DNA of 64,000 nt from Ktedonobacterales bacterium (lineage in GTDB: Bacteria; Chloroflexota; Ktedonobacteria; Ktedonobacterales; DATBGS01), in the NCBI GenBank assembly GCA_036557285.1, contig DATBHW010000040.1:62001-126000 (forward strand), read 5' to 3'. Made by a program: the position numbers and the translations under genes. The notes under the pieces are model-generated. The model made no database searches, was not told the origin of the DNA, and saw only the letters and a program-made list of their open reading frames with translations. Each line of letters starts with the position of its first letter. Position 1 is the first letter of the stretch. Below are positions 1-64,000 of this stretch, piece by piece.

Positions 1-543
1 CACACGATGGAAGGTGAGGCCATCATAGTAATGATGGTCTGCCAGGTAGATGAAGTTATTGACGGTGTTGGGAGCTAGCCGGGGGTCCAGTTCCAGCAGC
101 ATAAAGCCTTTGGTGGTGCTGATACCGACACAGTAGAGCTTGTTCTTGTCAATAGTCATTTTGGGCGCTGCGCTGTACGCCCGATTGATATTGGCGCTGT
201 CGGGGATCGCGGCGGTGGTGTTCAGGTACTGGGCCACGCCCTGGCAGGGAGATGCCGCTGCCTCGGCGGGAAGGGCCGGATAGACGCGCGGGGCTGGTGG
301 TTTAGGCGCAAAAATCCAGACCTGCCTGGCATAGAGTGTGTAGCCAGTCGTACCAAGAATAATGAAGAACAGGAGGATAAATGCTACGGGGTACCTGGCA
401 AAAATATTCGAGTGTTCTTGGGTTGTTCGACGCCTGGTGGCCGGGCGTCGTCGGACGATGGTCCCCTCCTGCTGCGTTGTATGGGCGCGCTGCACCCGCG
501 CCGCGCGTCGCGCGGCGGTGCGCTTATCGGTTGTTTTGGGCAT
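1..543 (-). CDS. Membrane-anchored cyclophilin-type peptidyl-prolyl isomerase, partial
   Basis: The minus-strand frame is open from an ATG at 543 to the window edge, so the C-terminus is missing. The product starts with a basic, Thr/Arg-rich cytoplasmic stretch, then one hydrophobic segment at about residues 50-70 (PVAFILLFFIILG), then a linker and the beginning of a cyclophilin fold. The visible fold includes GFMLLELDP, APNTVNNFIYLA and the YYDGLTFHRV core motif of cyclophilins. Known role of the family: cis-trans isomerisation of prolyl bonds; the single N-terminal anchor implies an extracytoplasmic folding helper. It is divergent from uvrC, about 190 bases away. Family call is firm; full length cannot be judged. 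Confidence 0.85.
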   Translation of the reverse strand, partial: MPKTTDKRTAARRAARVQRAHTTQQEGTIVRRRPATRRRTTQEHSNIFARYPVAFILLFFIILGTTGYTLYARQVWIFAPKPPAPRVYPALPAEAAASPCQGVAQYLNTTAAIPDSANINRAYSAAPKMTIDKNKLYCVGISTTKGFMLLELDPRLAPNTVNNFIYLADHHYYDGLTFHRV

Positions 544-607
544 GAAGCGTCTATTTCCTCTCGTCTTCCCAACGTGCGGGTGATGCGTTCGGCGCGCCCG
601 GCAGGTT

Positions 608-636
608 TTGCGGTCACGGCGCGCATGCCATATAAT
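608..636 (+). promoter_or_regulatory. Predicted sigma-A promoter of uvrC
   Basis: TTGCGG at 608-613 and a perfect TATAAT at 631-636 are separated by 17 bases. This predicts a transcript starting near 643 with a leader of about 90 bases before the uvrC ATG at 735. Confidence 0.6.
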
Positions 637-734
637 ACCCTTTGGGATACTGCCGGTCAAGGCAATGGGGAGACTTGTGGCTCCTCTTATTAAAGATATA
701 ACGAACAACATACCACAAATAGCTTCAAGAGTAT

Positions 735-2801
735 ATGAACGAGAAGATTCAGGCAACGCTCAATTCGCTCCCGACACGCCCTGGCATCTATCTTTTTAAG
801 GATGAGGCCGGAAAGCTGCTCTATGTCGGCAAAGCAACATCGCTGCATCAGCGCGTGCGCTCGTACTTTGCCGAGAGCGCCGATCTCAGCCCTAAAAATC
901 GCAGTATGGTGGCTAAGATTGCGGACATCGAGTTTATTGTCGTGGGCAGCGAGGTCGAGGCGCTGATCCTTGAATGCAACTTTATCAAGCAGTATCGCCC
1001 CAAATACAATGTCCTGCTGCGTGATGATAAAAACTATCCCTATATCAAGGTATCGCTGACGGAGGATTTTCCGCGCGTCTATCGGGTGCGCGCGTTTCAT
1101 CAGGATGGCAACCGCTATTTTGGTCCCTACCCCAGCGCGGGGGCCGTTGATGCCACGCTGGACCTGCTGAATAAGCTCTTTGCCTACCGCACCTGCCGTT
1201 ATGACGCTGCGACCTGGGCGCCTCCGCGCAATCAGGAGCCTCCGGCGGGCTGGAAGCCAAAATATCTGGCGCGCCCCTGCACCCAGTATTATATTCACCG
1301 CTGCGGCGCGCCCTGCGTGGGCAAGGTGTCTCGCCAGGAGTACGATGGGGTTATCCGCCAGGTGCTGCTCTTTCTGGAAGGCAAGCACGAGCAGGTGTTG
1401 GATGATCTGAAGAAGCAAATGGAATTGGCTGCCGAGAACCTGGAGTTCGAGCGGGCGGCGGCGCTGCGTGATCGGGTGCGCGCGGTGGAACAGGTGCTGG
1501 AGAAGCAGAAAATTATTACGACTACCGGCCCCGGCGATCAGGATGTGGTCGCGTTGGCGGGGGCGGATGACGAGACGTGCGCGCTGGTCTTCTTTTTCCG
1601 GGGCGGCAAGCTGGTGGGGCGCGAGTATTACCTCTTGCAGGGAACCCGCGATACGAGCGCGAGCGAGGTGATGGCATCGTTCCTCCAGCAGTTTTATGAT
1701 GTCGCCCAGCATGTGCCCCACGAATTGATCCTGGAACATGAGCCAGACGATCTGGCTGCGCTGAATGACTGGCTGCGCCAGAAACGCGGCGCGGCAGTTG
1801 CCATTACTGCCCCCAGGCGTGGGGATAAGAAGCGGCTGGTGGAGATGGTGGCTCAGAACGCCCAGGAGATTTTGGAGCAGCAGCGCATCAAGTGGCTTTC
1901 TGATAGTCAGAAAACGGCGCTGGCGCTGGAAGAGATTCAGCAGGCGCTCAACCTGCCTGCGCCTCCGCATCGCATCGAATGCTACGACATCTCAAATATC
2001 CAGGGCGCGTCTTCGGTTGGGGCGATGATTGTCTTTGAGAATGGGCGACCCAAGACCAGCGATTACCGCCGCTTCCGTATCAAGACGGTGGAGGGCGCTA
2101 ACGATTACGCCAGCCATCAAGAGCTGCTGCGTCGGCGCTTCAAGCGCGGGCTGCCGAAAGCCGGGCAAGTTCAGGACACGGAAGAGGCCGCGCTGGCAGA
2201 AACTGCTGTGGCCGCCGAACTGGCTCAAGAGTATGGAGGGGATGGCCTGGAGCGGCCTGAGCAGGTTGCTGAGGCAGGCGCTGCCGATATGATCAGCGCC
2301 GACGCTACTCAGCCCGCTGCCCTGGATTCCTGGGCCGCCATGCCTGATCTGCTGCTGATCGATGGGGGTAAGGGGCATGTGGGCGCTGCGATGGCGGTCT
2401 TGCAGGAGTTGGGGATTGATGTTTCGCTGGCCGGGGTAGCAAAAGAGGACCACAGCAGCATCAGCCAGTACGAGGAACTCTGGCTGCCTTTTGCTGGCGA
2501 GCCGCTGATTCTGCCTCGTGGCTCGCAGGGCCTCTATCTGATTCAGCGTATCCGCGATGAGGCGCACCGCTTTGCGATTACCTATCATCGCCAGGTGCGT
2601 TCGGGCAAGACGTTCAAGTCGCTGCTCGATGAGGTGCCTGGCATCGGTCCCAAGCGCAAGAAAATCTTGCTGCGCCATTATGGTTCGGCGCGGGCGATCA
2701 GCCAGGCCAGCGTTGATGAACTGGCGGCGCTCGATGGGATGACCCGCGATGCCGCCGAGCGCGTAAAAGAGTTTATCGGGGCGCGCCACGGCGCTGAGTG
2801 A
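735..2801 (+). CDS. uvrC: UvrABC excinuclease subunit C
   Basis: 688 residues. UvrC makes the dual incisions in nucleotide excision repair together with UvrA and UvrB. The N-terminus is a GIY-YIG nuclease domain (RPGIYLFKD...LLYVGKA, residues about 15-35). A UvrB-interacting UVR motif follows at about 235-265 (LEFERAAALRDRV), then the UvrC/RNase H-like endonuclease domain (ECYDISNIQG, DLLLIDGGKGHV) and a C-terminal helix-hairpin-helix pair (VPGIGPKRKKILL). An acidic, Ala/Glu-rich insertion of roughly 60 residues separates the RRFKRGL strand from DLLLIDGG, making the protein longer than the usual 600-630. ATG 735 precedes the GIY-YIG domain by the normal distance. Confidence 0.97.
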   Translation: MNEKIQATLNSLPTRPGIYLFKDEAGKLLYVGKATSLHQRVRSYFAESADLSPKNRSMVAKIADIEFIVVGSEVEALILECNFIKQYRPKYNVLLRDDKNYPYIKVSLTEDFPRVYRVRAFHQDGNRYFGPYPSAGAVDATLDLLNKLFAYRTCRYDAATWAPPRNQEPPAGWKPKYLARPCTQYYIHRCGAPCVGKVSRQEYDGVIRQVLLFLEGKHEQVLDDLKKQMELAAENLEFERAAALRDRVRAVEQVLEKQKIITTTGPGDQDVVALAGADDETCALVFFFRGGKLVGREYYLLQGTRDTSASEVMASFLQQFYDVAQHVPHELILEHEPDDLAALNDWLRQKRGAAVAITAPRRGDKKRLVEMVAQNAQEILEQQRIKWLSDSQKTALALEEIQQALNLPAPPHRIECYDISNIQGASSVGAMIVFENGRPKTSDYRRFRIKTVEGANDYASHQELLRRRFKRGLPKAGQVQDTEEAALAETAVAAELAQEYGGDGLERPEQVAEAGAADMISADATQPAALDSWAAMPDLLLIDGGKGHVGAAMAVLQELGIDVSLAGVAKEDHSSISQYEELWLPFAGEPLILPRGSQGLYLIQRIRDEAHRFAITYHRQVRSGKTFKSLLDEVPGIGPKRKKILLRHYGSARAISQASVDELAALDGMTRDAAERVKEFIGARHGAE

Positions 2802-2847
2802 TCGCCCCTCAACAAGCTGTGCTTAGCACAGGCATTGGAGTTTGCGA

Positions 2848-3378
2848 ATGCCAAATCCCAAGAAAGGGCTGGCGGCAGGTGTCCCCGCCCCCGATTTTCG
2901 TTTGCTTCCGGCGCTGGGTGAAGAGTTGGTCAGCCTTTCGGACTATCGCGGCCAATGGGTCGTGCTGCTCTTCTTTCGGGGCTTGATCTGACCCAATTGC
3001 CGCAGGCATTGGGCGCAGTTGCGCTCCGAATCCACAAAGCTCACCGATCAGGGCGCTGTCATTCTCGGCGTGGTCGGGGATACGCGCAAAGCGATGGCAG
3101 CATACCTGGAACAAAACCCGCTGCCCTTTCCGATGCTGATTGATGAAGATCGCCAGGTGATGAAGCGGTTCGAAGTCTACAATCGCCTCAATTGGGACGC
3201 CTATCGCCTGGCCCATCCCAGCGCGTTCTTGATTGACCCGAAGGGACAGATACGCTATTCCTTTGTGGCCTCAAATCAAAAGGACTGGCCGCGCACGCAA
3301 CTGCTGGCGGATGAACTGGCGCGGCTGCGTGAGGCAGAGCGAGAGATTGTCTCAGAGGGTGAAGCAGCCCAGGAGTAG
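2848..3378 (+). CDS. Peroxiredoxin-like AhpC/TSA protein with in-frame TGA at the catalytic Cys position (candidate selenoprotein)
   Basis: One frame runs from ATG 2848 to TAG 3376-3378, broken only by a TGA at 2989-2991. Read through as selenocysteine it gives 176 residues. The N-terminus has the thioredoxin-fold entry APDFRLLPALGEE...LSDYRGQWVVLLFFRG. The TGA then falls at the first position of the family's C-P-x-C active site: FFRGLI-[TGA]-PNCRRHWAQL. The rest is a normal Prx/TSA C-terminal half (GAVILGVVGD, PFPMLIDED, HPSAFLIDPKGQIRYSFVA). Both halves match one family in the same frame and only the redox residue is replaced, so Sec insertion is the simplest reading. A hairpin fitting bacterial SECIS rules lies downstream. 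Alternatives are a sequencing error in a Cys/Trp codon or a nonsense mutation. It follows uvrC by 46 bases. Confidence 0.7.
3008..3031 (+). promoter_or_regulatory. Candidate bacterial SECIS hairpin
   Basis: Downstream of the TGA, 3008-3016 can pair with 3021-3026 and 3029-3031: six pairs next to the loop (one G-U), a two-base bulge at 3027-3028, then three A-U pairs. The four-base apical loop is AGUU, with G in its second position. The loop begins 25 bases after the UGA. Known bacterial SECIS elements have a G within the first two loop bases and lie about 16-37 bases from the UGA, so this fits. Folding was done by eye. Confidence 0.5.
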
Positions 3379-3440
3379 CATCGAGCGGGCTTTAAGAATC
3401 TCTTTGAGCAGCGGCCCTGCTGGTTGCTGCCTTGCTGTTG

Positions 3441-3449
3441 TGCTATAAT
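3441..3449 (+). promoter_or_regulatory. Extended -10 promoter upstream of the FmdB-type gene
   Basis: TGCTATAAT at 3441-3449 is a perfect extended -10 element (TGn plus TATAAT). No good -35 is seen 17 bases upstream. It would start a transcript near 3456, about 125 bases before the ATG at 3581. Confidence 0.5.
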
Positions 3450-3580
3450 ATCAGGCAGGGAACACGAGGGATGATTACGTGTTCGCCTCTGGTTCTGTTC
3501 CAGAAAAGCTGGCAGGCGCTAAGGCGGCGCTTTAGCGATCTGCCGTGACGCTCAATCCTGATCAGGGAGGCTGATCGAAG

Positions 3581-3913
3581 ATGCCGACGTATGAATATTT
3601 GTGCCGCCACTGTGGACACCGTTTTGAAGCCTGGCAACATATGACCGATGATCCTCTGACCGTCTGTCCAGCGTGTGGCGCTGAGATTCATCGCGTTCTC
3701 TATCCTGCCGGTATTGTCTTTAAGGGGTCGGGGTTCTATAAAACCGATAATGGCTCCAGCGGCAAAAGTGAAAAAAGCAGTTCGCCAGCCAGCAAAAGCG
3801 AATCAGGGGATAAGAACGCGTCTGGCGAGAGTAATCCTGCGGCAGAGAGCAGCAAGAGCAAGAGCGATAGCTCCGGCAGCACGCCCTCGCCTACGACTGC
3901 GGCTGCCGACTGA
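3581..3913 (+). CDS. FmdB-family zinc ribbon protein
   Basis: 110 residues. The first 45 residues are the FmdB/CxxC_CXXC_SSSS putative regulatory zinc ribbon: MPTYEYLCRHCGHRFE, then VCPACGAEIHRVLYP and the GIVFKGSGFYKTD signature. Two CxxC pairs would bind one zinc. The remaining 60 residues are Ser/Lys/Glu-rich low complexity, presumably disordered. Upstream AGGGAGG at 3565-3571 supports the ATG. The biochemical role of the family is not established. It is followed by dtd 51 bases downstream, possibly in the same transcript. Confidence 0.85.
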   Translation: MPTYEYLCRHCGHRFEAWQHMTDDPLTVCPACGAEIHRVLYPAGIVFKGSGFYKTDNGSSGKSEKSSSPASKSESGDKNASGESNPAAESSKSKSDSSGSTPSPTTAAAD

Positions 3914-3964
3914 GGAAACCTTGTTTTTTCTTCTTTCTTCTTCTGGTTGTGGTTGCTGAATAGC

Positions 3965-4456
3965 ATGCGCGTAGTCATTCAACGTGTCAGCCGGGCAGAG
4001 GTGCGTGTAGAAGATGCGCCAGTGGGTAGCATTGGGCCAGGATTGCTGGTGCTGCTTGGTGTAGGACAGAATGATAGCCCTGAAGAAGCCCGGCTGCTGG
4101 CTGAGAAAATCGTCCAGCTTCGTATTTTCGGCGACACTGAGGGAAAGTTCAATCTTTCGGTACGAGATGTCGGTGGAAGCGTGCTGGTCGTCTCACAATT
4201 TACGCTCTTTGCAGATACGCGCCGAGGGCGTCGCCCTAGCTTCATCAACGCCGCGCCTCCTGAGCTTGCCGCGCCGCTGGTCGAGCGGTTCATGGACGCC
4301 GTTCGCGCCAGCGGGGTAACGGTTGCCGGTGGGCGCTTTGGGGCGCACATGGAGGTTGAACTGGTCAACGATGGCCCGGTGACGATCATGCTCGATAGCC
4401 AGGATTGGCAGCGCAGCAGAAGATCGTCATCAAGCGGGCTGCCATCAAACTCTTGA
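3965..4456 (+). CDS. dtd: D-aminoacyl-tRNA deacylase
   Basis: 163 residues. The enzyme hydrolyses D-aminoacyl-tRNAs (and Gly-tRNA-Ala), protecting translation from mischarged tRNA. The canonical start [13 protein letters not shown] fixes ATG 3965 rather than the upstream in-frame GTG. Conserved motifs are [17 protein letters not shown] (containing the SQxTL motif) and [11 protein letters not shown] (the G-P cross-subunit motif). The C-terminal ten residues are Ser-rich and extend slightly past the normal end. The stop codon overlaps the -35 of the next promoter. Confidence 0.95.
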
Positions 4457-4481
4457 AAAACCAGCGGAGATATGGTATAGT
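4453..4481 (+). promoter_or_regulatory. Predicted promoter of the T-box/tRNA/leuS transcript
   Basis: TTGAAA (4453-4458), a 17-base spacer and TATAGT (4476-4481) form a good sigma-A promoter overlapping the dtd stop codon. Predicted start is near 4488, upstream of the T-box leader. Confidence 0.65.
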
Positions 4482-4753
4482 CTTATGGCAATCGCAATAA
4501 CATACCCGTGAACGGACTCACCATGTGGGCAATTGCAGAAGATGCGATGCGACGAACAGGAGTAGTAGGTCAAACCTTTTCAGAGAGTGAGCCGGTTGGT
4601 GCAAGGCTCACACTATCTGACCGAACTCGCCTGGGAGCAGTGTTGGTGAACCAAGTAGCCACGCCGGATAGCCCCCGATAGCGGGCTGATGAGCGGGCAG
4701 CCGCTCGGTGGAACCGATGCCGACGCGCAGCGAAGCAGCACAGGGTTCGATAG

Positions 4754-4829
4754 GGGCCTGTGGCGCAGCTGGGAGCGCGTCTCAATGGCATTGAGAAGGT
4801 CAGGGGTTCGAGTCCCCTCAGGTCCACCA
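4754..4829 (+). tRNA. tRNA-Ala (anticodon GGC)
   Basis: A complete cloverleaf with encoded CCA. Acceptor GGGCCTG (4754-4760) pairs with CAGGTCC (4819-4825), followed by ACCA. The D-stem is GCGC/GCGC. The anticodon stem TCTCA/TGAGA encloses loop ATGGCAT, which gives anticodon GGC. The T-arm is AGGGG-TTCGAGT-CCCCT. It has the same strand as leuS and lies inside the leuS T-box leader. Confidence 0.95.
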
Positions 4830-4890
4830 TCTTTTGCTGAATGTCGGCTGGTGTGGCCGAGCGCTGCCAACGCGGGTGGTACCACGAAGC

Positions 4891-4931
4891 AACCCTTCGT
4901 CCCGGTGTCTGGGATGAAGGGTTTTTGTTTT
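4891..4931 (+). terminator. T-box-controlled intrinsic terminator before leuS
   Basis: 4891-4903 pairs with 4911-4923 (13 pairs, one G-U) around a seven-base loop, followed by TTTGTTTTG. The 5' arm overlaps the sequence that would form the alternative antiterminator with the T-box motif, as expected for transcription attenuation. Confidence 0.85.
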
Positions 4932-4992
4932 GAGGGTAGGAGCGGGCCAATCGGTTTTTTCTGCTGTATCTCTATGCGGAGAGGAGGCCACG

Positions 4993-7458
4993 ATGATTAC
5001 GCGCACGAAGTACAAGCCTGCCGAGATTGAGAAGAAGTGGCAGGAACAATGGGAAACTGAGGGCATCTATTATGCGCCCGATAATTCGCCAAAGGAGAAA
5101 TATTATAATCTGGCGATGCTCCCCTATCCATCGGGTGATCTGCATATCGGCCACTGGTATCATTATACGGGCGCTGATACACACGGGCGCTTTATGCGCA
5201 TGCGCGGCTGGAACGTTTCGCAGCCAATGGGCTTTGACGCCTTTGGTCTGCCCGCCGAAAACGCGGCGATCAAAAACAAGACCCAGCCGCGCATCTGGAC
5301 GCTGGAAAACATTGCGAAGATGCAGAAGCAGTTCCGACGGATGGGAGCCGGATGGGACTGGCCCCGCGAGATCATTAGCTGCCTGCCCGATTATTACAAG
5401 TGGACCGAATGGCTGTTCCTGCAATTTTATAAAGCTGGGCTGGCCTATCGGACCAAGGCTCCGGCCAACTGGTGTCCCTCCTGTAACACGACGCTGGCGA
5501 ATGAGCAGGTGGTGAATGGGGCATGCGAGCGCTGCGGCACGCCGGTGATTCGCAAGGAGATCGATCAATGGTTGTTCCGCATCACCAACTATGCGGATGA
5601 ACTGCTGGATTTCTCCGCGCTGGATTGGCCGGAAAAAACGGTGACGATGCAGCGTAACTGGATTGGCCGCAGCGAAGGCGCTGAAATCCGTTTTGTAGCC
5701 GAGATTGGCAGTGAGCGTGTGGAGGTTCCGGTTTTCACGACGCGCCCAGACACGATCTTTGGCGTGACCTTCTTTGTGCTGGCCCCGGAGCATCCGCTGG
5801 TGGAGCGCATCACGACGCCAGAGCAGCGCGTGGCAGTTGAGACATACATCGATCAGGCGCGGCGCGAAACCGAGATCGAACGCATGAGTACGGAGAAGGA
5901 GAAAACGGGTGTTTTCACCGGCGCGTACATCATCAATCCAGTCAGCGGCGAGCGCGTGCCGGTCTGGATCGCCGATTATGTGCTGATGGGCTATGGCACA
6001 GGCGCGGTGATGGGTGTGCCTGCGCATGACCAGCGCGACTTTGAGTTTGCGCGCAAGTTTGGCTTGCCCATCCGTCAGGTCATCTGCCCGCCGGATGAGG
6101 AGCCGAGCGACCCGGCCACCTGGAACGAGGCAAAATCACACTACGGGGTGATGATTAACTCCGGGCCGTTCGATGGCACACCGCCGGAAGAGGCGATCAG
6201 GGCGATCACACGCTCCTGTGAGGAGCGTGGCATCGGCAAGTACGCGGTCAGTTATCGGCTGCGCGACTGGCTGGTAGGCCGTCAGCGTTACTGGGGCGCG
6301 CCCATTCCGATCATCTACTGTCCACAGGATGGGATGGTCCCTGTGCCGGAGGAAGACCTGCCGGTGCTGCTGCCCGATGAGGTTCAGTATCGGCAATCTG
6401 CTGAGTCGCCGCTGCGCTATGACAGCGCGTTCTTGAATACAACGTGTCCGATCTGTGGCGGACCCGCTACGCGGGAAACCGATACGCTGGATACCTTCCT
6501 GTGTTCCTCGTGGTATTTCCTGCGCTATATGGACGCCAACAATGATCGGGAGGCGTGGGATCAGGAAAAGATTGCCAGATGGCTGCCGGTGGATATGTAT
6601 ACTGGCGGCGCTGAGCATGCGGTGATGCACCTGCTGTATGCGCGCTTCTTTGTCAAGGCGCTGCGCGATATGGGCTTGCTGCATTTCAGCGAGCCGTTTA
6701 TGCGCCTGTATCATCAGGGAACGGTATTGGGGCCGGATGGGCAGAAGATGTCGAAATCACGCGGCAACGTGATCGCGCCGGATGATGTGGTGGATACCTA
6801 TGGTGCGGATGCGCTGCGCTGCTACCTGATGTTTATAGGGCCGTTCGACCAGGGCGGTACCTCGAATATTCAGGGCATCGAGGGTACCTGGCGCTATCTG
6901 AACCGGGTTTGGAATCTGGCGCAGGATGCTGCTGAGGCGTTCAGCGGCGCGCCAATACCGGATACGGAGATTGGCCGCGAGATCAGGCGCACGACGCACA
7001 AGTTTATCAAGCGCATCACGGCAGAGTACGAGGGGCTGCGCTTCAATACCGCGCTGGCTGGGCTGATGGAGTTCACCAACGCGCTGATGAAGGCCCGCGA
7101 GACGGAAGCGGTTCGCACCGCTGAATATCGCCAGGCGGTTCAACTGCTGCTGACGATGCTGGCCCCGCTGGCTCCGCACATTACGGAAGAACTGTGGCAG
7201 AGCATGGGGCATGGTGGGAGCATCCATACGCATCCCTGGCCGTCCTTTGACGAGGCGCTGACGCAAGATGCGGTCGTCACTGTCGTGGTGCAGGTCAATG
7301 GCAAGGTGCGCGACAAGCTGGAGGTTGCCGCAGAGGCCAGCGAGGATGAAGTGCGCTTGCTGGCGCTGGCGAGCGAGCGTGTCAAGAAGCTGCTGGGAGG
7401 CAAAGAACCAGAGAAGGTGATCTATGTGCCCGGCAAGCTGATAAATCTGGTTGGGTAA
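4993..7458 (+). CDS. leuS: Leucyl-tRNA synthetase
   Basis: 821 residues, normal for bacterial LeuRS. It charges tRNA-Leu with leucine in the cytoplasm. The HIGH motif is PYPSGDLHIGHWYHY (about residues 40-55) and the KMSKS loop is QKMSKSRGNV (about 585). The CP1 editing domain lies between (TTRPDTIFGVTF, GTGAVMGVPAHDQRDFEFA), with zinc-binding CPSCNTT...CERCG near residue 160. The C-terminal anticodon-binding domain ends with VQVNGKVRDKL, typical of LeuRS. ATG 4993 has AGAGGAGG (4980-4987) at the correct spacing; the in-frame start further upstream falls inside the terminator region and is rejected. Controlled by the T-box leader. Confidence 0.98.
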   Translation: MITRTKYKPAEIEKKWQEQWETEGIYYAPDNSPKEKYYNLAMLPYPSGDLHIGHWYHYTGADTHGRFMRMRGWNVSQPMGFDAFGLPAENAAIKNKTQPRIWTLENIAKMQKQFRRMGAGWDWPREIISCLPDYYKWTEWLFLQFYKAGLAYRTKAPANWCPSCNTTLANEQVVNGACERCGTPVIRKEIDQWLFRITNYADELLDFSALDWPEKTVTMQRNWIGRSEGAEIRFVAEIGSERVEVPVFTTRPDTIFGVTFFVLAPEHPLVERITTPEQRVAVETYIDQARRETEIERMSTEKEKTGVFTGAYIINPVSGERVPVWIADYVLMGYGTGAVMGVPAHDQRDFEFARKFGLPIRQVICPPDEEPSDPATWNEAKSHYGVMINSGPFDGTPPEEAIRAITRSCEERGIGKYAVSYRLRDWLVGRQRYWGAPIPIIYCPQDGMVPVPEEDLPVLLPDEVQYRQSAESPLRYDSAFLNTTCPICGGPATRETDTLDTFLCSSWYFLRYMDANNDREAWDQEKIARWLPVDMYTGGAEHAVMHLLYARFFVKALRDMGLLHFSEPFMRLYHQGTVLGPDGQKMSKSRGNVIAPDDVVDTYGADALRCYLMFIGPFDQGGTSNIQGIEGTWRYLNRVWNLAQDAAEAFSGAPIPDTEIGREIRRTTHKFIKRITAEYEGLRFNTALAGLMEFTNALMKARETEAVRTAEYRQAVQLLLTMLAPLAPHITEELWQSMGHGGSIHTHPWPSFDEALTQDAVVTVVVQVNGKVRDKLEVAAEASEDEVRLLALASERVKKLLGGKEPEKVIYVPGKLINLVG

Positions 7459-7511
7459 CTGCTCCTTCTTCTTCATTCAAGAGGGAACCTGTCCAAAAGG
7501 ACAGGAAGAAA

Positions 7512-7549
7512 ACTGGCCCGTCGTACAAGGCGTCGGGCCAGTCCTTTTG
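7512..7549 (+). terminator. Intrinsic terminator after leuS
   Basis: ACTGGCCCG (7512-7520) pairs perfectly with CGGGCCAGT (7534-7542), followed by CCTTTT. A smaller hairpin (CCTGTCC...GGACAGG) precedes it. The rest of the 360-base gap to the next gene holds only the promoter listed next. Confidence 0.75.
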
Positions 7550-7708
7550 CCATCATCTATCGCGTCAGGATGTTAGCTGGTCAGGATGTAGCTGCCCAAC
7601 GTAGAAGAATGTAGAGCAGAAAAGCAGGGACGACACCCTGGCTGATGAAGGATGCTCTGTCCATCTACGCTCTGTCTGGGCGGGCGCGCATAGCAAGAGC
7701 CAGACGCC

Positions 7709-7737
7709 TTGCGCCTGTTGGCCGCTTTTGTTAAGAT
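7709..7737 (+). promoter_or_regulatory. Predicted promoter of the DUF2231-Rieske gene
   Basis: TTGCGC (7709-7714), a 17-base spacer and TAAGAT (7732-7737). Predicted start is near 7744, about 75 bases before the ATG. Confidence 0.45.
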
Positions 7738-7817
7738 AGGGCGCAAGCAGCCAGGGAAGGCTTGCTGCGATTCTCCTCAAAACGTCACCAGAAATTTTGC
7801 AGAGAAGGAGCGATCTT

Positions 7818-8777
7818 ATGTCCGATTCCCAGGAACAGTCTACGGCGGCTGAAAGCACTGCGGTGGCGGAGCCTCCAAGAAAGCCCACCTATCAGGGACC
7901 GATGTTCCGGCGAGTCATCGAACGTTCTATTGATAGCCAGAACTGGCTCGAAGGCTTTGGCGATGGCACGCAAAAGTTTATTGGCTGGACCTTGAGGGTT
8001 GGTGGGCCGCCAATGCGCTGGCTCAAGAACCTTTCTCATGGCACATCGCTCGGCCATCCCTTGCATCCGGCGCTAACGGATATTCCAGTTGGAGCCTGGC
8101 TGGGGACATTGGTGCTGGATATTATCTGGCTTGCCACGAACCGATCTTCCGGGACGGCTACGGCCTCTAACATCCTGCTGATTGTAGGTCTGGTTGGGGC
8201 TGTCTTGTCGGTCCTGAGCGGCACGATTGATTGGAACGATACCTATGGCAGCGAGCGGCGGGTTGGTATCGCGCATGGGATTGTGAATACCATTGCCACC
8301 CTGGTGTATGTGGTTGCGCTGGTGCTGCGGCTGACTGGTAATCAATTTTCAGGATTTATCCTTTCTACTATCGGGTTGGTGATCCTGCTGCTGGGCGCTT
8401 ATCTGGGCGGCGAGATGGTTTTTGGGAAGGGAACGCAGGTCAATCATACGGCCTGGCAGGAAAGCCCGGAAGATTTTGTCGCGGTGGCTCAAGAGGCTGC
8501 TGTCGGGGAGGGGAAGCTGGTACGCGCGCAGGCCAACGGCATGCCGGTGCTGCTGGTGCGCTTGCAGGGGACGATCTACGCCATTGCCGCCACCTGCACA
8601 CACGCAGGCGGGCCGCTGGATGAGGGCACGTTGGAAGGGGATGTGGTGGTGTGTCCCTGGCATGGCTCACGCTTCCGCGTGCGCGATGGCGAGGTACGTG
8701 GTGGGCCAGCGACCTTCCCACAGGCGCGTTTCGAGACGCGGGTGCGCGATGGGCAGGTTGAGGTGCGCCGCGCGTGA
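7818..8777 (+). CDS. DUF2231 membrane domain fused to a Rieske [2Fe-2S] ferredoxin domain
   Basis: 319 residues from ATG 7818, preceded by AAGGAG. Residues about 60-200 contain the DUF2231 pattern (LGHPLHPALTDIPVGAWLGTLVLD) with four hydrophobic segments. Residues about 215-315 are a Rieske domain with both cluster-binding boxes, CTHAGGPL and CPWHGS (two Cys and two His). The family combination is known from actinobacteria and Chloroflexota and suggests a membrane-bound electron carrier; partner and reaction are unknown. It stands alone between leuS and an E1 dehydrogenase gene. Confidence 0.88.
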   Translation: MSDSQEQSTAAESTAVAEPPRKPTYQGPMFRRVIERSIDSQNWLEGFGDGTQKFIGWTLRVGGPPMRWLKNLSHGTSLGHPLHPALTDIPVGAWLGTLVLDIIWLATNRSSGTATASNILLIVGLVGAVLSVLSGTIDWNDTYGSERRVGIAHGIVNTIATLVYVVALVLRLTGNQFSGFILSTIGLVILLLGAYLGGEMVFGKGTQVNHTAWQESPEDFVAVAQEAAVGEGKLVRAQANGMPVLLVRLQGTIYAIAATCTHAGGPLDEGTLEGDVVVCPWHGSRFRVRDGEVRGGPATFPQARFETRVRDGQVEVRRA

Positions 8778-8784
8778 GCTTCTT

Positions 8785-8820
8785 CGGCGCTGTCCACAGC
8801 GCCATCTCAGGCTTTTTTTC
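8785..8820 (+). terminator. Possible terminator after the Rieske gene
   Basis: GGCGCTG (8785-8791) pairs with CAGCGCC (8796-8802) around a four-base loop. A run of seven T starts about ten bases later, which is far for a standard intrinsic terminator. The rest of the gap to 9032 shows nothing definite. Confidence 0.4.
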
Positions 8821-9032
8821 TGTTCTTCTCCAGGTATCGAGTGGCGAGCAACACGCGGGTAAGCGCATTGCTCGCCGCTCTTTCTCTTGCAGTCTGGCTC
8901 TGTATCTGCTATCCTGAGAAAGAAAGTGGCGGTGGCCTCTCAACGTCTCTTGAAGCAAACATTCCACCCCCCAAACCCATCAGGCGATTCGGAGCGGCAT
9001 CTCATAGTGTCAGCGTAGACATGGAGGCGCGA

Positions 9033-11138
9033 ATGGCGATTAGCAGAAAAGCCCCAGCAGAGATCAAAGGCGGCCTTGATCCGGTTGAACTCTATCGAAC
9101 AATGGCGCTGGCGCGCGCCATGAATGAACTGTTGAAGATTCGCAAGACGCAGAGCAGATTCCCGTTCTATATCGGCTGCGCTGGACATGAAAGTATGGCC
9201 GCGCTTGTGGCCGCCCTCGATGATGAGGACTGGCTGGCGTTCTATTATCGTGATCTGGCGGGCTGGCTTCAGCGTACCAAAGACCTCTATGGCCCTTTGC
9301 GCGAGGCGTATTCGCGGGCAACCGGCCCGATGGGCGCGGGGCGCAATATGCCCTCCCACTACAGCAGCCGCCAATTCCATATTCTGCCGACCTTCAGCGA
9401 AGTCTCAGGGCTGGCGCCGTTTGCAGGCGGGGTTGGTTTCGCGTTCAAGCGCGATGGCAGCAAACGCATCGTGCTGTTCTGCACTGGCGATGGCGGAGTT
9501 GCCACCAATGACTTTAATGTCCTGTTCCGTCAGGCGACGGTGCATAAACTGCCGGTGCTGATGGTGGTGGAGAATAATGGCTGGGCGATTACGACCCATC
9601 ATGATGAGAAAGAACAGGTGCAGTGGGCCGGAGACCTGGTTGCCTGGGCGCGAGCGGCTGAAGCCATTGCTATTGATGTTGATGGCACGAACGCGCTGGA
9701 GACGTATGAGAAGACGCGCGAGATTGCTCAGGAACTGCGCAGCGGCAAAGGCCCGGCGCTGATCCATCTGCATACGGGCCTGCTGGACCCGCATTCAAGC
9801 AGCACCGATATTAAAGCCTATCGCACTGTTGAGGATATTGAGGACACCTTTGCCCACAAAGATCCGCTGAAGAACACCGCGCGCGCGCTGATTCGGAGGG
9901 GCTATCTTTCCGAAGAGCAGATAGAGCAGATTCAGAAAGAGGCGAAGGACGCGGTGAGGCGGGCCGAGGCAGAAGTGCTGAAGGAGCCGGATGTCGGCGC
10001 TGATCGCGTGCTACAGCACGTTTTAACGCTGCCAACGCCTGAAGCGCATCCGCCTGCGGGCAATCGCCGCAAGATGAATATGCTGGGGGCGATCAACGAG
10101 GCGCTGGTTGAACTGCGCCAGGGCGATCCCGGCTTCTTTGTGTATGGGCAGGATGTTGGCAGCCCGCGTGGCGGCGTCTTTGGCGCGACTCAGGAGATGG
10201 TGAAGCAGTTCCCCGGAACGGCGATTAGCAGCCCCCTGAACGAACAGGTCATCGTTGGCATTGCTGCCGGGGCCAGCATGGCCGCCGGTCGCCCGCGCTG
10301 CGGCGAAGTGCAGTTTGTGGATTATCACCAGTCGTCGGCGCAGACGCTGCGGCTGGGCGCGCGCATCCTCTATCAAAGCAACGGCGACTGGAACTGCCCG
10401 GTGCTGCTGCGGATGAAGTCTGGCAGCGGCGGCGGCGGCCCGATCTCTGATGCTGGCAGCGGCGGCGGCGCTTTTGGGCATTCCAACGCGGGCGAGCAGT
10501 GGTTTACCGATATTCCTGGTTTGATTACGGTCTGCCCCAGCACGCCTTATGACGCCAAGGGGCTGCTGCTGGAGGCCGGGCGTTCGCCCTCGCCAGTGGT
10601 GTATCTGGAGCGTGGGCGTCTGTATCGCTCAGACCCGCCGAAAGACCCCAACGGCGAGTTCATCCCTGAGCTTGCCGAACTATGGGAAGTGCCTGATGGC
10701 TACTATACCGAGCCGCTGGGCAAGGCGCGGCGCATTCGCCTGGGGAGTGGTCCGTCGGCGCTGGCAATTATCTCCTGGGGGACGATGACGTTGGAATCGG
10801 CGATTGCGGCGGCGCGCTATCTTTCGGAGTATCCGGGCGAGTCGGTGGAGATCATAGACCTGCGCACGCTGATGCCGCTGGACGAAGAGACGATTGCGGG
10901 AGCGGTGCGCGCGGCGAACCGGGTCATCGTGGTGACGGAAGAAGCTGATCTGGCGCCGTTTGCGCGGCACGTGCATTCGTGGATTACGCAAAAGCTGTTC
11001 TGGGAGTTGGACTGCACGCCAGAGGTCATCGCTGCGGTTCGCGCGCCTGCCGCGCCATACAATGCGGCTGAGGAGATGGCTTTTTATCCAACTGCGCAGG
11101 ATATTTATGAAACCATGATCCGCCTGGCGCGAGAGTAA
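9033..11138 (+). CDS. Fused alpha-beta E1 component of a 2-oxo acid (pyruvate or branched-chain) dehydrogenase
   Basis: 701 residues. Residues about 20-340 are the E1-alpha domain with the thiamine diphosphate motif (CTGDGGVATNDF ... VVENNGWAI). Residues about 355-700 are the E1-beta domain (GQDVGSPRGGVFGAT, SPLNEQVIVGIAAGASMAAGRP, VEIIDLRTLMPLDEETI). In most bacteria these are two genes; here they form one chain. The enzyme decarboxylates a 2-oxo acid and passes the acyl group to E2 lipoamide. No E2 or E3 gene is in the window, so substrate is undecided. ATG 9033 has GGAGG five bases upstream; a longer in-frame start at 8841 would add 64 residues of unlike composition and is less likely. Confidence 0.92.
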   Translation: MAISRKAPAEIKGGLDPVELYRTMALARAMNELLKIRKTQSRFPFYIGCAGHESMAALVAALDDEDWLAFYYRDLAGWLQRTKDLYGPLREAYSRATGPMGAGRNMPSHYSSRQFHILPTFSEVSGLAPFAGGVGFAFKRDGSKRIVLFCTGDGGVATNDFNVLFRQATVHKLPVLMVVENNGWAITTHHDEKEQVQWAGDLVAWARAAEAIAIDVDGTNALETYEKTREIAQELRSGKGPALIHLHTGLLDPHSSSTDIKAYRTVEDIEDTFAHKDPLKNTARALIRRGYLSEEQIEQIQKEAKDAVRRAEAEVLKEPDVGADRVLQHVLTLPTPEAHPPAGNRRKMNMLGAINEALVELRQGDPGFFVYGQDVGSPRGGVFGATQEMVKQFPGTAISSPLNEQVIVGIAAGASMAAGRPRCGEVQFVDYHQSSAQTLRLGARILYQSNGDWNCPVLLRMKSGSGGGGPISDAGSGGGAFGHSNAGEQWFTDIPGLITVCPSTPYDAKGLLLEAGRSPSPVVYLERGRLYRSDPPKDPNGEFIPELAELWEVPDGYYTEPLGKARRIRLGSGPSALAIISWGTMTLESAIAAARYLSEYPGESVEIIDLRTLMPLDEETIAGAVRAANRVIVVTEEADLAPFARHVHSWITQKLFWELDCTPEVIAAVRAPAAPYNAAEEMAFYPTAQDIYETMIRLARE

Positions 11139-11355
11139 TCTTCGGAGAGCGTTTCTTGCAAAAAAATTATTCGATATGCAACTTTGCCTCCCGCGCTGCG
11201 TATACCTGGCAGTATATGCAAATCAAAACCCCTCAAAAAGACAGGAGGGCGCGAGGGTGGCACACGTAGGAGCGATGGTTGCCCGGCTCGCCACAGGGCG
11301 ACCCAGCGGGGCATACCGCAAGGCTGAAGACGAACGCTGGCGAGGGAGTGCTGCG

Positions 11356-11955
11356 ATGACCGGCACGATAGAGCATGTCGAGGATACCGCGTTGGTGCGG
11401 CGCACGCTCGCCGGTGAACAAGATGCTTTTGCCCAGCTAGTGGAACGCTATAAAGACCCGGTGTATCATGTCGCCTATCGGATGCTGAGCAATGCTGCTG
11501 AAGCTGAGGATGTGGCGCAAGAAACGTTTGTGCGCGCCTATACGCAGCTAGGCACGTATAAGTCCGAGCATCGTTTTAGCACCTGGCTGCTTTCTATCGC
11601 TTCGCATCTGGCGATTGACCAACTGCGTCGTCGTCGTTTTCTGGCGCTCCCGTTGGAAGATGTTCCGCTCCTCGACTGGCTGGCCGATAACGATACCGGC
11701 CCGGAGGAAGCGGCGCTTGAGGGGGAGCAGCAAGATGAGATGCAGCAGTTGATTGCGAAGTTACCTTCTAAGTATCGCGCGGTTGTGGTCTTGCGCTACT
11801 GGCAAGATCTTTCGTATGAGGAGATCGCCACTGCGCTGAACCTTACGCCAGCTCTGGTGAAGGCGCGGCTCCATCGCGCGCGTGAACTCCTGGCCCGTCA
11901 CATCAAAGAAGATGAGAAGGAGGAGGATGGTTATCATGCGTTGTCGGCAGGTTAG
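11356..11955 (+). CDS. ECF-type RNA polymerase sigma factor
   Basis: 199 residues. Region 2 is clear (AFAQLVERYKDPVYHVAYRML, EDVAQETFVRAY, FSTWLLSIASHLAIDQLRRRR), as is region 4 (LPSKYRAVVVLRYWQDLSYEEIA, LNLTPALVKARLHRARELL). It has only regions 2 and 4, as usual for ECF sigma factors. The downstream zinc-finger gene overlaps its end by 20 bases and is the predicted anti-sigma factor. GGGAG lies about seven bases before ATG 11356; in-frame starts further upstream are possible. The 216 bases before it show no clear promoter. Confidence 0.93.
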   Translation: MTGTIEHVEDTALVRRTLAGEQDAFAQLVERYKDPVYHVAYRMLSNAAEAEDVAQETFVRAYTQLGTYKSEHRFSTWLLSIASHLAIDQLRRRRFLALPLEDVPLLDWLADNDTGPEEAALEGEQQDEMQQLIAKLPSKYRAVVVLRYWQDLSYEEIATALNLTPALVKARLHRARELLARHIKEDEKEEDGYHALSAG

Positions 11956-12625
11956 GGGCATGCTGCCCGCTCATTTCAATAAAGAGCTTTCTGAGGGAGA
12001 CCGCCGCGTCCTTGAGACGCACCTGGCCGCCTGCTCTTCTTGCCACACGCACTGGCGACACCTGTATCGCGCCGAAGTCTGGTTGACACGCGCCTCCGAG
12101 CAATCGCAACTCAAGCGCGGACCTTCGGTTGATTTCACGGCTTCGGTGATGGCTGCGATTGCCACGCAGCAGCAAAAAAGTGCGGCTAATCACAGCGTTC
12201 AGGGAGACGCGCGTGAAGGGCAAACCGCCCAGATCGAGGAAGGGCCAGCAGGCGTGATTTTACCGTTTGGCCCCTGGGTCGGCTGGAATGCGAGCATGCT
12301 GAGTGTGTGGAGGACTTCGCCGCGCGTGGTCCTTTCTGGAGTACTGCTTGCCGTCTTCGCCGTCATGGTTGGGGTTATTGCGCTTGCTGTCTTGCTGACA
12401 CAGCCCGCGCTGGCTGCCCAACTCTTCGCTGCTGGAACCCAGGTTCTCGGAGGTCTCGCTGCGGCGCTTGCTTCGCTGGTGGCGATGCTCTCAGTTTTTG
12501 CCGATAACCAGTTTCTGCTTGCGGGCGTGGCCGTTGGCTATGTGGCGCTGGCGGTCCTCTGGTTCCGGCTCATGCGCCATCAGGAGTATGAGCGCCATCA
12601 GGGGTACGAAGAGGTTGAATCATGA
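11936..12625 (+). CDS. Zinc-finger membrane anti-sigma factor
   Basis: 229 residues. The N-terminus has the ZAS anti-sigma signature H-x3-C-x2-C (LETHLAACSSCHTHW, residues about 30-45). Two or three hydrophobic segments follow in the C-terminal half (VVLSGVLLAVFAVMVGVIALAVLL; FLLAGVAVGYVALAVLWF). Predicted to hold the upstream sigma factor at the membrane. AAGGAGGAGG lies nine bases before ATG 11936; an ATG at 11927 is too close to it. It overlaps the sigma gene by 20 bases and the next gene by 4, implying translational coupling. Confidence 0.88.
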   Translation: MRCRQVRGMLPAHFNKELSEGDRRVLETHLAACSSCHTHWRHLYRAEVWLTRASEQSQLKRGPSVDFTASVMAAIATQQQKSAANHSVQGDAREGQTAQIEEGPAGVILPFGPWVGWNASMLSVWRTSPRVVLSGVLLAVFAVMVGVIALAVLLTQPALAAQLFAAGTQVLGGLAAALASLVAMLSVFADNQFLLAGVAVGYVALAVLWFRLMRHQEYERHQGYEEVES

Positions 12626-13617
12626 GGCGCCATCGGTTCGTGCTGCTGGGGGGTGGGGCGCTGCTCTTCCTCTGTCTGTGCGTGGGGTTGATCGCGGGGG
12701 CAAGCTCTTTCTTTGGTTCCTGGCATCCCTGTGGGGGCGCCAGCAACACCTCTAGCTCCAACATCACGGTCTCCCCAGGCCAGACTGCCGAAGACATTAC
12801 AGCGTGCGGGGGCAATGTGGTCATTCTTGGACATGTGACAGGTGATGTTGCCACTTATGGTGGCAATGTGAACGTCTCATCGTCCGGGATAGTGGATGGG
12901 GACATCAAGAGCTATGGTGGTCATGTGGAGATTGCTGGTCTGGTGGAAGGCGATGTCGCCAGCTATGGCGGCGGGGTGAAGCTTGATGACACGGCGTATG
13001 TCGGTGGTGATGTGCAATCGTATGGCGGCGCGATTACCAAAGCGCCGGGCGCGCGTGTGGAGGGGGATATTGACAGTAATCACCCCAACAGTTTTAGTCT
13101 GACCAACCTGCCCTTTTTGAGTCCGTTTGGCTTTCCTTTTCCGGTGGCGGGTACCATCGTCTGGGTGCTGATTGCCGCTGCACTGGCTCATTGGTTCCCC
13201 CAGCGCACCTTGCGGGTTGGCGAGATTATGTTTAGCCGCCTGCCCCGCAGCCTGGCGGTTGGCGCGCTCAGTTGGGTGCTGGGCCTGATCCTGGCGGTCA
13301 TTCTGGCGCTGACCATTATTGGTATCCCGGTGACGCTTGCCATAGTTCTGGCGCTGGCTGTAGGGGCTATTATGGGCAATGTTGCGGTTGGCTGGCTGAT
13401 TGGGCGCGCGGTACTGCATCGGATTGCCCGGCGCGACTATTCGCCTGTTGTGGCCGCAATGGTTGGTGTTGCTATCCTGACGTTCATCGAATCGGTCCCA
13501 TTTGTGGGCTTGCTCTTCAGCATCTTCATCGCCATCCTGGGTGTCGGGGCAACCTTGCTGAGCCGCTTTGGCTCCAGGCGCTGGAGGCCCTCCTCACTAC
13601 GCCGCCCGGCTGCGTAA
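12622..13617 (+). CDS. Bactofilin-like repeat protein with membrane C-terminus
   Basis: 331 residues. It begins with a signal anchor (FVLLGGGALLFLCLCVGLIAG). Residues about 50-150 are short beta-helix-like repeats of the polymer-forming (bactofilin) type: GGNVVILGHVTGDVATYGG, GGHVEIAGLVEGDVASYGG, YVGGDVQSYGGAI. The C-terminal half has four hydrophobic helices (IVWVLIAAALAHWF, GLILAVILALTIIGIPVTL). Such proteins are often called polymer-forming cytoskeletal, but the leader implies an outward-facing repeat domain. ATGA overlap with the anti-sigma gene makes it the third gene of the stress-response operon; it may be a target or sensor. Function is inferred. Confidence 0.75.
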   Translation: MRRHRFVLLGGGALLFLCLCVGLIAGASSFFGSWHPCGGASNTSSSNITVSPGQTAEDITACGGNVVILGHVTGDVATYGGNVNVSSSGIVDGDIKSYGGHVEIAGLVEGDVASYGGGVKLDDTAYVGGDVQSYGGAITKAPGARVEGDIDSNHPNSFSLTNLPFLSPFGFPFPVAGTIVWVLIAAALAHWFPQRTLRVGEIMFSRLPRSLAVGALSWVLGLILAVILALTIIGIPVTLAIVLALAVGAIMGNVAVGWLIGRAVLHRIARRDYSPVVAAMVGVAILTFIESVPFVGLLFSIFIAILGVGATLLSRFGSRRWRPSSLRRPAA

Positions 13618-13759
13618 GCGCAGGCCAGGATTGTCGCTAACAGCGAGAAAGCGACAATGGTCAGGGGAGAGGCGACCCCTTCTTTTCTACTCTTCTCCTC
13701 CTTCCTGTACCCTTCTTGACTATTTGTTGAAAAAACACAAGACAGCTCGTGGTAATGTG

Positions 13760-13806
13760 TGATAGAATGCACAAGGCATCCCCCCTGGGTTGACCAGGGG
13801 GACGCC
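13760..13806 (+). promoter_or_regulatory. Extended -10 promoter with a hairpin at the predicted 5' end
   Basis: TGATAGAAT at 13760-13768 is an extended -10. The predicted start near 13775 coincides with the base of a strong hairpin, 13775-13788 against 13794-13806 (C-run against G-run, loop GTTGA, one bulge and one mismatch). The transcript of the following methyltransferase gene would begin with this stem-loop. Confidence 0.5.
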
Positions 13807-13883
13807 TATCCCGGCCCGTGGCGTTTGGTGGAAAGAGGGGTAGTCCACCTGCGCCGGATGCCGTCAAGGCTGGCAGTGGACGC

Positions 13884-15221
13884 ATGATAGAGATTGAACT
13901 AACCGATTTGGCTCACGGGGGTGATGCGGTAGGTCGCTATGAGGGGCGCGCGGTCTTCATTCCCGGAGGCATTCCTGGCGAAGTGGTGCGCGCTGAAATT
14001 ACGGAAGAGCGCCGCGCCTATGCGCGCGCCCAGATCGTGGAGATTCTGCGGGCGTCGCCAGACCGCGTGGTTCCGCGCTATCCTGACCTCAGTGAGACGG
14101 GTGGCTTTCAGTGGCAACATCTGGCCTATCCGGCTCAACTGACCTGGAAAGCGCGCATTCTGCGCCAGCTCCTCATCCGTCTGGGGAAGGCTCCGAACCC
14201 GCCTGTGCAGCCGACCCAGGGAATGCCCGCTGGCTCGGATGTCTGGCGCTATCGGACTGTCGCTCAGTTTGCTGTTGGAATGGATGGCGCTATCGGCTTT
14301 CGCAAGGTTGCCAGCCATGATGTGCTGGATATGACCGAATGTCCTATTGTGCATCCGGTGTTGGATGAGATTTATCAGAGTGTACGTTCCTGGCTGCTTG
14401 CCCAATGGGGGGAAAGTGTTGGTCAGCAGGTCGAGCGGTTTACGGTGCGTGTGGCGGCCAGTCCGACAACCTCTGATGCCGCCCAGGCTCTGTTGAGTGT
14501 GGAGGCGCGCCCAGCCGCTGATCTGAGTGAGGTGAATGGACCACAGGGCTTGGCTGAGGCGCTGATGGCTGCGGTTCCTGGCCTGGCGGGGGTTGTGATT
14601 GTGGGCCTGGCCGGAGGGCGCGGGCGCGTGATTGTTGGGCAGGACCACCTGATTGAACAGGTGCTGGGCCATCAATTCCGCATTTCGGCTGGCTCGTTTT
14701 TTCAGGTCAACGCGACCCAGACGCCTATGCTGGTGCAGAGGGCTATTGGGCTGCTCCATCCCAGGCGCACCGAAACGATGCTGGATGGCTATAGTGGGGT
14801 AGGACTTTTTTCTGTGTTCCTCTCCGAACGCGCTGCTCGTGTGGTGGCGGTAGAATCTCAGCCGAGCGCCGTTGCTGACGCGCGCGCCAGCGCCGCCCTG
14901 AATAATCTGACCAACCTGACGGTTCTGGAGGGGGTTCTGGAGCGCGCGCTTGGGCAGCTTCAGCACCAGAATGAACGATTTGATGCCGTGTTGGTCGATC
15001 CGCCTCGCGCAGGCTGCCATCCCCGCGCGCTCTCCACATTGGCGGCAATGGCGCCGCGCGCGCTGGTCTATGTCTCGTGCGACCCCAGCACCCTGGCGCG
15101 CGATATAGCCTTGTTTACCTCCAATGGCGCCTACCGCCTTACAGCGGTCCAGCCGGTAGATATGTTTCCGCAGACCGCCCATATCGAGAGTGTCTCATTG
15201 TTAGAGCGGGTACGCATCTGA
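13884..15221 (+). CDS. RNA uracil-5 methyltransferase, RlmD/TrmA family
   Basis: 445 residues from ATG 13884. Residues 1-60 are a TRAM RNA-binding domain (MIEIELTDLAHGGDAVGRYEGR...FIPGGIPGEVV). The C-terminal half is a Rossmann methyltransferase with FRISAGSFFQVNATQ, the SAM-binding LDGYSGVGLFSVFL, and the catalytic pair VDPPRAGCHP and YVSCDPSTLARD, whose Cys is the nucleophile. Known role: SAM-dependent m5U formation in 23S rRNA or tRNA. The N-terminal Cys cluster of RlmD-type Fe-S enzymes is not evident. An upstream in-frame GTG at 13818 would add 22 residues lacking domain signal. Confidence 0.92.
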   Translation: MIEIELTDLAHGGDAVGRYEGRAVFIPGGIPGEVVRAEITEERRAYARAQIVEILRASPDRVVPRYPDLSETGGFQWQHLAYPAQLTWKARILRQLLIRLGKAPNPPVQPTQGMPAGSDVWRYRTVAQFAVGMDGAIGFRKVASHDVLDMTECPIVHPVLDEIYQSVRSWLLAQWGESVGQQVERFTVRVAASPTTSDAAQALLSVEARPAADLSEVNGPQGLAEALMAAVPGLAGVVIVGLAGGRGRVIVGQDHLIEQVLGHQFRISAGSFFQVNATQTPMLVQRAIGLLHPRRTETMLDGYSGVGLFSVFLSERAARVVAVESQPSAVADARASAALNNLTNLTVLEGVLERALGQLQHQNERFDAVLVDPPRAGCHPRALSTLAAMAPRALVYVSCDPSTLARDIALFTSNGAYRLTAVQPVDMFPQTAHIESVSLLERVRI

Positions 15222-15225
15222 GGCG

Positions 15226-16755
15226 TCAGAGCTTGCTCAGGATGATGTGTACCTGCCCCTCGTGAGTGAGCAGAGCGCCGGGCGGAGGGGTCTGTTGAAG
15301 GACGTGGCCTGGCGGCAGACCGATATACCGCTGCTCCCCCATGACGCGCAGCACAAGCTGCTGCTTGCTGAGCATGTCAGCGGCTTCCTCGAATGATTTG
15401 CCAATCAGATCTGGCGCGCGGCGCTCGTACAAGGCGTTTGCCATGACCGCAAACCAGGTTTTTAACTCGGCCTTTTGCTTGTTGGCGGCATTGATGGAAT
15501 CGCGCTCTTTCACGGCATTGATGCGCTGAAAGATGGCATCCTGAACCCCAAAAGGATTGGGAACATCTTTCATGCGCACCTTTTGCTGCTGCCCGGCGGT
15601 CTCCACACGCACATTGCCGAAGTCAAAGGTGCGCGCGACGACTGAGGGGACTTCCACAATAACATCCTGTACTTTGCTGTATTCGACAATCGCGCGGCCC
15701 TCGAAGAAGATGGCCGCGCCGCGCACGATGTCAATGACGCGATGTGTCGTGAGGATGTACACGTCGTCAACATAGTCAACGTAACAAAAGCCGATCCAGC
15801 CCAGGCCCAGCACTGAGCCGATGAGCAAGAGCGGCCAGAAGAAGAAGTGAAAGACCAGTACCAGTATAAGCAACAGTACAATCAGTATGCCCCCTGGCGC
15901 CGCTTTGCGGAAGAAGACATAGGGGTGACGCTGAATATACTGGACGGTGCGCTCATCGGGGTGATAGCGGACTTTGCTGCTCAGGCGCAGCGGCCCACCG
16001 AAAGTGCGCGCCGGAGTGATCACGACGCCCGGCCTGGGGGGCGGGTCCGGTGAGGGTGGTGGAGCAATGACGGTGGGTTTTGCCAGGTCTTCGATGACCT
16101 GGCGCAAGGTCTCATCTTTGATAGGTACCTCGGCAGGCGCCTTGTGTCCAGCAGCATATTGACTCTGGCTCTCCAAAATGGTGTCAACGATGGTGCGCGT
16201 ATCGGCGATCCCACGCACCTCAAGGGGGCCAGCAGAAGTGGGAAGGATGATGTCGCCATAGTTGAGCAGGTACTGCCACAAGCCGCGCCTGTCGGCGTAG
16301 ACCTGTTGAATCTTATCAAGCGGCGCTTCTTTGCGCTGGGGTTGCAGCAAACCATGAGCGAGGATAATCCGTTTATCGGTCAAGATGTAGACATGAAACC
16401 ACCAGTCGGCGACATCGGTAAAGGCCCAACGCAGCAAGAAGATGAGGAAAGTGACGCCGATCACTGCTTCCACCAGCACCCAGATTGGCGCATACGTTGG
16501 TGGGGTGACGAGGTGCGCGATGATAACGCCGATCAGCAGGGCCAGCAGCGTAATAGCCGGCCAGCCTGGTTTGATGAGGAACCACCAGTGCTTCCTTTTG
16601 AGAAAGATCACTCTCTCGTCGGCCTGCTGTCCCGAAAACCGTCTGGAAGGCTGCTGAGATTGTTGTGATTGTCTGGAGAACGCCCTGCGTAGTCCACGCC
16701 TGGCTGTGGGAGCGTTAGCGGCGCCTGGTGGGTTTGGTGTAGCGCTGCTCATCAC
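15226..16755 (-). CDS. Membrane protein with two bacterial PH domains and a C-terminal PASTA domain
   Basis: 509 residues. A basic, disordered N-terminus precedes two hydrophobic segments (AITLLALLIGVIIAHLV; VLVEAVIGVTFLIFLL). The first bPH2/DUF304 domain follows (HVYILTDKRIILAHGLL...LDKIQQV). A second hydrophobic pair (GGILIVLLLILVLVFHFFFW) and second bPH domain follow (VYILTTHRVIDI...YSKVQDVIVEVPS). The last 65 residues match PASTA (LIGKSFEEAADMLSKQQLVL, GHVLQQTPPPGALL). PASTA domains sense peptidoglycan in kinases and PBPs, so joining it to YdbT-like PH domains is notable. GTG 16755 and ATG 16752 are both possible starts. Upstream is a CvpA-like gene. Confidence 0.82.
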   Translation of the reverse strand: MMSSATPNPPGAANAPTARRGLRRAFSRQSQQSQQPSRRFSGQQADERVIFLKRKHWWFLIKPGWPAITLLALLIGVIIAHLVTPPTYAPIWVLVEAVIGVTFLIFLLRWAFTDVADWWFHVYILTDKRIILAHGLLQPQRKEAPLDKIQQVYADRRGLWQYLLNYGDIILPTSAGPLEVRGIADTRTIVDTILESQSQYAAGHKAPAEVPIKDETLRQVIEDLAKPTVIAPPPSPDPPPRPGVVITPARTFGGPLRLSSKVRYHPDERTVQYIQRHPYVFFRKAAPGGILIVLLLILVLVFHFFFWPLLLIGSVLGLGWIGFCYVDYVDDVYILTTHRVIDIVRGAAIFFEGRAIVEYSKVQDVIVEVPSVVARTFDFGNVRVETAGQQQKVRMKDVPNPFGVQDAIFQRINAVKERDSINAANKQKAELKTWFAVMANALYERRAPDLIGKSFEEAADMLSKQQLVLRVMGEQRYIGLPPGHVLQQTPPPGALLTHEGQVHIILSKL

Positions 16756-16803
16756 TGTACGTCCTCTGTGAGCGCCTGGTTAGATGGCCGGTCTTGCCTT
16801 TGG

Positions 16804-17367
16804 TTATTTCTTTGCTTTGCTTTTGGTACTTAATACAACGAGTATTCCTACGACTGCCAGCAGGGCGATGCCAAAAATGACGGGCAGATAATTACTTGCG
16901 GTGGCTGCGTTTGGGCCTTGCACACTTACATCGGCATTGGGGATAATGCTGCGAGTGGTATAGAAGACGACGGCAGCGCCGTTGACGATCCCCGGTATCA
17001 CACCGGCCAGCCGATGGCTGGCAGCGGTTGGCGGCCTACCTGCCCGATGTCCAACCAGATAACCAACGGTGGTGAGGCCACCAAAGGTCAACAGAGTAAA
17101 CAGAAAATCGCCCTGGGTTGAGAGCGGCGCTACGGTATTGGAGTTCGCTGCTGAGATGCTGTCTCCGCTGAACAAAGCGCGAAAGGCATTTACCAGGTTG
17201 ACAAAGATAAATTGATACAGTATCCCTGAGCCACCCAGCATGAGGAAGAGGATGACTCCCAGCAAAATAGCTGTCGTAATTACTTCACGTATCCAGCCCC
17301 GCCAGAGGCCGATAAAGGCGGCTATGAGGATAATTACGAAAAAACATTCGCTGGATGTGATATACAC
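16804..17367 (-). CDS. CvpA-like integral membrane protein
   Basis: 187 residues with four predicted membrane helices (FFVIILIAAFIGLWRGWIREV; TAILLGVILFLMLGG; LTFGGLTTVGYLVG; FGIALLAVVGILVVL). The first helix with its G-x-W-R-G-W-I-R-E turn and the topology resemble CvpA/colicin V production family proteins, but similarity is weak. A GGGGGG stretch lies just upstream of ATG 17367. It is first in a two-gene minus-strand unit with the PH-PASTA gene. Function unknown. Confidence 0.65.
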   Translation of the reverse strand: MYITSSECFFVIILIAAFIGLWRGWIREVITTAILLGVILFLMLGGSGILYQFIFVNLVNAFRALFSGDSISAANSNTVAPLSTQGDFLFTLLTFGGLTTVGYLVGHRAGRPPTAASHRLAGVIPGIVNGAAVVFYTTRSIIPNADVSVQGPNAATASNYLPVIFGIALLAVVGILVVLSTKSKAKK

Positions 17368-17474
17368 GGATGCCCCCCATCACGCTTGCCAGCGCGTGTG
17401 GCTCCAATGCCTTAAGGCAGGCGACTTGAACATCGGCGGCGTGCATCTACAGGCCGGAACGTACCTTTGCAAAT

Positions 17475-17502
17475 ATCATACCATACTGCCGCTGACAATC
17501 AA
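17475..17502 (-). promoter_or_regulatory. Predicted promoter of the CvpA-like/PH-PASTA unit
   Basis: On the minus strand TTGATT (17502-17497), a 16-base spacer and TATGAT (17480-17475), preceded by TGG, which makes the -10 extended. Predicted leader is about 100 bases. It is divergent from the gyrA promoter; no gene is visible between 17368 and 17844. Confidence 0.5.
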
Positions 17503-17586
17503 GGGATTCTAGCATGTATCGGCTGCCTGAGTAGGGTAACAGTCGATCAGGCAATCACCTTTCTGTCCTGGTGGTGAGTGGGTTTG

Positions 17587-17595
17587 TGGTATAAT
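17587..17595 (+). promoter_or_regulatory. Extended -10 promoter of gyrA
   Basis: TGGTATAAT at 17587-17595 is a perfect extended -10. The predicted gyrA leader is about 245 bases. Short frames within the leader (for example 17609-17863) lack family signal and overlap the gyrA start. Confidence 0.55.
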
Positions 17596-17844
17596 AAAGT
17601 AGGATGATATGGCTTCTGGGCGCTGTTCTTTCCTTGCCTGGATGATGAGAGGCAGCGGGTTTTTGACTGCTCATGAAGAGACGATTACCACATTGGGGCG
17701 GCGCTTACAGAATGTATCTTCGTGGACAAGGCGCGCCACAAACAGGCAATCTCTGTACCTGTTGTCAGCCTGTGGAGAACTTTTCTTTCTCTTCTCTGAT
17801 TTTCTTCGCTTTTGCTATGAGCGTGAAGAAGGGGTTGCTCGCGT

Positions 17845-20800
17845 ATGGAACTTGGTATTGTAAAGCCAGTAGGCATTGTCGAACAAATGACGGGCGCCTA
17901 TCTGGATTATTCAATGAGTGTGATTGTCAGCCGCGCGCTCCCCGATGTGCGCGATGGCCTGAAGCCGGTGCATCGGCGTGTTCTCTATGCGATGGATCAG
18001 ATGGGACTGCAATCGTCGCGGTCCTTCCGTAAATGCGCAGGTATCGTTGGCGAGGTGCTGAAGTCGTATCACCCTCATGGTGATGTGGCGGTCTATGATA
18101 CGCTGGTGCGCTTGGCGCAGCCCTGGAATATGCGCTATCCGCTGGTGCTGGGGCAGGGCAATTTCGGCTGTTTCACCAGCGATACCAAAATCTCGCTCCT
18201 TGATGGGACCGAGAAGAGTTTTGCCGAGCTTGCGGAATTGCCATCTGATGAGGTTTTTTACGTCTACTCTGTAGATGCTCATGGTCGCATTGTTATTGGT
18301 GCAGGACACAATGCGCGGGTCACGCGACGGCAGGCTGAGTTGGTGGAGGTGGCGCTGGATAATGGCGCCAGGATTCGCTGCACGCCAGATCATCGCTTTA
18401 TGCTGCGCGACGGCGCCTACAAAGAGGCGCAATATCTAACGGCTGATGATAGCCTCATGCCTGGGTATTTTGATACGGCATCTGTACGAGAGGGCATGAG
18501 CAAGTATCTACGGGTGATGCAGCCTGCCTCTGGGACATACGAGTTCGTACATCATCTGGCCGATGCCTTCAATGCCGAGCAAGGCGCTGTGCAGTGGTTC
18601 ACTGGCCCCTATGTACGCCATCATAAGAACTTCAACCGCTTCGATAATCGGCCTACCAATATCGAGCGGATGGATTTCCTGGCGCATCTGCATTTACATG
18701 CCGAGCAGGTCGGCGCGCTCTGGAGCAATCCGCAATTTCGGGTGGAGCAACGGGCTGGAATTCGCCGCTACTATGAACAGAATCCGCAGGCCCGTCAGCA
18801 GCGCCGCGAGCCTATGGTTCGTCAAAATAAGCTCCATGTATTCCGTCAGGCGAATGGCTTGCGGGTGAGTTCTGCCTTGCAGAAGCGATATGCTGCTGAG
18901 CCTGCGCTTCGTATACAAATGGCAGAGCGGATGCGTGCGCTGTGGCAAGATCAGGGCTATCGAGAACGCATGAGTAATGCGCTTCGTGGGATTGAGAAGC
19001 GCCCTTTGACACCTGAGCAGCGCACGAATGTATCACGCATTGTTTCTGAGAAGAGCCGCGAAATGTGGGGCGATGACGCTAAGCGTAGAGAAATTGTCGC
19101 AGCTATTATCAGGGCGATGGCAAGTGAAGCTGTCCGCGCTAAGGTTTCGGCTGGAGTAAAGGCCGCCTGGGACAATCCTGCTTATCGCGCGAAGTTTGGG
19201 CCTCAGCACTTTTCGCGTATGGCGCAGGTGATGTGGAGCAACTCAGATGCCCGTGAGATGCACCAGGCCAAAATTGCCCACCAGTGGATGCAAGCGGAGT
19301 TTCGAGCAGCCCAGCGTGCAGGTGTCCAGGCCAGCAATCAGCGACGTGTTGCTGAGAACCCTTTGATGATGGGGGAACTAACTCAAAAGGCTGCCGAGGT
19401 TCTCCGTGTCAACTGGAATAGCCCGGCATATCGTCGCCAGGTTATGCGGCAAAAGATTACGGGGTATGTATCACGGCTCCTGAAGGAAGCTTCAGATGGA
19501 CAGGTAACACCAGAAATCTATGATGCTCGGCGCGATGCCAACTGGATTCCAACCTATAAGAAGGCGATTACCTACTTCGACTCTTGGGAAGAATTGCTTG
19601 CGGGAGCAATGCGCTACAACCATCGGGTTGTCTCAATACGTCGGCTGGTCGAGCAGGAAGATGTGTATGACATTACCGTTGAGCGGCATCACAACTTCCT
19701 GCTTGCTGATGGCGTGTTCGTTCACAATTCGGTTGATGATGATCCACCAGCAGCCATGCGCTATACTGAGGCGAAGATGGCCGCCATCGCTGATGAATTA
19801 TTGGCGGATATTGGTAAAGATACGGTAGACTTTATCCCCAATTATGATGGACACGAGACGGAACCTGTCGTCTTGCCCGCCCGCCTGCCTAACCTGCTGC
19901 TAAACGGGGCGGCGGGCATCGCCGTTGGAATGGCGACGAATATTCCACCACACAACTTGCGTGAACTGTGCGACGGCATTACGTACCTTATTGACCACCC
20001 CGACGCGACGGTTGAAGACCTGGGGCGCATCATTCGCGGCCCCGATTTTCCGACGGGCGGCATCATCCAGGGGCGCGAGGGGATTCGCAACGCCTACGCC
20101 AGTGGCCGAGGGCGCATTGTGATTCGAGCGCGGGCGCACACGGAGGAAACCGAGCGCGGCAAGGTGAGCATCATCGTCACAGAGTTGCCCTATCAGGTCA
20201 ATAAGGCTGATCTCGTCCGTAAGATCAGCGAACTGGCCCGCGATAAGAAGATTGACGGCATCTCAGACGTGCGCGATGAATCAGATCGCCAGGGCATTCG
20301 CGTGGTGATTGAACTGCGGCGTGATGCCAGGCATATCAATATTCTCAACCAGCTTTTCAAATATACCTCGATGCAAACGGCTTTTGGGGCCAATGTGCTG
20401 GCGCTGGTGGACGGCCAGCCGCGTGTGCTGACGCTCAAGGCGATTCTTCAGCACTACATTCACTACCGCGAGCAAGTCATCACCCGCCGCACGCGCCACG
20501 ATCTGGCGAAGGCTGAGGCGCGGCGACATATTCTGGAAGGCTTGCAGATTGCCCTCGATCATCTTGATGAGATCATCGAGACTATCCGTCGCTCGCAGTC
20601 TTCCGAGACGGCTTCGCGTAACCTGCAAACGAAGTTCAAGCTTTCTGAGGAGCAGGCAAAAGCGGTGCTGGATATGCGCCTGGCCCGACTGGCCGCCCTG
20701 GAACGGCGGAAGATTGCCGAGGAATTGGCCGAGGTGAAGAAGAATATCACCTACTTCCAAAAGGTGCTGGCGAATATCAGCGAAGTGCGCGGCTTGATTA

Positions 20801-21936
20801 AGCAAGACCTGACCGATCTCAAAGAGAAGTATGGCGATCCGCGTCGCACAGAGATTCAGGACGCTGAGGCGGGCGAGTTCACCGAAGAAGACCTGATTCC
20901 CAATGAGGAGATTGTAGTCACGCTGACGGAGAAGGGGTATATCAAGCGTTTGCCCACCAACACCTATCGCGCGCAGCGGCGCGGCGGCAAGGGCAAGATG
21001 GGCATGGTGACGCACGAAGATGATACGGTGCGCCATTTGCTGGTGGCCCATACCCATGATGGCCTGCTCTTCTTTACCGACAAGGGACGGGTCTTCCAAC
21101 TGACGGCGCATGAACTGCCCGACGTGGGACGCCAGGCGAAGGGGGATCACCTGCGCAACCTGATTGGCATTGATCAGGGCGAGATGGTGACGGCGGTGGT
21201 GAGTGTGCCCAAGTTCGAGGCACGAGATTTTCTGGTGATGGCAACCAGGCGTGGCGAGGTCAAGAAGACCAACCTGGATGAGTTTGCGGTGGTGCGGCGT
21301 ACCGGCTTGATTGCGATGGACCTGGAAGAGGGAGATGAGTTGATTGGCGCCAAGCGCACCGAAGCCAAAGATCAGGTCGTGCTGGTGACGGCGCTTGGGC
21401 AGTCTATTCGCTTTGAAGTGCAAACGCTGCGCTCGGCATCGCGCACAAGTGGCGGAGTGCGCGGTATTCGTCTGGATGAGGCGGATGGTGTGGTCACGCT
21501 TGACACCGTTCGTGATGACGCTGAATTACTGGTGGTTTCGGCGCATGGCTATGGTAAGCGGACTCCGCTCGCCGAATATCCTACCCAGGGGCGCGGCGGC
21601 GGCGGTGTTCGCACGATGCGCCTGACGGGGAAGACCGGCCCCATTGCGGCGGCGCGGGTCATCAGCAGCGATGATAACGATCTGATGATTATCTCGACTG
21701 GCGGGACGGTCATTCGCCAGGATGTGCAGAATATTGCTCAGGCGGGGCGGCCTACGCAGGGCGTTCGGCTGATGAATCTGGCTCAGGGGGATGAAGTGGT
21801 TGCCATTGCGACGACAAATGGTAAGCATGGCGACGAGGAAGATGGCCTGGATGATAGCCTGGATGGGGTAGCCGATAGCGACGGACTGTGGGTTGATGCC
21901 GCCGACGCGATGCTTCCGACTGATTCCGGCAACTAA
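17845..21936 (+). CDS. gyrA: DNA gyrase subunit A precursor interrupted by an intein
   Basis: The precursor has 1363 residues; removal of the 520-residue intein leaves 843, normal for GyrA. Gyrase introduces negative supercoils; GyrA holds the breakage-reunion tyrosine and the DNA-wrapping domain. The N-terminus has MTGAYLDYSMSVIVSRALPDVRDGL and RRVLYAM. The exteins join as GQGNFG + SVDDDPPAAMRYTEAKM, where the Tyr of MRYTEA is the active site. The C-terminal domain contains the GyrA box QRRGGKG, distinguishing it from ParC. AAGAAGGGG lies about ten bases before ATG 17845. gyrB is not in the window. Confidence 0.97.
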   Translation: MELGIVKPVGIVEQMTGAYLDYSMSVIVSRALPDVRDGLKPVHRRVLYAMDQMGLQSSRSFRKCAGIVGEVLKSYHPHGDVAVYDTLVRLAQPWNMRYPLVLGQGNFGCFTSDTKISLLDGTEKSFAELAELPSDEVFYVYSVDAHGRIVIGAGHNARVTRRQAELVEVALDNGARIRCTPDHRFMLRDGAYKEAQYLTADDSLMPGYFDTASVREGMSKYLRVMQPASGTYEFVHHLADAFNAEQGAVQWFTGPYVRHHKNFNRFDNRPTNIERMDFLAHLHLHAEQVGALWSNPQFRVEQRAGIRRYYEQNPQARQQRREPMVRQNKLHVFRQANGLRVSSALQKRYAAEPALRIQMAERMRALWQDQGYRERMSNALRGIEKRPLTPEQRTNVSRIVSEKSREMWGDDAKRREIVAAIIRAMASEAVRAKVSAGVKAAWDNPAYRAKFGPQHFSRMAQVMWSNSDAREMHQAKIAHQWMQAEFRAAQRAGVQASNQRRVAENPLMMGELTQKAAEVLRVNWNSPAYRRQVMRQKITGYVSRLLKEASDGQVTPEIYDARRDANWIPTYKKAITYFDSWEELLAGAMRYNHRVVSIRRLVEQEDVYDITVERHHNFLLADGVFVHNSVDDDPPAAMRYTEAKMAAIADELLADIGKDTVDFIPNYDGHETEPVVLPARLPNLLLNGAAGIAVGMATNIPPHNLRELCDGITYLIDHPDATVEDLGRIIRGPDFPTGGIIQGREGIRNAYASGRGRIVIRARAHTEETERGKVSIIVTELPYQVNKADLVRKISELARDKKIDGISDVRDESDRQGIRVVIELRRDARHINILNQLFKYTSMQTAFGANVLALVDGQPRVLTLKAILQHYIHYREQVITRRTRHDLAKAEARRHILEGLQIALDHLDEIIETIRRSQSSETASRNLQTKFKLSEEQAKAVLDMRLARLAALERRKIAEELAEVKKNITYFQKVLANISEVRGLIKQDLTDLKEKYGDPRRTEIQDAEAGEFTEEDLIPNEEIVVTLTEKGYIKRLPTNTYRAQRRGGKGKMGMVTHEDDTVRHLLVAHTHDGLLFFTDKGRVFQLTAHELPDVGRQAKGDHLRNLIGIDQGEMVTAVVSVPKFEARDFLVMATRRGEVKKTNLDEFAVVRRTGLIAMDLEEGDELIGAKRTEAKDQVVLVTALGQSIRFEVQTLRSASRTSGGVRGIRLDEADGVVTLDTVRDDAELLVVSAHGYGKRTPLAEYPTQGRGGGGVRTMRLTGKTGPIAAARVISSDDNDLMIISTGGTVIRQDVQNIAQAGRPTQGVRLMNLAQGDEVVAIATTNGKHGDEEDGLDDSLDGVADSDGLWVDAADAMLPTDSGN
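18169..19728 (+). mobile_element. GyrA intein with HNH homing-endonuclease region
   Basis: Precursor residues 109-628 (520 aa), in frame. Splice signals are all present: first residue Cys (CFTSDTKISLLDG), block B with T-x2-H (RCTPDHRFML), block F (VYDITVERHHNFLLADG), terminal VFVHN, and Ser as the +1 extein residue. The endonuclease region is not LAGLIDADG. It has an HNH-like core near residues 255-290 (HHKNFNRFDNRPTNIERM, then HLHLH). About 270 residues follow with six recurring W-containing modules, each a Trp followed within about eight residues by Y/F/A-R (for example ALWSNPQFR, AWDNPAYR, NWNSPAYR). The insertion point corresponds to G110/S111 of E. coli GyrA, unlike the mycobacterial site before the Thr of MRYTE. 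Confidence 0.93.
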
Positions 21937-21960
21937 TTGTTCGAGAATCTCTGAACAGTA

Positions 21961-21995
21961 AGACCAGGGCTGGCAGGCCAGCCCTGGTCTTTTGG
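21961..21995 (+). terminator. Intrinsic terminator of gyrA
   Basis: 21961-21974 pairs perfectly with 21977-21990 (14 pairs, AGACCAGGGCTGGC and its complement), followed by TTT. It begins 24 bases after the gyrA stop. Between here and 22225 I see a weak TATACT (22115-22120) and a small hairpin CCCACC/GGTGGG near 22150-22170. Confidence 0.85.
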
Positions 21996-22225
21996 CGCGG
22001 GTTTCCAAACCCTGGCGCGCCTCTGTCGTATATATTAAGAGAGTGGAGAGCAATGCAACCGTCGCTCTCCTGCAAGCGTTATTGGTACTATAGCTGACGA
22101 TGACGCGCACGTGTTATACTGCATGGAAGGACGGTTAGCAGTGCGGCGACACCCACCCCGCGAGGTGGGCGCTGTGAATGGTAGGCAGAATGCAGACTGC
22201 CTGCCAATGTGAGGGCAACAGAAGT

Positions 22226-22636
22226 ATGGCTGGGCAGGGACAGACAGGCGCACACCAGGCAGAAACAGGAGATAGCCGCAAGCGTCTGGGTAATGCTGGC
22301 GAGCGGCTAGCCGCCGAACGGCTGCGGCAGGCCGGGTATCTGGTGCGGGCGTTGAACTATCGCTGTCAGGCGGGTGAGATTGATATTGTCGCAGAAGAAG
22401 GTGGAGATATTGTTTTTGTGGAGGTGAAGACGCGGCGAGGCGATGCTTATGGTTTGCCAGAAGAGGCGATTACGGCTGCCAAGCAGCGTAAGTTGATTGC
22501 CGCTGCGCAGACCTATCTGGCTGCGGAGGAATGTTCCGATGCCTCCTGGCGGGTGGATGTGGTGGCGGTCGCGTTGACTCCAGCGGGGAGGTTGCAGGAA
22601 GTGCGTGTGTATCGCCACGCGATCAGTGCTGAGTAA
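22226..22636 (+). CDS. yraN: UPF0102/YraN-family endonuclease-like protein
   Basis: 136 residues from ATG 22226. After a short polar lead the family core is complete: LGNAGERLAAERLRQAGYLVRALNYRCQAGEIDIVA, then VFVEVKTRRGDAYG and KQRKLIAAAQTYL. The E-x-D-I...E-V-K-T residues form a restriction-endonuclease-like active site. The cellular role is unclear (a DNA repair or Holliday-junction role has been suggested for the family). An in-frame ATG at 22178 is possible but gives an extra non-conserved stretch. Confidence 0.9.
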   Translation: MAGQGQTGAHQAETGDSRKRLGNAGERLAAERLRQAGYLVRALNYRCQAGEIDIVAEEGGDIVFVEVKTRRGDAYGLPEEAITAAKQRKLIAAAQTYLAAEECSDASWRVDVVAVALTPAGRLQEVRVYRHAISAE

Positions 22637-22733
22637 TCCATCTTTCTTCCTGAAAGCATCTGGACTAGCGCCAACGGCTCCAGGAGCGCCTGAGATTTTC
22701 TGCTCGCGGAACCGGGAGATAGGACAAACCATA

Positions 22734-23219
22734 ATGAGCGATTTTATTGAAACGGCCAAACAGAAGATAGGGAAGGGGATCAGCCGGGTAAGTTGGGAAG
22801 CCGATAAGCTGCGACGTACTCAAGCGAAGCAGGGCGAGATTAACACCCTCAAGCAATCCCGCGAGCAGGTGCTTGTTGATTTCTCCAACACGGTCCTGAT
22901 GATGTATCGTCAGGGAGCACTGACGGACCCCCGGCTGCAAGAGTACTGCGAGCGCATCCTGGAAATTGAGCGTGAGATGACCACCAAGAGCGCCGAACTT
23001 GAGCAGATACGCTCCGAGATGTACCAGGGAGCGCAGGAGGCCAGGCCGGGTATGGGAGATGCCGCCAGCGCGGCCTCGACCTCTAAGGCCGCCAATCGGG
23101 CGGCAGGGGCTTCGGCAGGCGCAGGCCGCGCGGCAGAAATGGCTCCCTGTCCCACTTGTGGAGAGCCAGTGCGCGCAAAGGCGCTCTATTGTAATAAGTG
23201 CGGGGCCAGGCTGCGCTAG
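22734..23219 (+). CDS. Coiled-coil protein with C-terminal zinc ribbon
   Basis: 161 residues. Residues 1-95 are charged and helical with heptad character (ISRVSWEADKLRRTQ, EYCERILEIEREMTTKSAELEQI). An Ala/Gly/Ser-rich linker follows, and the protein ends in a zinc ribbon (CPTCGEPV...LYCNKCGARLR). The layout is like small zinc_ribbon_2 proteins common in Chloroflexota; no enzyme motif is seen. AGGA lies nine bases before ATG 22734. Function unknown. Confidence 0.75.
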   Translation: MSDFIETAKQKIGKGISRVSWEADKLRRTQAKQGEINTLKQSREQVLVDFSNTVLMMYRQGALTDPRLQEYCERILEIEREMTTKSAELEQIRSEMYQGAQEARPGMGDAASAASTSKAANRAAGASAGAGRAAEMAPCPTCGEPVRAKALYCNKCGARLR

Positions 23220-23234
23220 CTTTTGAGAGATCGC

Positions 23235-23269
23235 GTGGGACAGGCTGCCCGAATGGTAGCCTGTCCCAC
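23235..23269. repeat. 12-bp perfect inverted repeat
   Basis: GTGGGACAGGCT (23235-23246) and its exact complement (23258-23269) with an 11-base loop. No T-run follows on either side, so it is not a textbook terminator, but it sits just after a gene end and could stall or stabilise the 3' end. Confidence 0.6.
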
Positions 23270-23350
23270 CATCGCAATGAAGAAGGGGAAGTAGAGTCCT
23301 TGTAGGCTGTTCTGCGTAAGAGAGTCGGTCAGTCAGATGGCCCAGGGGTG

Positions 23351-23359
23351 TGCTATAAT
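23351..23359 (+). promoter_or_regulatory. Extended -10 promoter of the tsaE operon
   Basis: TGCTATAAT at 23351-23359, identical to the element at 3441. Predicted start is near 23366, 30 bases before the tsaE ATG. Confidence 0.55.
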
Positions 23360-23395
23360 ACAGCGTATACCACTTTGGGCGGCAGGGTACGTGCG

Positions 23396-23983
23396 ATGCT
23401 TTCCAAGCGCCAGGATGCTTCACAATCGTGGGAACCATCCGACCAGGACATACAAAGCCTGCGTTCGGAAATGGCTTCTTTGGGAGGGGCAGCAGACCAG
23501 CCAGTTGTGCTTGATATTGTGAGTCACGGTCTGGCCCAGACTCAGCGGCTCGGCGCTCGACTGGGCGAACTGCTGTGTGGCGGCGATCTGGTTCTGCTGG
23601 ATGGCGACCTGGGGACCGGCAAAACCAGTTTGACACAGGGTATTGCTGAGGGCCTGGGGGTGCGTGAGGTGGTAAGCAGCCCTACTTTTACGCTGCTCAA
23701 AGAGTATGAGGGGCGGCTCCCTCTGTACCATTTTGACCTCTATCGCCTGGATGATGCCAGTGAAATTCTTGATCTGGGCTTTGAGGAATATTTTGAGAGT
23801 CATGGCGTCTGTGTGGTGGAGTGGGCCAATAAGGCTGAGCATCTCTGGCCGAGCGAGCATCTGCGGATTCGCCTGAAGATGATTAGTGAAACCAAACGCG
23901 GTGTCCTGCTCAGCGGGCAGGGCGCGCGATATGTCAATATGCTCTTTGAGTTCAGGAAAAGCGCGTTTGGCATTGGCGCTTGA
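23396..23983 (+). CDS. tsaE: tRNA t6A synthesis ATPase TsaE
   Basis: 195 residues. TsaE is the ATPase that drives turnover of the TsaB-TsaD complex in N6-threonylcarbamoyladenosine formation. The Walker A motif is GDLGTGKTSLTQGIA, followed by the signature VSSPTFTLLKEY and HFDLYRLDDASE. The N-terminus has about 45 residues before the family core. The promoter position excludes the longer in-frame start at 23348. It is first in a cluster with tsaB, rimI and tsaD. Confidence 0.95.
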   Translation: MLSKRQDASQSWEPSDQDIQSLRSEMASLGGAADQPVVLDIVSHGLAQTQRLGARLGELLCGGDLVLLDGDLGTGKTSLTQGIAEGLGVREVVSSPTFTLLKEYEGRLPLYHFDLYRLDDASEILDLGFEEYFESHGVCVVEWANKAEHLWPSEHLRIRLKMISETKRGVLLSGQGARYVNMLFEFRKSAFGIGA

Positions 23984-24094
23984 GCGCCTACTTTTGCTAT
24001 ATCTGTATGTGGGCGCTTATCGCTGTGCTGCTGGCGGTTCAGCGCGCGGCCCAGGGGAATAGCTCCGTATAAGTGTTCTAGCAACGGAAGTGTC

Positions 24095-25165
24095 ATGCTG
24101 CTTGCCCTCGATACCTCAACCCACCTTGCCAGTCTGGCCCTCTGCCAAAATGGCGAGATACAGGCGGAATATACCTGGGATGTCGGCGCCAGCCACAGCG
24201 TCGAGTTGCTGCGTCGGCTGGAATGGCTGCTGAAGGAGCGAGGACTGACGCTCTCACAGGTAAGCGCGGTGGCAGCCGCTACCGGCCCTGGCTCCTTCAC
24301 GGGGGTACGTGTGGCGGTGACAGTGGCGAAAACGCTGGCTTTCAGCCTGAACGTACCCTTGCTTGGCATCAGCACGCTGGATGTTATTGCCTATAGTCAG
24401 GCGGCGGCAGCCTTTCCTGTTTGCGCGCTCATGGATGCAGGTCGTGGCGAGTTGTATGCTGCGCTCTATCAACAGGCAACTCTTGATGCGGCCTCGACGG
24501 CCAGGCCGCTCCAGGAGAGTTCGCCAGGCGATGGAGCCTGGATTGCTCGCATGCTGCCCATCAGCAATTCGCTGCGCCGGGATGGACTCTACTGGCAGCG
24601 CCAGGGGGAGTATCAGGTCGTGACGGCTGAAGATTTGGCCCAGGAGATCAAACACCCTACGCTCTTCTGTGGCGACCTCAGCGCGGGCGCGCGGCGAAAG
24701 CTGGCGGAGACGCTGGGGCCGCTGGCCCTTTTTGTTTCCCCGCTCACTTGTGTCAGACGGGCCGGCTTGTTGGCCGATCTGGCGTCTCAGCGCCTGGAGC
24801 GCGGCGAGGTAGACGATCCACTGACGCTTGAACCGCTCTATCTGCGCCGACCTCATATTACCGTCAGCGCCAGGCAGCGTCCGCAGCTTCTGGGCCAAAG
24901 TGGAGATCGGGGGAAGACATCCGCTCATCCCTCCGCTGGAGGTGGGCGTCCTGCTGTCGGCGCTGAGGATGCGCCAGGTCAGTCGAACGGGCGCGATCTG
25001 GCGCTGCAAAGCGAAGATGGCCTGGGCGATGCAAAGGATAGAGAGGCTATGCGCGGTGAGCGTTGGACGAAGCCGACCAGGGGTCTGAAGCGACAATCGG
25101 GGTTCACGCCGGGCGATGAGGCCCCTGGTCCGTCTGGGGGGCTTTCTTGGGCGACACCAACATAG
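24095..25165 (+). CDS. tsaB: tRNA t6A synthesis protein TsaB with a long C-terminal tail
   Basis: 356 residues; typical TsaB has about 220-240. The actin-like core is normal: LLALDTSTHLASLALC, SVELLRRLEWLL, ATGPGSFTGVRVAVTVAKTLAF, LMDAGRGELYAALY, and the family's C-terminal end PLYLRRPHIT at about residue 255. The remaining 100 residues are low complexity, rich in Gly, Pro, Ser, Asp and Arg, with no visible domain. The codon pattern gives no sign that the tail is another gene. TsaB scaffolds TsaD. Confidence 0.92.
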   Translation: MLLALDTSTHLASLALCQNGEIQAEYTWDVGASHSVELLRRLEWLLKERGLTLSQVSAVAAATGPGSFTGVRVAVTVAKTLAFSLNVPLLGISTLDVIAYSQAAAAFPVCALMDAGRGELYAALYQQATLDAASTARPLQESSPGDGAWIARMLPISNSLRRDGLYWQRQGEYQVVTAEDLAQEIKHPTLFCGDLSAGARRKLAETLGPLALFVSPLTCVRRAGLLADLASQRLERGEVDDPLTLEPLYLRRPHITVSARQRPQLLGQSGDRGKTSAHPSAGGGRPAVGAEDAPGQSNGRDLALQSEDGLGDAKDREAMRGERWTKPTRGLKRQSGFTPGDEAPGPSGGLSWATPT

Positions 25166-25211
25166 ATCAGGTAAAGCTCCGAGGCTAGACCAGATGTAGA
25201 AAGGGGATCAG

Positions 25212-25847
25212 GTGCGTTACCTCGTTGAACGAATGACTATGGCCGATGTGCCGCGAGTCGTCGAGATCGAAAAGCTGTCTTATCCCGCAACCTGGCCTCC
25301 CAGCGCCTACCGGAAAGAATTACAGGATAACCGTTGGGCGCATTACATTGTGCTGCGGGATAACGCCTTGATCCAGCCCCAGGAGCGCGTCATGCAGGAG
25401 CCTGCTGAGCGCCTGCGTCGCCCTTTCCCCCTATCGCTGCTGCCTTCCAGGTCAGTTGCGACGCTTGCGGCCCCTCATCAACTCTCGATTATTGGCTTTG
25501 CCGGGCTGTGGTTGATGGTTGATGAGGCGCATATTACCACGATTGCGGTTCACCCCGATTATCGTGGCAAAGGGTTGGGCGAGCTTGAACTGGCAAGCTT
25601 GATTGATATTGCTAACCAGATTGGCGCAAAATGGGTGACGCTTGAGGTGCGTGTCTCGAATTATATTGCCCAGAACCTCTATCGCAAATATGGCTTCCGC
25701 GAGGCAGGCATGCGCCATCGCTATTACAGCGATAACCAGGAAGACGCACTGATTATGTGGACAGAAGAACTTGCCTCGTCTGCTTATAAAGAACGTTTCC
25801 AGAATCTAAAGTCCGCGCTGCTTCGGAGATTGGAAGCAGAGAGTTAA
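25212..25847 (+). CDS. rimI: GNAT N-acetyltransferase, RimI family
   Basis: 211 residues from GTG 25212, which has AAAGGGG upstream. RimI acetylates the N-terminal Ala of ribosomal protein S18. The acetyl-CoA motif is VHPDYRGKGLGELELASLI, followed by TLEVRVSNYIAQNLYRKYGFREAGMRHRYY and a Y-S-D-N-Q-E-D-A-L-I-M end as in RimI. About 45 extra residues (approximately 55-95) sit between the N-terminal helix pair and the IIGFAGLW strand. It lies between tsaB and tsaD, a common arrangement. Confidence 0.92.
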   Translation: MRYLVERMTMADVPRVVEIEKLSYPATWPPSAYRKELQDNRWAHYIVLRDNALIQPQERVMQEPAERLRRPFPLSLLPSRSVATLAAPHQLSIIGFAGLWLMVDEAHITTIAVHPDYRGKGLGELELASLIDIANQIGAKWVTLEVRVSNYIAQNLYRKYGFREAGMRHRYYSDNQEDALIMWTEELASSAYKERFQNLKSALLRRLEAES

Positions 25848-25850
25848 GCG

Positions 25851-27011
25851 ATGCTTATTCTTGGGATTGAAAGCTCTTGTGACGAAACTGGCGCTGCTGT
25901 GGTCAGCGATGGGCGCTATCTCCTCTCCAATGTGGTGGCCTCTCAGGCGGAGATTCACCAACGCTATGGAGGGGTCGTGCCTGAAGTGGCCTCTCGCCAG
26001 CAGCTTGCGACCATCATCCCGGTGATCGAGATGGCGTTGGAGCAATCTGGCGCGCGCTGGAGCGACCTGGATGGGATTGCCGCTACCTATGGGCCTGGGC
26101 TGGCTGGCTCCCTCTTGATTGGGCTGACGGCGGGCAAGACGCTGGCCCTGGCGCGCAGCCTGCCCTTCATCGGCATCAATCATCTGGAGGCGCATATCTA
26201 CGCGAACTGGCTGCGCAAAGGGGATACTGCGCCTGCGCCTCATCTGGCAGCCAGAACGGCGCAGGATGCGAGCGGTGACTATCAAGAGGGCGATCCTCGT
26301 TTTCCTGCCCTCTCTTTGATTGTTTCAGGCGCGCATACCGAACTGGTGTTGATACGCCGTCACGGCCATTACGAATTGCTGGGGCGCACACGCGATGACG
26401 CCGCTGGCGAGGCGTTTGATAAGGTGGCGCGCATTCTCGGCCTGGGCTACCCCGGCGGGCCTGCTATTCAGAAGGCTGCGGGCGAGCGCCGGTCCAACAC
26501 TCATCCCTATTACAAGCTGCCGCGCGCGTGGCTGCGTGGAACCTATGATTTTAGCTTCAGCGGCTTGAAGACCGCTGTGCTGCATATTGTGCAGGGCGCG
26601 CAGGGCGGCTCTCCTGCTGTGCCAACGGGAAGCGATGTGCGCGGGCATCAGTATGTGCGGCAGGGGGCGCAGGCGGCAGGTTGGGGCGGCATTTCTATCC
26701 CTGATATGGCGGCTGGCTTTCAGGAGGCGGTGGTGGATGTGTTGGCAACCAAGACGCGCATGGCGGCAGAAGAACATGGTGTAGCGCATGTCTTGCTGGC
26801 CGGTGGCGTCGCGGCCAACACTTCCTTGCGTTGGCGGCTGGAATTGGAACTCAAGCCGCTGGGGATTCCGCTTTCCTATCCCCCTATCGAGTTTTGCACC
26901 GACAACGCCGCCATGATCGCCGTCGCTGGCTACTTCCATCTGCGCCTGGGTGAGCGCGATGGCTTGGACCTGGATGTGAAGCCAGGGCTGCAACTGCCTT
27001 TCGCCTCCTGA
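25851..27011 (+). CDS. tsaD: tRNA N6-adenosine threonylcarbamoyltransferase TsaD
   Basis: 386 residues. The catalytic ASKHA-fold subunit transfers threonylcarbamoyl to A37 of ANN-decoding tRNAs. Motifs: [43 protein letters not shown], the metal-binding [13 protein letters not shown] (H-x3-H), and SGAHTELVL. Later motifs are [22 protein letters not shown] and [16 protein letters not shown]. Insertions after the H-x3-H region and near residue 245 make it about 45 residues longer than E. coli TsaD. It starts three bases after rimI ends. Confidence 0.97.
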
Positions 27012-27026
27012 CCCCCTTGAGCTACG

Positions 27027-27035
27027 TGCTATGAT
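27027..27035 (+). promoter_or_regulatory. Extended -10 promoter before the S9 peptidase
   Basis: TGCTATGAT at 27027-27035. Predicted start is near 27042, about 55 bases before the GTG at 27096. Confidence 0.45.
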
Positions 27036-27095
27036 AACAGCAAAACAACTCCGGCTACGCTTTTTTGTCCCTGTAGCACGTTTCTGGAGGGTATT

Positions 27096-29144
27096 GTGTC
27101 CCAGCGGAGAATGTTGACCCTGGAGGATACTTGGGCTTTCAGGCTTGTTACCGATATGTGGCTTGCGCCGGACGGACGGCGCGTGGCGTTTACGCTTGAA
27201 ACGCAAGACAAAGAACTCAATGAGAAACGCTCGGCCATCTGGCTGCTAGATGTGGGTGCGGGCGCTCCCCATCAGTTTACCAGCGGAACAAAGCACGATT
27301 CGTCGCCACGCTGGTCGGCAGATGGCCGTTTTCTGGCTTTCCTGAGCGACCGCGAGGGCGAGAAGAGTCAGGTCTGGGTGATGTCCGCCGATGGCGGCGA
27401 GGCGCGCAGGCTGACCAATATGAAGCATGGGGTAAGCGAGTTCTGTTGGTCGCCTGATGGGGCGTGGATCGCCTTTACCAGCGAGGTGCGCCTGGACGGC
27501 AAGATTACCAACGCTGATGATCCACCACAAGATGCGAAGGCGAAAGAGCGCGAGGAGCGTGATGAGGCGGAGCGATTGCGTGAGGTGACGCGTCTGCAAT
27601 TTCGCTGGGATGGGCGCGGGTTGCTGGAGGGGCGCAATCATCTGTTCAAGATCAAGGTCGAGAGCGGTGAACTGGCGCGGCTCACCGAGGGCGATTATCA
27701 CCACAGCGAACCGGCCTGGTCGCCGGATGGGAAGTATATCGTGGTCTGTTCTGATCGCGCCGAAGACCGCGATGCCAATCTGACCCAGGACTTGTGGTTA
27801 ATTGACGCTGAAACCAAAACAGACCTGCGGCTGACAGACGGCAGTGCGGATGTTTCCGCGCCCGCGTGGTCGCCGGATGGGCAGATGATCGCTTATTGCA
27901 TGACGCCGGTTTTGCCGCGTAATTCTGCCGCCAATACGCATGTGATGGTTATCTCCCGCGAGGGCGGCGCGCCACATGATGTGAGCGACCAGAATGATCT
28001 CGATTGCCACCCGGCGATGCTAACCGATCTGCATTGGGGTGGTTCGTCGCCGCCGCAGTGGTCCGCCGATGGCCTCTGGCTGTATGCGGTTGTCACCGAG
28101 CATGGCAGCACGAATGTGTTTCGTTTCCCCACCGCTGGCGGCGATTCAGAGCGGGTTACTGGGGGCGAACATCATATCAGTATGATTGCGCTGACAAGCG
28201 ATGGACGTTCTCTGCTGGCGCTGCAAGCCGATCCCCAAAACATCTGGGATGTCTATCACTATCGCCTGGATACTGCGCCGACCACTGCCCCTGAGCGGCG
28301 GTTGACGACGATGAATGCGGCGCTGCTCGGAGAAGCTGCGCTTGCACAGCCGGAGCGGTTCACCTTCAAGGGGCCGGATGATTGGGATATTGATGGCTGG
28401 CTCTATCGGCCACAGAGCGCGGAGCCGGGCAAGCGGTATCCACTGGTCCTCTGGATTCATGGTGGCCCGTTCAGTTCGTATGGCAGCACCTTCTATCTCT
28501 GGGCACAGGCGCTGGCGGCGCGCGGCTACGCGGCGCTGTATGTCAATCCGCGCGGGAGCAGCGGTTCTGGCGAAGCCTTTGCGCAGGCGGTTGATTTCGA
28601 TTGGGGCGGCAAGGATTACGAAGACATTATGGCGGGCGTGGATGCTGCCATTGCGCGCGGTGGCATTGACCCTGAGCGCCTGGCGGTGACGGGCGGCAGC
28701 TATGGCGGGTATATGACCAACTGGATTATCGGCCATACGAACCGCTTTAAGGCGGCGATTACGCTGAACAGCGTGACGAACCTGACCAGTTCTTTTGGCA
28801 CAGGCGATATTGATTCTACCTACGCAGAGCGCCAGTATGGTTTGCCGTGGGAGGCCGAGGCGGTCTACCGCGAGCGCTCGCCGATTACCTACGCGCCCAC
28901 TATTACGACGCCGACACGTATTATTCACGCTGAAAACGATTACCGCTGCCCCATAGAGCAGGGTGAACAACTCTATGTCTGGCTGAAGAAGCTGGGGCGA
29001 GCGCCCGTTGATTTTATTCGCGTGCCGCGCTCCAGCCATACCATTAATGCCAGTCCGCGCCAGCGTCTCCATGTGCGCGAGAAAGTCTTCGAGTGGATTG
29101 AGCGTTATGTTCCGGCAGGCGCCAGGGAAGACGAGCGAAGATGA
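27096..29144 (+). CDS. S9-family serine peptidase (acylaminoacyl-peptidase/DPP-like)
   Basis: 682 residues from GTG 27096 with TGGAGGG upstream. Residues about 10-390 form a TolB/WD40-like beta-propeller (repeated SPRWSADGRFLAF, CWSPDGAWIAF, PAWSPDGKYIV). Residues about 420-680 are the alpha/beta-hydrolase domain with the Ser motif GGSYGGYMTNW, the Asp in HAENDYRCP and the His in SSHTI. There is no signal peptide, so it is probably cytoplasmic, cutting short peptides. It is a stand-alone gene. Confidence 0.95.
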   Translation: MSQRRMLTLEDTWAFRLVTDMWLAPDGRRVAFTLETQDKELNEKRSAIWLLDVGAGAPHQFTSGTKHDSSPRWSADGRFLAFLSDREGEKSQVWVMSADGGEARRLTNMKHGVSEFCWSPDGAWIAFTSEVRLDGKITNADDPPQDAKAKEREERDEAERLREVTRLQFRWDGRGLLEGRNHLFKIKVESGELARLTEGDYHHSEPAWSPDGKYIVVCSDRAEDRDANLTQDLWLIDAETKTDLRLTDGSADVSAPAWSPDGQMIAYCMTPVLPRNSAANTHVMVISREGGAPHDVSDQNDLDCHPAMLTDLHWGGSSPPQWSADGLWLYAVVTEHGSTNVFRFPTAGGDSERVTGGEHHISMIALTSDGRSLLALQADPQNIWDVYHYRLDTAPTTAPERRLTTMNAALLGEAALAQPERFTFKGPDDWDIDGWLYRPQSAEPGKRYPLVLWIHGGPFSSYGSTFYLWAQALAARGYAALYVNPRGSSGSGEAFAQAVDFDWGGKDYEDIMAGVDAAIARGGIDPERLAVTGGSYGGYMTNWIIGHTNRFKAAITLNSVTNLTSSFGTGDIDSTYAERQYGLPWEAEAVYRERSPITYAPTITTPTRIIHAENDYRCPIEQGEQLYVWLKKLGRAPVDFIRVPRSSHTINASPRQRLHVREKVFEWIERYVPAGAREDERR

Positions 29145-29246
29145 GTAGAGAAGACGCGAAGCGCACCCGGACGCGCTCAGGTGATACCCTATCTGGCTGA
29201 TTAGCCTGATACTTTGCCCGCTCCAGGGCATCTAAGCGAGAGAAAT

Positions 29247-30056
29247 ATGGCACGCCTGCGTGTAGCCATTGCGGGAGCAACTGGCTGGGTTGGCCGGGCG
29301 CTTGTTCCGGCAATTATGCGTGATCCTGAACTGGAATTGGTAGGCGCTGTCGCGCGGCGGGGGGCGCAGCGCGACATTGGCCTGGTAGTGGGTGTTGGGC
29401 CGCTGGGCGTGTTGATTGATGACGCTCTTGGCGATGCGCTCACCCACAGCAGACCACAGGTGCTGGTTGACTTCACCAGCCCGCTCGTCGTAATGGATCA
29501 TGTGCGCGCGGCGCTCTCAAGTGGTATCGCGGTTGTGGTGGGGACATCGGGTATTCGAGAAGAGCAATTTCAGGAGATCGATCTGCTGGCGCAGGAGCAG
29601 GGCGTGGGCGCGCTGGTTGCGGGCAATTTTGCCTTGACGGCGGTGCTGATGATGAAGTTTGCCGAGATAGCCCGGCGCTATATCCCTGATTGCGAAATTA
29701 TCGAGTATCATGGCGCAAATAAGTTTGATGCGCCTTCAGGGACGGCGCTTGAAACGACGGCGCGCCTTGGTCGTATAGCGCAAGCTGGCGCTCCATCGGC
29801 GCTTCCGCACGAGGAAGCGCCAGAGGCTTCCGGCGCGCGCGGCATTGAACTGGCTGGCGCTCAGGTGCATAGCGTGCGCCTGCCCGGACTGGTTTCGCAC
29901 CAGGAAATCTTGTTTGGACGACCGGGCGAGCTGTTAACTCTTCGCCATGATTCGTTTGCGGCTGAATCCTATGTCGCCGGGACGCTGCTTGCGATCAAGC
30001 GGGTGATGAGCTTTCGCGGCCTGGTACGTGGGCTGGACGCTCTGCTAGAATTATAG
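29247..30056 (+). CDS. dapB: 4-hydroxy-tetrahydrodipicolinate reductase
   Basis: 269 residues. DapB catalyses the NAD(P)H reduction step of the diaminopimelate/lysine pathway. The N-terminal Rossmann motif is VAIAGATGWVGRALV. VDFTSP and GTSGIREEQ follow, and the catalytic loop EYHGANKFDAPSGTA retains the His and Lys. The second residue of the usual HH pair is Gly. The C-terminal GLVSHQEILFGRPGELLTLRHDS is characteristic. ATG 29247 follows GAGAGAAAT. Confidence 0.95.
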   Translation: MARLRVAIAGATGWVGRALVPAIMRDPELELVGAVARRGAQRDIGLVVGVGPLGVLIDDALGDALTHSRPQVLVDFTSPLVVMDHVRAALSSGIAVVVGTSGIREEQFQEIDLLAQEQGVGALVAGNFALTAVLMMKFAEIARRYIPDCEIIEYHGANKFDAPSGTALETTARLGRIAQAGAPSALPHEEAPEASGARGIELAGAQVHSVRLPGLVSHQEILFGRPGELLTLRHDSFAAESYVAGTLLAIKRVMSFRGLVRGLDALLEL

Positions 30057-30073
30057 TTTGGAAAAGGGCGCGT

Positions 30074-31636
30074 ATGAGTCATGTTGAACGCTTAGCAACC
30101 GTTACCCACTCTGCTGCCATCGGAGAGAACCATCGGCGGCGCGTTCTCATTGCTGGGGCGGGGCGCACAGGGCGGCGTCTGGCTGAGCGTCTGATCGAAC
30201 ACTGGTCGGTCATTCTTCTGGATACCCGACAGGAAGGGCTGGAAGCTGCGCATCAGGCGCTTGCCCTCTCTCCTATTTCCTCGCCATCTCCCCCTTCTCT
30301 ATCCGATGTGGCTGATCGGTTGGACCGTCTCATCTGTGTGACAGGTGATGCAACGAGCCGTTTAGCCCTGGAACGCGCTGGGGCAGGGGATATTGACTGC
30401 CTTGTTGCCACCTGTAGTGATGATGTGACCAATCTGGAAATCTGCCGTCTTGCTCGTGACCATTTCAGTGTATCCCTATTAGCCGCTGTGGTGCGCGAGG
30501 CCGATCTGCTCCCGCAGTTTCAGGCGCTTGGAGTTCAGACGGTTCTGATGGATACGTCGCTGGCGGTGGCCCTGGCGAACCGGATCGAGCCAGCTTTCCA
30601 GGTATCGGAAGAATTAGGGCTGGGGCATGGCGAACTGATGGAACTGACGATTCCGGCATCTTCGCCTGTGCTGGGCCGCCCGCTGCGAGCGTTTGCCGCC
30701 GACCACTGGCTCATAGCGGCAGTCTATCGGCAGGGGAGGCTGATTATTCCACATGGGCAAACGCGCCTGCAAGAGCATGATCATATTTTGTTAGTTGGCT
30801 CACCTCTGCTTCTGCCCGGCGTTGCCGATTATTTGCGTCTTGGTCGTGCGCAGTTCCCCTATCCGTATGGCGCCCGGCTGGCTGTTGTGCTGGAGAAATC
30901 GTCTCAGGCCGCCTATACAGCGATTCATGAGGCGCGGGCGCTTGCTGAACACTCGGCTGCTGAGGAGATGGATTTTCTGGTCTGGGGCGACGAAAAACGC
31001 TGGAAACAATGGGAAGAACGATTGGTGAAGCTGCTGGAGGTTCCGCAAGAGGGCCTGTCCAAGCCCTTCTTTTATCGCTCGCCTGATGTGTTGTCTCAGC
31101 AATGGGGGTGCCTGGTGGTTCCGCCTCAGCGTTCGGGCTGGAGCCGTCGTTTTGGCTGGCGGCGCACTCTTCTGGATGACGCGCTCGCCTATACGCACAA
31201 GCCAGTGTTGATTGCGCGGAGTTCAGCCCCCTATCGGCAGGTGGCGGCTTTGATACAAGGCAATGGGGCAGAAACTGGGGAGGCAGGCTCGTTACGCGCT
31301 TTGCGGGCGGCGCTTGCTGTGGGCAGCGCGCTAAAGCTGGAGGTGCGAGCTTTGGCGGTGACTGCGCCCGCCTTTATTGCGGGCGAGATGATTACTACCA
31401 CGCGCCAGGAGATCGATCAGGCTATGCTGACACTGGCGGCGACCTATCATATGCGTGTCGAACGCCAGCATCTGACCGGCAACCCTATCCGCGAGGTGCA
31501 AGCCAGGCTCGATCCACACGATCTGCTGGTGGTTCGCGTGCCTCGTCGTGTGCGGGCGTCCTTCTTTCGCCCCGATGTCGGGCGCTATCTGGCGCTGCGC
31601 GCCTCTTGTTCAGTGCTGGTGGTTCCCGATGAGTGA
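30074..31636 (+). CDS. TrkA-type RCK protein with a C-terminal USP-like domain
   Basis: 520 residues. Residues about 20-160 are an RCK_N/TrkA-N domain (RVLIAGAGRTGRRLAERL, GDATSRLALERAGAGDIDCLVA). Residues about 190-255 are a TrkA-C/RCK_C domain (ELMELTIPASSPVLGRPLRAFAADHWLIAAVYRQG, LQEHDHILLVGS). The last 240 residues resemble tandem universal-stress-protein folds, with a terminal PHDLLVVRVPRR...SCSVLVVPDE. It ends within 25 bases of a CPA2 antiporter gene and is presumably its cytoplasmic nucleotide-sensing regulator. The USP assignment is moderate. Confidence 0.82.
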   Translation: MSHVERLATVTHSAAIGENHRRRVLIAGAGRTGRRLAERLIEHWSVILLDTRQEGLEAAHQALALSPISSPSPPSLSDVADRLDRLICVTGDATSRLALERAGAGDIDCLVATCSDDVTNLEICRLARDHFSVSLLAAVVREADLLPQFQALGVQTVLMDTSLAVALANRIEPAFQVSEELGLGHGELMELTIPASSPVLGRPLRAFAADHWLIAAVYRQGRLIIPHGQTRLQEHDHILLVGSPLLLPGVADYLRLGRAQFPYPYGARLAVVLEKSSQAAYTAIHEARALAEHSAAEEMDFLVWGDEKRWKQWEERLVKLLEVPQEGLSKPFFYRSPDVLSQQWGCLVVPPQRSGWSRRFGWRRTLLDDALAYTHKPVLIARSSAPYRQVAALIQGNGAETGEAGSLRALRAALAVGSALKLEVRALAVTAPAFIAGEMITTTRQEIDQAMLTLAATYHMRVERQHLTGNPIREVQARLDPHDLLVVRVPRRVRASFFRPDVGRYLALRASCSVLVVPDE

Positions 31637-31656
31637 TGTGTTCGGGGGGCGAGCGT

Positions 31657-32904
31657 ATGTCTGAAAATCAGGCCATTTCCCTGCTTCTTTTTATGGCGGG
31701 CGCGTTTCTCATTCCATTGCTGAGTAAGCGTATCGGGTTGCCTGCGGCGGCGTGCGAGATGCTGTACGGGGCGCTGCTGGGGAATCTGATGCCCATGATG
31801 GCTCAACCGGATGTGTTTATTACTGCGCTGGCGCACTTCGGGTTCATTCTGCTGCTCTTTCTGGCCGGGCTGGAAGTTGATTTTGTGCTGGTGGAGCATG
31901 AGGGTTCGCGCGGCGTGTTTCGCAGCGCGGCTTTTGCAGTGGGTGTGCTGGGGGCAGGCGTTGCCGGAGCGTATCTGCTTGGCTACGACCCTATTTTTGG
32001 CCTGCTTGTAGGAGCTATCTCGATTGGGGTCGTGCTGGTTATTTTGCGCGAAACGGAATTGAGCCGCTCGCGTTTCGGCCAGATCGTGCTCATTAGCGGA
32101 GCGATTGGCGAGTTTCTGACGATCCTGGCGCTCACGCTTTATAGCTTGCTGCGCCGCTATGGGCTTTCGCTTCCAATCCTTCTTGCTGTTGGTAAGCTCG
32201 CGCTGCTTCTTTTGCTCGGCTGGCTGGTCTTGCAAATCCTCGGTACGGTGGTCTGGTGGCATCCTCATCAGTTTCGACGGCTTGTGGCTTCTAACGATCC
32301 CGCCGAGCTTGGTGTGCGGGCGGCGCTGGCCTTGATGACGGTCTTTGCCGCGGCGGCTGTGTTGTTAGGAGTAGAGGAGGTGCTGGCGACCTTTATTGCC
32401 GGGGCGATCTTCGCGTTTGTCTTTCGTCATCAAGGGTCGCTGAGCGATAAGCTGGCGGCGGTGGCGCATGGCTTCTTTGTGCCTATCTTCTTCATCAATG
32501 TTGGGCTGGGGTTGCAGCTTTCAGGTTTGCGCAATCAGGGGACGCTGCTCTTGCTGCTGGAACTGCTTACCGCGTCATTGCTGGTGCGGGCGCTGGCAAT
32601 GCCCCTGCTCAAATTGACCGGCTTAGGTTGGAAGGCCGCCTGCGCCGGAGCATTGCTCCTTTCGGCCCCCCTGACGATGCAGGTAGCCGTTGCGCAGGTG
32701 GGGGTAAGCCTGGGCGTGTTCGATGCAGGCTCCACGCTGAGTGTGCTTGGCGCTTCTGTGGTTGGGGCGGTCATTTTCCCGGCGCTTTTTCGCCCCTTAG
32801 CCCGCAGGCTTCTCACCCAGCCAACGGGATCAGCCAGAGTTGTTTCAGGCCCGCCAGCGGCAGCGCCTCCTCTGGCCCATTTTTCCTCTGGATCGCTGGA
32901 TTAG
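31657..32904 (+). CDS. CPA2-family cation/proton antiporter membrane subunit
   Basis: 415 residues with about 11-12 predicted membrane helices. It belongs to the KefB/NhaA-like monovalent cation:proton antiporter-2 family: LPAAACEMLYGALLGNLM, HFGFILLLFLAGLEVDF, GAISIGVVLVILRETELSRS, VEEVLATFIAGAIFAFVF, FFVPIFFINVGLGLQ. It lacks its own TrkA domain, which fits the separate RCK-USP protein encoded immediately upstream. GGGGGGCGAG lies just before ATG 31657; a GTG at 31633 overlapping the upstream stop is an alternative start. It converges with and overlaps the end of a small minus-strand gene. Confidence 0.92.
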   Translation: MSENQAISLLLFMAGAFLIPLLSKRIGLPAAACEMLYGALLGNLMPMMAQPDVFITALAHFGFILLLFLAGLEVDFVLVEHEGSRGVFRSAAFAVGVLGAGVAGAYLLGYDPIFGLLVGAISIGVVLVILRETELSRSRFGQIVLISGAIGEFLTILALTLYSLLRRYGLSLPILLAVGKLALLLLLGWLVLQILGTVVWWHPHQFRRLVASNDPAELGVRAALALMTVFAAAAVLLGVEEVLATFIAGAIFAFVFRHQGSLSDKLAAVAHGFFVPIFFINVGLGLQLSGLRNQGTLLLLLELLTASLLVRALAMPLLKLTGLGWKAACAGALLLSAPLTMQVAVAQVGVSLGVFDAGSTLSVLGASVVGAVIFPALFRPLARRLLTQPTGSARVVSGPPAAAPPLAHFSSGSLD

Positions 32905-33187
32905 CAGGTGAAGGTTTTCCTGATCGCTATGACCGGGGCCAGCAGCGCCAGCGCCACCGTGACCAGCAGCAGCGGAAGATAGATGGGCGCGATTACAGGA
33001 GCCAGCGTTTGAGGCGCGAGGACGCTTATCAGCAAGAGCGATTGAGCGACTCCGGCTCTGCGGCCCCAGAGCGTGTGGCTGAAGTCAGGTTGGCGAAAAA
33101 ACGGCGCCAGGCGTCAGGGCTATAGCCTCGCTGCTGGAGGTCGCTGAGGAGGGCCAGCACGAATTGGCTGCGCGTGGTATCGCTCAC
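32901..33187 (-). CDS. Small membrane protein, apparently requiring a -1 frameshift
   Basis: GTG 33187 overlaps the TGA of the upstream gene (GTGA), so it looks translationally coupled. The zero frame gives 53 residues and stops without a membrane segment. At 33096-33101 (six A on the plus strand) the mRNA reads CGU UUU UUC, which is the canonical slippery heptamer U UUU UUC. A -1 slip there joins the first 31 residues (SQFVLALLSDLQQRGYSPDAW) to 64 more. These contain DFSHTLWGRRAGVAQ, a hydrophobic stretch LLLISVLAP and a strong helix YLPLLLVTVALALLAPVIAI. The combined protein has 95 residues and ends at TAA 32901-32903. It could be programmed frameshifting or one missing T in the assembly. 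Family unknown. Confidence 0.55.
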
Positions 33188-33828
33188 TCTGCTGGACCCT
33201 TCGCGTTTTCGTGTCTCTGGAAAGCGGGACGCTGCTCAAGACGGCGGGCGAAGAGAACGATGAGCGCCGCGCACACGATCCACAAGAGGGAACCGCAGCC
33301 CAAAAATGCGCCAAACACGAAGAGCGAGCCACTGGCGAAAATACCGCCCGCGCTCTCGTCGCGCACCTGCACCGCTACCTGTATGCCTGGCTGTGTAGCT
33401 TGAAGCGTCAACTGGACCGGACCGCCCAACGTGTCATTGAACTGGAAGGCGCGGCTCTGAGCAGGGCAGTTTTCATTGGCTGCGCTGCTGGCCGGGCAGC
33501 CGGTGGTGTAAAAATCGGTGTTGGCCGCGAGTATGCGGCCAAAGCTGTCGCGCAGCGTGAAGCCAAGCGTAACGCCTCCGGGCGCGCTCACCTGTGGCTG
33601 GAGGGTCAACGTGTAGGTATCGGCGCTCCGGGTGGGCAGAGTTATTCGCTGGCCGGAAGCAGCCACAATGCCCGAAAAGATTTGCGCGGCGCGGTAGCGA
33701 TAAAAAGCATACGCCGTTGGGCCAATGACCAGCAGCGCACAGGACAGCAGCAATCCGCCTGCTGCCAATATGCATCCCTGGCGCCTGCCAGGTGTTCTCC
33801 TGATCTCCTGGCGCTCCACCGATAACAC
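33184..33828 (-). CDS. Two-pass membrane protein with an extracytoplasmic domain, unknown family
   Basis: 214 residues. An N-terminal membrane helix (CILAAGGLLLSCALLVIGPTAYAFY) is followed by about 120 residues with beta-strand character (ITLPTRSADTYTLTLQPQV, GGVTLGFTLRDSFGRILAAN, VQLTLQATQPGIQVAVQV), two Cys (TGCPASS, ENCPAQ) that could form a disulphide, and a C-terminal helix (LFVFGAFLGCGSLLWIVCAALIVLFA). An open frame exists on the opposite strand, but membrane topology and coupling to the next gene support the minus strand. No known family recognised. Confidence 0.7.
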   Translation of the reverse strand: MLSVERQEIRRTPGRRQGCILAAGGLLLSCALLVIGPTAYAFYRYRAAQIFSGIVAASGQRITLPTRSADTYTLTLQPQVSAPGGVTLGFTLRDSFGRILAANTDFYTTGCPASSAANENCPAQSRAFQFNDTLGGPVQLTLQATQPGIQVAVQVRDESAGGIFASGSLFVFGAFLGCGSLLWIVCAALIVLFARRLEQRPAFQRHENAKGPAE

Positions 33829-33857
33829 CCCTTCATGCGTGTTCTTCTGCTTTCTGA

Positions 33858-33899
33858 AAGAAGATCATAGCAGATAGGAAGAAGATCATGGCAGAGAGG
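33858..33899. repeat. 21-bp tandem duplication
   Basis: Two adjacent 21-base copies (33858-33878 and 33879-33899), both beginning AAGAAGATCAT and differing at two positions. They lie between divergent genes, just upstream of the proS promoter, and could be a duplicated binding site or simple slippage. Confidence 0.7.
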
Positions 33900-33950
33900 T
33901 CTGGTGAGTTACGAGAGAAGATGCGCTCTGGTTTTCGGGGCAATGTGGTC

Positions 33951-33979
33951 TTGACGCGAGCCATGCCCCGCCATACAAT
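33951..33979 (+). promoter_or_regulatory. Predicted promoter of proS
   Basis: TTGACG (33951-33956), a 17-base spacer and TACAAT (33974-33979). Predicted start is near 33986, 25 bases before the proS ATG, leaving room for the AAGGAG Shine-Dalgarno. Confidence 0.7.
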
Positions 33980-34010
33980 ACGAGCCGTATAGCTTGAGCA
34001 AGGAGATGAT

Positions 34011-35468
34011 ATGACTGAAGAACGGTACGTGGAAGACCTGGCAGATAAAGACGATTTTTCGCAGTGGTATCTGGATGTGATTCGCAAAGCCCAGCTTGCC
34101 GATGAATCGCCTGTGCGCGGCTGTATGATTATCCGGCCTTATGGCTACGCGCTCTGGGAGAATATGCAGCGCCTGCTGGATGATCGGATTAAGGCGACGG
34201 GACACCAGAACGCCTATTTCCCGCTCTTTATCCCTGAGAGCTTCCTGAAAAAAGAGGCTGAGCATGTCGAGGGCTTCGCCCCCGAAGTGGCCTGGGTGAC
34301 ACGCGGCGGCGGCGAAGAACTGACGGAGCCGCTGGCGATTCGCCCGACCTCCGAAGCCATCATTGGATATATGTATGCGAAATGGGTGCAATCCTATCGT
34401 GATCTGCCGCTGCTCTATAATCAGTGGGCCAACGTGGTGCGCTGGGAGAGGCGCACGCGCCCCTTTTTGCGTACCTCTGAATTTCTCTGGCAGGAAGGAC
34501 ATACCGCGCATCGCACCGAGGAGGAGGCAGAGGCTGAGACGCTGAAAATCCTGATTGATGTGTATCAGGATTTCATTGAGAAAGAACTGGCGATACCCGT
34601 TATTACGGGCCAGAAATCGGACGCCGAGCGTTTTGCTGGCGCGGCGCGCACCTACTCGCTTGAGGCGATGATGGGCGACGGCAAGGCGCTTCAGGCGGGG
34701 ACTTCGCATAATCTGGGGCAGAACTTCGCCAAAGGCTTTGGCATACAGTTTCAGGATATAGACGCCGAGCGCAAATATGTCTGGACAACCAGTTGGGGCG
34801 CGAGTACGCGGCTGGTTGGCGGGGTGATTATGGTGCATGGCGACGAGTCCGGGTTGCAGATGCCGCCCAGGGTCGCGCCATTTCAGGTGGTGATCGTGCC
34901 TATCTGGCGCAAGGAGCCGGAGCGCGAGGCGGTGGCGCAGGCTGTCGCTGGCCTGGAGGAACAACTGCGCCGCGCTAGCCTGCGCATTCATACCGATTGG
35001 CGCGAGGAGACGCCGGGCTATAAGTTCAACGATTGGGAACTGCGCGGCGTGCCGCTGCGGCTGGAGGTTGGCCCCAAAGATGTGCAGAATCATCAGGCGG
35101 TGCTGGTGCGGCGCGATAGCCGACCACGCGCCAAAGAGATGATCACGCAGGACCAGATTGCCAGGCGGGCGCAGCAATTGTTAGAGGAGATTCAGCAGAA
35201 CCTGTACCAGCGGGCGCTGGACTTCAGGCAGAGCCGTACCTATCGCGCCGACGATTTTGCGACGCTGGAGCGGCTGATGGCTGATCGAGAGCATCTAGGG
35301 TTTGTGGAAGCCTGGTGGTGTGGCGATGGCGTCTGCGAAGCGGAGGTGAAAGCGAAGACCCAGGCGACAATTCGCAATCTGCCGCTGTCCCAGCCGGGCG
35401 GCGAAGGCAAGTGCATCTATTGTGGCCGCCAGGCGAGCCGTTGGGCGATTTTTGCCAAAGCCTATTAG
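34011..35468 (+). CDS. proS: Prolyl-tRNA synthetase, archaeal/eukaryote-like type (ProS type 3)
   Basis: 485 residues. Class II synthetase charging tRNA-Pro. Motif 1 region is RGCMIIRPYGYALWENMQ, motif 2 is RWERRTRPFLRTSEFLWQEGHTAH, motif 3 lies in the SWGASTRLVGGVIMVHGD region, and GTSHNLGQNFAKGF is the Pro-binding loop. It lacks the long bacterial editing insertion. It ends with the type 3 C-terminal zinc-like domain (GKCIYCGRQASRWAIFAKAY). AAGGAG lies five bases before ATG 34011. It has its own promoter. Confidence 0.97.
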   Translation: MTEERYVEDLADKDDFSQWYLDVIRKAQLADESPVRGCMIIRPYGYALWENMQRLLDDRIKATGHQNAYFPLFIPESFLKKEAEHVEGFAPEVAWVTRGGGEELTEPLAIRPTSEAIIGYMYAKWVQSYRDLPLLYNQWANVVRWERRTRPFLRTSEFLWQEGHTAHRTEEEAEAETLKILIDVYQDFIEKELAIPVITGQKSDAERFAGAARTYSLEAMMGDGKALQAGTSHNLGQNFAKGFGIQFQDIDAERKYVWTTSWGASTRLVGGVIMVHGDESGLQMPPRVAPFQVVIVPIWRKEPEREAVAQAVAGLEEQLRRASLRIHTDWREETPGYKFNDWELRGVPLRLEVGPKDVQNHQAVLVRRDSRPRAKEMITQDQIARRAQQLLEEIQQNLYQRALDFRQSRTYRADDFATLERLMADREHLGFVEAWWCGDGVCEAEVKAKTQATIRNLPLSQPGGEGKCIYCGRQASRWAIFAKAY

Positions 35469-35558
35469 GTTGCTTGCTGGGGCGATGTAACTTCTGCTGC
35501 CTGATTTGCGTACAGGGAGTACAGAAGAAGCAAAGGGGATAGTACGAGCAAAGTACTT

Positions 35559-36000
35559 CCCCTCGTTTTATGTCAGATACCCTATCGCTCAAGCGAGGGG
35601 TTTGTAGCCAGCCTCCATCTCAATTCACCAGCGTCCAGGAGGGTTCTGATGCTTCAACTTCGTAGACCGCTACATGGTTCTGCAACCGTGCAACTGGGCG
35701 CTCTGACAACGCGCCCGTCCTGGCCCAGCATGCCGAGTCAGGAGCGTTCTTCTATGCAGCCTGCGCTTTCGCCTGTGCTCCTGCGCATGGCAGTGTCCGT
35801 CGCTCAGCCGTGGTGTCCTCCAACCAACCCGCTTCCTATCATCGGGTGGTTGCCTTGCGCAAACCGTCTCTCTTGCCTACCTGGCACGTCCATGCTGGAC
35901 CTACGGCAAGTGTCTAAGCGCAGCCGGAGTATACCAGATGAGGAACGTGTGTGCAAGCGTGTCGGGCGGCCATTCCTCCCCCTGCTTAACAGCAGGGGAC
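35559..36000. mobile_element. Candidate non-autonomous palindrome-ended element (IS200/IS605-like relic)
   Basis: This 570-base gap has no convincing gene. One side has a hairpin at 35580-35600 (CCCT-AT-CGC / GCG-AGGG), and CCCCTCG at 35559-35565 can also pair with the same CGAGGGG. The other side has a perfect 8-bp hairpin with a TAAC loop at 35979-35998 (CCCCTGCT / AGCAGGGG). Subterminal hairpins of this kind flank IS200/IS605 elements and their gene-less derivatives. The open frame at 35649-36020 shows no transposase motif. The alternative is a structured leader of the following permease gene. Confidence 0.35.
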
Positions 36001-36036
36001 TCCTGGCTCGCCCTTGGTGAAGAAGGTGTCAGCCCG

Positions 36037-38862
36037 ATGAAACTCAAGCTGTACCTCAGCTATACCAGCCGCTCCCTGCTGCGCGGGGGTAGCCGAACCA
36101 TTCTGGCGGTCTTTTGCGTTGCGGTTGGCGTGATGGCAATCGTGGCCCTTCAACTGGTTGGATTGATGATCAACACCGCGCTGACGGGCAATATCCGCGA
36201 ACTGAACGGCGGTGACGTTTCCATTTCCTCAGGAACAGGCAATTTCAGCGAAAGCGATCTGCATTTTTTTACGGACCTGAAAACCAGGGGAGAGATTACG
36301 GGATTTACCGCCTATAGCGATGAGCGTGCGACGACTTTTACTACCGATGAGCGTTCGCTGCCCATTGGCCTGCGTCTGGTGAATACATCGGCCAGCAGCG
36401 CCGCAGGCGCGACGTATCCTCTGCTGGGAACGCCTGCCATGCTCCTGCCCGATGGGGCTGATTTCCAGCAAGTGCTGCGGGCCAATCCCAAAAATGCGAT
36501 TGTGACCAGGACGCTCTTTGATGAGTTTGGCGGCAGCCTCGGCGATACGGTGCGCGTGACCAGTGCTTTAAGCCCCGGAAATACGGTGGTCGTGACCGTC
36601 AGGATAGCGGGAGTGCTGGCCGAAACCGGAGCCTTCGCGGGTGGGGAATCGCTGATGATTATTTCACGCGATACCTATCACGCGGCAGCGCCAGATCAGC
36701 CCCAACTCTATAATACCGTCAATGTCACCACAACCACTGCGGCGCAAGCCACTCAGGTGAAGCAGGAGGTACAGGACCGCTTCCCGCTGGCGAGCGCGAC
36801 GACAGCGGAAGAGGCGCTCCAGCAAAATCAGCAGGGCGTGGATTTCATTCGCAAGTTTCTGGAGATCGTGGGTCTGATGGCGCTGCTGATTGGGGGAGTT
36901 GGCATCGTCAATACGATGCAGGTCATCTTGCGGCGCAGGCGGGTTGAGATTGCGATGCTGAAAACAACGGGCTATCAGCGTCGTGATCTGTACACGCTGT
37001 TTGGGTTGGAGGCCGGGCTGCTGGGAATTATCGGGGGAGTGACGGGGGCATTGGCAGGCATCGGCTTGAGCTATGCCATCAAGCGGGTGGTGGAAAACGC
37101 GCTTCACCTGCAACTGACCTATGTGCTGGACTGGCCGACTGTCGTCTCAGGCGTTGTCGTGGGACTGGTCACGGCCCTTATTTTTGGTTTGCTGCCGATT
37201 GTCAAAGCTGCTGGTATTCGCCCTCAGAACGTGCTGCGCGAACTGGATGAGGGGCGCGGCCTTGGCAGCCTCCTCTTGACCATTGGGCTGCTGGCGCTGC
37301 TTTCGCTGCTCTTCTTCTTGCTCGCCTTTGTGATTATGAACGACCTCCTCTTGAGCCTGGAGGTCGTGTATGGCACGCTGATTTTGCTCGGCCTGTTGAG
37401 CTTCGGCTTCGCTCTGGTTGTCCTGGCAATTAGCCTGCTGCCGGTGCCGGAACGGCTCTCGTGGCCCTATCTCCTGCTGGTGAGCGCGGCGGTGGGGATT
37501 TCGGTGGCGCTGGTGGTGTTCGCGCCGGGTTTTGGCGCGTTGGTTCTGCTGGCTACTGTGCTGGGCTATGTGGTCGTCTTTTTGCCGCGCACCTGGAAAG
37601 CGAATGTCAAGCTGTCGTTCCGCAACATGGGCCGACAGAAGACGCGAACTGTGACTACATTGCTCGCCTTATTTGTCGGGGTGTTTGCCATCGGCCTGAT
37701 TCTGGTGCTGGGGCAGGATATTAGCGCGAAGCTGCAAAATGGCATCGCCACGCAGTTACCCTATAATGTGATTGCCGGATTGCCCTCGACACAGCGCCAG
37801 AAGATTGACGCGCAGCTTCCCACGTTGCCTGGCCTGCAAAAGCGCCTGGTGGTGAACTTCGCGCAGTTTGTGCCGGAGTGTATCAATGGCCGCCCGCTTC
37901 CCAGCTTCCTGACGCCTGATACCGATCCAGATCGAGCGGGTCTGCTGAGCAGTATGCAAGGCTATAACCTGAGTCAATATCCTGAAGGGCCGCCAGGAAT
38001 TACGCTGGCGAAGAAGGGCCGCGATGGCGCTGATCTCTCCACGGGCCGCACGCTCGCTGCCAGCGACAGCGAAACCACCAATGTTCTGGCGAATGCGCGT
38101 CTGGCGGCGGCTCCTTTCCATTTGCGAGTCGGAAATCAGGTCACGGTGGTCAATCCCCTGCTCGGTGGGTCGCAGGGGAGCGGCGAGGCAGGGAAGATCA
38201 ACTGCTCACAACTACAAACAGCAAAGAACGCTCAAATGCTCACTATTGTTGGCTTCTACAGCGCGAGCTTTCGGAACCTCCAGGTTGGAACGCTGCTTGG
38301 GAGCGAGCATCTGGCCGCTGCGCTGGGTGGGCCAGGGACGCAAACGGTTTATTACCTCAAGATTGATGTCAATCAGACGGGGGCAGCGGTGCGCACCCTT
38401 GGCCGCGCCGCGCCAGCAGCGTTTATCCTGAATATTGCTGATGTTGGCGTCATCATTCAGCAGTTTTTGGATGACATCGTGATCGCTCTGACCTCGATTG
38501 CCGCTCTGGCGCTGCTGGCGGGCATCATCATTATCGCCAACGCGGTGGGGCTGGCGATGCTGGAGCGGCGGCGCGAGATAGGTATTCTGAAATCGGTGGG
38601 CTATACCAGCCGCACAGTGCTGGGGCAGGTCTTGCTCGAAAATGGCCTGATAGGTGGCCTGGGAGGGCTGCTGGCAATGGCGCTGGTGACACTGATGGTC
38701 TTTGTTCTGAGCAAGCTGGTCTTTAAGACTGATTTAGGGGTCGGCGTGCCGATTACCTTGGCGATTGTGATGGGTACGACGATGCTGGCAATGGTGATGG
38801 CGTCCTTGGTCGCCTGGCGAGCAACGCGAGTGAGGCCGTTAGAAGTCCTGCGCTATGAGTAG
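36037..38862 (+). CDS. Large FtsX/MacB-type ABC transporter permease
   Basis: 941 residues. It has the duplicated permease layout: an N-terminal helix with MacB-like periplasmic domain (about 1-270), an FtsX domain with three helices (VGLMALLIGGVGIVNTMQVILRRRRVEIAMLKTTGYQRRDL), and a middle block of helices. A second periplasmic domain (about 580-800) and a second FtsX domain follow (LALLAGIIIIANAVGLAMLERRREIGILKSVGYTSR), ending ATRVRPLEVLRYE. Such permeases work with a LolD/MacB-like ATPase in lipid or lipoprotein export, but no ATPase gene is in the window. ATG 36037 is chosen by homology of MKLKLYLSYTSRSLLRGGSRTILAV to family N-termini. Confidence 0.9.
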   Translation: MKLKLYLSYTSRSLLRGGSRTILAVFCVAVGVMAIVALQLVGLMINTALTGNIRELNGGDVSISSGTGNFSESDLHFFTDLKTRGEITGFTAYSDERATTFTTDERSLPIGLRLVNTSASSAAGATYPLLGTPAMLLPDGADFQQVLRANPKNAIVTRTLFDEFGGSLGDTVRVTSALSPGNTVVVTVRIAGVLAETGAFAGGESLMIISRDTYHAAAPDQPQLYNTVNVTTTTAAQATQVKQEVQDRFPLASATTAEEALQQNQQGVDFIRKFLEIVGLMALLIGGVGIVNTMQVILRRRRVEIAMLKTTGYQRRDLYTLFGLEAGLLGIIGGVTGALAGIGLSYAIKRVVENALHLQLTYVLDWPTVVSGVVVGLVTALIFGLLPIVKAAGIRPQNVLRELDEGRGLGSLLLTIGLLALLSLLFFLLAFVIMNDLLLSLEVVYGTLILLGLLSFGFALVVLAISLLPVPERLSWPYLLLVSAAVGISVALVVFAPGFGALVLLATVLGYVVVFLPRTWKANVKLSFRNMGRQKTRTVTTLLALFVGVFAIGLILVLGQDISAKLQNGIATQLPYNVIAGLPSTQRQKIDAQLPTLPGLQKRLVVNFAQFVPECINGRPLPSFLTPDTDPDRAGLLSSMQGYNLSQYPEGPPGITLAKKGRDGADLSTGRTLAASDSETTNVLANARLAAAPFHLRVGNQVTVVNPLLGGSQGSGEAGKINCSQLQTAKNAQMLTIVGFYSASFRNLQVGTLLGSEHLAAALGGPGTQTVYYLKIDVNQTGAAVRTLGRAAPAAFILNIADVGVIIQQFLDDIVIALTSIAALALLAGIIIIANAVGLAMLERRREIGILKSVGYTSRTVLGQVLLENGLIGGLGGLLAMALVTLMVFVLSKLVFKTDLGVGVPITLAIVMGTTMLAMVMASLVAWRATRVRPLEVLRYE

Positions 38863-38869
38863 CCAGTCT

Positions 38870-40684
38870 TTAGCTCAGGCAGCGCAGCAGCACCCCTGAT
38901 TCACCAACGGCCCAGACCTCCTGATCGTGGTGGAAAGCCACGCTGTAGAGCGTTTGGGTCGTGGGCGCCGGGCTGCTGGAGGGCGCCCACTGGCCCTTAA
39001 GGAACCGTAAGATAACGCCTCGGCTGCCCACAGCCCAGCCTTCGCCCTGGCTGTTGAAGGCAATAGCGCGCAGGGCGGGGGCATTCACGTCCGGCCCGCG
39101 CACCCAGGATGAGCCAGTGTAATAGAGTAAAGCGCCGCCGTCGCCAACCGCCCAGGCGTCTCCATTCGGAGTGAAGGCCACGCCAAAGAGATCGTTCCAA
39201 TCGGGGGAAGGTTCGTGCAGCCAGAACCCTTCATGGAGGCGTAGAATCAAGCCCTCGCTGCCAACTGCCCACCCCTGACCCTGAGCGTTGACGGCCAGCC
39301 CATAGATGACATGGCGTGTGTGTGTGGCCGCAGGGGTCATGGCTCCATTGTTGAGCGCCAGCATAGCGCCGGAGCTTCCCGCGAGCCAGCCCTCTTTTGG
39401 GCCGCTCAGGGCCAGAGCGTAGTATGAATCGCCGTCAGGTGAAGGAAGCGAGTTCCAGCGTCCCAGGCCATAATGGAGGATAGCGCCCTGGGCGCCAGCG
39501 GCCCAGATATTCTGACCACGCAGGGCGATGGCGTGTAGGGTGTCGGCGGTAGGTGAGGCGAGCGCCACCCAGTTGCCGGTCACGTTGACCAGGATCGTTC
39601 CATTCGCGCCACACGCCGCTAACCCTTCGGCGGCTGTTCCACCCAGCGCATAGAGTGTATGAGTGGTTGGGCTGGGGATGACTTCCCAGGTATGCTGGCG
39701 TCGCGCAGGCGGCGCGGAAGCGAAGATAGGCCGGGTCGGCGTGGCATGAATGGGGCCAGTCATCCCAGGGACTGGCAGGGTAGCGCCGCAGCAATCACAA
39801 AAACCCAAGCCGACTTTGCGGGGTGCTGCGCAGGATGGGCAGGTTGGCCCGCGAAAATATGGTCCGGCAGCCGCGTGACCCCGTTCTAGCTCGCGTTGCA
39901 GGTCCAGAGCCGATTGGTAGCGCGCCTCGGTGTGCATGCTTAACGAGCGCAGGATGATACGGTCCATGCCTGGTGAGATGGCAGGATTGACCTGCTGGGG
40001 AGGGACAAGCGGGTCATTGACTGCGCGCGCGGGCGCATCTGGCGGCACAACGCCAGTCAGCAGGTTGTAGAGTGTGGCCCCCAGGGCGTACATATCGGAA
40101 CGAGCATCAGTCCGGCCACGCCCGTATTGCTCAATGGGCGAAAAGCCATCGGAGACTGCACGAGCGGCCAGCACAGTTTCCTGGGTTGGGTGGTAGACCT
40201 TGGCTAGCCCAAAATCTACCAGCACAGGCTGTCCATTGGTGCGTATTTTAATATTGGCCGGCTTGATGTCTCGATGAATCACTGGAGGCTGGCGAGCGTG
40301 CATCAGAGCAAGCGCGCCGCAAAGCTGCGAAATCCACTGGCGCACCAGCAATTCTGGGAGTGGGCCGTCACGGTTGAGCTGGGTTTCCAGGTCTTCGCCC
40401 TCGATAAACTCCATGACGAGATACAGGCCGCGCTCCTCCTCGAAGTAATCCCAGACTTCAGGAAGATAGGGGTGTTCCAGGCCGGCGAGGATTTCGGCTT
40501 CGAGGCGAAATTGCACCGCAGCCGCGCTGGAGGTGTCGAAGGTTTCTTTCACCGCGCACAGCCGTCTGGCAAGGTGCAGGTCGCGGGCGCGGTAGACCGC
40601 GCCGAAGCCGCCCTCTCCCAGCAGGTCTTCGATGAGATAACGTCCCTGGAGCAGAGCGCCAGGATTCAACGGTTGGTAGCTCAT
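38870..40684 (-). CDS. Ser/Thr protein kinase with zinc ribbon and C-terminal beta-propeller
   Basis: 604 residues. Kinase domain at about 12-270: glycine loop LLGEGGFGAVYRA, Lys in CAVKET, catalytic HRDIKPANIKI, DFGLAKV, and SDMYALGATLY. All catalytic residues are present. A double zinc ribbon follows (CPSCAAPRK...FCDCCGATLP). The last 270 residues contain at least six repeats of the form W-A-V/A-G-x2-G-x-I/L-L, as in photosystem II stability factor YCF48-like or BNR-like propellers. No membrane segment is seen. It lies 81 bases downstream of the PHP gene on the same strand. Confidence 0.93.
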   Translation of the reverse strand: MSYQPLNPGALLQGRYLIEDLLGEGGFGAVYRARDLHLARRLCAVKETFDTSSAAAVQFRLEAEILAGLEHPYLPEVWDYFEEERGLYLVMEFIEGEDLETQLNRDGPLPELLVRQWISQLCGALALMHARQPPVIHRDIKPANIKIRTNGQPVLVDFGLAKVYHPTQETVLAARAVSDGFSPIEQYGRGRTDARSDMYALGATLYNLLTGVVPPDAPARAVNDPLVPPQQVNPAISPGMDRIILRSLSMHTEARYQSALDLQRELERGHAAAGPYFRGPTCPSCAAPRKVGLGFCDCCGATLPVPGMTGPIHATPTRPIFASAPPARRQHTWEVIPSPTTHTLYALGGTAAEGLAACGANGTILVNVTGNWVALASPTADTLHAIALRGQNIWAAGAQGAILHYGLGRWNSLPSPDGDSYYALALSGPKEGWLAGSSGAMLALNNGAMTPAATHTRHVIYGLAVNAQGQGWAVGSEGLILRLHEGFWLHEPSPDWNDLFGVAFTPNGDAWAVGDGGALLYYTGSSWVRGPDVNAPALRAIAFNSQGEGWAVGSRGVILRFLKGQWAPSSSPAPTTQTLYSVAFHHDQEVWAVGESGVLLRCLS

Positions 40685-40765
40685 CCGCCCTGCTTGCCTC
40701 CATCAAACGATATACAACGCTGCTCGTGTACACGAGCAGCAGCGGTAACGACGGGATAGGATCAG

Positions 40766-41620
40766 CTAATGGTCCAGCAGCACATTACAGCGGTTGAGCA
40801 AAGCGGCGCTCAGGCTGGCCTGATGGGCGATAGGATAGCGATGGCGTGGGCCATGAGAATCTGATCCGGTGCTGGTGAGCCAACCCCGGCGCGTGACATA
40901 GGCTTGAAAGTCAGCCACTTGCTCAGTCGAGTGCGAGGGATGGACGACCTCGATCCCATCAAGGGGAACTTGCTCTGAGACCTGATCTAATAACTCGGTG
41001 GTATACAGAGTGAACCCGGTTTCGCGGCGTCCGGGGTGGGCAATCAGCGCGAACCCACCGGCCTGGTGCGCGGCAGCGACGGCCTCGGCCATATCGGCCA
41101 TGATGGAGCGAAAACCGGCATCGGTCATAATTTTCAGCGCCTCCTGAAAGTGTTGAGCCTGACCATGTGCCTGGAGGAGACGAGCATTATCTACAGGCCG
41201 CACAAGATCGCCGTTTTGCTCCGCCAGTACCTCAGCCTGACGCGGAAATTCATAGCCGCGCCGCCGGAGTTCCTGATAAACCGCCTGGGTGTTCTCTAGC
41301 TGGCGCTGCACTGTTTTTTGCAGCAGAGACTTGAACTCTGCGTTAGCAGAATCAATGCCATAACAGAGGACGTGGCCCATTTTGCCTTCCCATTCGGTGG
41401 TCACTTCTACGCCCGCCAGCACAGGAATGCCAACCTGACGGCCAAGCGCCTGCATTTCTTCGATACGGTCTATGCGATCATGGTCGGTCACGGAGACTAA
41501 CGCGAAATGATGTTCGGCAAGATAAGCAAAGAGTTCTTCGGGGCGCCAGTGGCCGTCGCTGTAGGTCGTGTGCATATGAAGGTCAATAGGGGCGTCGCGG
41601 GTAATATAGATGGGTTCCAA
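40766..41620 (-). CDS. PHP-domain metal-dependent phosphoesterase
   Basis: 284 residues. Metal-binding motifs of the PHP family are present: DLHMHTTYSDGHW near the N-terminus, VSVTDHDRID, GVEVTTEWEGKMGHVLCYG, and the C-terminal GSDSHGPRH. ALIAHPGRRE supplies another His. Related proteins hydrolyse 3',5'-nucleoside bisphosphates or histidinol phosphate; the substrate here is not determinable. It shares a divergent promoter region with the HIT gene. Confidence 0.92.
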   Translation of the reverse strand: MEPIYITRDAPIDLHMHTTYSDGHWRPEELFAYLAEHHFALVSVTDHDRIDRIEEMQALGRQVGIPVLAGVEVTTEWEGKMGHVLCYGIDSANAEFKSLLQKTVQRQLENTQAVYQELRRRGYEFPRQAEVLAEQNGDLVRPVDNARLLQAHGQAQHFQEALKIMTDAGFRSIMADMAEAVAAAHQAGGFALIAHPGRRETGFTLYTTELLDQVSEQVPLDGIEVVHPSHSTEQVADFQAYVTRRGWLTSTGSDSHGPRHRYPIAHQASLSAALLNRCNVLLDH

Positions 41621-41697
41621 TCAGGTACTCCTCAAGCTCTCAGAGATCGCTGTTTGCTCGTTGAAAATGGGTATTGTCTGGTGTGATGGTATAGCAC

Positions 41698-41706
41698 AGT
41701 ATAGCA
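41698..41706 (-). promoter_or_regulatory. Extended -10 promoter of the PHP gene
   Basis: On the minus strand TGCTATACT (41706-41698); a second TATACC follows 8 bases later. Predicted leader is about 70 bases. It diverges from the HIT promoter 33 bases away. Confidence 0.45.
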
Positions 41707-41738
41707 TACTAGCCAACCTTTCTACCAACATGCCGATG

Positions 41739-41747
41739 TGATATGAT
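41739..41747 (+). promoter_or_regulatory. Extended -10 promoter placing the transcript start at the HIT start codon
   Basis: TGATATGAT at 41739-41747 ends six bases before the ATG at 41754. Transcription would therefore start at or next to the A of the ATG, predicting a leaderless mRNA. No Shine-Dalgarno fits in the gap. Confidence 0.5.
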
Positions 41748-41753
41748 CGGGTC

Positions 41754-42260
41754 ATGGAACACTTATGGGCGCCCTGGCGCATGGCCTATATTAACACAAG
41801 TGGCGAAACTGAGGGGTGTATTTTCTGTACCCAACCGGCTCAGGGGCGCGATGAGGACTACTACATCCTTTATCGCAGTGAGCATTGTTTTGTCATGCTG
41901 AATATCTACCCCTATAACAACGGGCATCTGATGATTGCGCCTTTTCAACATGTCCCCAGCATTGAGGAGTTAGATGCAGCGACGCTCACCGATCTGATGG
42001 CGACTGCCCAACGCTGCCTGCACGCTTTCCGGGTTGCTATGCAGCCACATGGCTTTAACATGGGTATTAACCAGGGGCGGGTTGCCGGGGCAGGGATTGC
42101 CGATCATGTGCATTTTCATATCGTGCCTCGCTGGAATGGCGATACCAATTTCATGCCGGTGCTGGCTGATGTCAAGGTCATGCCCGATTATCTACGCAAT
42201 ACCTATCAGCAACTGCGTCAGGCGTTTACCGCTATTGAGGGCGATTCCCCGGTTCGCTGA
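41754..42260 (+). CDS. HIT-family nucleotide hydrolase/phosphorylase
   Basis: 168 residues. The histidine triad is DHVHFHIVPRW (H-x-H-x-H). MEHLWAPWRMAYI is the usual N-terminus of Ap4A-phosphorylase-like HIT proteins, so ATG 41754 is firm. CIFC near residue 25 and the later metal ligands resemble the zinc-binding subgroup. Substrates in the family are dinucleoside polyphosphates or AMP conjugates. Probably translated from a leaderless mRNA. Confidence 0.93.
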   Translation: MEHLWAPWRMAYINTSGETEGCIFCTQPAQGRDEDYYILYRSEHCFVMLNIYPYNNGHLMIAPFQHVPSIEELDAATLTDLMATAQRCLHAFRVAMQPHGFNMGINQGRVAGAGIADHVHFHIVPRWNGDTNFMPVLADVKVMPDYLRNTYQQLRQAFTAIEGDSPVR

Positions 42261-42511
42261 TCAGCCAGATCACATCAGGCTGCTGATTGGTTCGCTTCCC
42301 TTTGTCCAGATGACTCATCCATCGCGCCTGGGCTGTTTTTCGTACAATGTTACAAATGCCATAACTCAACCGTGTATATTTAAGAGCAAGGACACGGACG
42401 AGCGTGACAGACCCATCCTTTCGGTGGCTCATATACGAAGCGCCAGGCGCGGAGGGTGAGGGTAGGGGTGCGCGGGCAAAGCGGGCATAGTTGTACAAAG
42501 GGCAATAAGCA

Positions 42512-44446
42512 GTGGATGAGCATGAAAAGTATTCCCGGCCTGATCGGACTTCGCGGCCAATGAGCGGAGATCGCTCGCCAGCGCGGGGCGGGCACGACTT
42601 TGAGCGCCCTTCCCGGCCAGCCGATGGGTCACGGCAGGCCCGTTCAAGGCCGCCAGCACCGCCGCCTTTTGTGAATGGCGATGACAGCCCGAAAGCTGCC
42701 CGCAGCGGTGGACTGTTTAGGAGTCCTTTTCCAGCAGCGCCCAACGCTCCAGCCAACCACCGGGTTCAGGAGCGTTTGCCCTCTGAAGATGAGTTGACGC
42801 ACGCCGGACCGGAGCTATTCCCGCCCCCGTCGCGTCAGCGTGCTGATCACGCTGGCTTTGATGCCAGGGGTTCGCGGCGTCCAATTTCACAGCCCCCAGC
42901 CGACCGGGGAGTGTATGCTGGCGAAGAGGCTGATGACTTCGCTTTTCCGCCGCGACGAGGGCGTAACAGCGATGATGGGCCGAACGCCCCCAGGCGCAGA
43001 AGGCGTGACCGCGACGGAAGCTCAGGCGGGATGCCTCCTCCTGGCAAGCCTGGTGTACCAGCCAGCAAAGAAGCGCCCCGCCGTTCGCGGAGGATGGCGC
43101 TCAAGGTGGTGCTGGCGGTCTTCCTGTTGGGCGCCTGTTCGACGACTTCGTTTGCGGTGGCAAGGTTCTACCAGTTATATACGGTTGCGCAAAGTGTGAC
43201 GGGGAAGGCGCTGCCCAATGTCGGCACTACTAAAGAAAATGTCCAACCTACGGCGTTACCCGATACGCTCACTGGTGTGAATGCGTTCAATTTGCTTTTG
43301 CTGGGCAGCGACAACGATGCGAAGTTTGGCAACGGCGCGGTGCTGACTCAGACCGATATTGTGGTGCGCATTGATCTACAACATCATAAAGTGACGATGG
43401 TATCTATCCCCCGCGATATGTGGATTCCAAGCGATACGGGAAGCTGCTGTCTGAAGCTCGACGAAATCTCTGGCGCTTTAACCTATGGCCCCTCAACCCC
43501 GAAATTAAACGGCTTTGCGCATACCGCAGCCGCTATTGAGAATGACTTCGGCATTCCCATCAGCGCCTATGCCTGGGTCGGACTGGATGGCTTTGTGAAG
43601 GTGATTGATACGCTGGGCGGCGTGGATGTGGATGTGCTGCATCCCATCGTTGACGATGCCTATCCCAAAGACCTTGATCCTCATGGTGATCCCTATGCCT
43701 ACCAGCGCCTCTATATTCCGGCTGGCCCGCAGCACCTGAATGGCGCGGAGGCGCTGAATTATGTGCGCTCGCGCCATTCCGACCTGACGGGCGATTTTGG
43801 GCGTTCGGCGCGCCAGCAGTCAGTGCTGGTGGCGTTGAAGAAGAAATTGGACAGTGGAGCTATATTAAGCAATCTGGATGAATTGGCGAACGACCTGAAA
43901 GACAGCGTGATTACGAGCCTGACGATCCCCCAGGTGCTTTCGCTGGCGAACTTCGCCAGAGGGCTGAAGCCCACAGATTTCATCCAGAAAGTGTTGAGCG
44001 CGCCAACCTATGGGCATAATGCTACGGTGAATGGGAAGTCTGTGGTTCAGCCAGATTGGGGAGCGATCAACGCCACGATCAAACAAATCTTTACTGATTC
44101 GGCCCCACCAGTTGTGAATCTGCATAACCTCACAGCAGCAGATACGCAGACTGTTGCGACAGAGGGCGCGCGCATCCTGATCGAGAACGGCAGCGAGACG
44201 AGCGGGGTTGCCGCTAAGCTCGCAACGATCCTGAAAAATCAAGGGTTTAAGGTGGTGCAGACCACGAATGCCAGCCGAACCTACCTGGCAACCCAGATCG
44301 AGGATTTTAAGCCCCAGTTTGATGGGACATGCCAGGTTCTCAGCAAGATGCTTGGCGTGATTTATCAGGCTTCTACCCAGCCTGCGCCAAAAGGGGTAGA
44401 TATTATCATCATTATTGGCTCCGACACCGCCCCGCAGATTCAGTAG
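42512..44446 (+). CDS. LytR-CpsA-Psr (LCP) family transferase with LytR_C domain
   Basis: 644 residues from GTG 42512. The first 195 residues are disordered and rich in Pro, Arg, Ser and Asp. A single membrane helix follows (MALKVVLAVFLLGACSTTSFAVA). The LCP domain (about 245-450) has FNLLLLGSD, TDIVVRIDLQHHKVTMVSIPRD and NYVRSRHSDLTGDFGRSARQQ with the family's catalytic Arg and Asp residues. The C-terminal 110 residues are a LytR_C domain (RILIENGSETSGVAAKLATIL). LCP enzymes attach glycopolymers to peptidoglycan or proteins at the outer face of the membrane. The 250 bases upstream show no clear promoter. Confidence 0.93.
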   Translation: MDEHEKYSRPDRTSRPMSGDRSPARGGHDFERPSRPADGSRQARSRPPAPPPFVNGDDSPKAARSGGLFRSPFPAAPNAPANHRVQERLPSEDELTHAGPELFPPPSRQRADHAGFDARGSRRPISQPPADRGVYAGEEADDFAFPPRRGRNSDDGPNAPRRRRRDRDGSSGGMPPPGKPGVPASKEAPRRSRRMALKVVLAVFLLGACSTTSFAVARFYQLYTVAQSVTGKALPNVGTTKENVQPTALPDTLTGVNAFNLLLLGSDNDAKFGNGAVLTQTDIVVRIDLQHHKVTMVSIPRDMWIPSDTGSCCLKLDEISGALTYGPSTPKLNGFAHTAAAIENDFGIPISAYAWVGLDGFVKVIDTLGGVDVDVLHPIVDDAYPKDLDPHGDPYAYQRLYIPAGPQHLNGAEALNYVRSRHSDLTGDFGRSARQQSVLVALKKKLDSGAILSNLDELANDLKDSVITSLTIPQVLSLANFARGLKPTDFIQKVLSAPTYGHNATVNGKSVVQPDWGAINATIKQIFTDSAPPVVNLHNLTAADTQTVATEGARILIENGSETSGVAAKLATILKNQGFKVVQTTNASRTYLATQIEDFKPQFDGTCQVLSKMLGVIYQASTQPAPKGVDIIIIIGSDTAPQIQ

Positions 44447-44459
44447 GCTTGATCTGGCG

Positions 44460-45248
44460 TCAAAAATGCAGGCGGTCCCCGTCAGCGGGAAAGATAATAT
44501 CGCCTGCGAACACCCTGGCGGCTTCGCTGCGGGCCTGCTCGACGTTCCAGCCATCATAGAGGCCCAGGTGAACGAGGGCCAGCGCCCCGGCGTGGGCATT
44601 ATGGGCAAGCTGCCCCGCCTGTCCCGCCGTCATATGCCCAACGCGCTCGGCAGACGTACTCTTGCTATCGAGATAGGTGCATTCTAAAATTAACAGATCA
44701 CACCCCTGGGCGAATGTTTCCAGGGCTTTGATTGGCCTGGTGTCGCTGGAGTAGACAACCGTCCAGGCGCTGCCATCGTCGCGCGGGAAGCTTAGTCGCA
44801 ATCCAGCCGTCGGGATGCTATGCTGCACTGGTATGAAGGAGAAAGCGTTGTCTCCGAAGGGCGGGCAAGCGCCGTCTCCTTCAAGACGCTGGATATTCAA
44901 GGCATAGGGAAGCGGCAAGGGGATCTCAAAGGCAAACGTCTGGAGCAGATGATCGACCACTTCCAGAGTTTCAGGCAGCGCCCAGACCCGCAAGGGGGCG
45001 CGCCGCCCTGAAAGGCGCAGGCATTCCAGCAGCGATGGCAGGCCGCCGATATGATCGATATGGGCATGCGTAATGAAGAGGTCGGTGATCGTCTCAGGCT
45101 GGATATTTGCCCGCAGCAGCCCCTGGAAGACGATTGCGCCACAGTCAATCAACATGCCGGTGCGCCCGTCAAAGATGACAAGCGAGGTATAGCCGCGATC
45201 AGCGGTTGGCACAGCGGCGGCGGTGCCAAGGAATGTGACATCTGGCAT
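44460..45248 (-). CDS. Metallo-beta-lactamase fold hydrolase, RNase Z-like
   Basis: 262 residues from ATG 45248, with GAGGGAA just upstream. The N-terminus is VTFLGTAAAVPTADRGYTS and the zinc motif is FITHAHIDHIGGLPSLL. Later ligands are in PVQHSIPTAGLRL, VYSSDTRP and LALVHLG. The layout matches the RNase Z/arylsulfatase-like MBL group; the His-rich exosite typical of tRNase Z is not obvious, so substrate is uncertain. Longer in-frame starts (to 45593) would read through the divergent mobA region and are rejected. Confidence 0.88.
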   Translation of the reverse strand: MPDVTFLGTAAAVPTADRGYTSLVIFDGRTGMLIDCGAIVFQGLLRANIQPETITDLFITHAHIDHIGGLPSLLECLRLSGRRAPLRVWALPETLEVVDHLLQTFAFEIPLPLPYALNIQRLEGDGACPPFGDNAFSFIPVQHSIPTAGLRLSFPRDDGSAWTVVYSSDTRPIKALETFAQGCDLLILECTYLDSKSTSAERVGHMTAGQAGQLAHNAHAGALALVHLGLYDGWNVEQARSEAARVFAGDIIFPADGDRLHF

Positions 45249-45381
45249 ATGCTTTGCTTTTCCCTCTATACTCCTGTTATTTTCTAGTTGTTGTCCCTTA
45301 TATGCGCTTCCCTGAAGGCGCTCTCCCAAAACTCTATCATAGATGCCCTGGCTGGGGCAAGAAGAATGGGATACTGAACCC

Positions 45382-45993
45382 ATGCTACAGAAGGTAAGCG
45401 GCGCTGTTCTTGCCGGTGGGCAGAGTCGGCGCATGGGAAGCGATAAGGCGGCGCTGCTCATCCAGGGAGAGCCTTTGCTGCGGCGCACGACACGGCTGAT
45501 ACGCGCGATTACACCAGAGGTAGCGATCATTGGATCGCCTGAGCGAGCGGCGCTGGTCCCCGACGTTCCCATTATTCCTGATCGCTGGCCCAATCAGGGA
45601 CCGCTTGGCGGGATTGCCACAGCCCTGCACACACTGGCCGGAGAGGCTGTGCTGGTGGTTGGCTGTGATATGCCTTTCTTGAATCCCGAACTGTTGCGCT
45701 ATTTGATTACGCTGGCTGATGGCTATGATGCGGTGTTGGCGCGGGCTGATGGGAAAGCGCATCCATTACACGCCGTCTATCAACGAGGCTGTTTGCCAGT
45801 AATAGAAGCGCAGCTTCTGGCAGGTGATCTCCGGGTGCAGCGTTTCCTGGCAACGCTTGCGGTTCGTTTTGTGGAAGGCGCTGAGCTTGATCGTTTTGAT
45901 CCCCGGCATCTCTCGATGTTTAACGCGAATACCCCACAGGAGTGGGAACAGGCGCTTCAGATGCTTGCAGAGCATGATAGGCAGAAGGAATAG
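45382..45993 (+). CDS. mobA: Molybdenum cofactor guanylyltransferase
   Basis: 203 residues. MobA attaches GMP to molybdopterin to form the MGD cofactor. The nucleotidyltransferase signature is GAVLAGGQSRRMGSDKAAL. GPLGGIATAL and VVGCDMPFLNPELLRYL (metal-binding Asp) follow, then HPLHAVY and a C-terminal FDPRHLSMFNANTPQEW that is typical of the family. ATG 45382 or 45343 could start it; a TATCAT at about 45335 favours 45382. It implies molybdoenzymes elsewhere in the genome. Confidence 0.93.
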   Translation: MLQKVSGAVLAGGQSRRMGSDKAALLIQGEPLLRRTTRLIRAITPEVAIIGSPERAALVPDVPIIPDRWPNQGPLGGIATALHTLAGEAVLVVGCDMPFLNPELLRYLITLADGYDAVLARADGKAHPLHAVYQRGCLPVIEAQLLAGDLRVQRFLATLAVRFVEGAELDRFDPRHLSMFNANTPQEWEQALQMLAEHDRQKE

Positions 45994-46016
45994 TCGTCAT
46001 CCTCATCTTTGCCCGA

Positions 46017-48341
46017 TCAGGGGGGCGGGAAAAGACCTCCCTGGAGGAAGCCGAAGGAGCGGTGTGCTAGCGGAGCGCCATCAGCCGGGCGGAAGACAAA
46101 GAGATGATGACGCAGCAGCATACGGGCTACGATGATGCGGCGTTCTGGCGTTTCGGCCAGAAACCAGGTGGATGCGGATTTTGGACGCACGCCTGCTGCG
46201 CTGATCGCGGGATACGCTCGCTGGATGCGTGGATCAGTAGCTGGAATGCTCTGCAACGAGGCGCACAAACGACAGACGCCTTTCGCGCCGCGACATGTTG
46301 AGCAGATTGGCTGGTTACAGATGGCGCAGGCGACGGTGTGATGCTGGCAGTGGCGCTGGCCGCAGATGGCGCACGCGGCCTGGTGCTGCGCACAGAAGAA
46401 CTTCCCATCTACATGACAGGCAACGATGTGCGCGGGACAATGCCGTCGCCCGCAATCACTGCATGTGGTGAGATGGCTGGCAACACAATGGATGCTATTG
46501 CAGGTGGCGCAAGCGCCAGAGCAGGAAGGACAGAACGGCTGCCTGTCAATGCTGCACACCAGGGTATGGTTGCGGCAGGTGGCGCGCCCGCAGGATCGGC
46601 AGTTGGTCAGCCCCTTTGGGCAGGCTAGCTGGTTGCAAACGTTGCAGGGCAGGGCGTGCTTGCGGCAGAGCGGGTGTCCATGACTGACGCAGAGGGCCGC
46701 GCACCCATAGCCTACTGGCTGCTGGCACTCGTGGCAGGTGGTAGTATGCGGCAGGCAATGAGATCGCCCACATTGCGCGCAGGCTTTGACATGGGTTGAG
46801 CAAAAACGATCAGCGCAGCCTGGGGTTGCGCAGCTCTGAAGATGAATATTGCAGTGGTAGCGTCGGCAATTGGGATCGGCGCAACGCGAGGCGCAGGCGC
46901 TGCAAGTGATTTCACCACAGGTGCGACAAAGAACCTGATCTTTGGCGCAGGTCACTTCGTTGCAGCGCGCGCAGCGCACCGCGCAGTTGACGCAGAGCGG
47001 TGTCTGGTCAATATGGCAGGCGAGGGTATGAGTCGGACAACTGGAGCGCCCGCAGGCGGAGCAGGTACGCGCGCAGGTGACGCAGACCGCGCCGTTAGAG
47101 ACAGCGCAGCGCATCCGATGGTCGGAACAGACATGATGCCCGCAATCTTCGGCCTCGATCAGACAGGTATCACAGATCCTCGCGCCGTCAATAGCGCAAG
47201 CGCCCAGCGGATGCTCGCCGCAGCGCCCGTGTCCACAGCTTGTGCATAGCTGGATACACGCCTGACAAACCAGGTGTGGGGTGCGCTCACAGTAACAGAC
47301 CTGGGCCATGATGCCACCACAGGAGCCACAGGCTGGCAACTGATGTGTGCTGCTGAGCGGGTCAACGTCAATGGCGAGCGGCAGCAAGGCGCTCTGGGGG
47401 GCTGCGTGGTCGGCGCTGACGTGGAAGGTGTAGCGATGCAGTGGGCGGAAGATGGTAATCGCCTCTAGCAGACTGGTGCGGACGATGAGGCGATAACGCT
47501 CGCGGGCCATATCCAGCTTGCGCTCTTTTTCAGCCTCCAGTTCTTGCTGCTCCTGCTGCTGGCGTTCTTGTTCGGCTTTTAGCTGGGCGGCTTCTTCCGC
47601 GCTGAGTATGTCGGCGCTGGTGGGATCGGAGGGTGGCAGTGCAGCGGAGGCCGTCGCCGTGTAAAAGGCCCGAACGCGCGCCAGTTCTTCATCAAGGTGC
47701 CGCGAAACGCTTGATTCGATGGCCTGGGCGCGCTGGCGCACCAGCGGCTGAATGGCGTCGAAGGACAGGCGCAAGGCGCTGACTTCATCGATCTGCGCAA
47801 AGATATGCTCGTCAGGTCGCCCTGGCTTTAAGGGCCGCTGAAGCAGTTTATTGAAGTCATCGCTATCGAGTTGAAGGTTCCCGGTAGCCTGGTCAATGCT
47901 GACCTCAAAAATTTGTTCGATCTTTTCATCGGTCAGATAGGTGGTCTTGATAAGAAAGTGGGTGAGCGGCGCGTAACCGGCGATGACCTCGGCTCCGGCT
48001 GCCTGGCATCCGAGCATCGGCAAGGGGCAGGCGAACTGGGTTGGCGGCGTCGGGTCGCGGCTGATGAGCATGATGGTGGCTGCCTGGGCGCGTTTGCGTA
48101 AAACATCGGTTAGCCGATTCAAGAGCGCGCCGCCGATTGTAACCAGTTCGGCGTCGGGATAGTCGGCCTGGGCGTCGCGCTGGAAGGTGAAGAGCAACTG
48201 CTTTTGATTGGCAAAGATGCGCTGGGCGTCAGAGGGAAGGGTAGCCTGATAAATCTCGCGGCTTATTTCTTCGGGCGAAGCGCCAATGGCGCGCAGCCCA
48301 TCCAGAACAAAACTGCGAAGCTGTAGCTGGTTTATTGGCAT
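46017..48341 (-). CDS. Giant Cys/His-rich multi-finger protein, unknown family
   Basis: 774 residues. Residues 1-225 form a globular region with no domain I can name (VLDGLRAIGASPEEISREIY; LVTIGGALLNRLTDVLRKRA). Residues about 245-290 are a Gln/Glu-rich coiled coil. Residues about 338-700 hold a dense array of zinc-binding motifs, with the recurring unit C-x2-C-G-R-x2-C-x2-H-x3-C (CSACGRSSCPTHTLAC, CAQCGRSHCLPHTTTC, CRSCGRATCRNHTLVC, CSDCGRRHCPAHIVAC, CAICGQRHCQHHTVAC). The last 75 residues are less regular. It is the third gene of an operon, 15 bases after the kinase-Snf2 gene. Zinc binding is very likely; whether it binds nucleic acid or protein is unknown. Confidence 0.8.
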   Translation of the reverse strand: MPINQLQLRSFVLDGLRAIGASPEEISREIYQATLPSDAQRIFANQKQLLFTFQRDAQADYPDAELVTIGGALLNRLTDVLRKRAQAATIMLISRDPTPPTQFACPLPMLGCQAAGAEVIAGYAPLTHFLIKTTYLTDEKIEQIFEVSIDQATGNLQLDSDDFNKLLQRPLKPGRPDEHIFAQIDEVSALRLSFDAIQPLVRQRAQAIESSVSRHLDEELARVRAFYTATASAALPPSDPTSADILSAEEAAQLKAEQERQQQEQQELEAEKERKLDMARERYRLIVRTSLLEAITIFRPLHRYTFHVSADHAAPQSALLPLAIDVDPLSSTHQLPACGSCGGIMAQVCYCERTPHLVCQACIQLCTSCGHGRCGEHPLGACAIDGARICDTCLIEAEDCGHHVCSDHRMRCAVSNGAVCVTCARTCSACGRSSCPTHTLACHIDQTPLCVNCAVRCARCNEVTCAKDQVLCRTCGEITCSACASRCADPNCRRYHCNIHLQSCATPGCADRFCSTHVKACAQCGRSHCLPHTTTCHECQQPVGYGCAALCVSHGHPLCRKHALPCNVCNQLACPKGLTNCRSCGRATCRNHTLVCSIDRQPFCPSCSGACATCNSIHCVASHLTTCSDCGRRHCPAHIVACHVDGKFFCAQHQAACAICGQRHCQHHTVACAICNQPICSTCRGAKGVCRLCASLQSIPATDPRIQRAYPAISAAGVRPKSASTWFLAETPERRIIVARMLLRHHLFVFRPADGAPLAHRSFGFLQGGLFPPP

Positions 48342-48356
48342 AGCGTCGGTTGCCTC

Positions 48357-51026
48357 TTACCCTTCAAATATGTCGTTAATGGCTGCTGCGCCGCGCATGG
48401 ATTGCTCGAAGTCGCTGCGGGCCTGGGCCAGTTTGCTGCCGATTTTGGCGAGCGCGTCGGCCTGCGCGTGAGGGTCGGGGTATTTCAGCCAGAGTTCCCA
48501 TAGCTCGCGCTCAAAGTTAAAGCTCTCATCCATCTCGTCCAACACCATGCCGAGTTCGCCTACCTCCAACTCGAAGAGCCGCAGATAGTGGCGATACAGC
48601 TGCAACAGTTGTTCGGCATAGGTTCCCTGGGAGACGAGCGAATAGATAGAGACATCATAAAGCTGTCCGAGACGATGGACGCGCCCGATACGCTGCTCCA
48701 GCCGCGTGGGATCCCAAGGAATGTCGTAATTGATGACCAGATGGCAAAATTGCAGGTTCAGGCTTTCTTCTACAGGTCGCCCGGCCAACAGAACGCCGCG
48801 CTTGCCCTGGCGAAACTGCTTGAGGGCCTCGCGCCGATCTCGCTCCTGAAGATAGAGCGTCACATCAATGGGCGGGTTGGAAAGGAGCAAGAAACTGTGC
48901 AGGCGCTGGGCTGTTGCGGGATGCTCGACATAGACGATCACGCGATCATCCAGCCGCCGCAAGAGATCGCGCAGCGCAACCTCTTTCGCGTCAATGCCTG
49001 GCTTGCGTACTGCTTCCAACACGTGCTGCCAGTGTGGTTGTTCGCGCAGCGTCTGGCGGGCCTCCAAAAAATCGCGCACGGCCTGGCGGCTGACGCATGC
49101 CGCCTGCAACAGGGGCCGATAGGTGCTGATCCGCTCCCAGTTGTTCGAGAGATGGCCGCCGGTGCAATCATAGCGGATCGCCTGCTCTACCAGAGCATAG
49201 CAGCGCAACTCCTCTCCTTGCAGGGCAATTGGCTGATGCGCTATCTCGCGTTTCTGAGGGAAGCGGATGGTGCTGTCGCGCCGCCGGTTGCGAATCATGA
49301 CCTCGGCCAGCACCGTTTTAAGTTCCTGGCGTTTCTGCGTTTTGTCGGGAGAACGGCTGTCGGCGTAGTGCTGCAAGAAGTCCTGGCGGCTGCGGAACTG
49401 TCCGGGCCGAACGAGCGTCACCAGCGAGAAGAGTTCGCCCAGATGTGCCCGAATAGGCGTGGCCGTCAGGAGCAGCATGTATTTGCGCTGGAGAGCATTG
49501 ACGAAGTGCCAGGTGGCATTAGGTTCGCCAGATTTCTTATAGAGCCGGTGCGCTTCATCCACGATGATGAGATCAAAGGTTTTGCCGATAAAATGATTTC
49601 TGCGCTTGGGCTGGCGCGCGGTGTCCATACTGACGATGACGCGCTCGGATGGACGCCACTTGCGCTTCGAGTCGTAGACGGTGAAATGTTCGTTGATCTT
49701 TTCCTGCATCTCTTGCTGCCATTGGTCAGTGGAGCCTGGACGGACCAGGACGAGGACGCTGCGCACCAGTCCGCGCACGACCAGTTCTTTCAGGACCATT
49801 CCGGCCTCGATAGTCTTGCCCAGCCCTACCTCGTCGGCAAAGATGCCATTGCCGCGCATCTCACGCAGCATCTTGAGTACCGCGTTGTGCTGGTGCGCGT
49901 AGGTATCAATATTGAGCGCGTCCAGGGCGATCAGGCCATCTTCAAAGCCGCGATCCAGGGCTAGCCGTTCACCTTCGGCGCGAAGCAGCAAAAGCTTCAG
50001 GGGAGCCGTTGCTGGCAGGCGCAGACGACTCAGGACAGGGTGATTTTCGATGCGATCTTGCTCAAATTCGGTTGGGCGCAGTTCAACGGAGCGATGCGAG
50101 GTAACAGTGCTTTGCGCGCGCTGTCCTGGCGTCAGGCTATCGCGGCGGGCGCCGCAGATTGGGCAGAAGCGCGCCCCTGGTCTGGTGAGGGTACCGCAGG
50201 TCGTACAAACTTGATCGAGCGTCTGAAGCGCTTCCAGCATCTGAGGAATGCCCGCGTAGCGTCTGGATGGGTCGAAGGCGGTGGCGCGGCGCAGGAGCGC
50301 CCCCAATGCCGGGCTGATCATCCCCTGTGGCCCAGCCAGCGGCGTTCCTGGCGGAAAACTATCAATAGTGTGTCCGGTGAGCAGGTAGGTGAGGGTAGCG
50401 CCCAGCCCGAAAACATCGGTACTTTCGCTAACCGCGTGCGCTTGCTCAGGGGCGGCAAAGCCGGGCGTGCCGAGCCGCAGGGATGGGGCCTCAGCGGCGC
50501 CGTTGCGCAGCGCCCGCGCTGAGCCAAAGTCTATCAGGAACAGGCGGCCATCGGTGGTGCGCATAATGTTCTGTGGCTTGAGGTCGGCGTAGATGAAGCG
50601 CACGCCGTCGGCATCGGGGCGATGCAGATAGGCCAGGACATCCGCGAGGTCAGCCGCCCAGGCCAGTGCCGTTTTTTCGGAGGCGCAGGCCGCGCCTCCG
50701 CCGATCAGCGTATCGAGGGTTTGTCCATCGAGGTAATCGAGAACCAGATACAGCGAGCCGTCGCCTTCGAAATGTTCGCCCAGGCGCGGCAGCGCGCGAT
50801 GTTTGCGGCGGAGCAAGACCTCGATCTCGCTGCTCCATTGCTCGCGGGCCTCGGCCTGATTACCGGACGTGGCAGGATAGACTTTAATCGCCCAGGCTTT
50901 GCCGGTAATGCGGCGATCTATAGCCCGATAGAGGGCGGCCTGCCCTCCAGTGGCAAGCTGCTGCTCCACCTGATAGCGCCCGCCTAACAATTGTCCAACG
51001 GTTAGTACGCTTGTCACGCTGTCCAC
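48357..51026 (-). CDS. Ser/Thr kinase fused to a RapA/HepA-like Snf2 ATPase
   Basis: 889 residues from GTG 51026 (AGAGG four bases upstream). Residues about 12-265 are a protein kinase: LATGGQAALYRA, AIKVYP, catalytic loop YADLKPQN at about 145 and DFGSARA at about 165. The usual HRD is YAD, so catalytic Asp, Lys and Asn are kept but the Arg is lost. A zinc ribbon (CTTCGTLTRPGARFCPICG) lies at about 274-290. From about 370 to 870 is a Snf2-type helicase: ADEVGLGKTIEAGMVLKEL (395), DEAH (489), LLTATPIRAHLGELFSL, and motif VI RLEQRIGRVHRLGQ (779). Such ATPases move along DNA or recycle RNA polymerase. Flanked by a kinase-PQQ gene and the multi-finger gene in one operon. Confidence 0.92.
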   Translation of the reverse strand: MDSVTSVLTVGQLLGGRYQVEQQLATGGQAALYRAIDRRITGKAWAIKVYPATSGNQAEAREQWSSEIEVLLRRKHRALPRLGEHFEGDGSLYLVLDYLDGQTLDTLIGGGAACASEKTALAWAADLADVLAYLHRPDADGVRFIYADLKPQNIMRTTDGRLFLIDFGSARALRNGAAEAPSLRLGTPGFAAPEQAHAVSESTDVFGLGATLTYLLTGHTIDSFPPGTPLAGPQGMISPALGALLRRATAFDPSRRYAGIPQMLEALQTLDQVCTTCGTLTRPGARFCPICGARRDSLTPGQRAQSTVTSHRSVELRPTEFEQDRIENHPVLSRLRLPATAPLKLLLLRAEGERLALDRGFEDGLIALDALNIDTYAHQHNAVLKMLREMRGNGIFADEVGLGKTIEAGMVLKELVVRGLVRSVLVLVRPGSTDQWQQEMQEKINEHFTVYDSKRKWRPSERVIVSMDTARQPKRRNHFIGKTFDLIIVDEAHRLYKKSGEPNATWHFVNALQRKYMLLLTATPIRAHLGELFSLVTLVRPGQFRSRQDFLQHYADSRSPDKTQKRQELKTVLAEVMIRNRRRDSTIRFPQKREIAHQPIALQGEELRCYALVEQAIRYDCTGGHLSNNWERISTYRPLLQAACVSRQAVRDFLEARQTLREQPHWQHVLEAVRKPGIDAKEVALRDLLRRLDDRVIVYVEHPATAQRLHSFLLLSNPPIDVTLYLQERDRREALKQFRQGKRGVLLAGRPVEESLNLQFCHLVINYDIPWDPTRLEQRIGRVHRLGQLYDVSIYSLVSQGTYAEQLLQLYRHYLRLFELEVGELGMVLDEMDESFNFERELWELWLKYPDPHAQADALAKIGSKLAQARSDFEQSMRGAAAINDIFEG

Positions 51027-51069
51027 GCATCCTCTTCGTATAGACTCATGCCTGCGGCGCTCTGGCGGC

Positions 51070-53208
51070 TCATGGCTGGCCCTCCAGCAGACAGACACTC
51101 CCCTGGCGTGTGCCAACTACGCAGCAGACGCCAGAGACGGCTGGCGAAGCGAACACCGGCGCGCTCAGCGCAAGCTGAAAGCCGACCTTGCCGGTATTGG
51201 CGTCCATCAGCGAGACAGTGCCATCGGTATCAATCACCAGCAGCGCCGCGCCGCAGAGAATGGGAGATGCGGCAAGCTGCCCCATTGTCCTGGTGGTCCA
51301 CAAGCGATTGCCATTATCGCGGCTGAGCGCAAAAACAGCTCCCTCCTGTCCGGCGGCGAAAGCTCTATCGCTGGTCAGGATCGGTGACGCGCTGATCGGG
51401 ACGCCAAGGGAACGCTGCCAAAGGCGCTCGCCGGTGCGAATATCCAGCAGCGCGACACTGCCATCCAGGGCGGCGACAAGCGCCAGCCCATCATGGCAGG
51501 CGGGTGTCGCGCGCACCTGGCCGGAAGCCTGAAAGGTCCATTGCAGTTTGCCGCTGGCAATGTCCAGCCCCTTGATCTGGCCGGGGCCATTGGCGACAAT
51601 CACCAGATTGTTCAATAGTGCTGGCGAGGCGTAGAAAGGGCTGCCATCCACATGCTCCCAGATAATTTCGCCGCTCGTAGGGTTCAGGGCGACGATGCGC
51701 CCGGCCTGGGTGGCGCTGATGATAAGGCCAGCGCCCGCGGCTGCCGAGGCGAAGATTTTACCGCGCAGCGGGACACGCCAGCGGGCTGTCCCACCAACGC
51801 TTTGTACAGCGTGCATCGTTCCATTATCGTCGCCAAAGAAGAGCGTGTCTCCATGCAGCGTGGGCGTGCTGCGCAGCGGCGCGCCAGCGTTATAACGCCA
51901 CAGTTCGCGCTGGCTCTGGGCATCTAGAGCATAGAGGTAGTGATTGCGTGAGCCGACATAGACCATCCCGTTATGAATGATTGGTGAGCCATCAACCGCG
52001 CCCTGCAACTGAAAGCTCCAGGTCTGCTTCAGGGGTGGACGCAGGATGTCTGTCGTGACGCCTGCGCGGGCGGCGCTGCCGCGAAAACTGCCCCAGTTCT
52101 GAGGTTGGCGCGGCGGCGCTGCCTGCTGTGGCGCTGTTTGGAGTGTGAGCGGCTTCCCGCAGGCCCGGCAGCGCGCGGCTGAGGATGGGTTTGCTGCCTG
52201 GCAGTGCGGGCAGGGCAGGGTTTGTTGAGCCGCGCCTAGATTGCGCAACTCGTCCAGCATCGCGCGAGCCGAAGGATAGCGCTCCTCAACCAGCACGCGC
52301 GTGGCCTGCGCTAAGATCGCCTCCATCTCTGCTGATACGTGGGGATTCGTGTCGCGGGCGGGCGGGAAGCTCACCCCTTTGCGCCATTGAAGATTGATGT
52401 CGAAAATATTGAGCAGTTGGGGGTCACTGGCGGTCAGGGCAAAATAGAGCGTGGCCCCCAGGGCGTAGAGGTCGGAGCGCGGCTCGGTGCGCCCGGCCTT
52501 TTGCTCCGGTGGCAGATAACCCCAGGTACCCATCTTCGTAGTGTCATGTCGGCCAGCTTCATAGCGGCGGGCGATGCCGAAATCAACGAGGACGGCGCTG
52601 CCCTCCGGTGTGATAATCACGTTATCGGGCTTGATGTCGCGGTGAATGATGGGCGGCTGCTGGCTGTGAATATAGACCAGCGCGTCGCAGAGATCGATCC
52701 CCCAGCGGGCTACGTCGCGCTCTGAAGCCTGGCCTTGCTGCTCAATCAAGTCCTGAAGGGCGACGCCTTCGATGAAGTCCGATACCAGATAATGCGCGCC
52801 GTTCTCGCTGAAGGCGTCCCAACACGCCGGAAGACTCGGGTGGCGAAGCTGTGCGAGCAGCGCGGCTTCGCGCTGGAAGAGGGCTTCATCGAGGTCCGGG
52901 TCGGGTCGAAGCTGCTTGATAACACACGGCTGCTGCCCGCGACGGCTATCACAGGCGCGGAAGATCAGCCCCATGCCGCCGCGATCAGAGAGCGGCAAGA
53001 CATCGGTATAGCGTCCGCCGCACAGACCCATTGCTGGAGCCAGCGGCGCCTGTATGAGGGGTCCGTTCGTGTCGGCGGCTGGGGCCGGAATGCTCGCCTG
53101 TGGAGCGCCAACGACTGACGCGCCGCATTTGACACAAAAGCGGGCGGTTGATGGAGCAATGTAGCCGCAGCCAGGGCAATAGACATAGGAGCGATTCGAG
53201 GCTTGCAT
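51070..53208 (-). CDS. Ser/Thr kinase with flanking zinc ribbons and a PQQ-type beta-propeller
   Basis: 712 residues from ATG 53208. Zinc ribbon at the N-terminus (YCPGCGYIAPSTARFCVKCG). Kinase at about 65-330 with LSDRGGMGLIFRA, CVIKQL, HRDIKPDNVII, DFGIARR and SDLYALGATLY; all catalytic residues are intact. A second zinc ribbon follows (CPHCQAANPSSAARCRACG). The C-terminal 330 residues have at least six PQQ/Pyrrolo-quinoline-like blades (GMVYVGSRNHYLYALDA, LFFGDDNGTMHAVQ, AFAAGQEGAVFALS). No membrane helix, so the propeller is probably cytoplasmic and non-enzymatic. First gene of the three-gene operon. Confidence 0.94.
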   Translation of the reverse strand: MQASNRSYVYCPGCGYIAPSTARFCVKCGASVVGAPQASIPAPAADTNGPLIQAPLAPAMGLCGGRYTDVLPLSDRGGMGLIFRACDSRRGQQPCVIKQLRPDPDLDEALFQREAALLAQLRHPSLPACWDAFSENGAHYLVSDFIEGVALQDLIEQQGQASERDVARWGIDLCDALVYIHSQQPPIIHRDIKPDNVIITPEGSAVLVDFGIARRYEAGRHDTTKMGTWGYLPPEQKAGRTEPRSDLYALGATLYFALTASDPQLLNIFDINLQWRKGVSFPPARDTNPHVSAEMEAILAQATRVLVEERYPSARAMLDELRNLGAAQQTLPCPHCQAANPSSAARCRACGKPLTLQTAPQQAAPPRQPQNWGSFRGSAARAGVTTDILRPPLKQTWSFQLQGAVDGSPIIHNGMVYVGSRNHYLYALDAQSQRELWRYNAGAPLRSTPTLHGDTLFFGDDNGTMHAVQSVGGTARWRVPLRGKIFASAAAGAGLIISATQAGRIVALNPTSGEIIWEHVDGSPFYASPALLNNLVIVANGPGQIKGLDIASGKLQWTFQASGQVRATPACHDGLALVAALDGSVALLDIRTGERLWQRSLGVPISASPILTSDRAFAAGQEGAVFALSRDNGNRLWTTRTMGQLAASPILCGAALLVIDTDGTVSLMDANTGKVGFQLALSAPVFASPAVSGVCCVVGTRQGSVCLLEGQP

Positions 53209-53277
53209 GGATGGATTCCAGACTGTGGCCCACTTGGGCCGGAACCGCAGATACCTGCGCAAAAATAGCACAGCTAC

Positions 53278-53307
53278 AGTATATCGCGGCTCTCGGCTTG
53301 CTGTAAA
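53278..53307 (-). promoter_or_regulatory. Predicted promoter of the kinase/Snf2/multi-finger operon
   Basis: On the minus strand TTTACA (53307-53302), an 18-base spacer and TATACT (53283-53278). Predicted start is near 53271, about 60 bases before the ATG at 53208. Confidence 0.5.
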
Positions 53308-53352
53308 GCCCCAGAAAGGCGCGGGTTCCACGAACTATTGGGGGGACGCCAC

Positions 53353-53461
53353 TTGTAGCGCCGCCATCTTGGCGGCTAACGCTTCGCCAGGGCGAACGTT
53401 CGCCCTCCAGGCCACCGGACCAGCAGGCCAGCGTTGAGCCGCCTGGAAGGCGGCGCTACAA
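53353..53461. repeat. Palindromic intergenic repeat (REP/MITE-like)
   Basis: Perfect 13-bp inverted repeats end the unit: TTGTAGCGCCGCC (53353-53365) and its complement (53449-53461). Inside are a GCCGCC/GGCGGC hairpin, a perfect 16-bp palindrome GGGCGAACGTTCGCCC (53390-53405), and a second GCCGCC/GGCGGC hairpin with a TGGAA-type loop. The 109-base block looks like a dispersed structured repeat; other copies cannot be checked here. It sits between a convergent-free gap and the kinase operon promoter. Confidence 0.65.
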
Positions 53462-53561
53462 ATAACGGGTCTCGCTTGCTAACACCTCATTTTTGGTGGA
53501 ACCAAAGGCGCGAGAGGGGAGCGCCAGCAAGAACGGCTGGTTAAAAGTCAGGAAACCGGCT

Positions 53562-54659
53562 TCAGCCTGCAAAATCTTCGGTGAGCCAGAGGCGCGCGGA
53601 CGCATTTTCCACGTAAATGCCGATGCCGGTTCGGGTGAAATGGGGGTTCAAGATATTCTTGCGATGCCCATCATTGGGGGGTGTTTCGGCCATCATCATG
53701 TTGAACAGCCACATCACTTTCTGCCAATCGCTGCCCATGCCTGACCAGCCAATGTTTTCCCCACCCCAGGTAAATTTGACGCCTGCGGCGGCCATCCGCG
53801 ATTCCGGCGTGGTGCCTGGAGGCACGAAATGGCTCATGCCATAGCAGGTCATGTCCTCGCTGTGTACCAGCGCCTCGCTGTGGATGCGCGGATCGATGCT
53901 GAGGGCGGCAACGCCTGCGTTGGCGCGTGCCTGGTTCACCGAATCCAGCAGGCGCGCTTCAACATCGGCGTTTTCGTGACCGGCAACTGGCGGGCATGAA
54001 TGACTGGAGCCGGGCGGCAATGGGGCGGGTGTAGGTGTCGGGGCGAACACCCCAGAACTGGCGACAAACGCGCAGGCGCTGTCCTGGCGATCCTGAAGCC
54101 AGGCGATTACCTCATCCGATTGCGCGAGCGTAATCGTTTGTTTCTGAACGAGTTTACCCAACGAGGCAACCGCGCGCGCCATAGCCTGCTCCCAGGCAGG
54201 GCAGTTGAGCGAGTAAATATGCAGAGCGGCAAAGGGGGTATTGCCCTGCTGCACCTGCCGTTCAATATCGTTCTGGCTGACATTGAAGGCGCGAAAGAGC
54301 GCGGCGCGCACGCCCGCTGAGCAGGGAGTATCAGGCGCGCTGAGGGATAGGTTACAGACATGACCGATCAGCGCGCGCAAAGCCTGCTGGTCAACTCCGG
54401 CAGTGGGTTGATAAGAGGGCTGGTCGAGTCCAACCGAGTTGGCGACTGGCCGCGCGCCCAGGATGCAGGACAGAAACACGGCGAGGACGGTAAAGCCGGT
54501 TGCCATGACAAAACTGCGCCTGTGGCGCGTCGCCTGCCACGATTGCCGGATCGGGCGCATCAATCGGTTCCGCCCTGGCACAGCTAATACTTCTCTAGAG
54601 GCAGGTTTTCCTGGTTTGATGTCCCGCGGTTGCCCGCCAGTAGTGCTCTTTGCTTCCAT
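53562..54659 (-). CDS. Membrane-anchored or secreted CAP/SCP-domain protein
   Basis: 365 residues from ATG 54659. A basic N-terminus precedes one hydrophobic segment (SFVMATGFTVLAVFLSCILGA). About 150 residues of a Cys-containing helical region follow (VCNLSLSAPDTPCSAGVRAALFRAFNVSQNDIERQV), then a Pro-rich linker. The last 130 residues are a CAP domain (LLDSVNQARANAGVAALSID, HSEDMTCYGMSHF, GGENIGWSG, GHRKNILNPHFTRTGIGI). Bacterial CAP proteins are extracellular with varied roles; the function here is unknown. Start is uncertain; an in-frame ATG lies at 54779. Confidence 0.85.
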   Translation of the reverse strand: MEAKSTTGGQPRDIKPGKPASREVLAVPGRNRLMRPIRQSWQATRHRRSFVMATGFTVLAVFLSCILGARPVANSVGLDQPSYQPTAGVDQQALRALIGHVCNLSLSAPDTPCSAGVRAALFRAFNVSQNDIERQVQQGNTPFAALHIYSLNCPAWEQAMARAVASLGKLVQKQTITLAQSDEVIAWLQDRQDSACAFVASSGVFAPTPTPAPLPPGSSHSCPPVAGHENADVEARLLDSVNQARANAGVAALSIDPRIHSEALVHSEDMTCYGMSHFVPPGTTPESRMAAAGVKFTWGGENIGWSGMGSDWQKVMWLFNMMMAETPPNDGHRKNILNPHFTRTGIGIYVENASARLWLTEDFAG

Positions 54660-54820
54660 CGCTGCTTTCTGTTCGGTCCCCGAATCTTTTCTCCTCCAGA
54701 GTAAAATACCATGCCGCTGAGCAAGTGGGGAATGGAGGCATGCTGAGCAGTACTTCTCTCCTAGCCACCTTTCAGGCATCTATGCGCTAGAGGCGATGGG
54801 CCGGGCGCGACAGGAAAACA

Positions 54821-54863
54821 GGACGCTCAGCACGGAAGCGAGCCGCTTCCGTGCTGAGCGTCC
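54821..54863 (-). terminator. Terminator of the rpsB-ispG cluster
   Basis: A perfect 20-bp stem (54821-54840 with 54844-54863) and a three-base loop, 66 bases beyond the ispG stop. In the minus direction it is followed by TGTTTTCC. The inverted repeat is unusually long and exact. No gene is seen between 54660 and 54928. Confidence 0.75.
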
Positions 54864-54928
54864 TTCGGAGTCCAGGCTCTTTCAGCACTCCCTTTCCGGC
54901 GCTCATTGAGCGCATCAAGAGGGACGGG

Positions 54929-56173
54929 TTATTGGAGGACTGGAAGCTGCTTGCCACTCACGCCAGTGGCGCGCGTGCGCCCGCCGCTGACCGGACCAAG
55001 CTGCCCATCGCCAGGATAAACGAGCTTTGCTTCGCTTTCGGGGAGCAGACTGGCAACTTCTTTGAGAACCGCCTCCAGAAACTCGCTTTCGGGGACGGTT
55101 TTCACAACCTCGCCCTTGCGGAAGATGACGCCGCGCCCACGCCCGCCAGCCAGGCCGACATCGGCATCGCGCGATTCACCTGGGCCGTTGACAACGCAGC
55201 CCATGACAGCAACCTGGATGGGTGTCTGCACTTTGGCGAGCCTGCGTTCGACCTCGTTGGCAATCTCCAGCAGGTCAATCTCGACCCGACCACAGGAAGG
55301 GCAGGAGACAAACGTCACTCCGCGCTGACGTAAATCAAGCGAGCGTAGGATTTCATAGGCCACCGGAATCTCTTCTTCTGGATCGGCGGTCAGCGAGACG
55401 CGGATGGTATCGCCGATGCCTTCGGCCAGCAAGAGGCCGAGTCCAACCGCAGACTTGACTGCGCCTGTGACCAGGGTGCCTGCCTCGGTAATGCCCAGGT
55501 GCAGCGGATAATCGCAGCGAGCGGCGATACGGCGATAGGCTTCTACGGCTGTCAGCACGTTGGAGGATTTGAGTGAAATCTTAAACTCGTGGTAATCCTC
55601 TTCTTCGCACCAGCTTGCATATTCCAGCGCCTTGTTGACCATGCGCTCGGCCAGATGTTCGCGCTCCTGGCGGCGCTGCTCGGCAGGGTCGGTGCGCTCC
55701 AGTACGCCATCGTCGCGCAGGCGCACTTGAATGCGTTTCATTTCCTGGCCGCGCTGATCGAGGGCGTCAATGGAGCCGGAGTTGACGCCAATGCGCATAG
55801 CGATACCCCGCGCTTTACAGGCATCCAGCACTTCTCTGAAGGAGTCGCGCCCGCCAACCAGATTACCCGGATTAATGCGAATACAGTCAACGCCCTGCTG
55901 GATGGCTTCCAGCGCGAGATGATGGTTATAATGAATATCCGCGATCAGCGGGATAGCGATCCGACGCTTGATTTCGCCAAGAGCAGCGGCGTCTGATTTT
56001 TCAGGAACAGCCACGCGCACCAGTTCGCAGCCCACGTCCTGAAGGCGCTGAATCTGCGCAACGGTGCTCTCTATGTCGCGGGTATAGGTGGTGGTCATGG
56101 ATTGGACGGCAATCGGGGCGTCGCCACCAATGGGTACGCTCCCTACGTGGATTTGCCGAGTCTTACGACGCAT
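54929..56173 (-). CDS. ispG: 4-hydroxy-3-methylbut-2-en-1-yl diphosphate synthase (GcpE)
   Basis: 414 residues. IspG is the Fe-S enzyme of the penultimate MEP-pathway step. The N-terminal TIM-barrel has PIAVQSMTTT, CELVRVAVP, PLIADIHYNHHLAL and CIRINPGNL. The C-terminal cluster domain has the three Cys ligands in VSCPSCGR and VMGCVVNGPGE. The final 35 residues are extra to the usual end. It lies in the same cluster as dxr, so two MEP genes are together. Confidence 0.97.
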   Translation of the reverse strand: MRRKTRQIHVGSVPIGGDAPIAVQSMTTTYTRDIESTVAQIQRLQDVGCELVRVAVPEKSDAAALGEIKRRIAIPLIADIHYNHHLALEAIQQGVDCIRINPGNLVGGRDSFREVLDACKARGIAMRIGVNSGSIDALDQRGQEMKRIQVRLRDDGVLERTDPAEQRRQEREHLAERMVNKALEYASWCEEEDYHEFKISLKSSNVLTAVEAYRRIAARCDYPLHLGITEAGTLVTGAVKSAVGLGLLLAEGIGDTIRVSLTADPEEEIPVAYEILRSLDLRQRGVTFVSCPSCGRVEIDLLEIANEVERRLAKVQTPIQVAVMGCVVNGPGESRDADVGLAGGRGRGVIFRKGEVVKTVPESEFLEAVLKEVASLLPESEAKLVYPGDGQLGPVSGGRTRATGVSGKQLPVLQ

Positions 56174-56265
56174 TGAAGAAACTCCTTAAAGCGTATTCGG
56201 AAACTGTGAAAAGCTCTAGCGTTCTCTGTTGATTGTTCTCTGCTGCGCCCTGGCAATTATAGAGA

Positions 56266-57426
56266 TTATCGCTGGCTGATCCAGGCGCCAATGTCATTCC
56301 AGGTGATGATGACGACCAGCAAAAGTAAGACCGCCATGCCGACCAGATGGATCAGCCCTTCATGGCGAGGGTCCAGGCGCTTGCCGCGCCGGACCACCTC
56401 CAGCCCCAACAGCGCCAGACGACCACCATCGAGCGCGGGGAAAGGTAAGATGTTAATGATTGCAAGATTCAGACTCAGAAAAGCCGTCAGGTTGAGCAGT
56501 GGGAACCATCCAAGCTGTGGGATCAGGCTGGCGGCCTCACCGGTAAAGTGAACAATGCCCGCAGGTCCGGCTACCTGATGAATATTGAAGGCTCCGTCAA
56601 ACAGGCTGCGGATCAGGTCGACAAAACCACCAAGCATGAGGCCAGCTTGCTTCACTGCCAGCCCTGGAATCTGGCTGATCGGGTAATGGCGAGTTGCTAT
56701 GACGGTATTATCGAAGACGATGCCCAACGGCCCCTGGCTGGTAAAAGGGGTTCCCTGTTTATCTTTGATAGTAGCGCCTTGAGCGTCCTGGCAAGGCGTG
56801 TTACTCAAGTCGGCGGTCCTGGCGTCAACAACACTCGTCTGTGTATGTCCCTGCGCATCCTGAAACGTGATCTGCACCGGAACGCTGGCCGCGCCAGCGG
56901 GCGCGGCATTGATGTCGTTCTGAACAAGCTGTATGACATCGGTTTCCAGGATCGTTGATTGCCCATCAACGCTGATGATCTTATCGCCTGGCTGTATACC
57001 GGCAGCGGCGGCGGGAGAACTGGCGCACACAGACTGAATGACCGGGCTATAGCCGCTTTCGCCGCTGGCGTAGGCGAGGCCGAAGAGCAAAAACGCCAGG
57101 ATGGCGTTCATCGTGACTCCGGCGACCAGGACAATAGCGCGCCGCCAGGCCGGTTTTGCGGCGAAGCTGCGCGGGTCATAATTGCCCTCGTCGTCGGTGG
57201 TTTCGCCGTTTTCCCCTGGCATGCGCACAAAGCCCCCCAGGGGAATCCAGTTGAGCGAGTAAATCGTCTCGCCGCGCTTGATGCCGAAGAGGCGCGGTGG
57301 AAAACCAAAGCCGAATTCTTCCACGCGGATGCCAGACCATTTGGCGGTGAGGAAGTGTCCCAACTCGTGGACAAAGACGAGCAGACCAAAGACCGGAATA
57401 GCCGCTAAGAGATACCAAGCACTCAT
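56266..57426 (-). CDS. rseP: RseP-type M50 site-2 zinc metalloprotease
   Basis: 386 residues, intramembrane protease. The zinc motif FVHELGHFLTAK lies in the first helix, with LNWIPLGGFVRMPGE after it. A PDZ domain occupies about 125-270 (AAAGIQPGDKIISVDGQ). The second active-site motif is NILPFPALDGGRL (N-x2-P-x-P-x-L-D-G). Four membrane helices. Likely cleaves anti-sigma factors or signal peptides. Its ATG overlaps the dxr stop (ATGA), a common arrangement in bacteria. Confidence 0.95.
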   Translation of the reverse strand: MSAWYLLAAIPVFGLLVFVHELGHFLTAKWSGIRVEEFGFGFPPRLFGIKRGETIYSLNWIPLGGFVRMPGENGETTDDEGNYDPRSFAAKPAWRRAIVLVAGVTMNAILAFLLFGLAYASGESGYSPVIQSVCASSPAAAAGIQPGDKIISVDGQSTILETDVIQLVQNDINAAPAGAASVPVQITFQDAQGHTQTSVVDARTADLSNTPCQDAQGATIKDKQGTPFTSQGPLGIVFDNTVIATRHYPISQIPGLAVKQAGLMLGGFVDLIRSLFDGAFNIHQVAGPAGIVHFTGEAASLIPQLGWFPLLNLTAFLSLNLAIINILPFPALDGGRLALLGLEVVRRGKRLDPRHEGLIHLVGMAVLLLLVVIITWNDIGAWISQR

Positions 57427-58664
57427 GTTTTCACTCCCAGATCAGTGCCAACCACCAGCTCGCGGCATGTCCGCTGCGCCCAGGCACACACATTCAGAAT
57501 AGCATCAACATCAGGGTTTGCAATTGGCGTATGACGCTCCAGCACGCGCTCGATGAGTTCAGCAATCTGCGTGAAGGAGATGTGTCCGGCCAGGAACAGC
57601 GCAACAGCCTCTTCATCGGCCCCTACCAGAGCAGATGGATAGCTGCCGCCGCGCGCGCCGACTTCGCGGGCGAGCCGGAAGCAGGGGAAACGCTGAGGAT
57701 CGAGCGCCTCAAAATTGAGGGCGCCAACCTCCGGCCACTGGAGGGGGCGCACCAGGCCAGTGTCAGTATTATTAAGGCGATAGGGCGCGCTCAGGGCAAC
57801 CTGAATCGGCAGGCGCATTGAGGGAAGGCCCGCCTGCATCTTGATTGAGCCATCAACGAATTCCACCATTGAATGCACAATGCTCTGCGGATGGACCACC
57901 ACTTCAATCTGGTCATAGGATAGGCCGAAGAGCCAGCGGGCCTCCAGAACCTCCAGCCCTTTGTTCATGAGGGTAGCGGAGTCAATCGTGATCTTCGGCC
58001 CCATACGCCAGGTGGGATGCGCCATCGCCTGGGCTATTGTCACCTGGCGTTGTTCCTCCAAGGGGGTGTTTCTGAACGGCCCGCCAGAGGCGGTGATGAT
58101 CAATCGGGCAACTTCGGCGCGCGATTCGCCACGCAGGCACTGCCAGATGGCGCTGTGTTCGCTGTCTACCGGCAGGATGTCTACTCCAGCCGCTTCGGCG
58201 CTGGCCGTTGCCAGATGCCCTGCCATCACCAGTGTCTCTTTGTTGGCAAGCGCGATGGTTTTGCCCGCGTGAATGGCGGCCAGCGTTGGGCGCAGGCCAA
58301 TCAGCCCGGAGGTGGCGGCGACGAGTATATCAACATTGATAGAGGTCGCAACGGCTTCTAAGCCTTCTATGCCTCGCAGCGCCTGTGGGAGTAGCTGCTT
58401 TGCCAGGGTCTCCGCTTCGGGGGTATCGGCAGCGCAGGCAACCAGGGCTGGCTGAAACTCGTTGACTTGCTCAGCCAGCAGCGCGATATTGTTGCGGGCC
58501 GCCAGGGCTACGATGGTGAAATGATCGGGGAAACAGCGCGCCACGTCCAACGTTTGTCGGCCAATTGATCCGGTGCTGCCAAGCACAGCAATTCGCCTTG
58601 GGAAAGGCGCTGCGGCGCCCATCTCTCTTCTTATTTGTTCTGGCAATGGCCGCTGTGGCCCCAT
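57423..58664 (-). CDS. dxr: 1-deoxy-D-xylulose 5-phosphate reductoisomerase
   Basis: 413 residues from ATG 58664 (AGGGG upstream); a shorter start at 58622 is possible. Dxr makes MEP from DXP using NADPH and metal. Motifs: RIAVLGSTGSIGRQTLDV, ALANKETLVMAGH, LPVDSEHSAIWQCL, ITASGGPFRN, HPTWRMGPKITIDSATLMNKGLE. These contain the substrate-binding Ser/Asn/Lys and the Asp/Glu metal ligands. Same cluster as ispG and uppS. Confidence 0.97.
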   Translation of the reverse strand: MGPQRPLPEQIRREMGAAAPFPRRIAVLGSTGSIGRQTLDVARCFPDHFTIVALAARNNIALLAEQVNEFQPALVACAADTPEAETLAKQLLPQALRGIEGLEAVATSINVDILVAATSGLIGLRPTLAAIHAGKTIALANKETLVMAGHLATASAEAAGVDILPVDSEHSAIWQCLRGESRAEVARLIITASGGPFRNTPLEEQRQVTIAQAMAHPTWRMGPKITIDSATLMNKGLEVLEARWLFGLSYDQIEVVVHPQSIVHSMVEFVDGSIKMQAGLPSMRLPIQVALSAPYRLNNTDTGLVRPLQWPEVGALNFEALDPQRFPCFRLAREVGARGGSYPSALVGADEEAVALFLAGHISFTQIAELIERVLERHTPIANPDVDAILNVCAWAQRTCRELVVGTDLGVKT

Positions 58665-58841
58665 CAACGTATTCCCCTGTTGGAGCGTCTTTCCAGTTGG
58701 CAACCAGGCTGGATCGCTGCTCCGCGCGTATCATCAAGCATCTTAATAGGTATGTAGCCTCATTAAAGATTATAGCATAGCACTGCCGAGCTAGCCGTTT
58801 GTTGTGAAAGCAAGAGAACCAGCAGAAAAGATGAGTCTGGC

Positions 58842-59735
58842 TCAAGAGAGCATTTGCGGGAGCGCCCAGGAGGCATAGAGATAGACTACAACTACTGCGA
58901 ATAATTGACTATCTATGCGATCAAGCATGCCACCATGACCAGGAATCAGATGGCTGCTGTCTTTGACGTGTGTCTGGCGTTTGATGAGCGATTCTGCCAG
59001 ATCGCCCACCTGCCCGGCAACGCTGATAAGCAGGCCCAGGATGATGGCATGATAGACGGGAACGTTCAACGGGCGAGTTGCAAGCAAGGTGACGGCTATT
59101 CCACCGGCGATGCCTCCTATGACACCTTCCCAGGTTTTGCTAGGGCTGATCACGGTTGCCAGTTTATGCCGCCCCAGAAATCTGCCGGTAAAGAAGGCCG
59201 CGCTATCAAATGCCCAGACGCCTACTAACACCACCAGTACCCACCAGAAACCAGTGCTGGGACCAATCTGATTGCCGCGCAGGCGCAGGAAGAAGCTGAG
59301 CGGCCAGCCGATATAGAATGGTACCGCCATCGTCAGCGCCCAATCTACGAGCGAACCATTCAGCGTTTTGCGCATCGTCAGAAGCCAGGTGAATGACAGG
59401 AGCAGCAAGAGGCTGATACCACCCTCGATCAGGGGAGTACGCCAGGCGGGCAGGATAGCTGCAACCAGAAAATCAAGGCTGAGCGCCAGGCTGAGGAGGC
59501 TGAGGGGGCGCATGCCTTCGCCGGTAAGCATGCGGTGCATTTCATAGGATGCCGCGCCCACAATGAGAACAAGACCCCCAAACAGAATCCAGCCGCCGCC
59601 CCATAAGAGGCCCAGGATGATGGCAATGCCAGGAATGCCCGTCGATACCCGCAGCAGCAGCGAGTGTCTCCATTGGTCGTTGGCAGCGCCTGGGTCGGGG
59701 TTTGCCACCGATGGCGGAGGGGCTGACTGCTTCAT
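58842..59735 (-). CDS. cdsA: Phosphatidate cytidylyltransferase
   Basis: 297 residues, about eight membrane helices. CdsA makes CDP-diacylglycerol for phospholipid synthesis. The family signature is in the C-terminal half: SPSKTWEGVIGGIAGG and VGDLAESLIKRQTHVKDSSHLIPGHGGMLDRIDS. ATG 59735 has GGAAAGAG upstream. Between it and dxr (58665-58841) no gene is seen. Confidence 0.96.
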   Translation of the reverse strand: MKQSAPPPSVANPDPGAANDQWRHSLLLRVSTGIPGIAIILGLLWGGGWILFGGLVLIVGAASYEMHRMLTGEGMRPLSLLSLALSLDFLVAAILPAWRTPLIEGGISLLLLLSFTWLLTMRKTLNGSLVDWALTMAVPFYIGWPLSFFLRLRGNQIGPSTGFWWVLVVLVGVWAFDSAAFFTGRFLGRHKLATVISPSKTWEGVIGGIAGGIAVTLLATRPLNVPVYHAIILGLLISVAGQVGDLAESLIKRQTHVKDSSHLIPGHGGMLDRIDSQLFAVVVVYLYASWALPQMLS

Positions 59736-59779
59736 CGCTCTTTCCTTTTGCTTCGTGCAAATACTGATTCAGAGGGCAT

Positions 59780-60619
59780 CTAGCGGATCCCGGCGCTTGA
59801 TGGCCCTAAGATTACGGATTGTTGTTGTTCGGCTGATGTGACTTTGCCAAAGCGCCGCTGGCGCTGGCTGTAGGCGTTCAGGGCGTCAAGGAAATCTTCG
59901 CGGGTGAAGTCGGGCCAGAGAGTTTCTGTGGCGTAGTATTCGCTGTATGCCGCCTGCCAGATTAAAAAGTTGCTGAGGCGCATTTCACTGGCGGTGCGAA
60001 TGACCAGATCAGGGTCGGGCAGGTCTTTCGTGTAGAGGTGTTTGCTAATTACTTCTTCGGTAATCATTTCAGGGGCCAGACCCTCGGCGACGATCTGCCT
60101 CACAGCATCCACTAATTCAGCCCGCCCACCATAGTTAAAGCAGACGTTGAAGGCAAGTTTCGTATTCTGCCTGGTGACTTCGATTGAATGCTGAATAGCT
60201 TGCTGAATCTCAGGCGCAAGCCCTTCCATTCGCCCAATATGGCGCAGACGTACCCCATTGCGTCTGAGCCGATCAACATCGGACTGAATGACTTCCCAGA
60301 AGAGGCGCATCAGGCCGCTCACCTCATCTTGAGGGCGATCCCAGTTCTCGGTGGAAAAAGCGTACACGCTGAGCATGGGAACGTGTTCGTCAGTGGCGCA
60401 CTCCACCACCCGTCGAAGCGCGTCTACCCCGGCTTTATGGCCGAACGAGCGCGGCAAGTGGCGTTTGGTGGCCCAGCGCCCGTTGCCATCCATGATGATG
60501 GCAACATGCTGAGGGGTGACCTGACGCTGCTCAGAGGCTTCCTGCTTTTTGGCAGATTGTTTGTTGGTTCCGTTGCGGGAACCAAGAAAATCAAAAAGTT
60601 TTGAGATTGCCCGTGCCAT
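59780..60619 (-). CDS. uppS: Isoprenyl diphosphate (undecaprenyl diphosphate) synthase
   Basis: 279 residues. Makes the long-chain cis-prenyl diphosphate carrier for cell-wall polymers. Motifs: HVAIIMDGNGRWATKR (catalytic Asp), GHKAGVDALRRVVE, LSVYAFSTENW, FNYGGRAELVDA and PDLVIRTASEMRLSNFLIWQAAYSEYY. The residue string RTSGE of the family is RTASE here. AGGAGG lies upstream of ATG 60619. An N-terminal extension of 35 residues precedes the core. Confidence 0.96.
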   Translation of the reverse strand: MARAISKLFDFLGSRNGTNKQSAKKQEASEQRQVTPQHVAIIMDGNGRWATKRHLPRSFGHKAGVDALRRVVECATDEHVPMLSVYAFSTENWDRPQDEVSGLMRLFWEVIQSDVDRLRRNGVRLRHIGRMEGLAPEIQQAIQHSIEVTRQNTKLAFNVCFNYGGRAELVDAVRQIVAEGLAPEMITEEVISKHLYTKDLPDPDLVIRTASEMRLSNFLIWQAAYSEYYATETLWPDFTREDFLDALNAYSQRQRRFGKVTSAEQQQSVILGPSSAGIR

Positions 60620-60648
60620 GAGTGTGCAACCATCCTCCTGCCGACGCT

Positions 60649-61206
60649 TTAGACTTCCATAATTTCAGTCTCTTTCGCGTGGCCGACTTTGTCCATCTCG
60701 TCAATATAGCGGTCAGTGAGCTTCTGAAGGCGATCAGTGCCTCGCTTCAACTCATCTTCAGAGATTTCCTTGCGCTTTTCCTGGGCGCGCAGATGGTCTT
60801 GTCCATCGCGCCGACAGTTGCGCACCGCGATTTTGCCATCTTCCACTTTTTTATGTACCATTTTTACCATCTCGCGGCGGCGCTCTTCGGTCAAGGGGGG
60901 AATGATGAGACGAATGACCTGCCCATCGTTGTTGGGATTCAGCCCCAGGTCGGATTTCAGGATGGCTTTCTCAATATCGCCAAGGGTCTTGCGGTCCCAG
61001 GGCTGGATGGTCAAAGTACGCGCGTCTGTTGCATGGATACTGGCAACTTGATTCAATGGTGTAGGGGCGCCATAATACTCGACTTTTAACCCTTCGATCA
61101 GGGCAGGGCTGGCGCGGCCAGTGCGCACTGTGGCAAGCTCGCGGTGCAGCGCGTCTACAGCCATCTTCATGCGGTGTTCAACATCGCTGAAAAGATCTGC
61201 GGGCAT
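60649..61206 (-). CDS. frr: Ribosome recycling factor
   Basis: 185 residues, the usual length. RRF with EF-G splits the post-termination ribosome. The family pattern is MKMAVDALHRELATVRTGRASPALIEGLKVEYYG, TLTIQPWDRKTLGDIEKAIL, and LTEERRREMVKMVHKKVEDGKIAVRN. The usual RNIRRDAN segment reads RNCRRDGQD. ATG 61206 has GGAGAGG upstream; the longer in-frame start at 61392 is rejected because it overlaps pyrH. Confidence 0.97.
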   Translation of the reverse strand: MPADLFSDVEHRMKMAVDALHRELATVRTGRASPALIEGLKVEYYGAPTPLNQVASIHATDARTLTIQPWDRKTLGDIEKAILKSDLGLNPNNDGQVIRLIIPPLTEERRREMVKMVHKKVEDGKIAVRNCRRDGQDHLRAQEKRKEISEDELKRGTDRLQKLTDRYIDEMDKVGHAKETEIMEV

Positions 61207-61306
61207 AAGCGCCTCTCCTTCTAGGGCTATCGAACATCTCTGGCCGGATGGTGGTACGGGTCTCCAATCACTACGCGGTTCGGTTGTACGTTTCCGATAC
61301 GCTGGC

Positions 61307-62050
61307 TTACCACTGTAGAGACGATTCGGGATCACACACGAGCGTTCCACGATGCTCGCCCGCCACAAGAGCCTCGATGCTGCCCGGCTCATGTAAGTTA
61401 AAGACGATGATGGGCAAATGGTTATCTTTGCAGAGCGAGATAGCGGTGCTGTCCATCACCTGCACCCCCATATTGAGTGCTTGCATGTAATTTAACGTCG
61501 TGAATCGGCGCGCATTGGGATTGCGCAGCGGGTCGGTATCATAGACGCCATCTACTTTGGTAGCTTTGAGCAAGACCTGGCAATTCAACTCGACTGCTCG
61601 CAGGGCAGCGGCAGTATCGGTAGTGAAGTAGGGATTGCCGGTTCCCGCTGCCAGGATGACCACTCGCCCTTTTTCCAGATGCCGGGTAGCGCGGCGGCGA
61701 ATAAACGGTTCGGCCACCGATGGCATTTCGATGCCGGTCTGCACGCGCGTAATCAATCCAATCTGTTCCAGGGCGTCTTGCAGCGCCAGAGCGTTGATGA
61801 CGGTGGCGAGCATACCCATATAGTCGGCAGTGGCACGGTCCATACCACCATGAGCAGCCGTTTGTCCGCGCCAGATGTTGCCGCCGCCAACGACGATAGC
61901 CATCTCTATCCCTAACGCCTGCACGCGCTGAATCTCGCCTGCAATGCGCTGCACCACAACCGGAGCGATGCCATACCCTTGATCGCCCATCAGCGCTTCT
62001 CCGCTGAGCTTCAGCAGGATGCGCCGAAAGGCTGGTGTTCTTTCGGCCAT
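61307..62050 (-). CDS. pyrH: UMP kinase
   Basis: 247 residues. Phosphorylates UMP to UDP. Motifs: [80 protein letters not shown] and [20 protein letters not shown] lies four bases before ATG 62050. It lies between tsf and frr as in most bacteria. Confidence 0.98.
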
Positions 62051-62116
62051 AGATCCTCCGCAGAAGCGAGGGTGGGGCGCGGAAACCTGGAGAAGCGCCC
62101 CGCGCTCGCTGCGCGT

Positions 62117-62638
62117 TTACTCGCCTAGCTTGAAGCGCACGAAGCGGCGAACGATGATATTTTCGCCGGTCTTGCGGATCAAGTCGTTGATGAGGTCGGC
62201 GATCTTGACTTTCTCGTCTTTGAACCAGGGCTGCGTCATGAGCGCCATAGATTCCAGTTCCTTGGGAGTTTTGTCTTCGGCAACCTCAGCCGGTATCTCT
62301 TCGAGCGTGATATATTTCGGGTCCATTGCTGCAACCTGGAGCGCCAGTTCGGCGCCGAGGGCGCGAAACTCGTCGTTACGAGAAACAAAGTCGGTGCTGC
62401 AATTGAGTTCTACCAGCGCGCCCAGGTTTCCGGCGAAATGGGTGTAAGCGGCGATATAGCCCTGGCGGGTTTCGCGGTCCTGTCCGGCGATCTTCTCAGC
62501 GCGCTTCTTGCCCTTTTCCTCCAGCCATGCGACGGCATTTTCAAAGCTGGTGGCCTCTTCGAGGGCTTTTTTGCAATCGAGTGGACCAGCGCCAGTTGTT
62601 TCGCGGAGCCGCTGAATATCTTTGACAGTATATTCCAT
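62117..62638 (-). CDS. tsf: Elongation factor Ts, short form
   Basis: 173 residues, shorter than E. coli EF-Ts (283) and closer to the short thermophile and Chloroflexota forms. Nucleotide exchange factor for EF-Tu. The N-terminal UBA-like domain is VKDIQRLRETTGAGPLDCKKALEE, and the EF-Tu contact is in CSTDFVSRNDEFRALG. The second core subdomain is largely missing. ATG 62638 starts in the family position; its Shine-Dalgarno is weak (AAGAAG). It lies about 210 bases after rpsB. Confidence 0.96.
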   Translation of the reverse strand: MEYTVKDIQRLRETTGAGPLDCKKALEEATSFENAVAWLEEKGKKRAEKIAGQDRETRQGYIAAYTHFAGNLGALVELNCSTDFVSRNDEFRALGAELALQVAAMDPKYITLEEIPAEVAEDKTPKELESMALMTQPWFKDEKVKIADLINDLIRKTGENIIVRRFVRFKLGE

Positions 62639-62848
62639 GCTTCTTCTTCGCACTCCTCTGCCTCGCCACAGGCCAACTCATCGGCAGGCTGTGCGGGCAT
62701 TCTGAACATGAAACGATGCGGGGCATACAAAAGTATCAGGCCCTCGACCTAATTCCCAGCGACCTGCTGGATGTCTCCACAAAGAGAGGGCGCCTCCATC
62801 AGCCCGGTACCGGACGAGGTAGGACACCCTGCTCACATACCTGGATGC

Positions 62849-63703
62849 TTAATGAGCCTCCTCGGAAACCAGTTCTGGCTCTGGAGGCGATGACTCGGCT
62901 TCGGGTGTCGCTTCGGGCGCTGCTTCGGGTGTCGTTGGGGGGGCGCCCAACTCTTCTTCAACCTCTGCGATGGCTCCCTCTTCCCCGGCTGGCTCCTGGT
63001 CTTTGCGCTGTGCCTCAAGCCGGAGGCGACCCTCCAGAGCGGCATCGGCGATCTTGGTACAGAGCAAGCGCACTGCGCGGATAGCGTCATCGTTTGCCGG
63101 GATCGGATAATCCATCTCATCTGGATCGCAATTGGTATCGGCCAGCGCGATCACCGGGATTTCAAGACGACGCGCCTCAAGCACAGCGGTGTGTTCTTTG
63201 CGCGTATCTACCGCGAATATAGCGGCTGGCAGGCGGCGCATGTCTTTAATACCACCCAGGGTTCGGTCCAGGCGGGCCATTTGTTCTTCGAGGCGCTGCG
63301 CCTCTTTCTTGGGCAGGCGCTCGAATTCTCCGCGCTCTTTGCGAGCTTGCAGGTCTTTCAGATAGCGGATGCGGGTCTGGATCGTCTGGAAGTTCGTGAG
63401 CATGCCACCCAGCCAGCGCTGGTTCACATAGAACATGCCGCAGCGTTTGGCTTCCTGCTCGACTGCCTCTTGCGCCTGCTTTTTGGTGCCAACAAAAAGG
63501 ATGCTTTCCCCCTCTTCGGTGATGGCAGCGACAAACTTGTAGGCTTCGTTCAGGCGGCTAACTGTTTGCTGGAGATCAATGATGTGGATGCCATTGCGCT
63601 CCGCAAAGATAAACGGCTTCATTTTGGGGTTCCAGCGGCGGGTCTGATGTCCAAAATGGACCCCAGCTTCTAAGAGCTGTTTCATGGAAACGATGTTTGC
63701 CAA
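62849..63703 (-). CDS. rpsB: 30S ribosomal protein S2
   Basis: 284 residues. The N-terminal [23 protein letters not shown] and internal [38 protein letters not shown] and [25 protein letters not shown] are standard S2. The last 45 residues are an acidic Glu/Pro/Ala/Thr-rich tail beyond the conserved fold. The start codon is TTG at 63703, with GGAGG seven bases upstream; the next ATG (63685) would cut the conserved VSMKQ start. Confidence 0.97.
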
Positions 63704-63913
63704 CGACGGGCCTCCTTAGTAAACCTCCACTCCCTGTCTCCCGTTGGGAAGTCCCTTTGGTCGCTTCACGCCGGGGGAATACGCTATCCAACCGTTGGTA
63801 TCAGGGTATGGAGCGCATGCCAGGCGCAGAGGAAAGACGAACTTTCCAGCAGTCAGGAACCCGATGGTTAGGGAGCGTGCGTAATAAGCGGGGGCAAGGC
63901 CCCCGTCCCCTGA

Positions 63914-63943
63914 AGTATAACACAGGGCCGAATGGGCCTGCAA
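63914..63943 (-). promoter_or_regulatory. Predicted promoter of the rpsB cluster with a 5'-end hairpin
   Basis: On the minus strand TTGCAG (63943-63938), an 18-base spacer and TATACT (63919-63914). The predicted start near 63907 lies just before a GGGGGC/GCCCCC hairpin (63904-63890), so the mRNA would begin with a stem-loop. The leader to the TTG start is about 200 bases and holds no gene, room for S2 autoregulation. Nothing else is recognised to the window end at 64000. Confidence 0.5.
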
Positions 63944-64000
63944 CTTTGTCAGGCGCTCCCGGAAGAAGGGCCGCTGAGGGGCGTGCTAACGTTCTTCATT

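Follow-up and report, generated by a model that had tools for sequence, protein, structure and literature searches.

A probable two-chain Swi2/Snf2 motor of the RapA type, headed by a protein kinase, in a Ktedonobacterales bacterium

The N-terminal domain of Escherichia coli RapA (HepA) is autoinhibitory and is opened by the zinc-binding domain of the RNA polymerase beta-prime subunit (PMC8501970, PMC8666675). In RapA and BrxHII, the C-terminal half begins with a restriction-endonuclease fold that is inactive; next comes a sheet of five strands, the last of which is preceded by a pair of long inserted helices. This combination of folds is confined to these helicases (PMC12839542, 2026). N-terminal modules are swapped among BrxHII and the BREX-related helicases, and those of Type-2 BREX-related systems carry a nuclease in place of the N-terminal Tudor (PMC12839542). 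In Bacilli, a short Snf2 ATPase gene, yqhH, is followed by a partner gene, yqhG. In vitro, the product of Bacillus thuringiensis yqhH acted as an ATPase and a helicase, and the gene was needed for normal UV survival (PMC10054049). HepA/YqhH of B. subtilis is counted among the RNA polymerase-interacting translocases, partly by analogy with E. coli (PMC7385302).

The window analyzed here was a stretch of 64,000 nucleotides from a Ktedonobacterales bacterium (GCA_036557285.1, contig DATBHW010000040.1, positions 62,001 to 126,000). The ORF coordinates confirmed what an earlier note on this DNA had described, namely three minus-strand genes with intergenic gaps of 43 (gene 1/gene 2) and 15 bases (gene 2/gene 3). 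Pfam domains and residue counts likewise bore out its account of the products as a kinase-PQQ protein, a kinase-Snf2 protein and a 774-residue protein with a Cys/His array. The genes and the promoter-like site were located as follows.

53278..53307, minus strand: promoter-like site TTTACA-18-TATACT, 70 bases upstream of ATG 53208 of gene 1
51070..53208, minus strand: gene 1, 712 aa from ATG 53208; the open frame extends to 53331
48357..51026, minus strand: gene 2, 889 aa from GTG 51026; the open frame extends to 51116
46017..48341, minus strand: gene 3, 774 aa, YqhG-superfamily partner subunit with a zinc array

An AAGAGG Shine-Dalgarno-like motif was found upstream of gene 2 and of gene 3. 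The earlier note had placed the three genes behind a single predicted promoter; a site was present before gene 1, but it was weak evidence because the scan returned 6 promoter-like sites against 1.9 +/- 1.8 expected by chance. Genes 2 and 3, and probably gene 1 with them, would be co-transcribed. No further same-strand gene follows gene 3, since a convergent mobA-like gene abuts its end. The genes flanking the three were housekeeping genes (ispG, rseP, dxr, cdsA, uppS, a LytR-family gene, the mobA-like gene and others).

A 19-codon minus-strand ORF at 51073-51014 has an ATG that overlaps the gene 1 stop and a TGA that overlaps a possible gene 2 GTG start at 51017, and coupling of gene 1 and gene 2 translation by this ORF is possible. 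A palindromic REP-like element (TTGTAGCGCCGCC-N5-GGCGGC) was seen upstream of gene 1 at 53353-53461, with inverted half-sites at 53353-53365 (plus) and 53449-53461 (minus); the pattern occurred 409 times in the 5.1 Mb genome and a reversed control gave 0 matches. The MBL-fold protein encoded at 44460-45593 on the minus strand is probably an ordinary metallo-hydrolase; it resembled anti-Pycsar Apyc1 weakly and did not reach the cut-off (E 0.0018).

The domain order of gene 2 in Pfam was Pkinase (7e-30), zinc ribbon, SNF2-rel_dom (5e-30) and Helicase_C (1e-17).

50241..50999, minus strand: N-terminal kinase, about aa 10-262, with YAD (YADLKPQN) and DFG catalytic motifs
50148..50210, minus strand: zinc ribbon, aa 273-293, CTTC...CPIC (Zn_Ribbon_1 3e-5)
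48357..50045, minus strand: Swi2/Snf2 core, with DEVGLGKT, DEAH, TATP and QRIGRVHRLGQ all present

The kinase is of the non-RD type, the arginine of HRD being replaced and DFG present. Snf2 motifs I-III and VI were present in the ATPase core. Motif V had drifted (ESLNLQ), and the core sat on a very long branch of the tree (2.36 changes per site), too long for a firm placement; for both reasons the ATPase activity may differ. The closest solved relative of the core was RapA (profile E 3.8e-75), and the NCBIfam RapA model gave 159.7 bits, below its cut-off of 576. The aligned cores stopped at about RapA residue 634, and gene 2 ended after the ATPase core, without a Spacer or C-terminal domain. 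No Tudor-like autoinhibitory domain was recognized by Pfam at the N-terminus of gene 2; unlike in RapA, this position is held by the Ser/Thr kinase and the zinc ribbon, a feature that looks new. The kinase and the ATPase are joined in frame and at a domain boundary, exactly where RapA carries its regulatory domain. The reading frame was unbroken across the join, and third-position GC was uniform in the two parts (0.69 and 0.71).

Of the 227 loci that carried an Snf2 ORF, the window's alone had the kinase-Snf2 fusion (duplicate copies of it counted as the same gene). The search covered 46 other genomes of the window's order, none from its own family. Across 400 genomes of the phylum, the best long match of the gene 2 Snf2 part had ~37% identity. 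The nearest relatives were stand-alone, kinase-free Snf2 ORFs of ~580-720 residues, and the N-termini of the relatives' ATPases were short or unassigned extensions, with TPR repeats in one case.

From sequence profiles and a predicted structure, residues 1-310 of gene 3 appear to be the C-terminal half of RapA that is missing from gene 2, encoded as a separate chain. The segments of gene 3 were as follows.

48012..48341, minus strand: aa 1-110, alpha/beta domain matching the RapA Spacer (RapA about 709-800) by AlphaFold model, Foldseek and profiles
47412..48011, minus strand: middle segment, AlphaFold model pLDDT mostly 85-98
46242..47336, minus strand: Cys/His array, aa 336-700, with 70 Cys, 27 His and ~20 CxxC pairs

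Gene 3 as a whole contained 72 Cys and 37 His in 774 aa and had no match in Pfam. Its AlphaFold model, built on a 43-sequence alignment, was confident at residues 1-365 (pLDDT ~80-98 in most blocks) and poor over the Cys array. When this model was compared with the PDB by Foldseek, the only significant matches were three E. coli RapA entries, 8t0l (E 6.8e-8), 8spg and 8so8, with a probability of 1.00. The superposition with RapA over the whole chain had a low TM-score and a high rmsd, indicating that the two proteins agree only domain by domain; the TM-scores were low because the gene 3 model is long and partly disordered and because domain orientations may differ. Run against all ORFs of the collected loci, the gene-3-family profile matched residues 714-923 of E. 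coli RapA (E 5.3e-5). Against the single RapA sequence, family columns 4-275 aligned to about RapA 709-952 (E 6e-5), and sequence identity between gene 3 and RapA was ~14%. Comparison by hhalign with RapA-type C-tails other than that of RapA gave mixed results, with probabilities of 0.2-80%. Only two PADLOC models touched gene 3, both weakly and each through the C-terminal part of a RapA-like helicase: 702-780 of BrxHII and 889-1030 of DrmD.

The gene 3 model begins with the alpha/beta region (1-110), continues with strands at 113-136, 140-150, 155-157 and 171-173, and then has two helices (186-234 and 248-282) and a strand at 286-308. This order of elements agrees with the published C-terminal anatomy of RapA and BrxHII (PMC12839542). 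The predicted alpha/beta region matches a degenerate, inactive restriction-endonuclease-like Spacer fold.

The earlier note saw gene 3 as dominated by its Cys/His array. The array was present, but the core of the protein is its RapA-like N-terminal half. A novel zinc-finger family was ruled out on the same ground and because the array varies among relatives. Some relatives from the same order had ~45-48 Cys, others ~19 and others none. The shared core was followed by long Cys arrays (gene 3 and L063-L066, from the same order), shorter zinc arrays, Mrr-like domains or nothing, suggesting that the array is a variable add-on, swapped for other C-termini in relatives. Mrr-like C-termini took its place in L068, L070, L071 and L075, with Mrr_cat (PF04471) matching 4 of the 18 alignment members (best 1.7e-5). 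No clear catalytic motif was visible by eye in these domains, which are probably inactive as nucleases.

The gene 3 family of Chloroflexota and YqhG of Bacilli were homologous over the whole length of the partner (hhalign probability 99.1, E 2e-18, 251 columns). A 42-sequence profile built without gene 3 recovered it (E 3e-19) and none of the window's other ORFs. The Pfam YqhG model (PF11079) matched neither gene 3 nor any sequence in a search of the window's order. In the 18-member Chloroflexota alignment it matched 3 sequences (best 3e-4), and in a wider set that included Bacilli 12 of 43; the model is too narrow. A single-sequence structure model of Bacillus YqhG reached a pLDDT of 36, too low for use. 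No relatives of gene 3 were found in the viral structure library or in viral contigs. The window thus holds the parts of a YqhH-YqhG-type unit, a short Snf2 ATPase followed after 15 bases by a YqhG-superfamily partner. The pairs of Bacilli differ in having neither a kinase nor a zinc-finger array.

Downstream of most stand-alone Snf2 relatives lay a gene of 320-770 residues, and several of these were recognized as homologues by gene 3. A scan of named genomes returned 80 further loci. The closest, mostly at 32-38% identity, came from Bacillus, Paenibacillus, Cyanobacteria, Actinomycetota, Pseudomonadota, Planctomycetota, haloarchaea and others, and here again a gene-3 homologue followed the short Snf2 ATPase. 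The Snf2 ORFs, which were gathered by similarity search and are not a random sample, were sorted as short or long by the length of the tail beyond the ATPase core. Among short ATPases with readable downstream DNA, the partner was adjacent in 78 and within 1.5 kb in 4. Five short ORFs were first scored as partnerless; three of them (L054, L086 and L060, L086 being the same contig sequence as L054) have the partner in an overlapping frame, and L061 and L074 are true exceptions. Four more short ORFs ran into a contig end. Seventeen long ORFs were classed, 1 of them near a contig end, and a gene-3 partner was found in 0 of the other 16, which include a fused, internally deleted remnant of the pair (L062). 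In genome G110, the Snf2 gene (L074:8954-10963) and a gene-3 relative (L076:8676-9689) were at separate loci, as they were in its relatives.

The contrast between short and long ORFs was sharp, and it indicates that the partner gene is present where the ATPase is without a C-terminal half of its own. By these comparisons, the gene 2-gene 3 pairing is a widespread unit in Bacteria and Archaea that includes yqhH-yqhG of Bacillus, and gene 1 stands outside it. The locus had been put forward as an undescribed three-gene operon, which did not hold. Short relatives of gene 2 were almost always followed by a relative of gene 3, but a kinase gene stood beside only one relative pair (L070).

We consider it probable (roughly 0.6) that genes 2 and 3 encode a kinase-gated Swi2/Snf2 motor of the RapA type, divided into two chains. 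Sequence and fold comparison shows that the two genes correspond to the two halves of RapA. Gene 2 supplies the ATPase core and gene 3 supplies in trans the Spacer and the C-terminal alpha+beta domain, which RapA carries in cis on one chain; the large Cys/His array is an addition that RapA does not have. Homology and near-constant adjacency suggest that the two chains assemble into a RapA-like particle. Such a particle may translocate on DNA and remove or recycle stalled or post-termination RNA polymerase, a role to which the findings on Bacillus YqhH (PMC7385302, PMC10054049) lend indirect support. The zinc array of gene 3 may give it a further surface that touches nucleic acid or polymerase. 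The kinase and zinc ribbon of gene 2 may stand in for the autoinhibitory N-terminal domain of RapA. Judging from their position and the intact motifs, a phosphorylation signal would gate the ATPase, instead of or besides gating by polymerase docking. Gating could proceed by autophosphorylation, by phosphorylation of gene 3 or RNA polymerase, or with the propeller-kinase of gene 1 upstream; a place for gene 1 upstream of gene 2 is speculative. The earlier suggestion of a signal-controlled nucleic-acid or RNA-polymerase remodeller of the RapA/HepA type fits the finding that gene 3 corresponds to the C-terminal half of RapA. The most likely targets of the motor are transcription complexes, and phage defence is the less likely role, because the flanks are housekeeping genes and another Snf2 ATPase lies beside the DUF499 gene of this genome.

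A larger assembly, in which all three genes form one dedicated signalling machine and ligand sensing by the propeller-kinase leads it to phosphorylate the kinase-Snf2 protein, would extend the kinase-gated motor rather than oppose it, and we regard it as possible but doubtful. The tight spacing, the common strand, the Shine-Dalgarno-like motifs and the kinases with zinc ribbons in both gene 1 and gene 2 are consistent with it. Gene 1 has the order zinc ribbon, Pkinase (5e-33), zinc ribbon and PQQ propeller (1e-51) in Pfam, and the HRD and DFG motifs of its Ser/Thr kinase are intact. It shares the layout of kinase and PQQ-type beta-propeller with AfsK-type kinases but differs in the zinc ribbons that flank the kinase, and the NCBIfam AfsK model gave 132.5 bits against a cut-off of 1300. 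Another minus-strand kinase with a BNR-type propeller match (PF14870) was seen at 38870-40684, less than 10 kb away. Against the larger assembly, no relative of gene 1 was found beside the examined pairs except one divergent kinase gene, and the promoter evidence was weak. The exception (L070:6313-7710, minus strand) is a stand-alone kinase gene of 465 aa upstream of the Snf2 gene, and it is likely a chance neighbor because kinase density is high (~55 kinase matches across the 5.1 Mb draft genome). A conserved three-gene operon was rejected on present data, the kinase-PQQ gene not being kept beside the pair in relatives.

A role in defence, with the split motor working like BrxHII, DrmD or the BREX-related helicases and the kinase serving as signal or effector, is unlikely. 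These helicases have RapA-like C-terminal domains, to which the weak PADLOC matches on gene 3 correspond, and the Snf2 part of gene 2 scored on the DpdE, DrmD and BrxHII models. The nuclease that replaces the Tudor in Type-2 BREX-related helicases (PMC12839542) parallels the kinase seen here. However, all defence models were far below their curated cut-offs (DrmD 179.2 of 610 and 166.8 of 950 bits, DpdE 186 of 500), and no DrmD match of the strength that marks DISARM was found. BrxHII, the BREX-related helicases and DrmD also differ in being long one-chain proteins whose defence loci include a methylase and an ATPase as partners. No DUF499/BrxC ATPase with a methyltransferase, as expected of BREX type 3 or BREX-related systems, was found near the window genes. 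The genome's DUF499 gene is on contig 12, close to an Snf2 ORF of 1153 residues, showing that the window pair is not the helicase of that locus. No defence core gene was found near the six Chloroflexota pairs scanned, whose neighbors were metabolic or transport genes, MBL-fold proteins, a transposase or unassigned ORFs, and in Bacilli the pair was chromosomal across many genera. A defence island at this locus was therefore not supported, the housekeeping flanks included. The phage-defence idea of the earlier note is weakened by these observations. Yet on two haloarchaeal plasmids (L163 and L164) the neighbor of the split pair is a gene for DUF499, the ATPase at the core of BREX-related systems (PMC12839542), which suggests use in such systems. 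The pair was found on cyanobacterial plasmids as well, and from both occurrences some members of the family may serve defence.

Also unlikely is the explanation that genes 2 and 3 are an ordinary housekeeping ATPase of the YqhH-YqhG kind, to which the spread of kinase genes added the fusion and gene 1 without any regulatory role: the kinase might be merely a passenger domain in a kinase-rich genome, the fusion was seen once and gene 1 is not kept next to the pair in relatives, but the catalytic motifs are intact in the kinases of both genes, and the uninterrupted frame, the even third-position GC and the placing of the join at RapA's regulatory-domain position speak against an incidental origin.

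What is new in the kinase-gated, two-chain motor proposed here is the split-RapA identity of the pair and its kinase-headed variant, not the combination of three genes. No prior description of YqhG-type proteins as the C-terminal half of RapA in trans was found in the literature searched, the coverage of which was incomplete. We tentatively suggest, at somewhat less than even odds for the whole, that this is a RapA-type motor whose autoinhibitory domain has been exchanged for a kinase, with Ser/Thr phosphorylation switching polymerase recycling, and that the YqhG family is the RapA C-terminal half as a separate subunit in Bacteria and Archaea. YqhG (PF11079, 'unknown function') would thereby gain a testable molecular identity, the RapA C-terminal half acting in trans, and so would many 'hypothetical proteins' beside short Snf2 ATPases in more than 10 phyla. 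The natural exchange of an autoinhibitory domain for a kinase could show how motors of the RapA type are switched.
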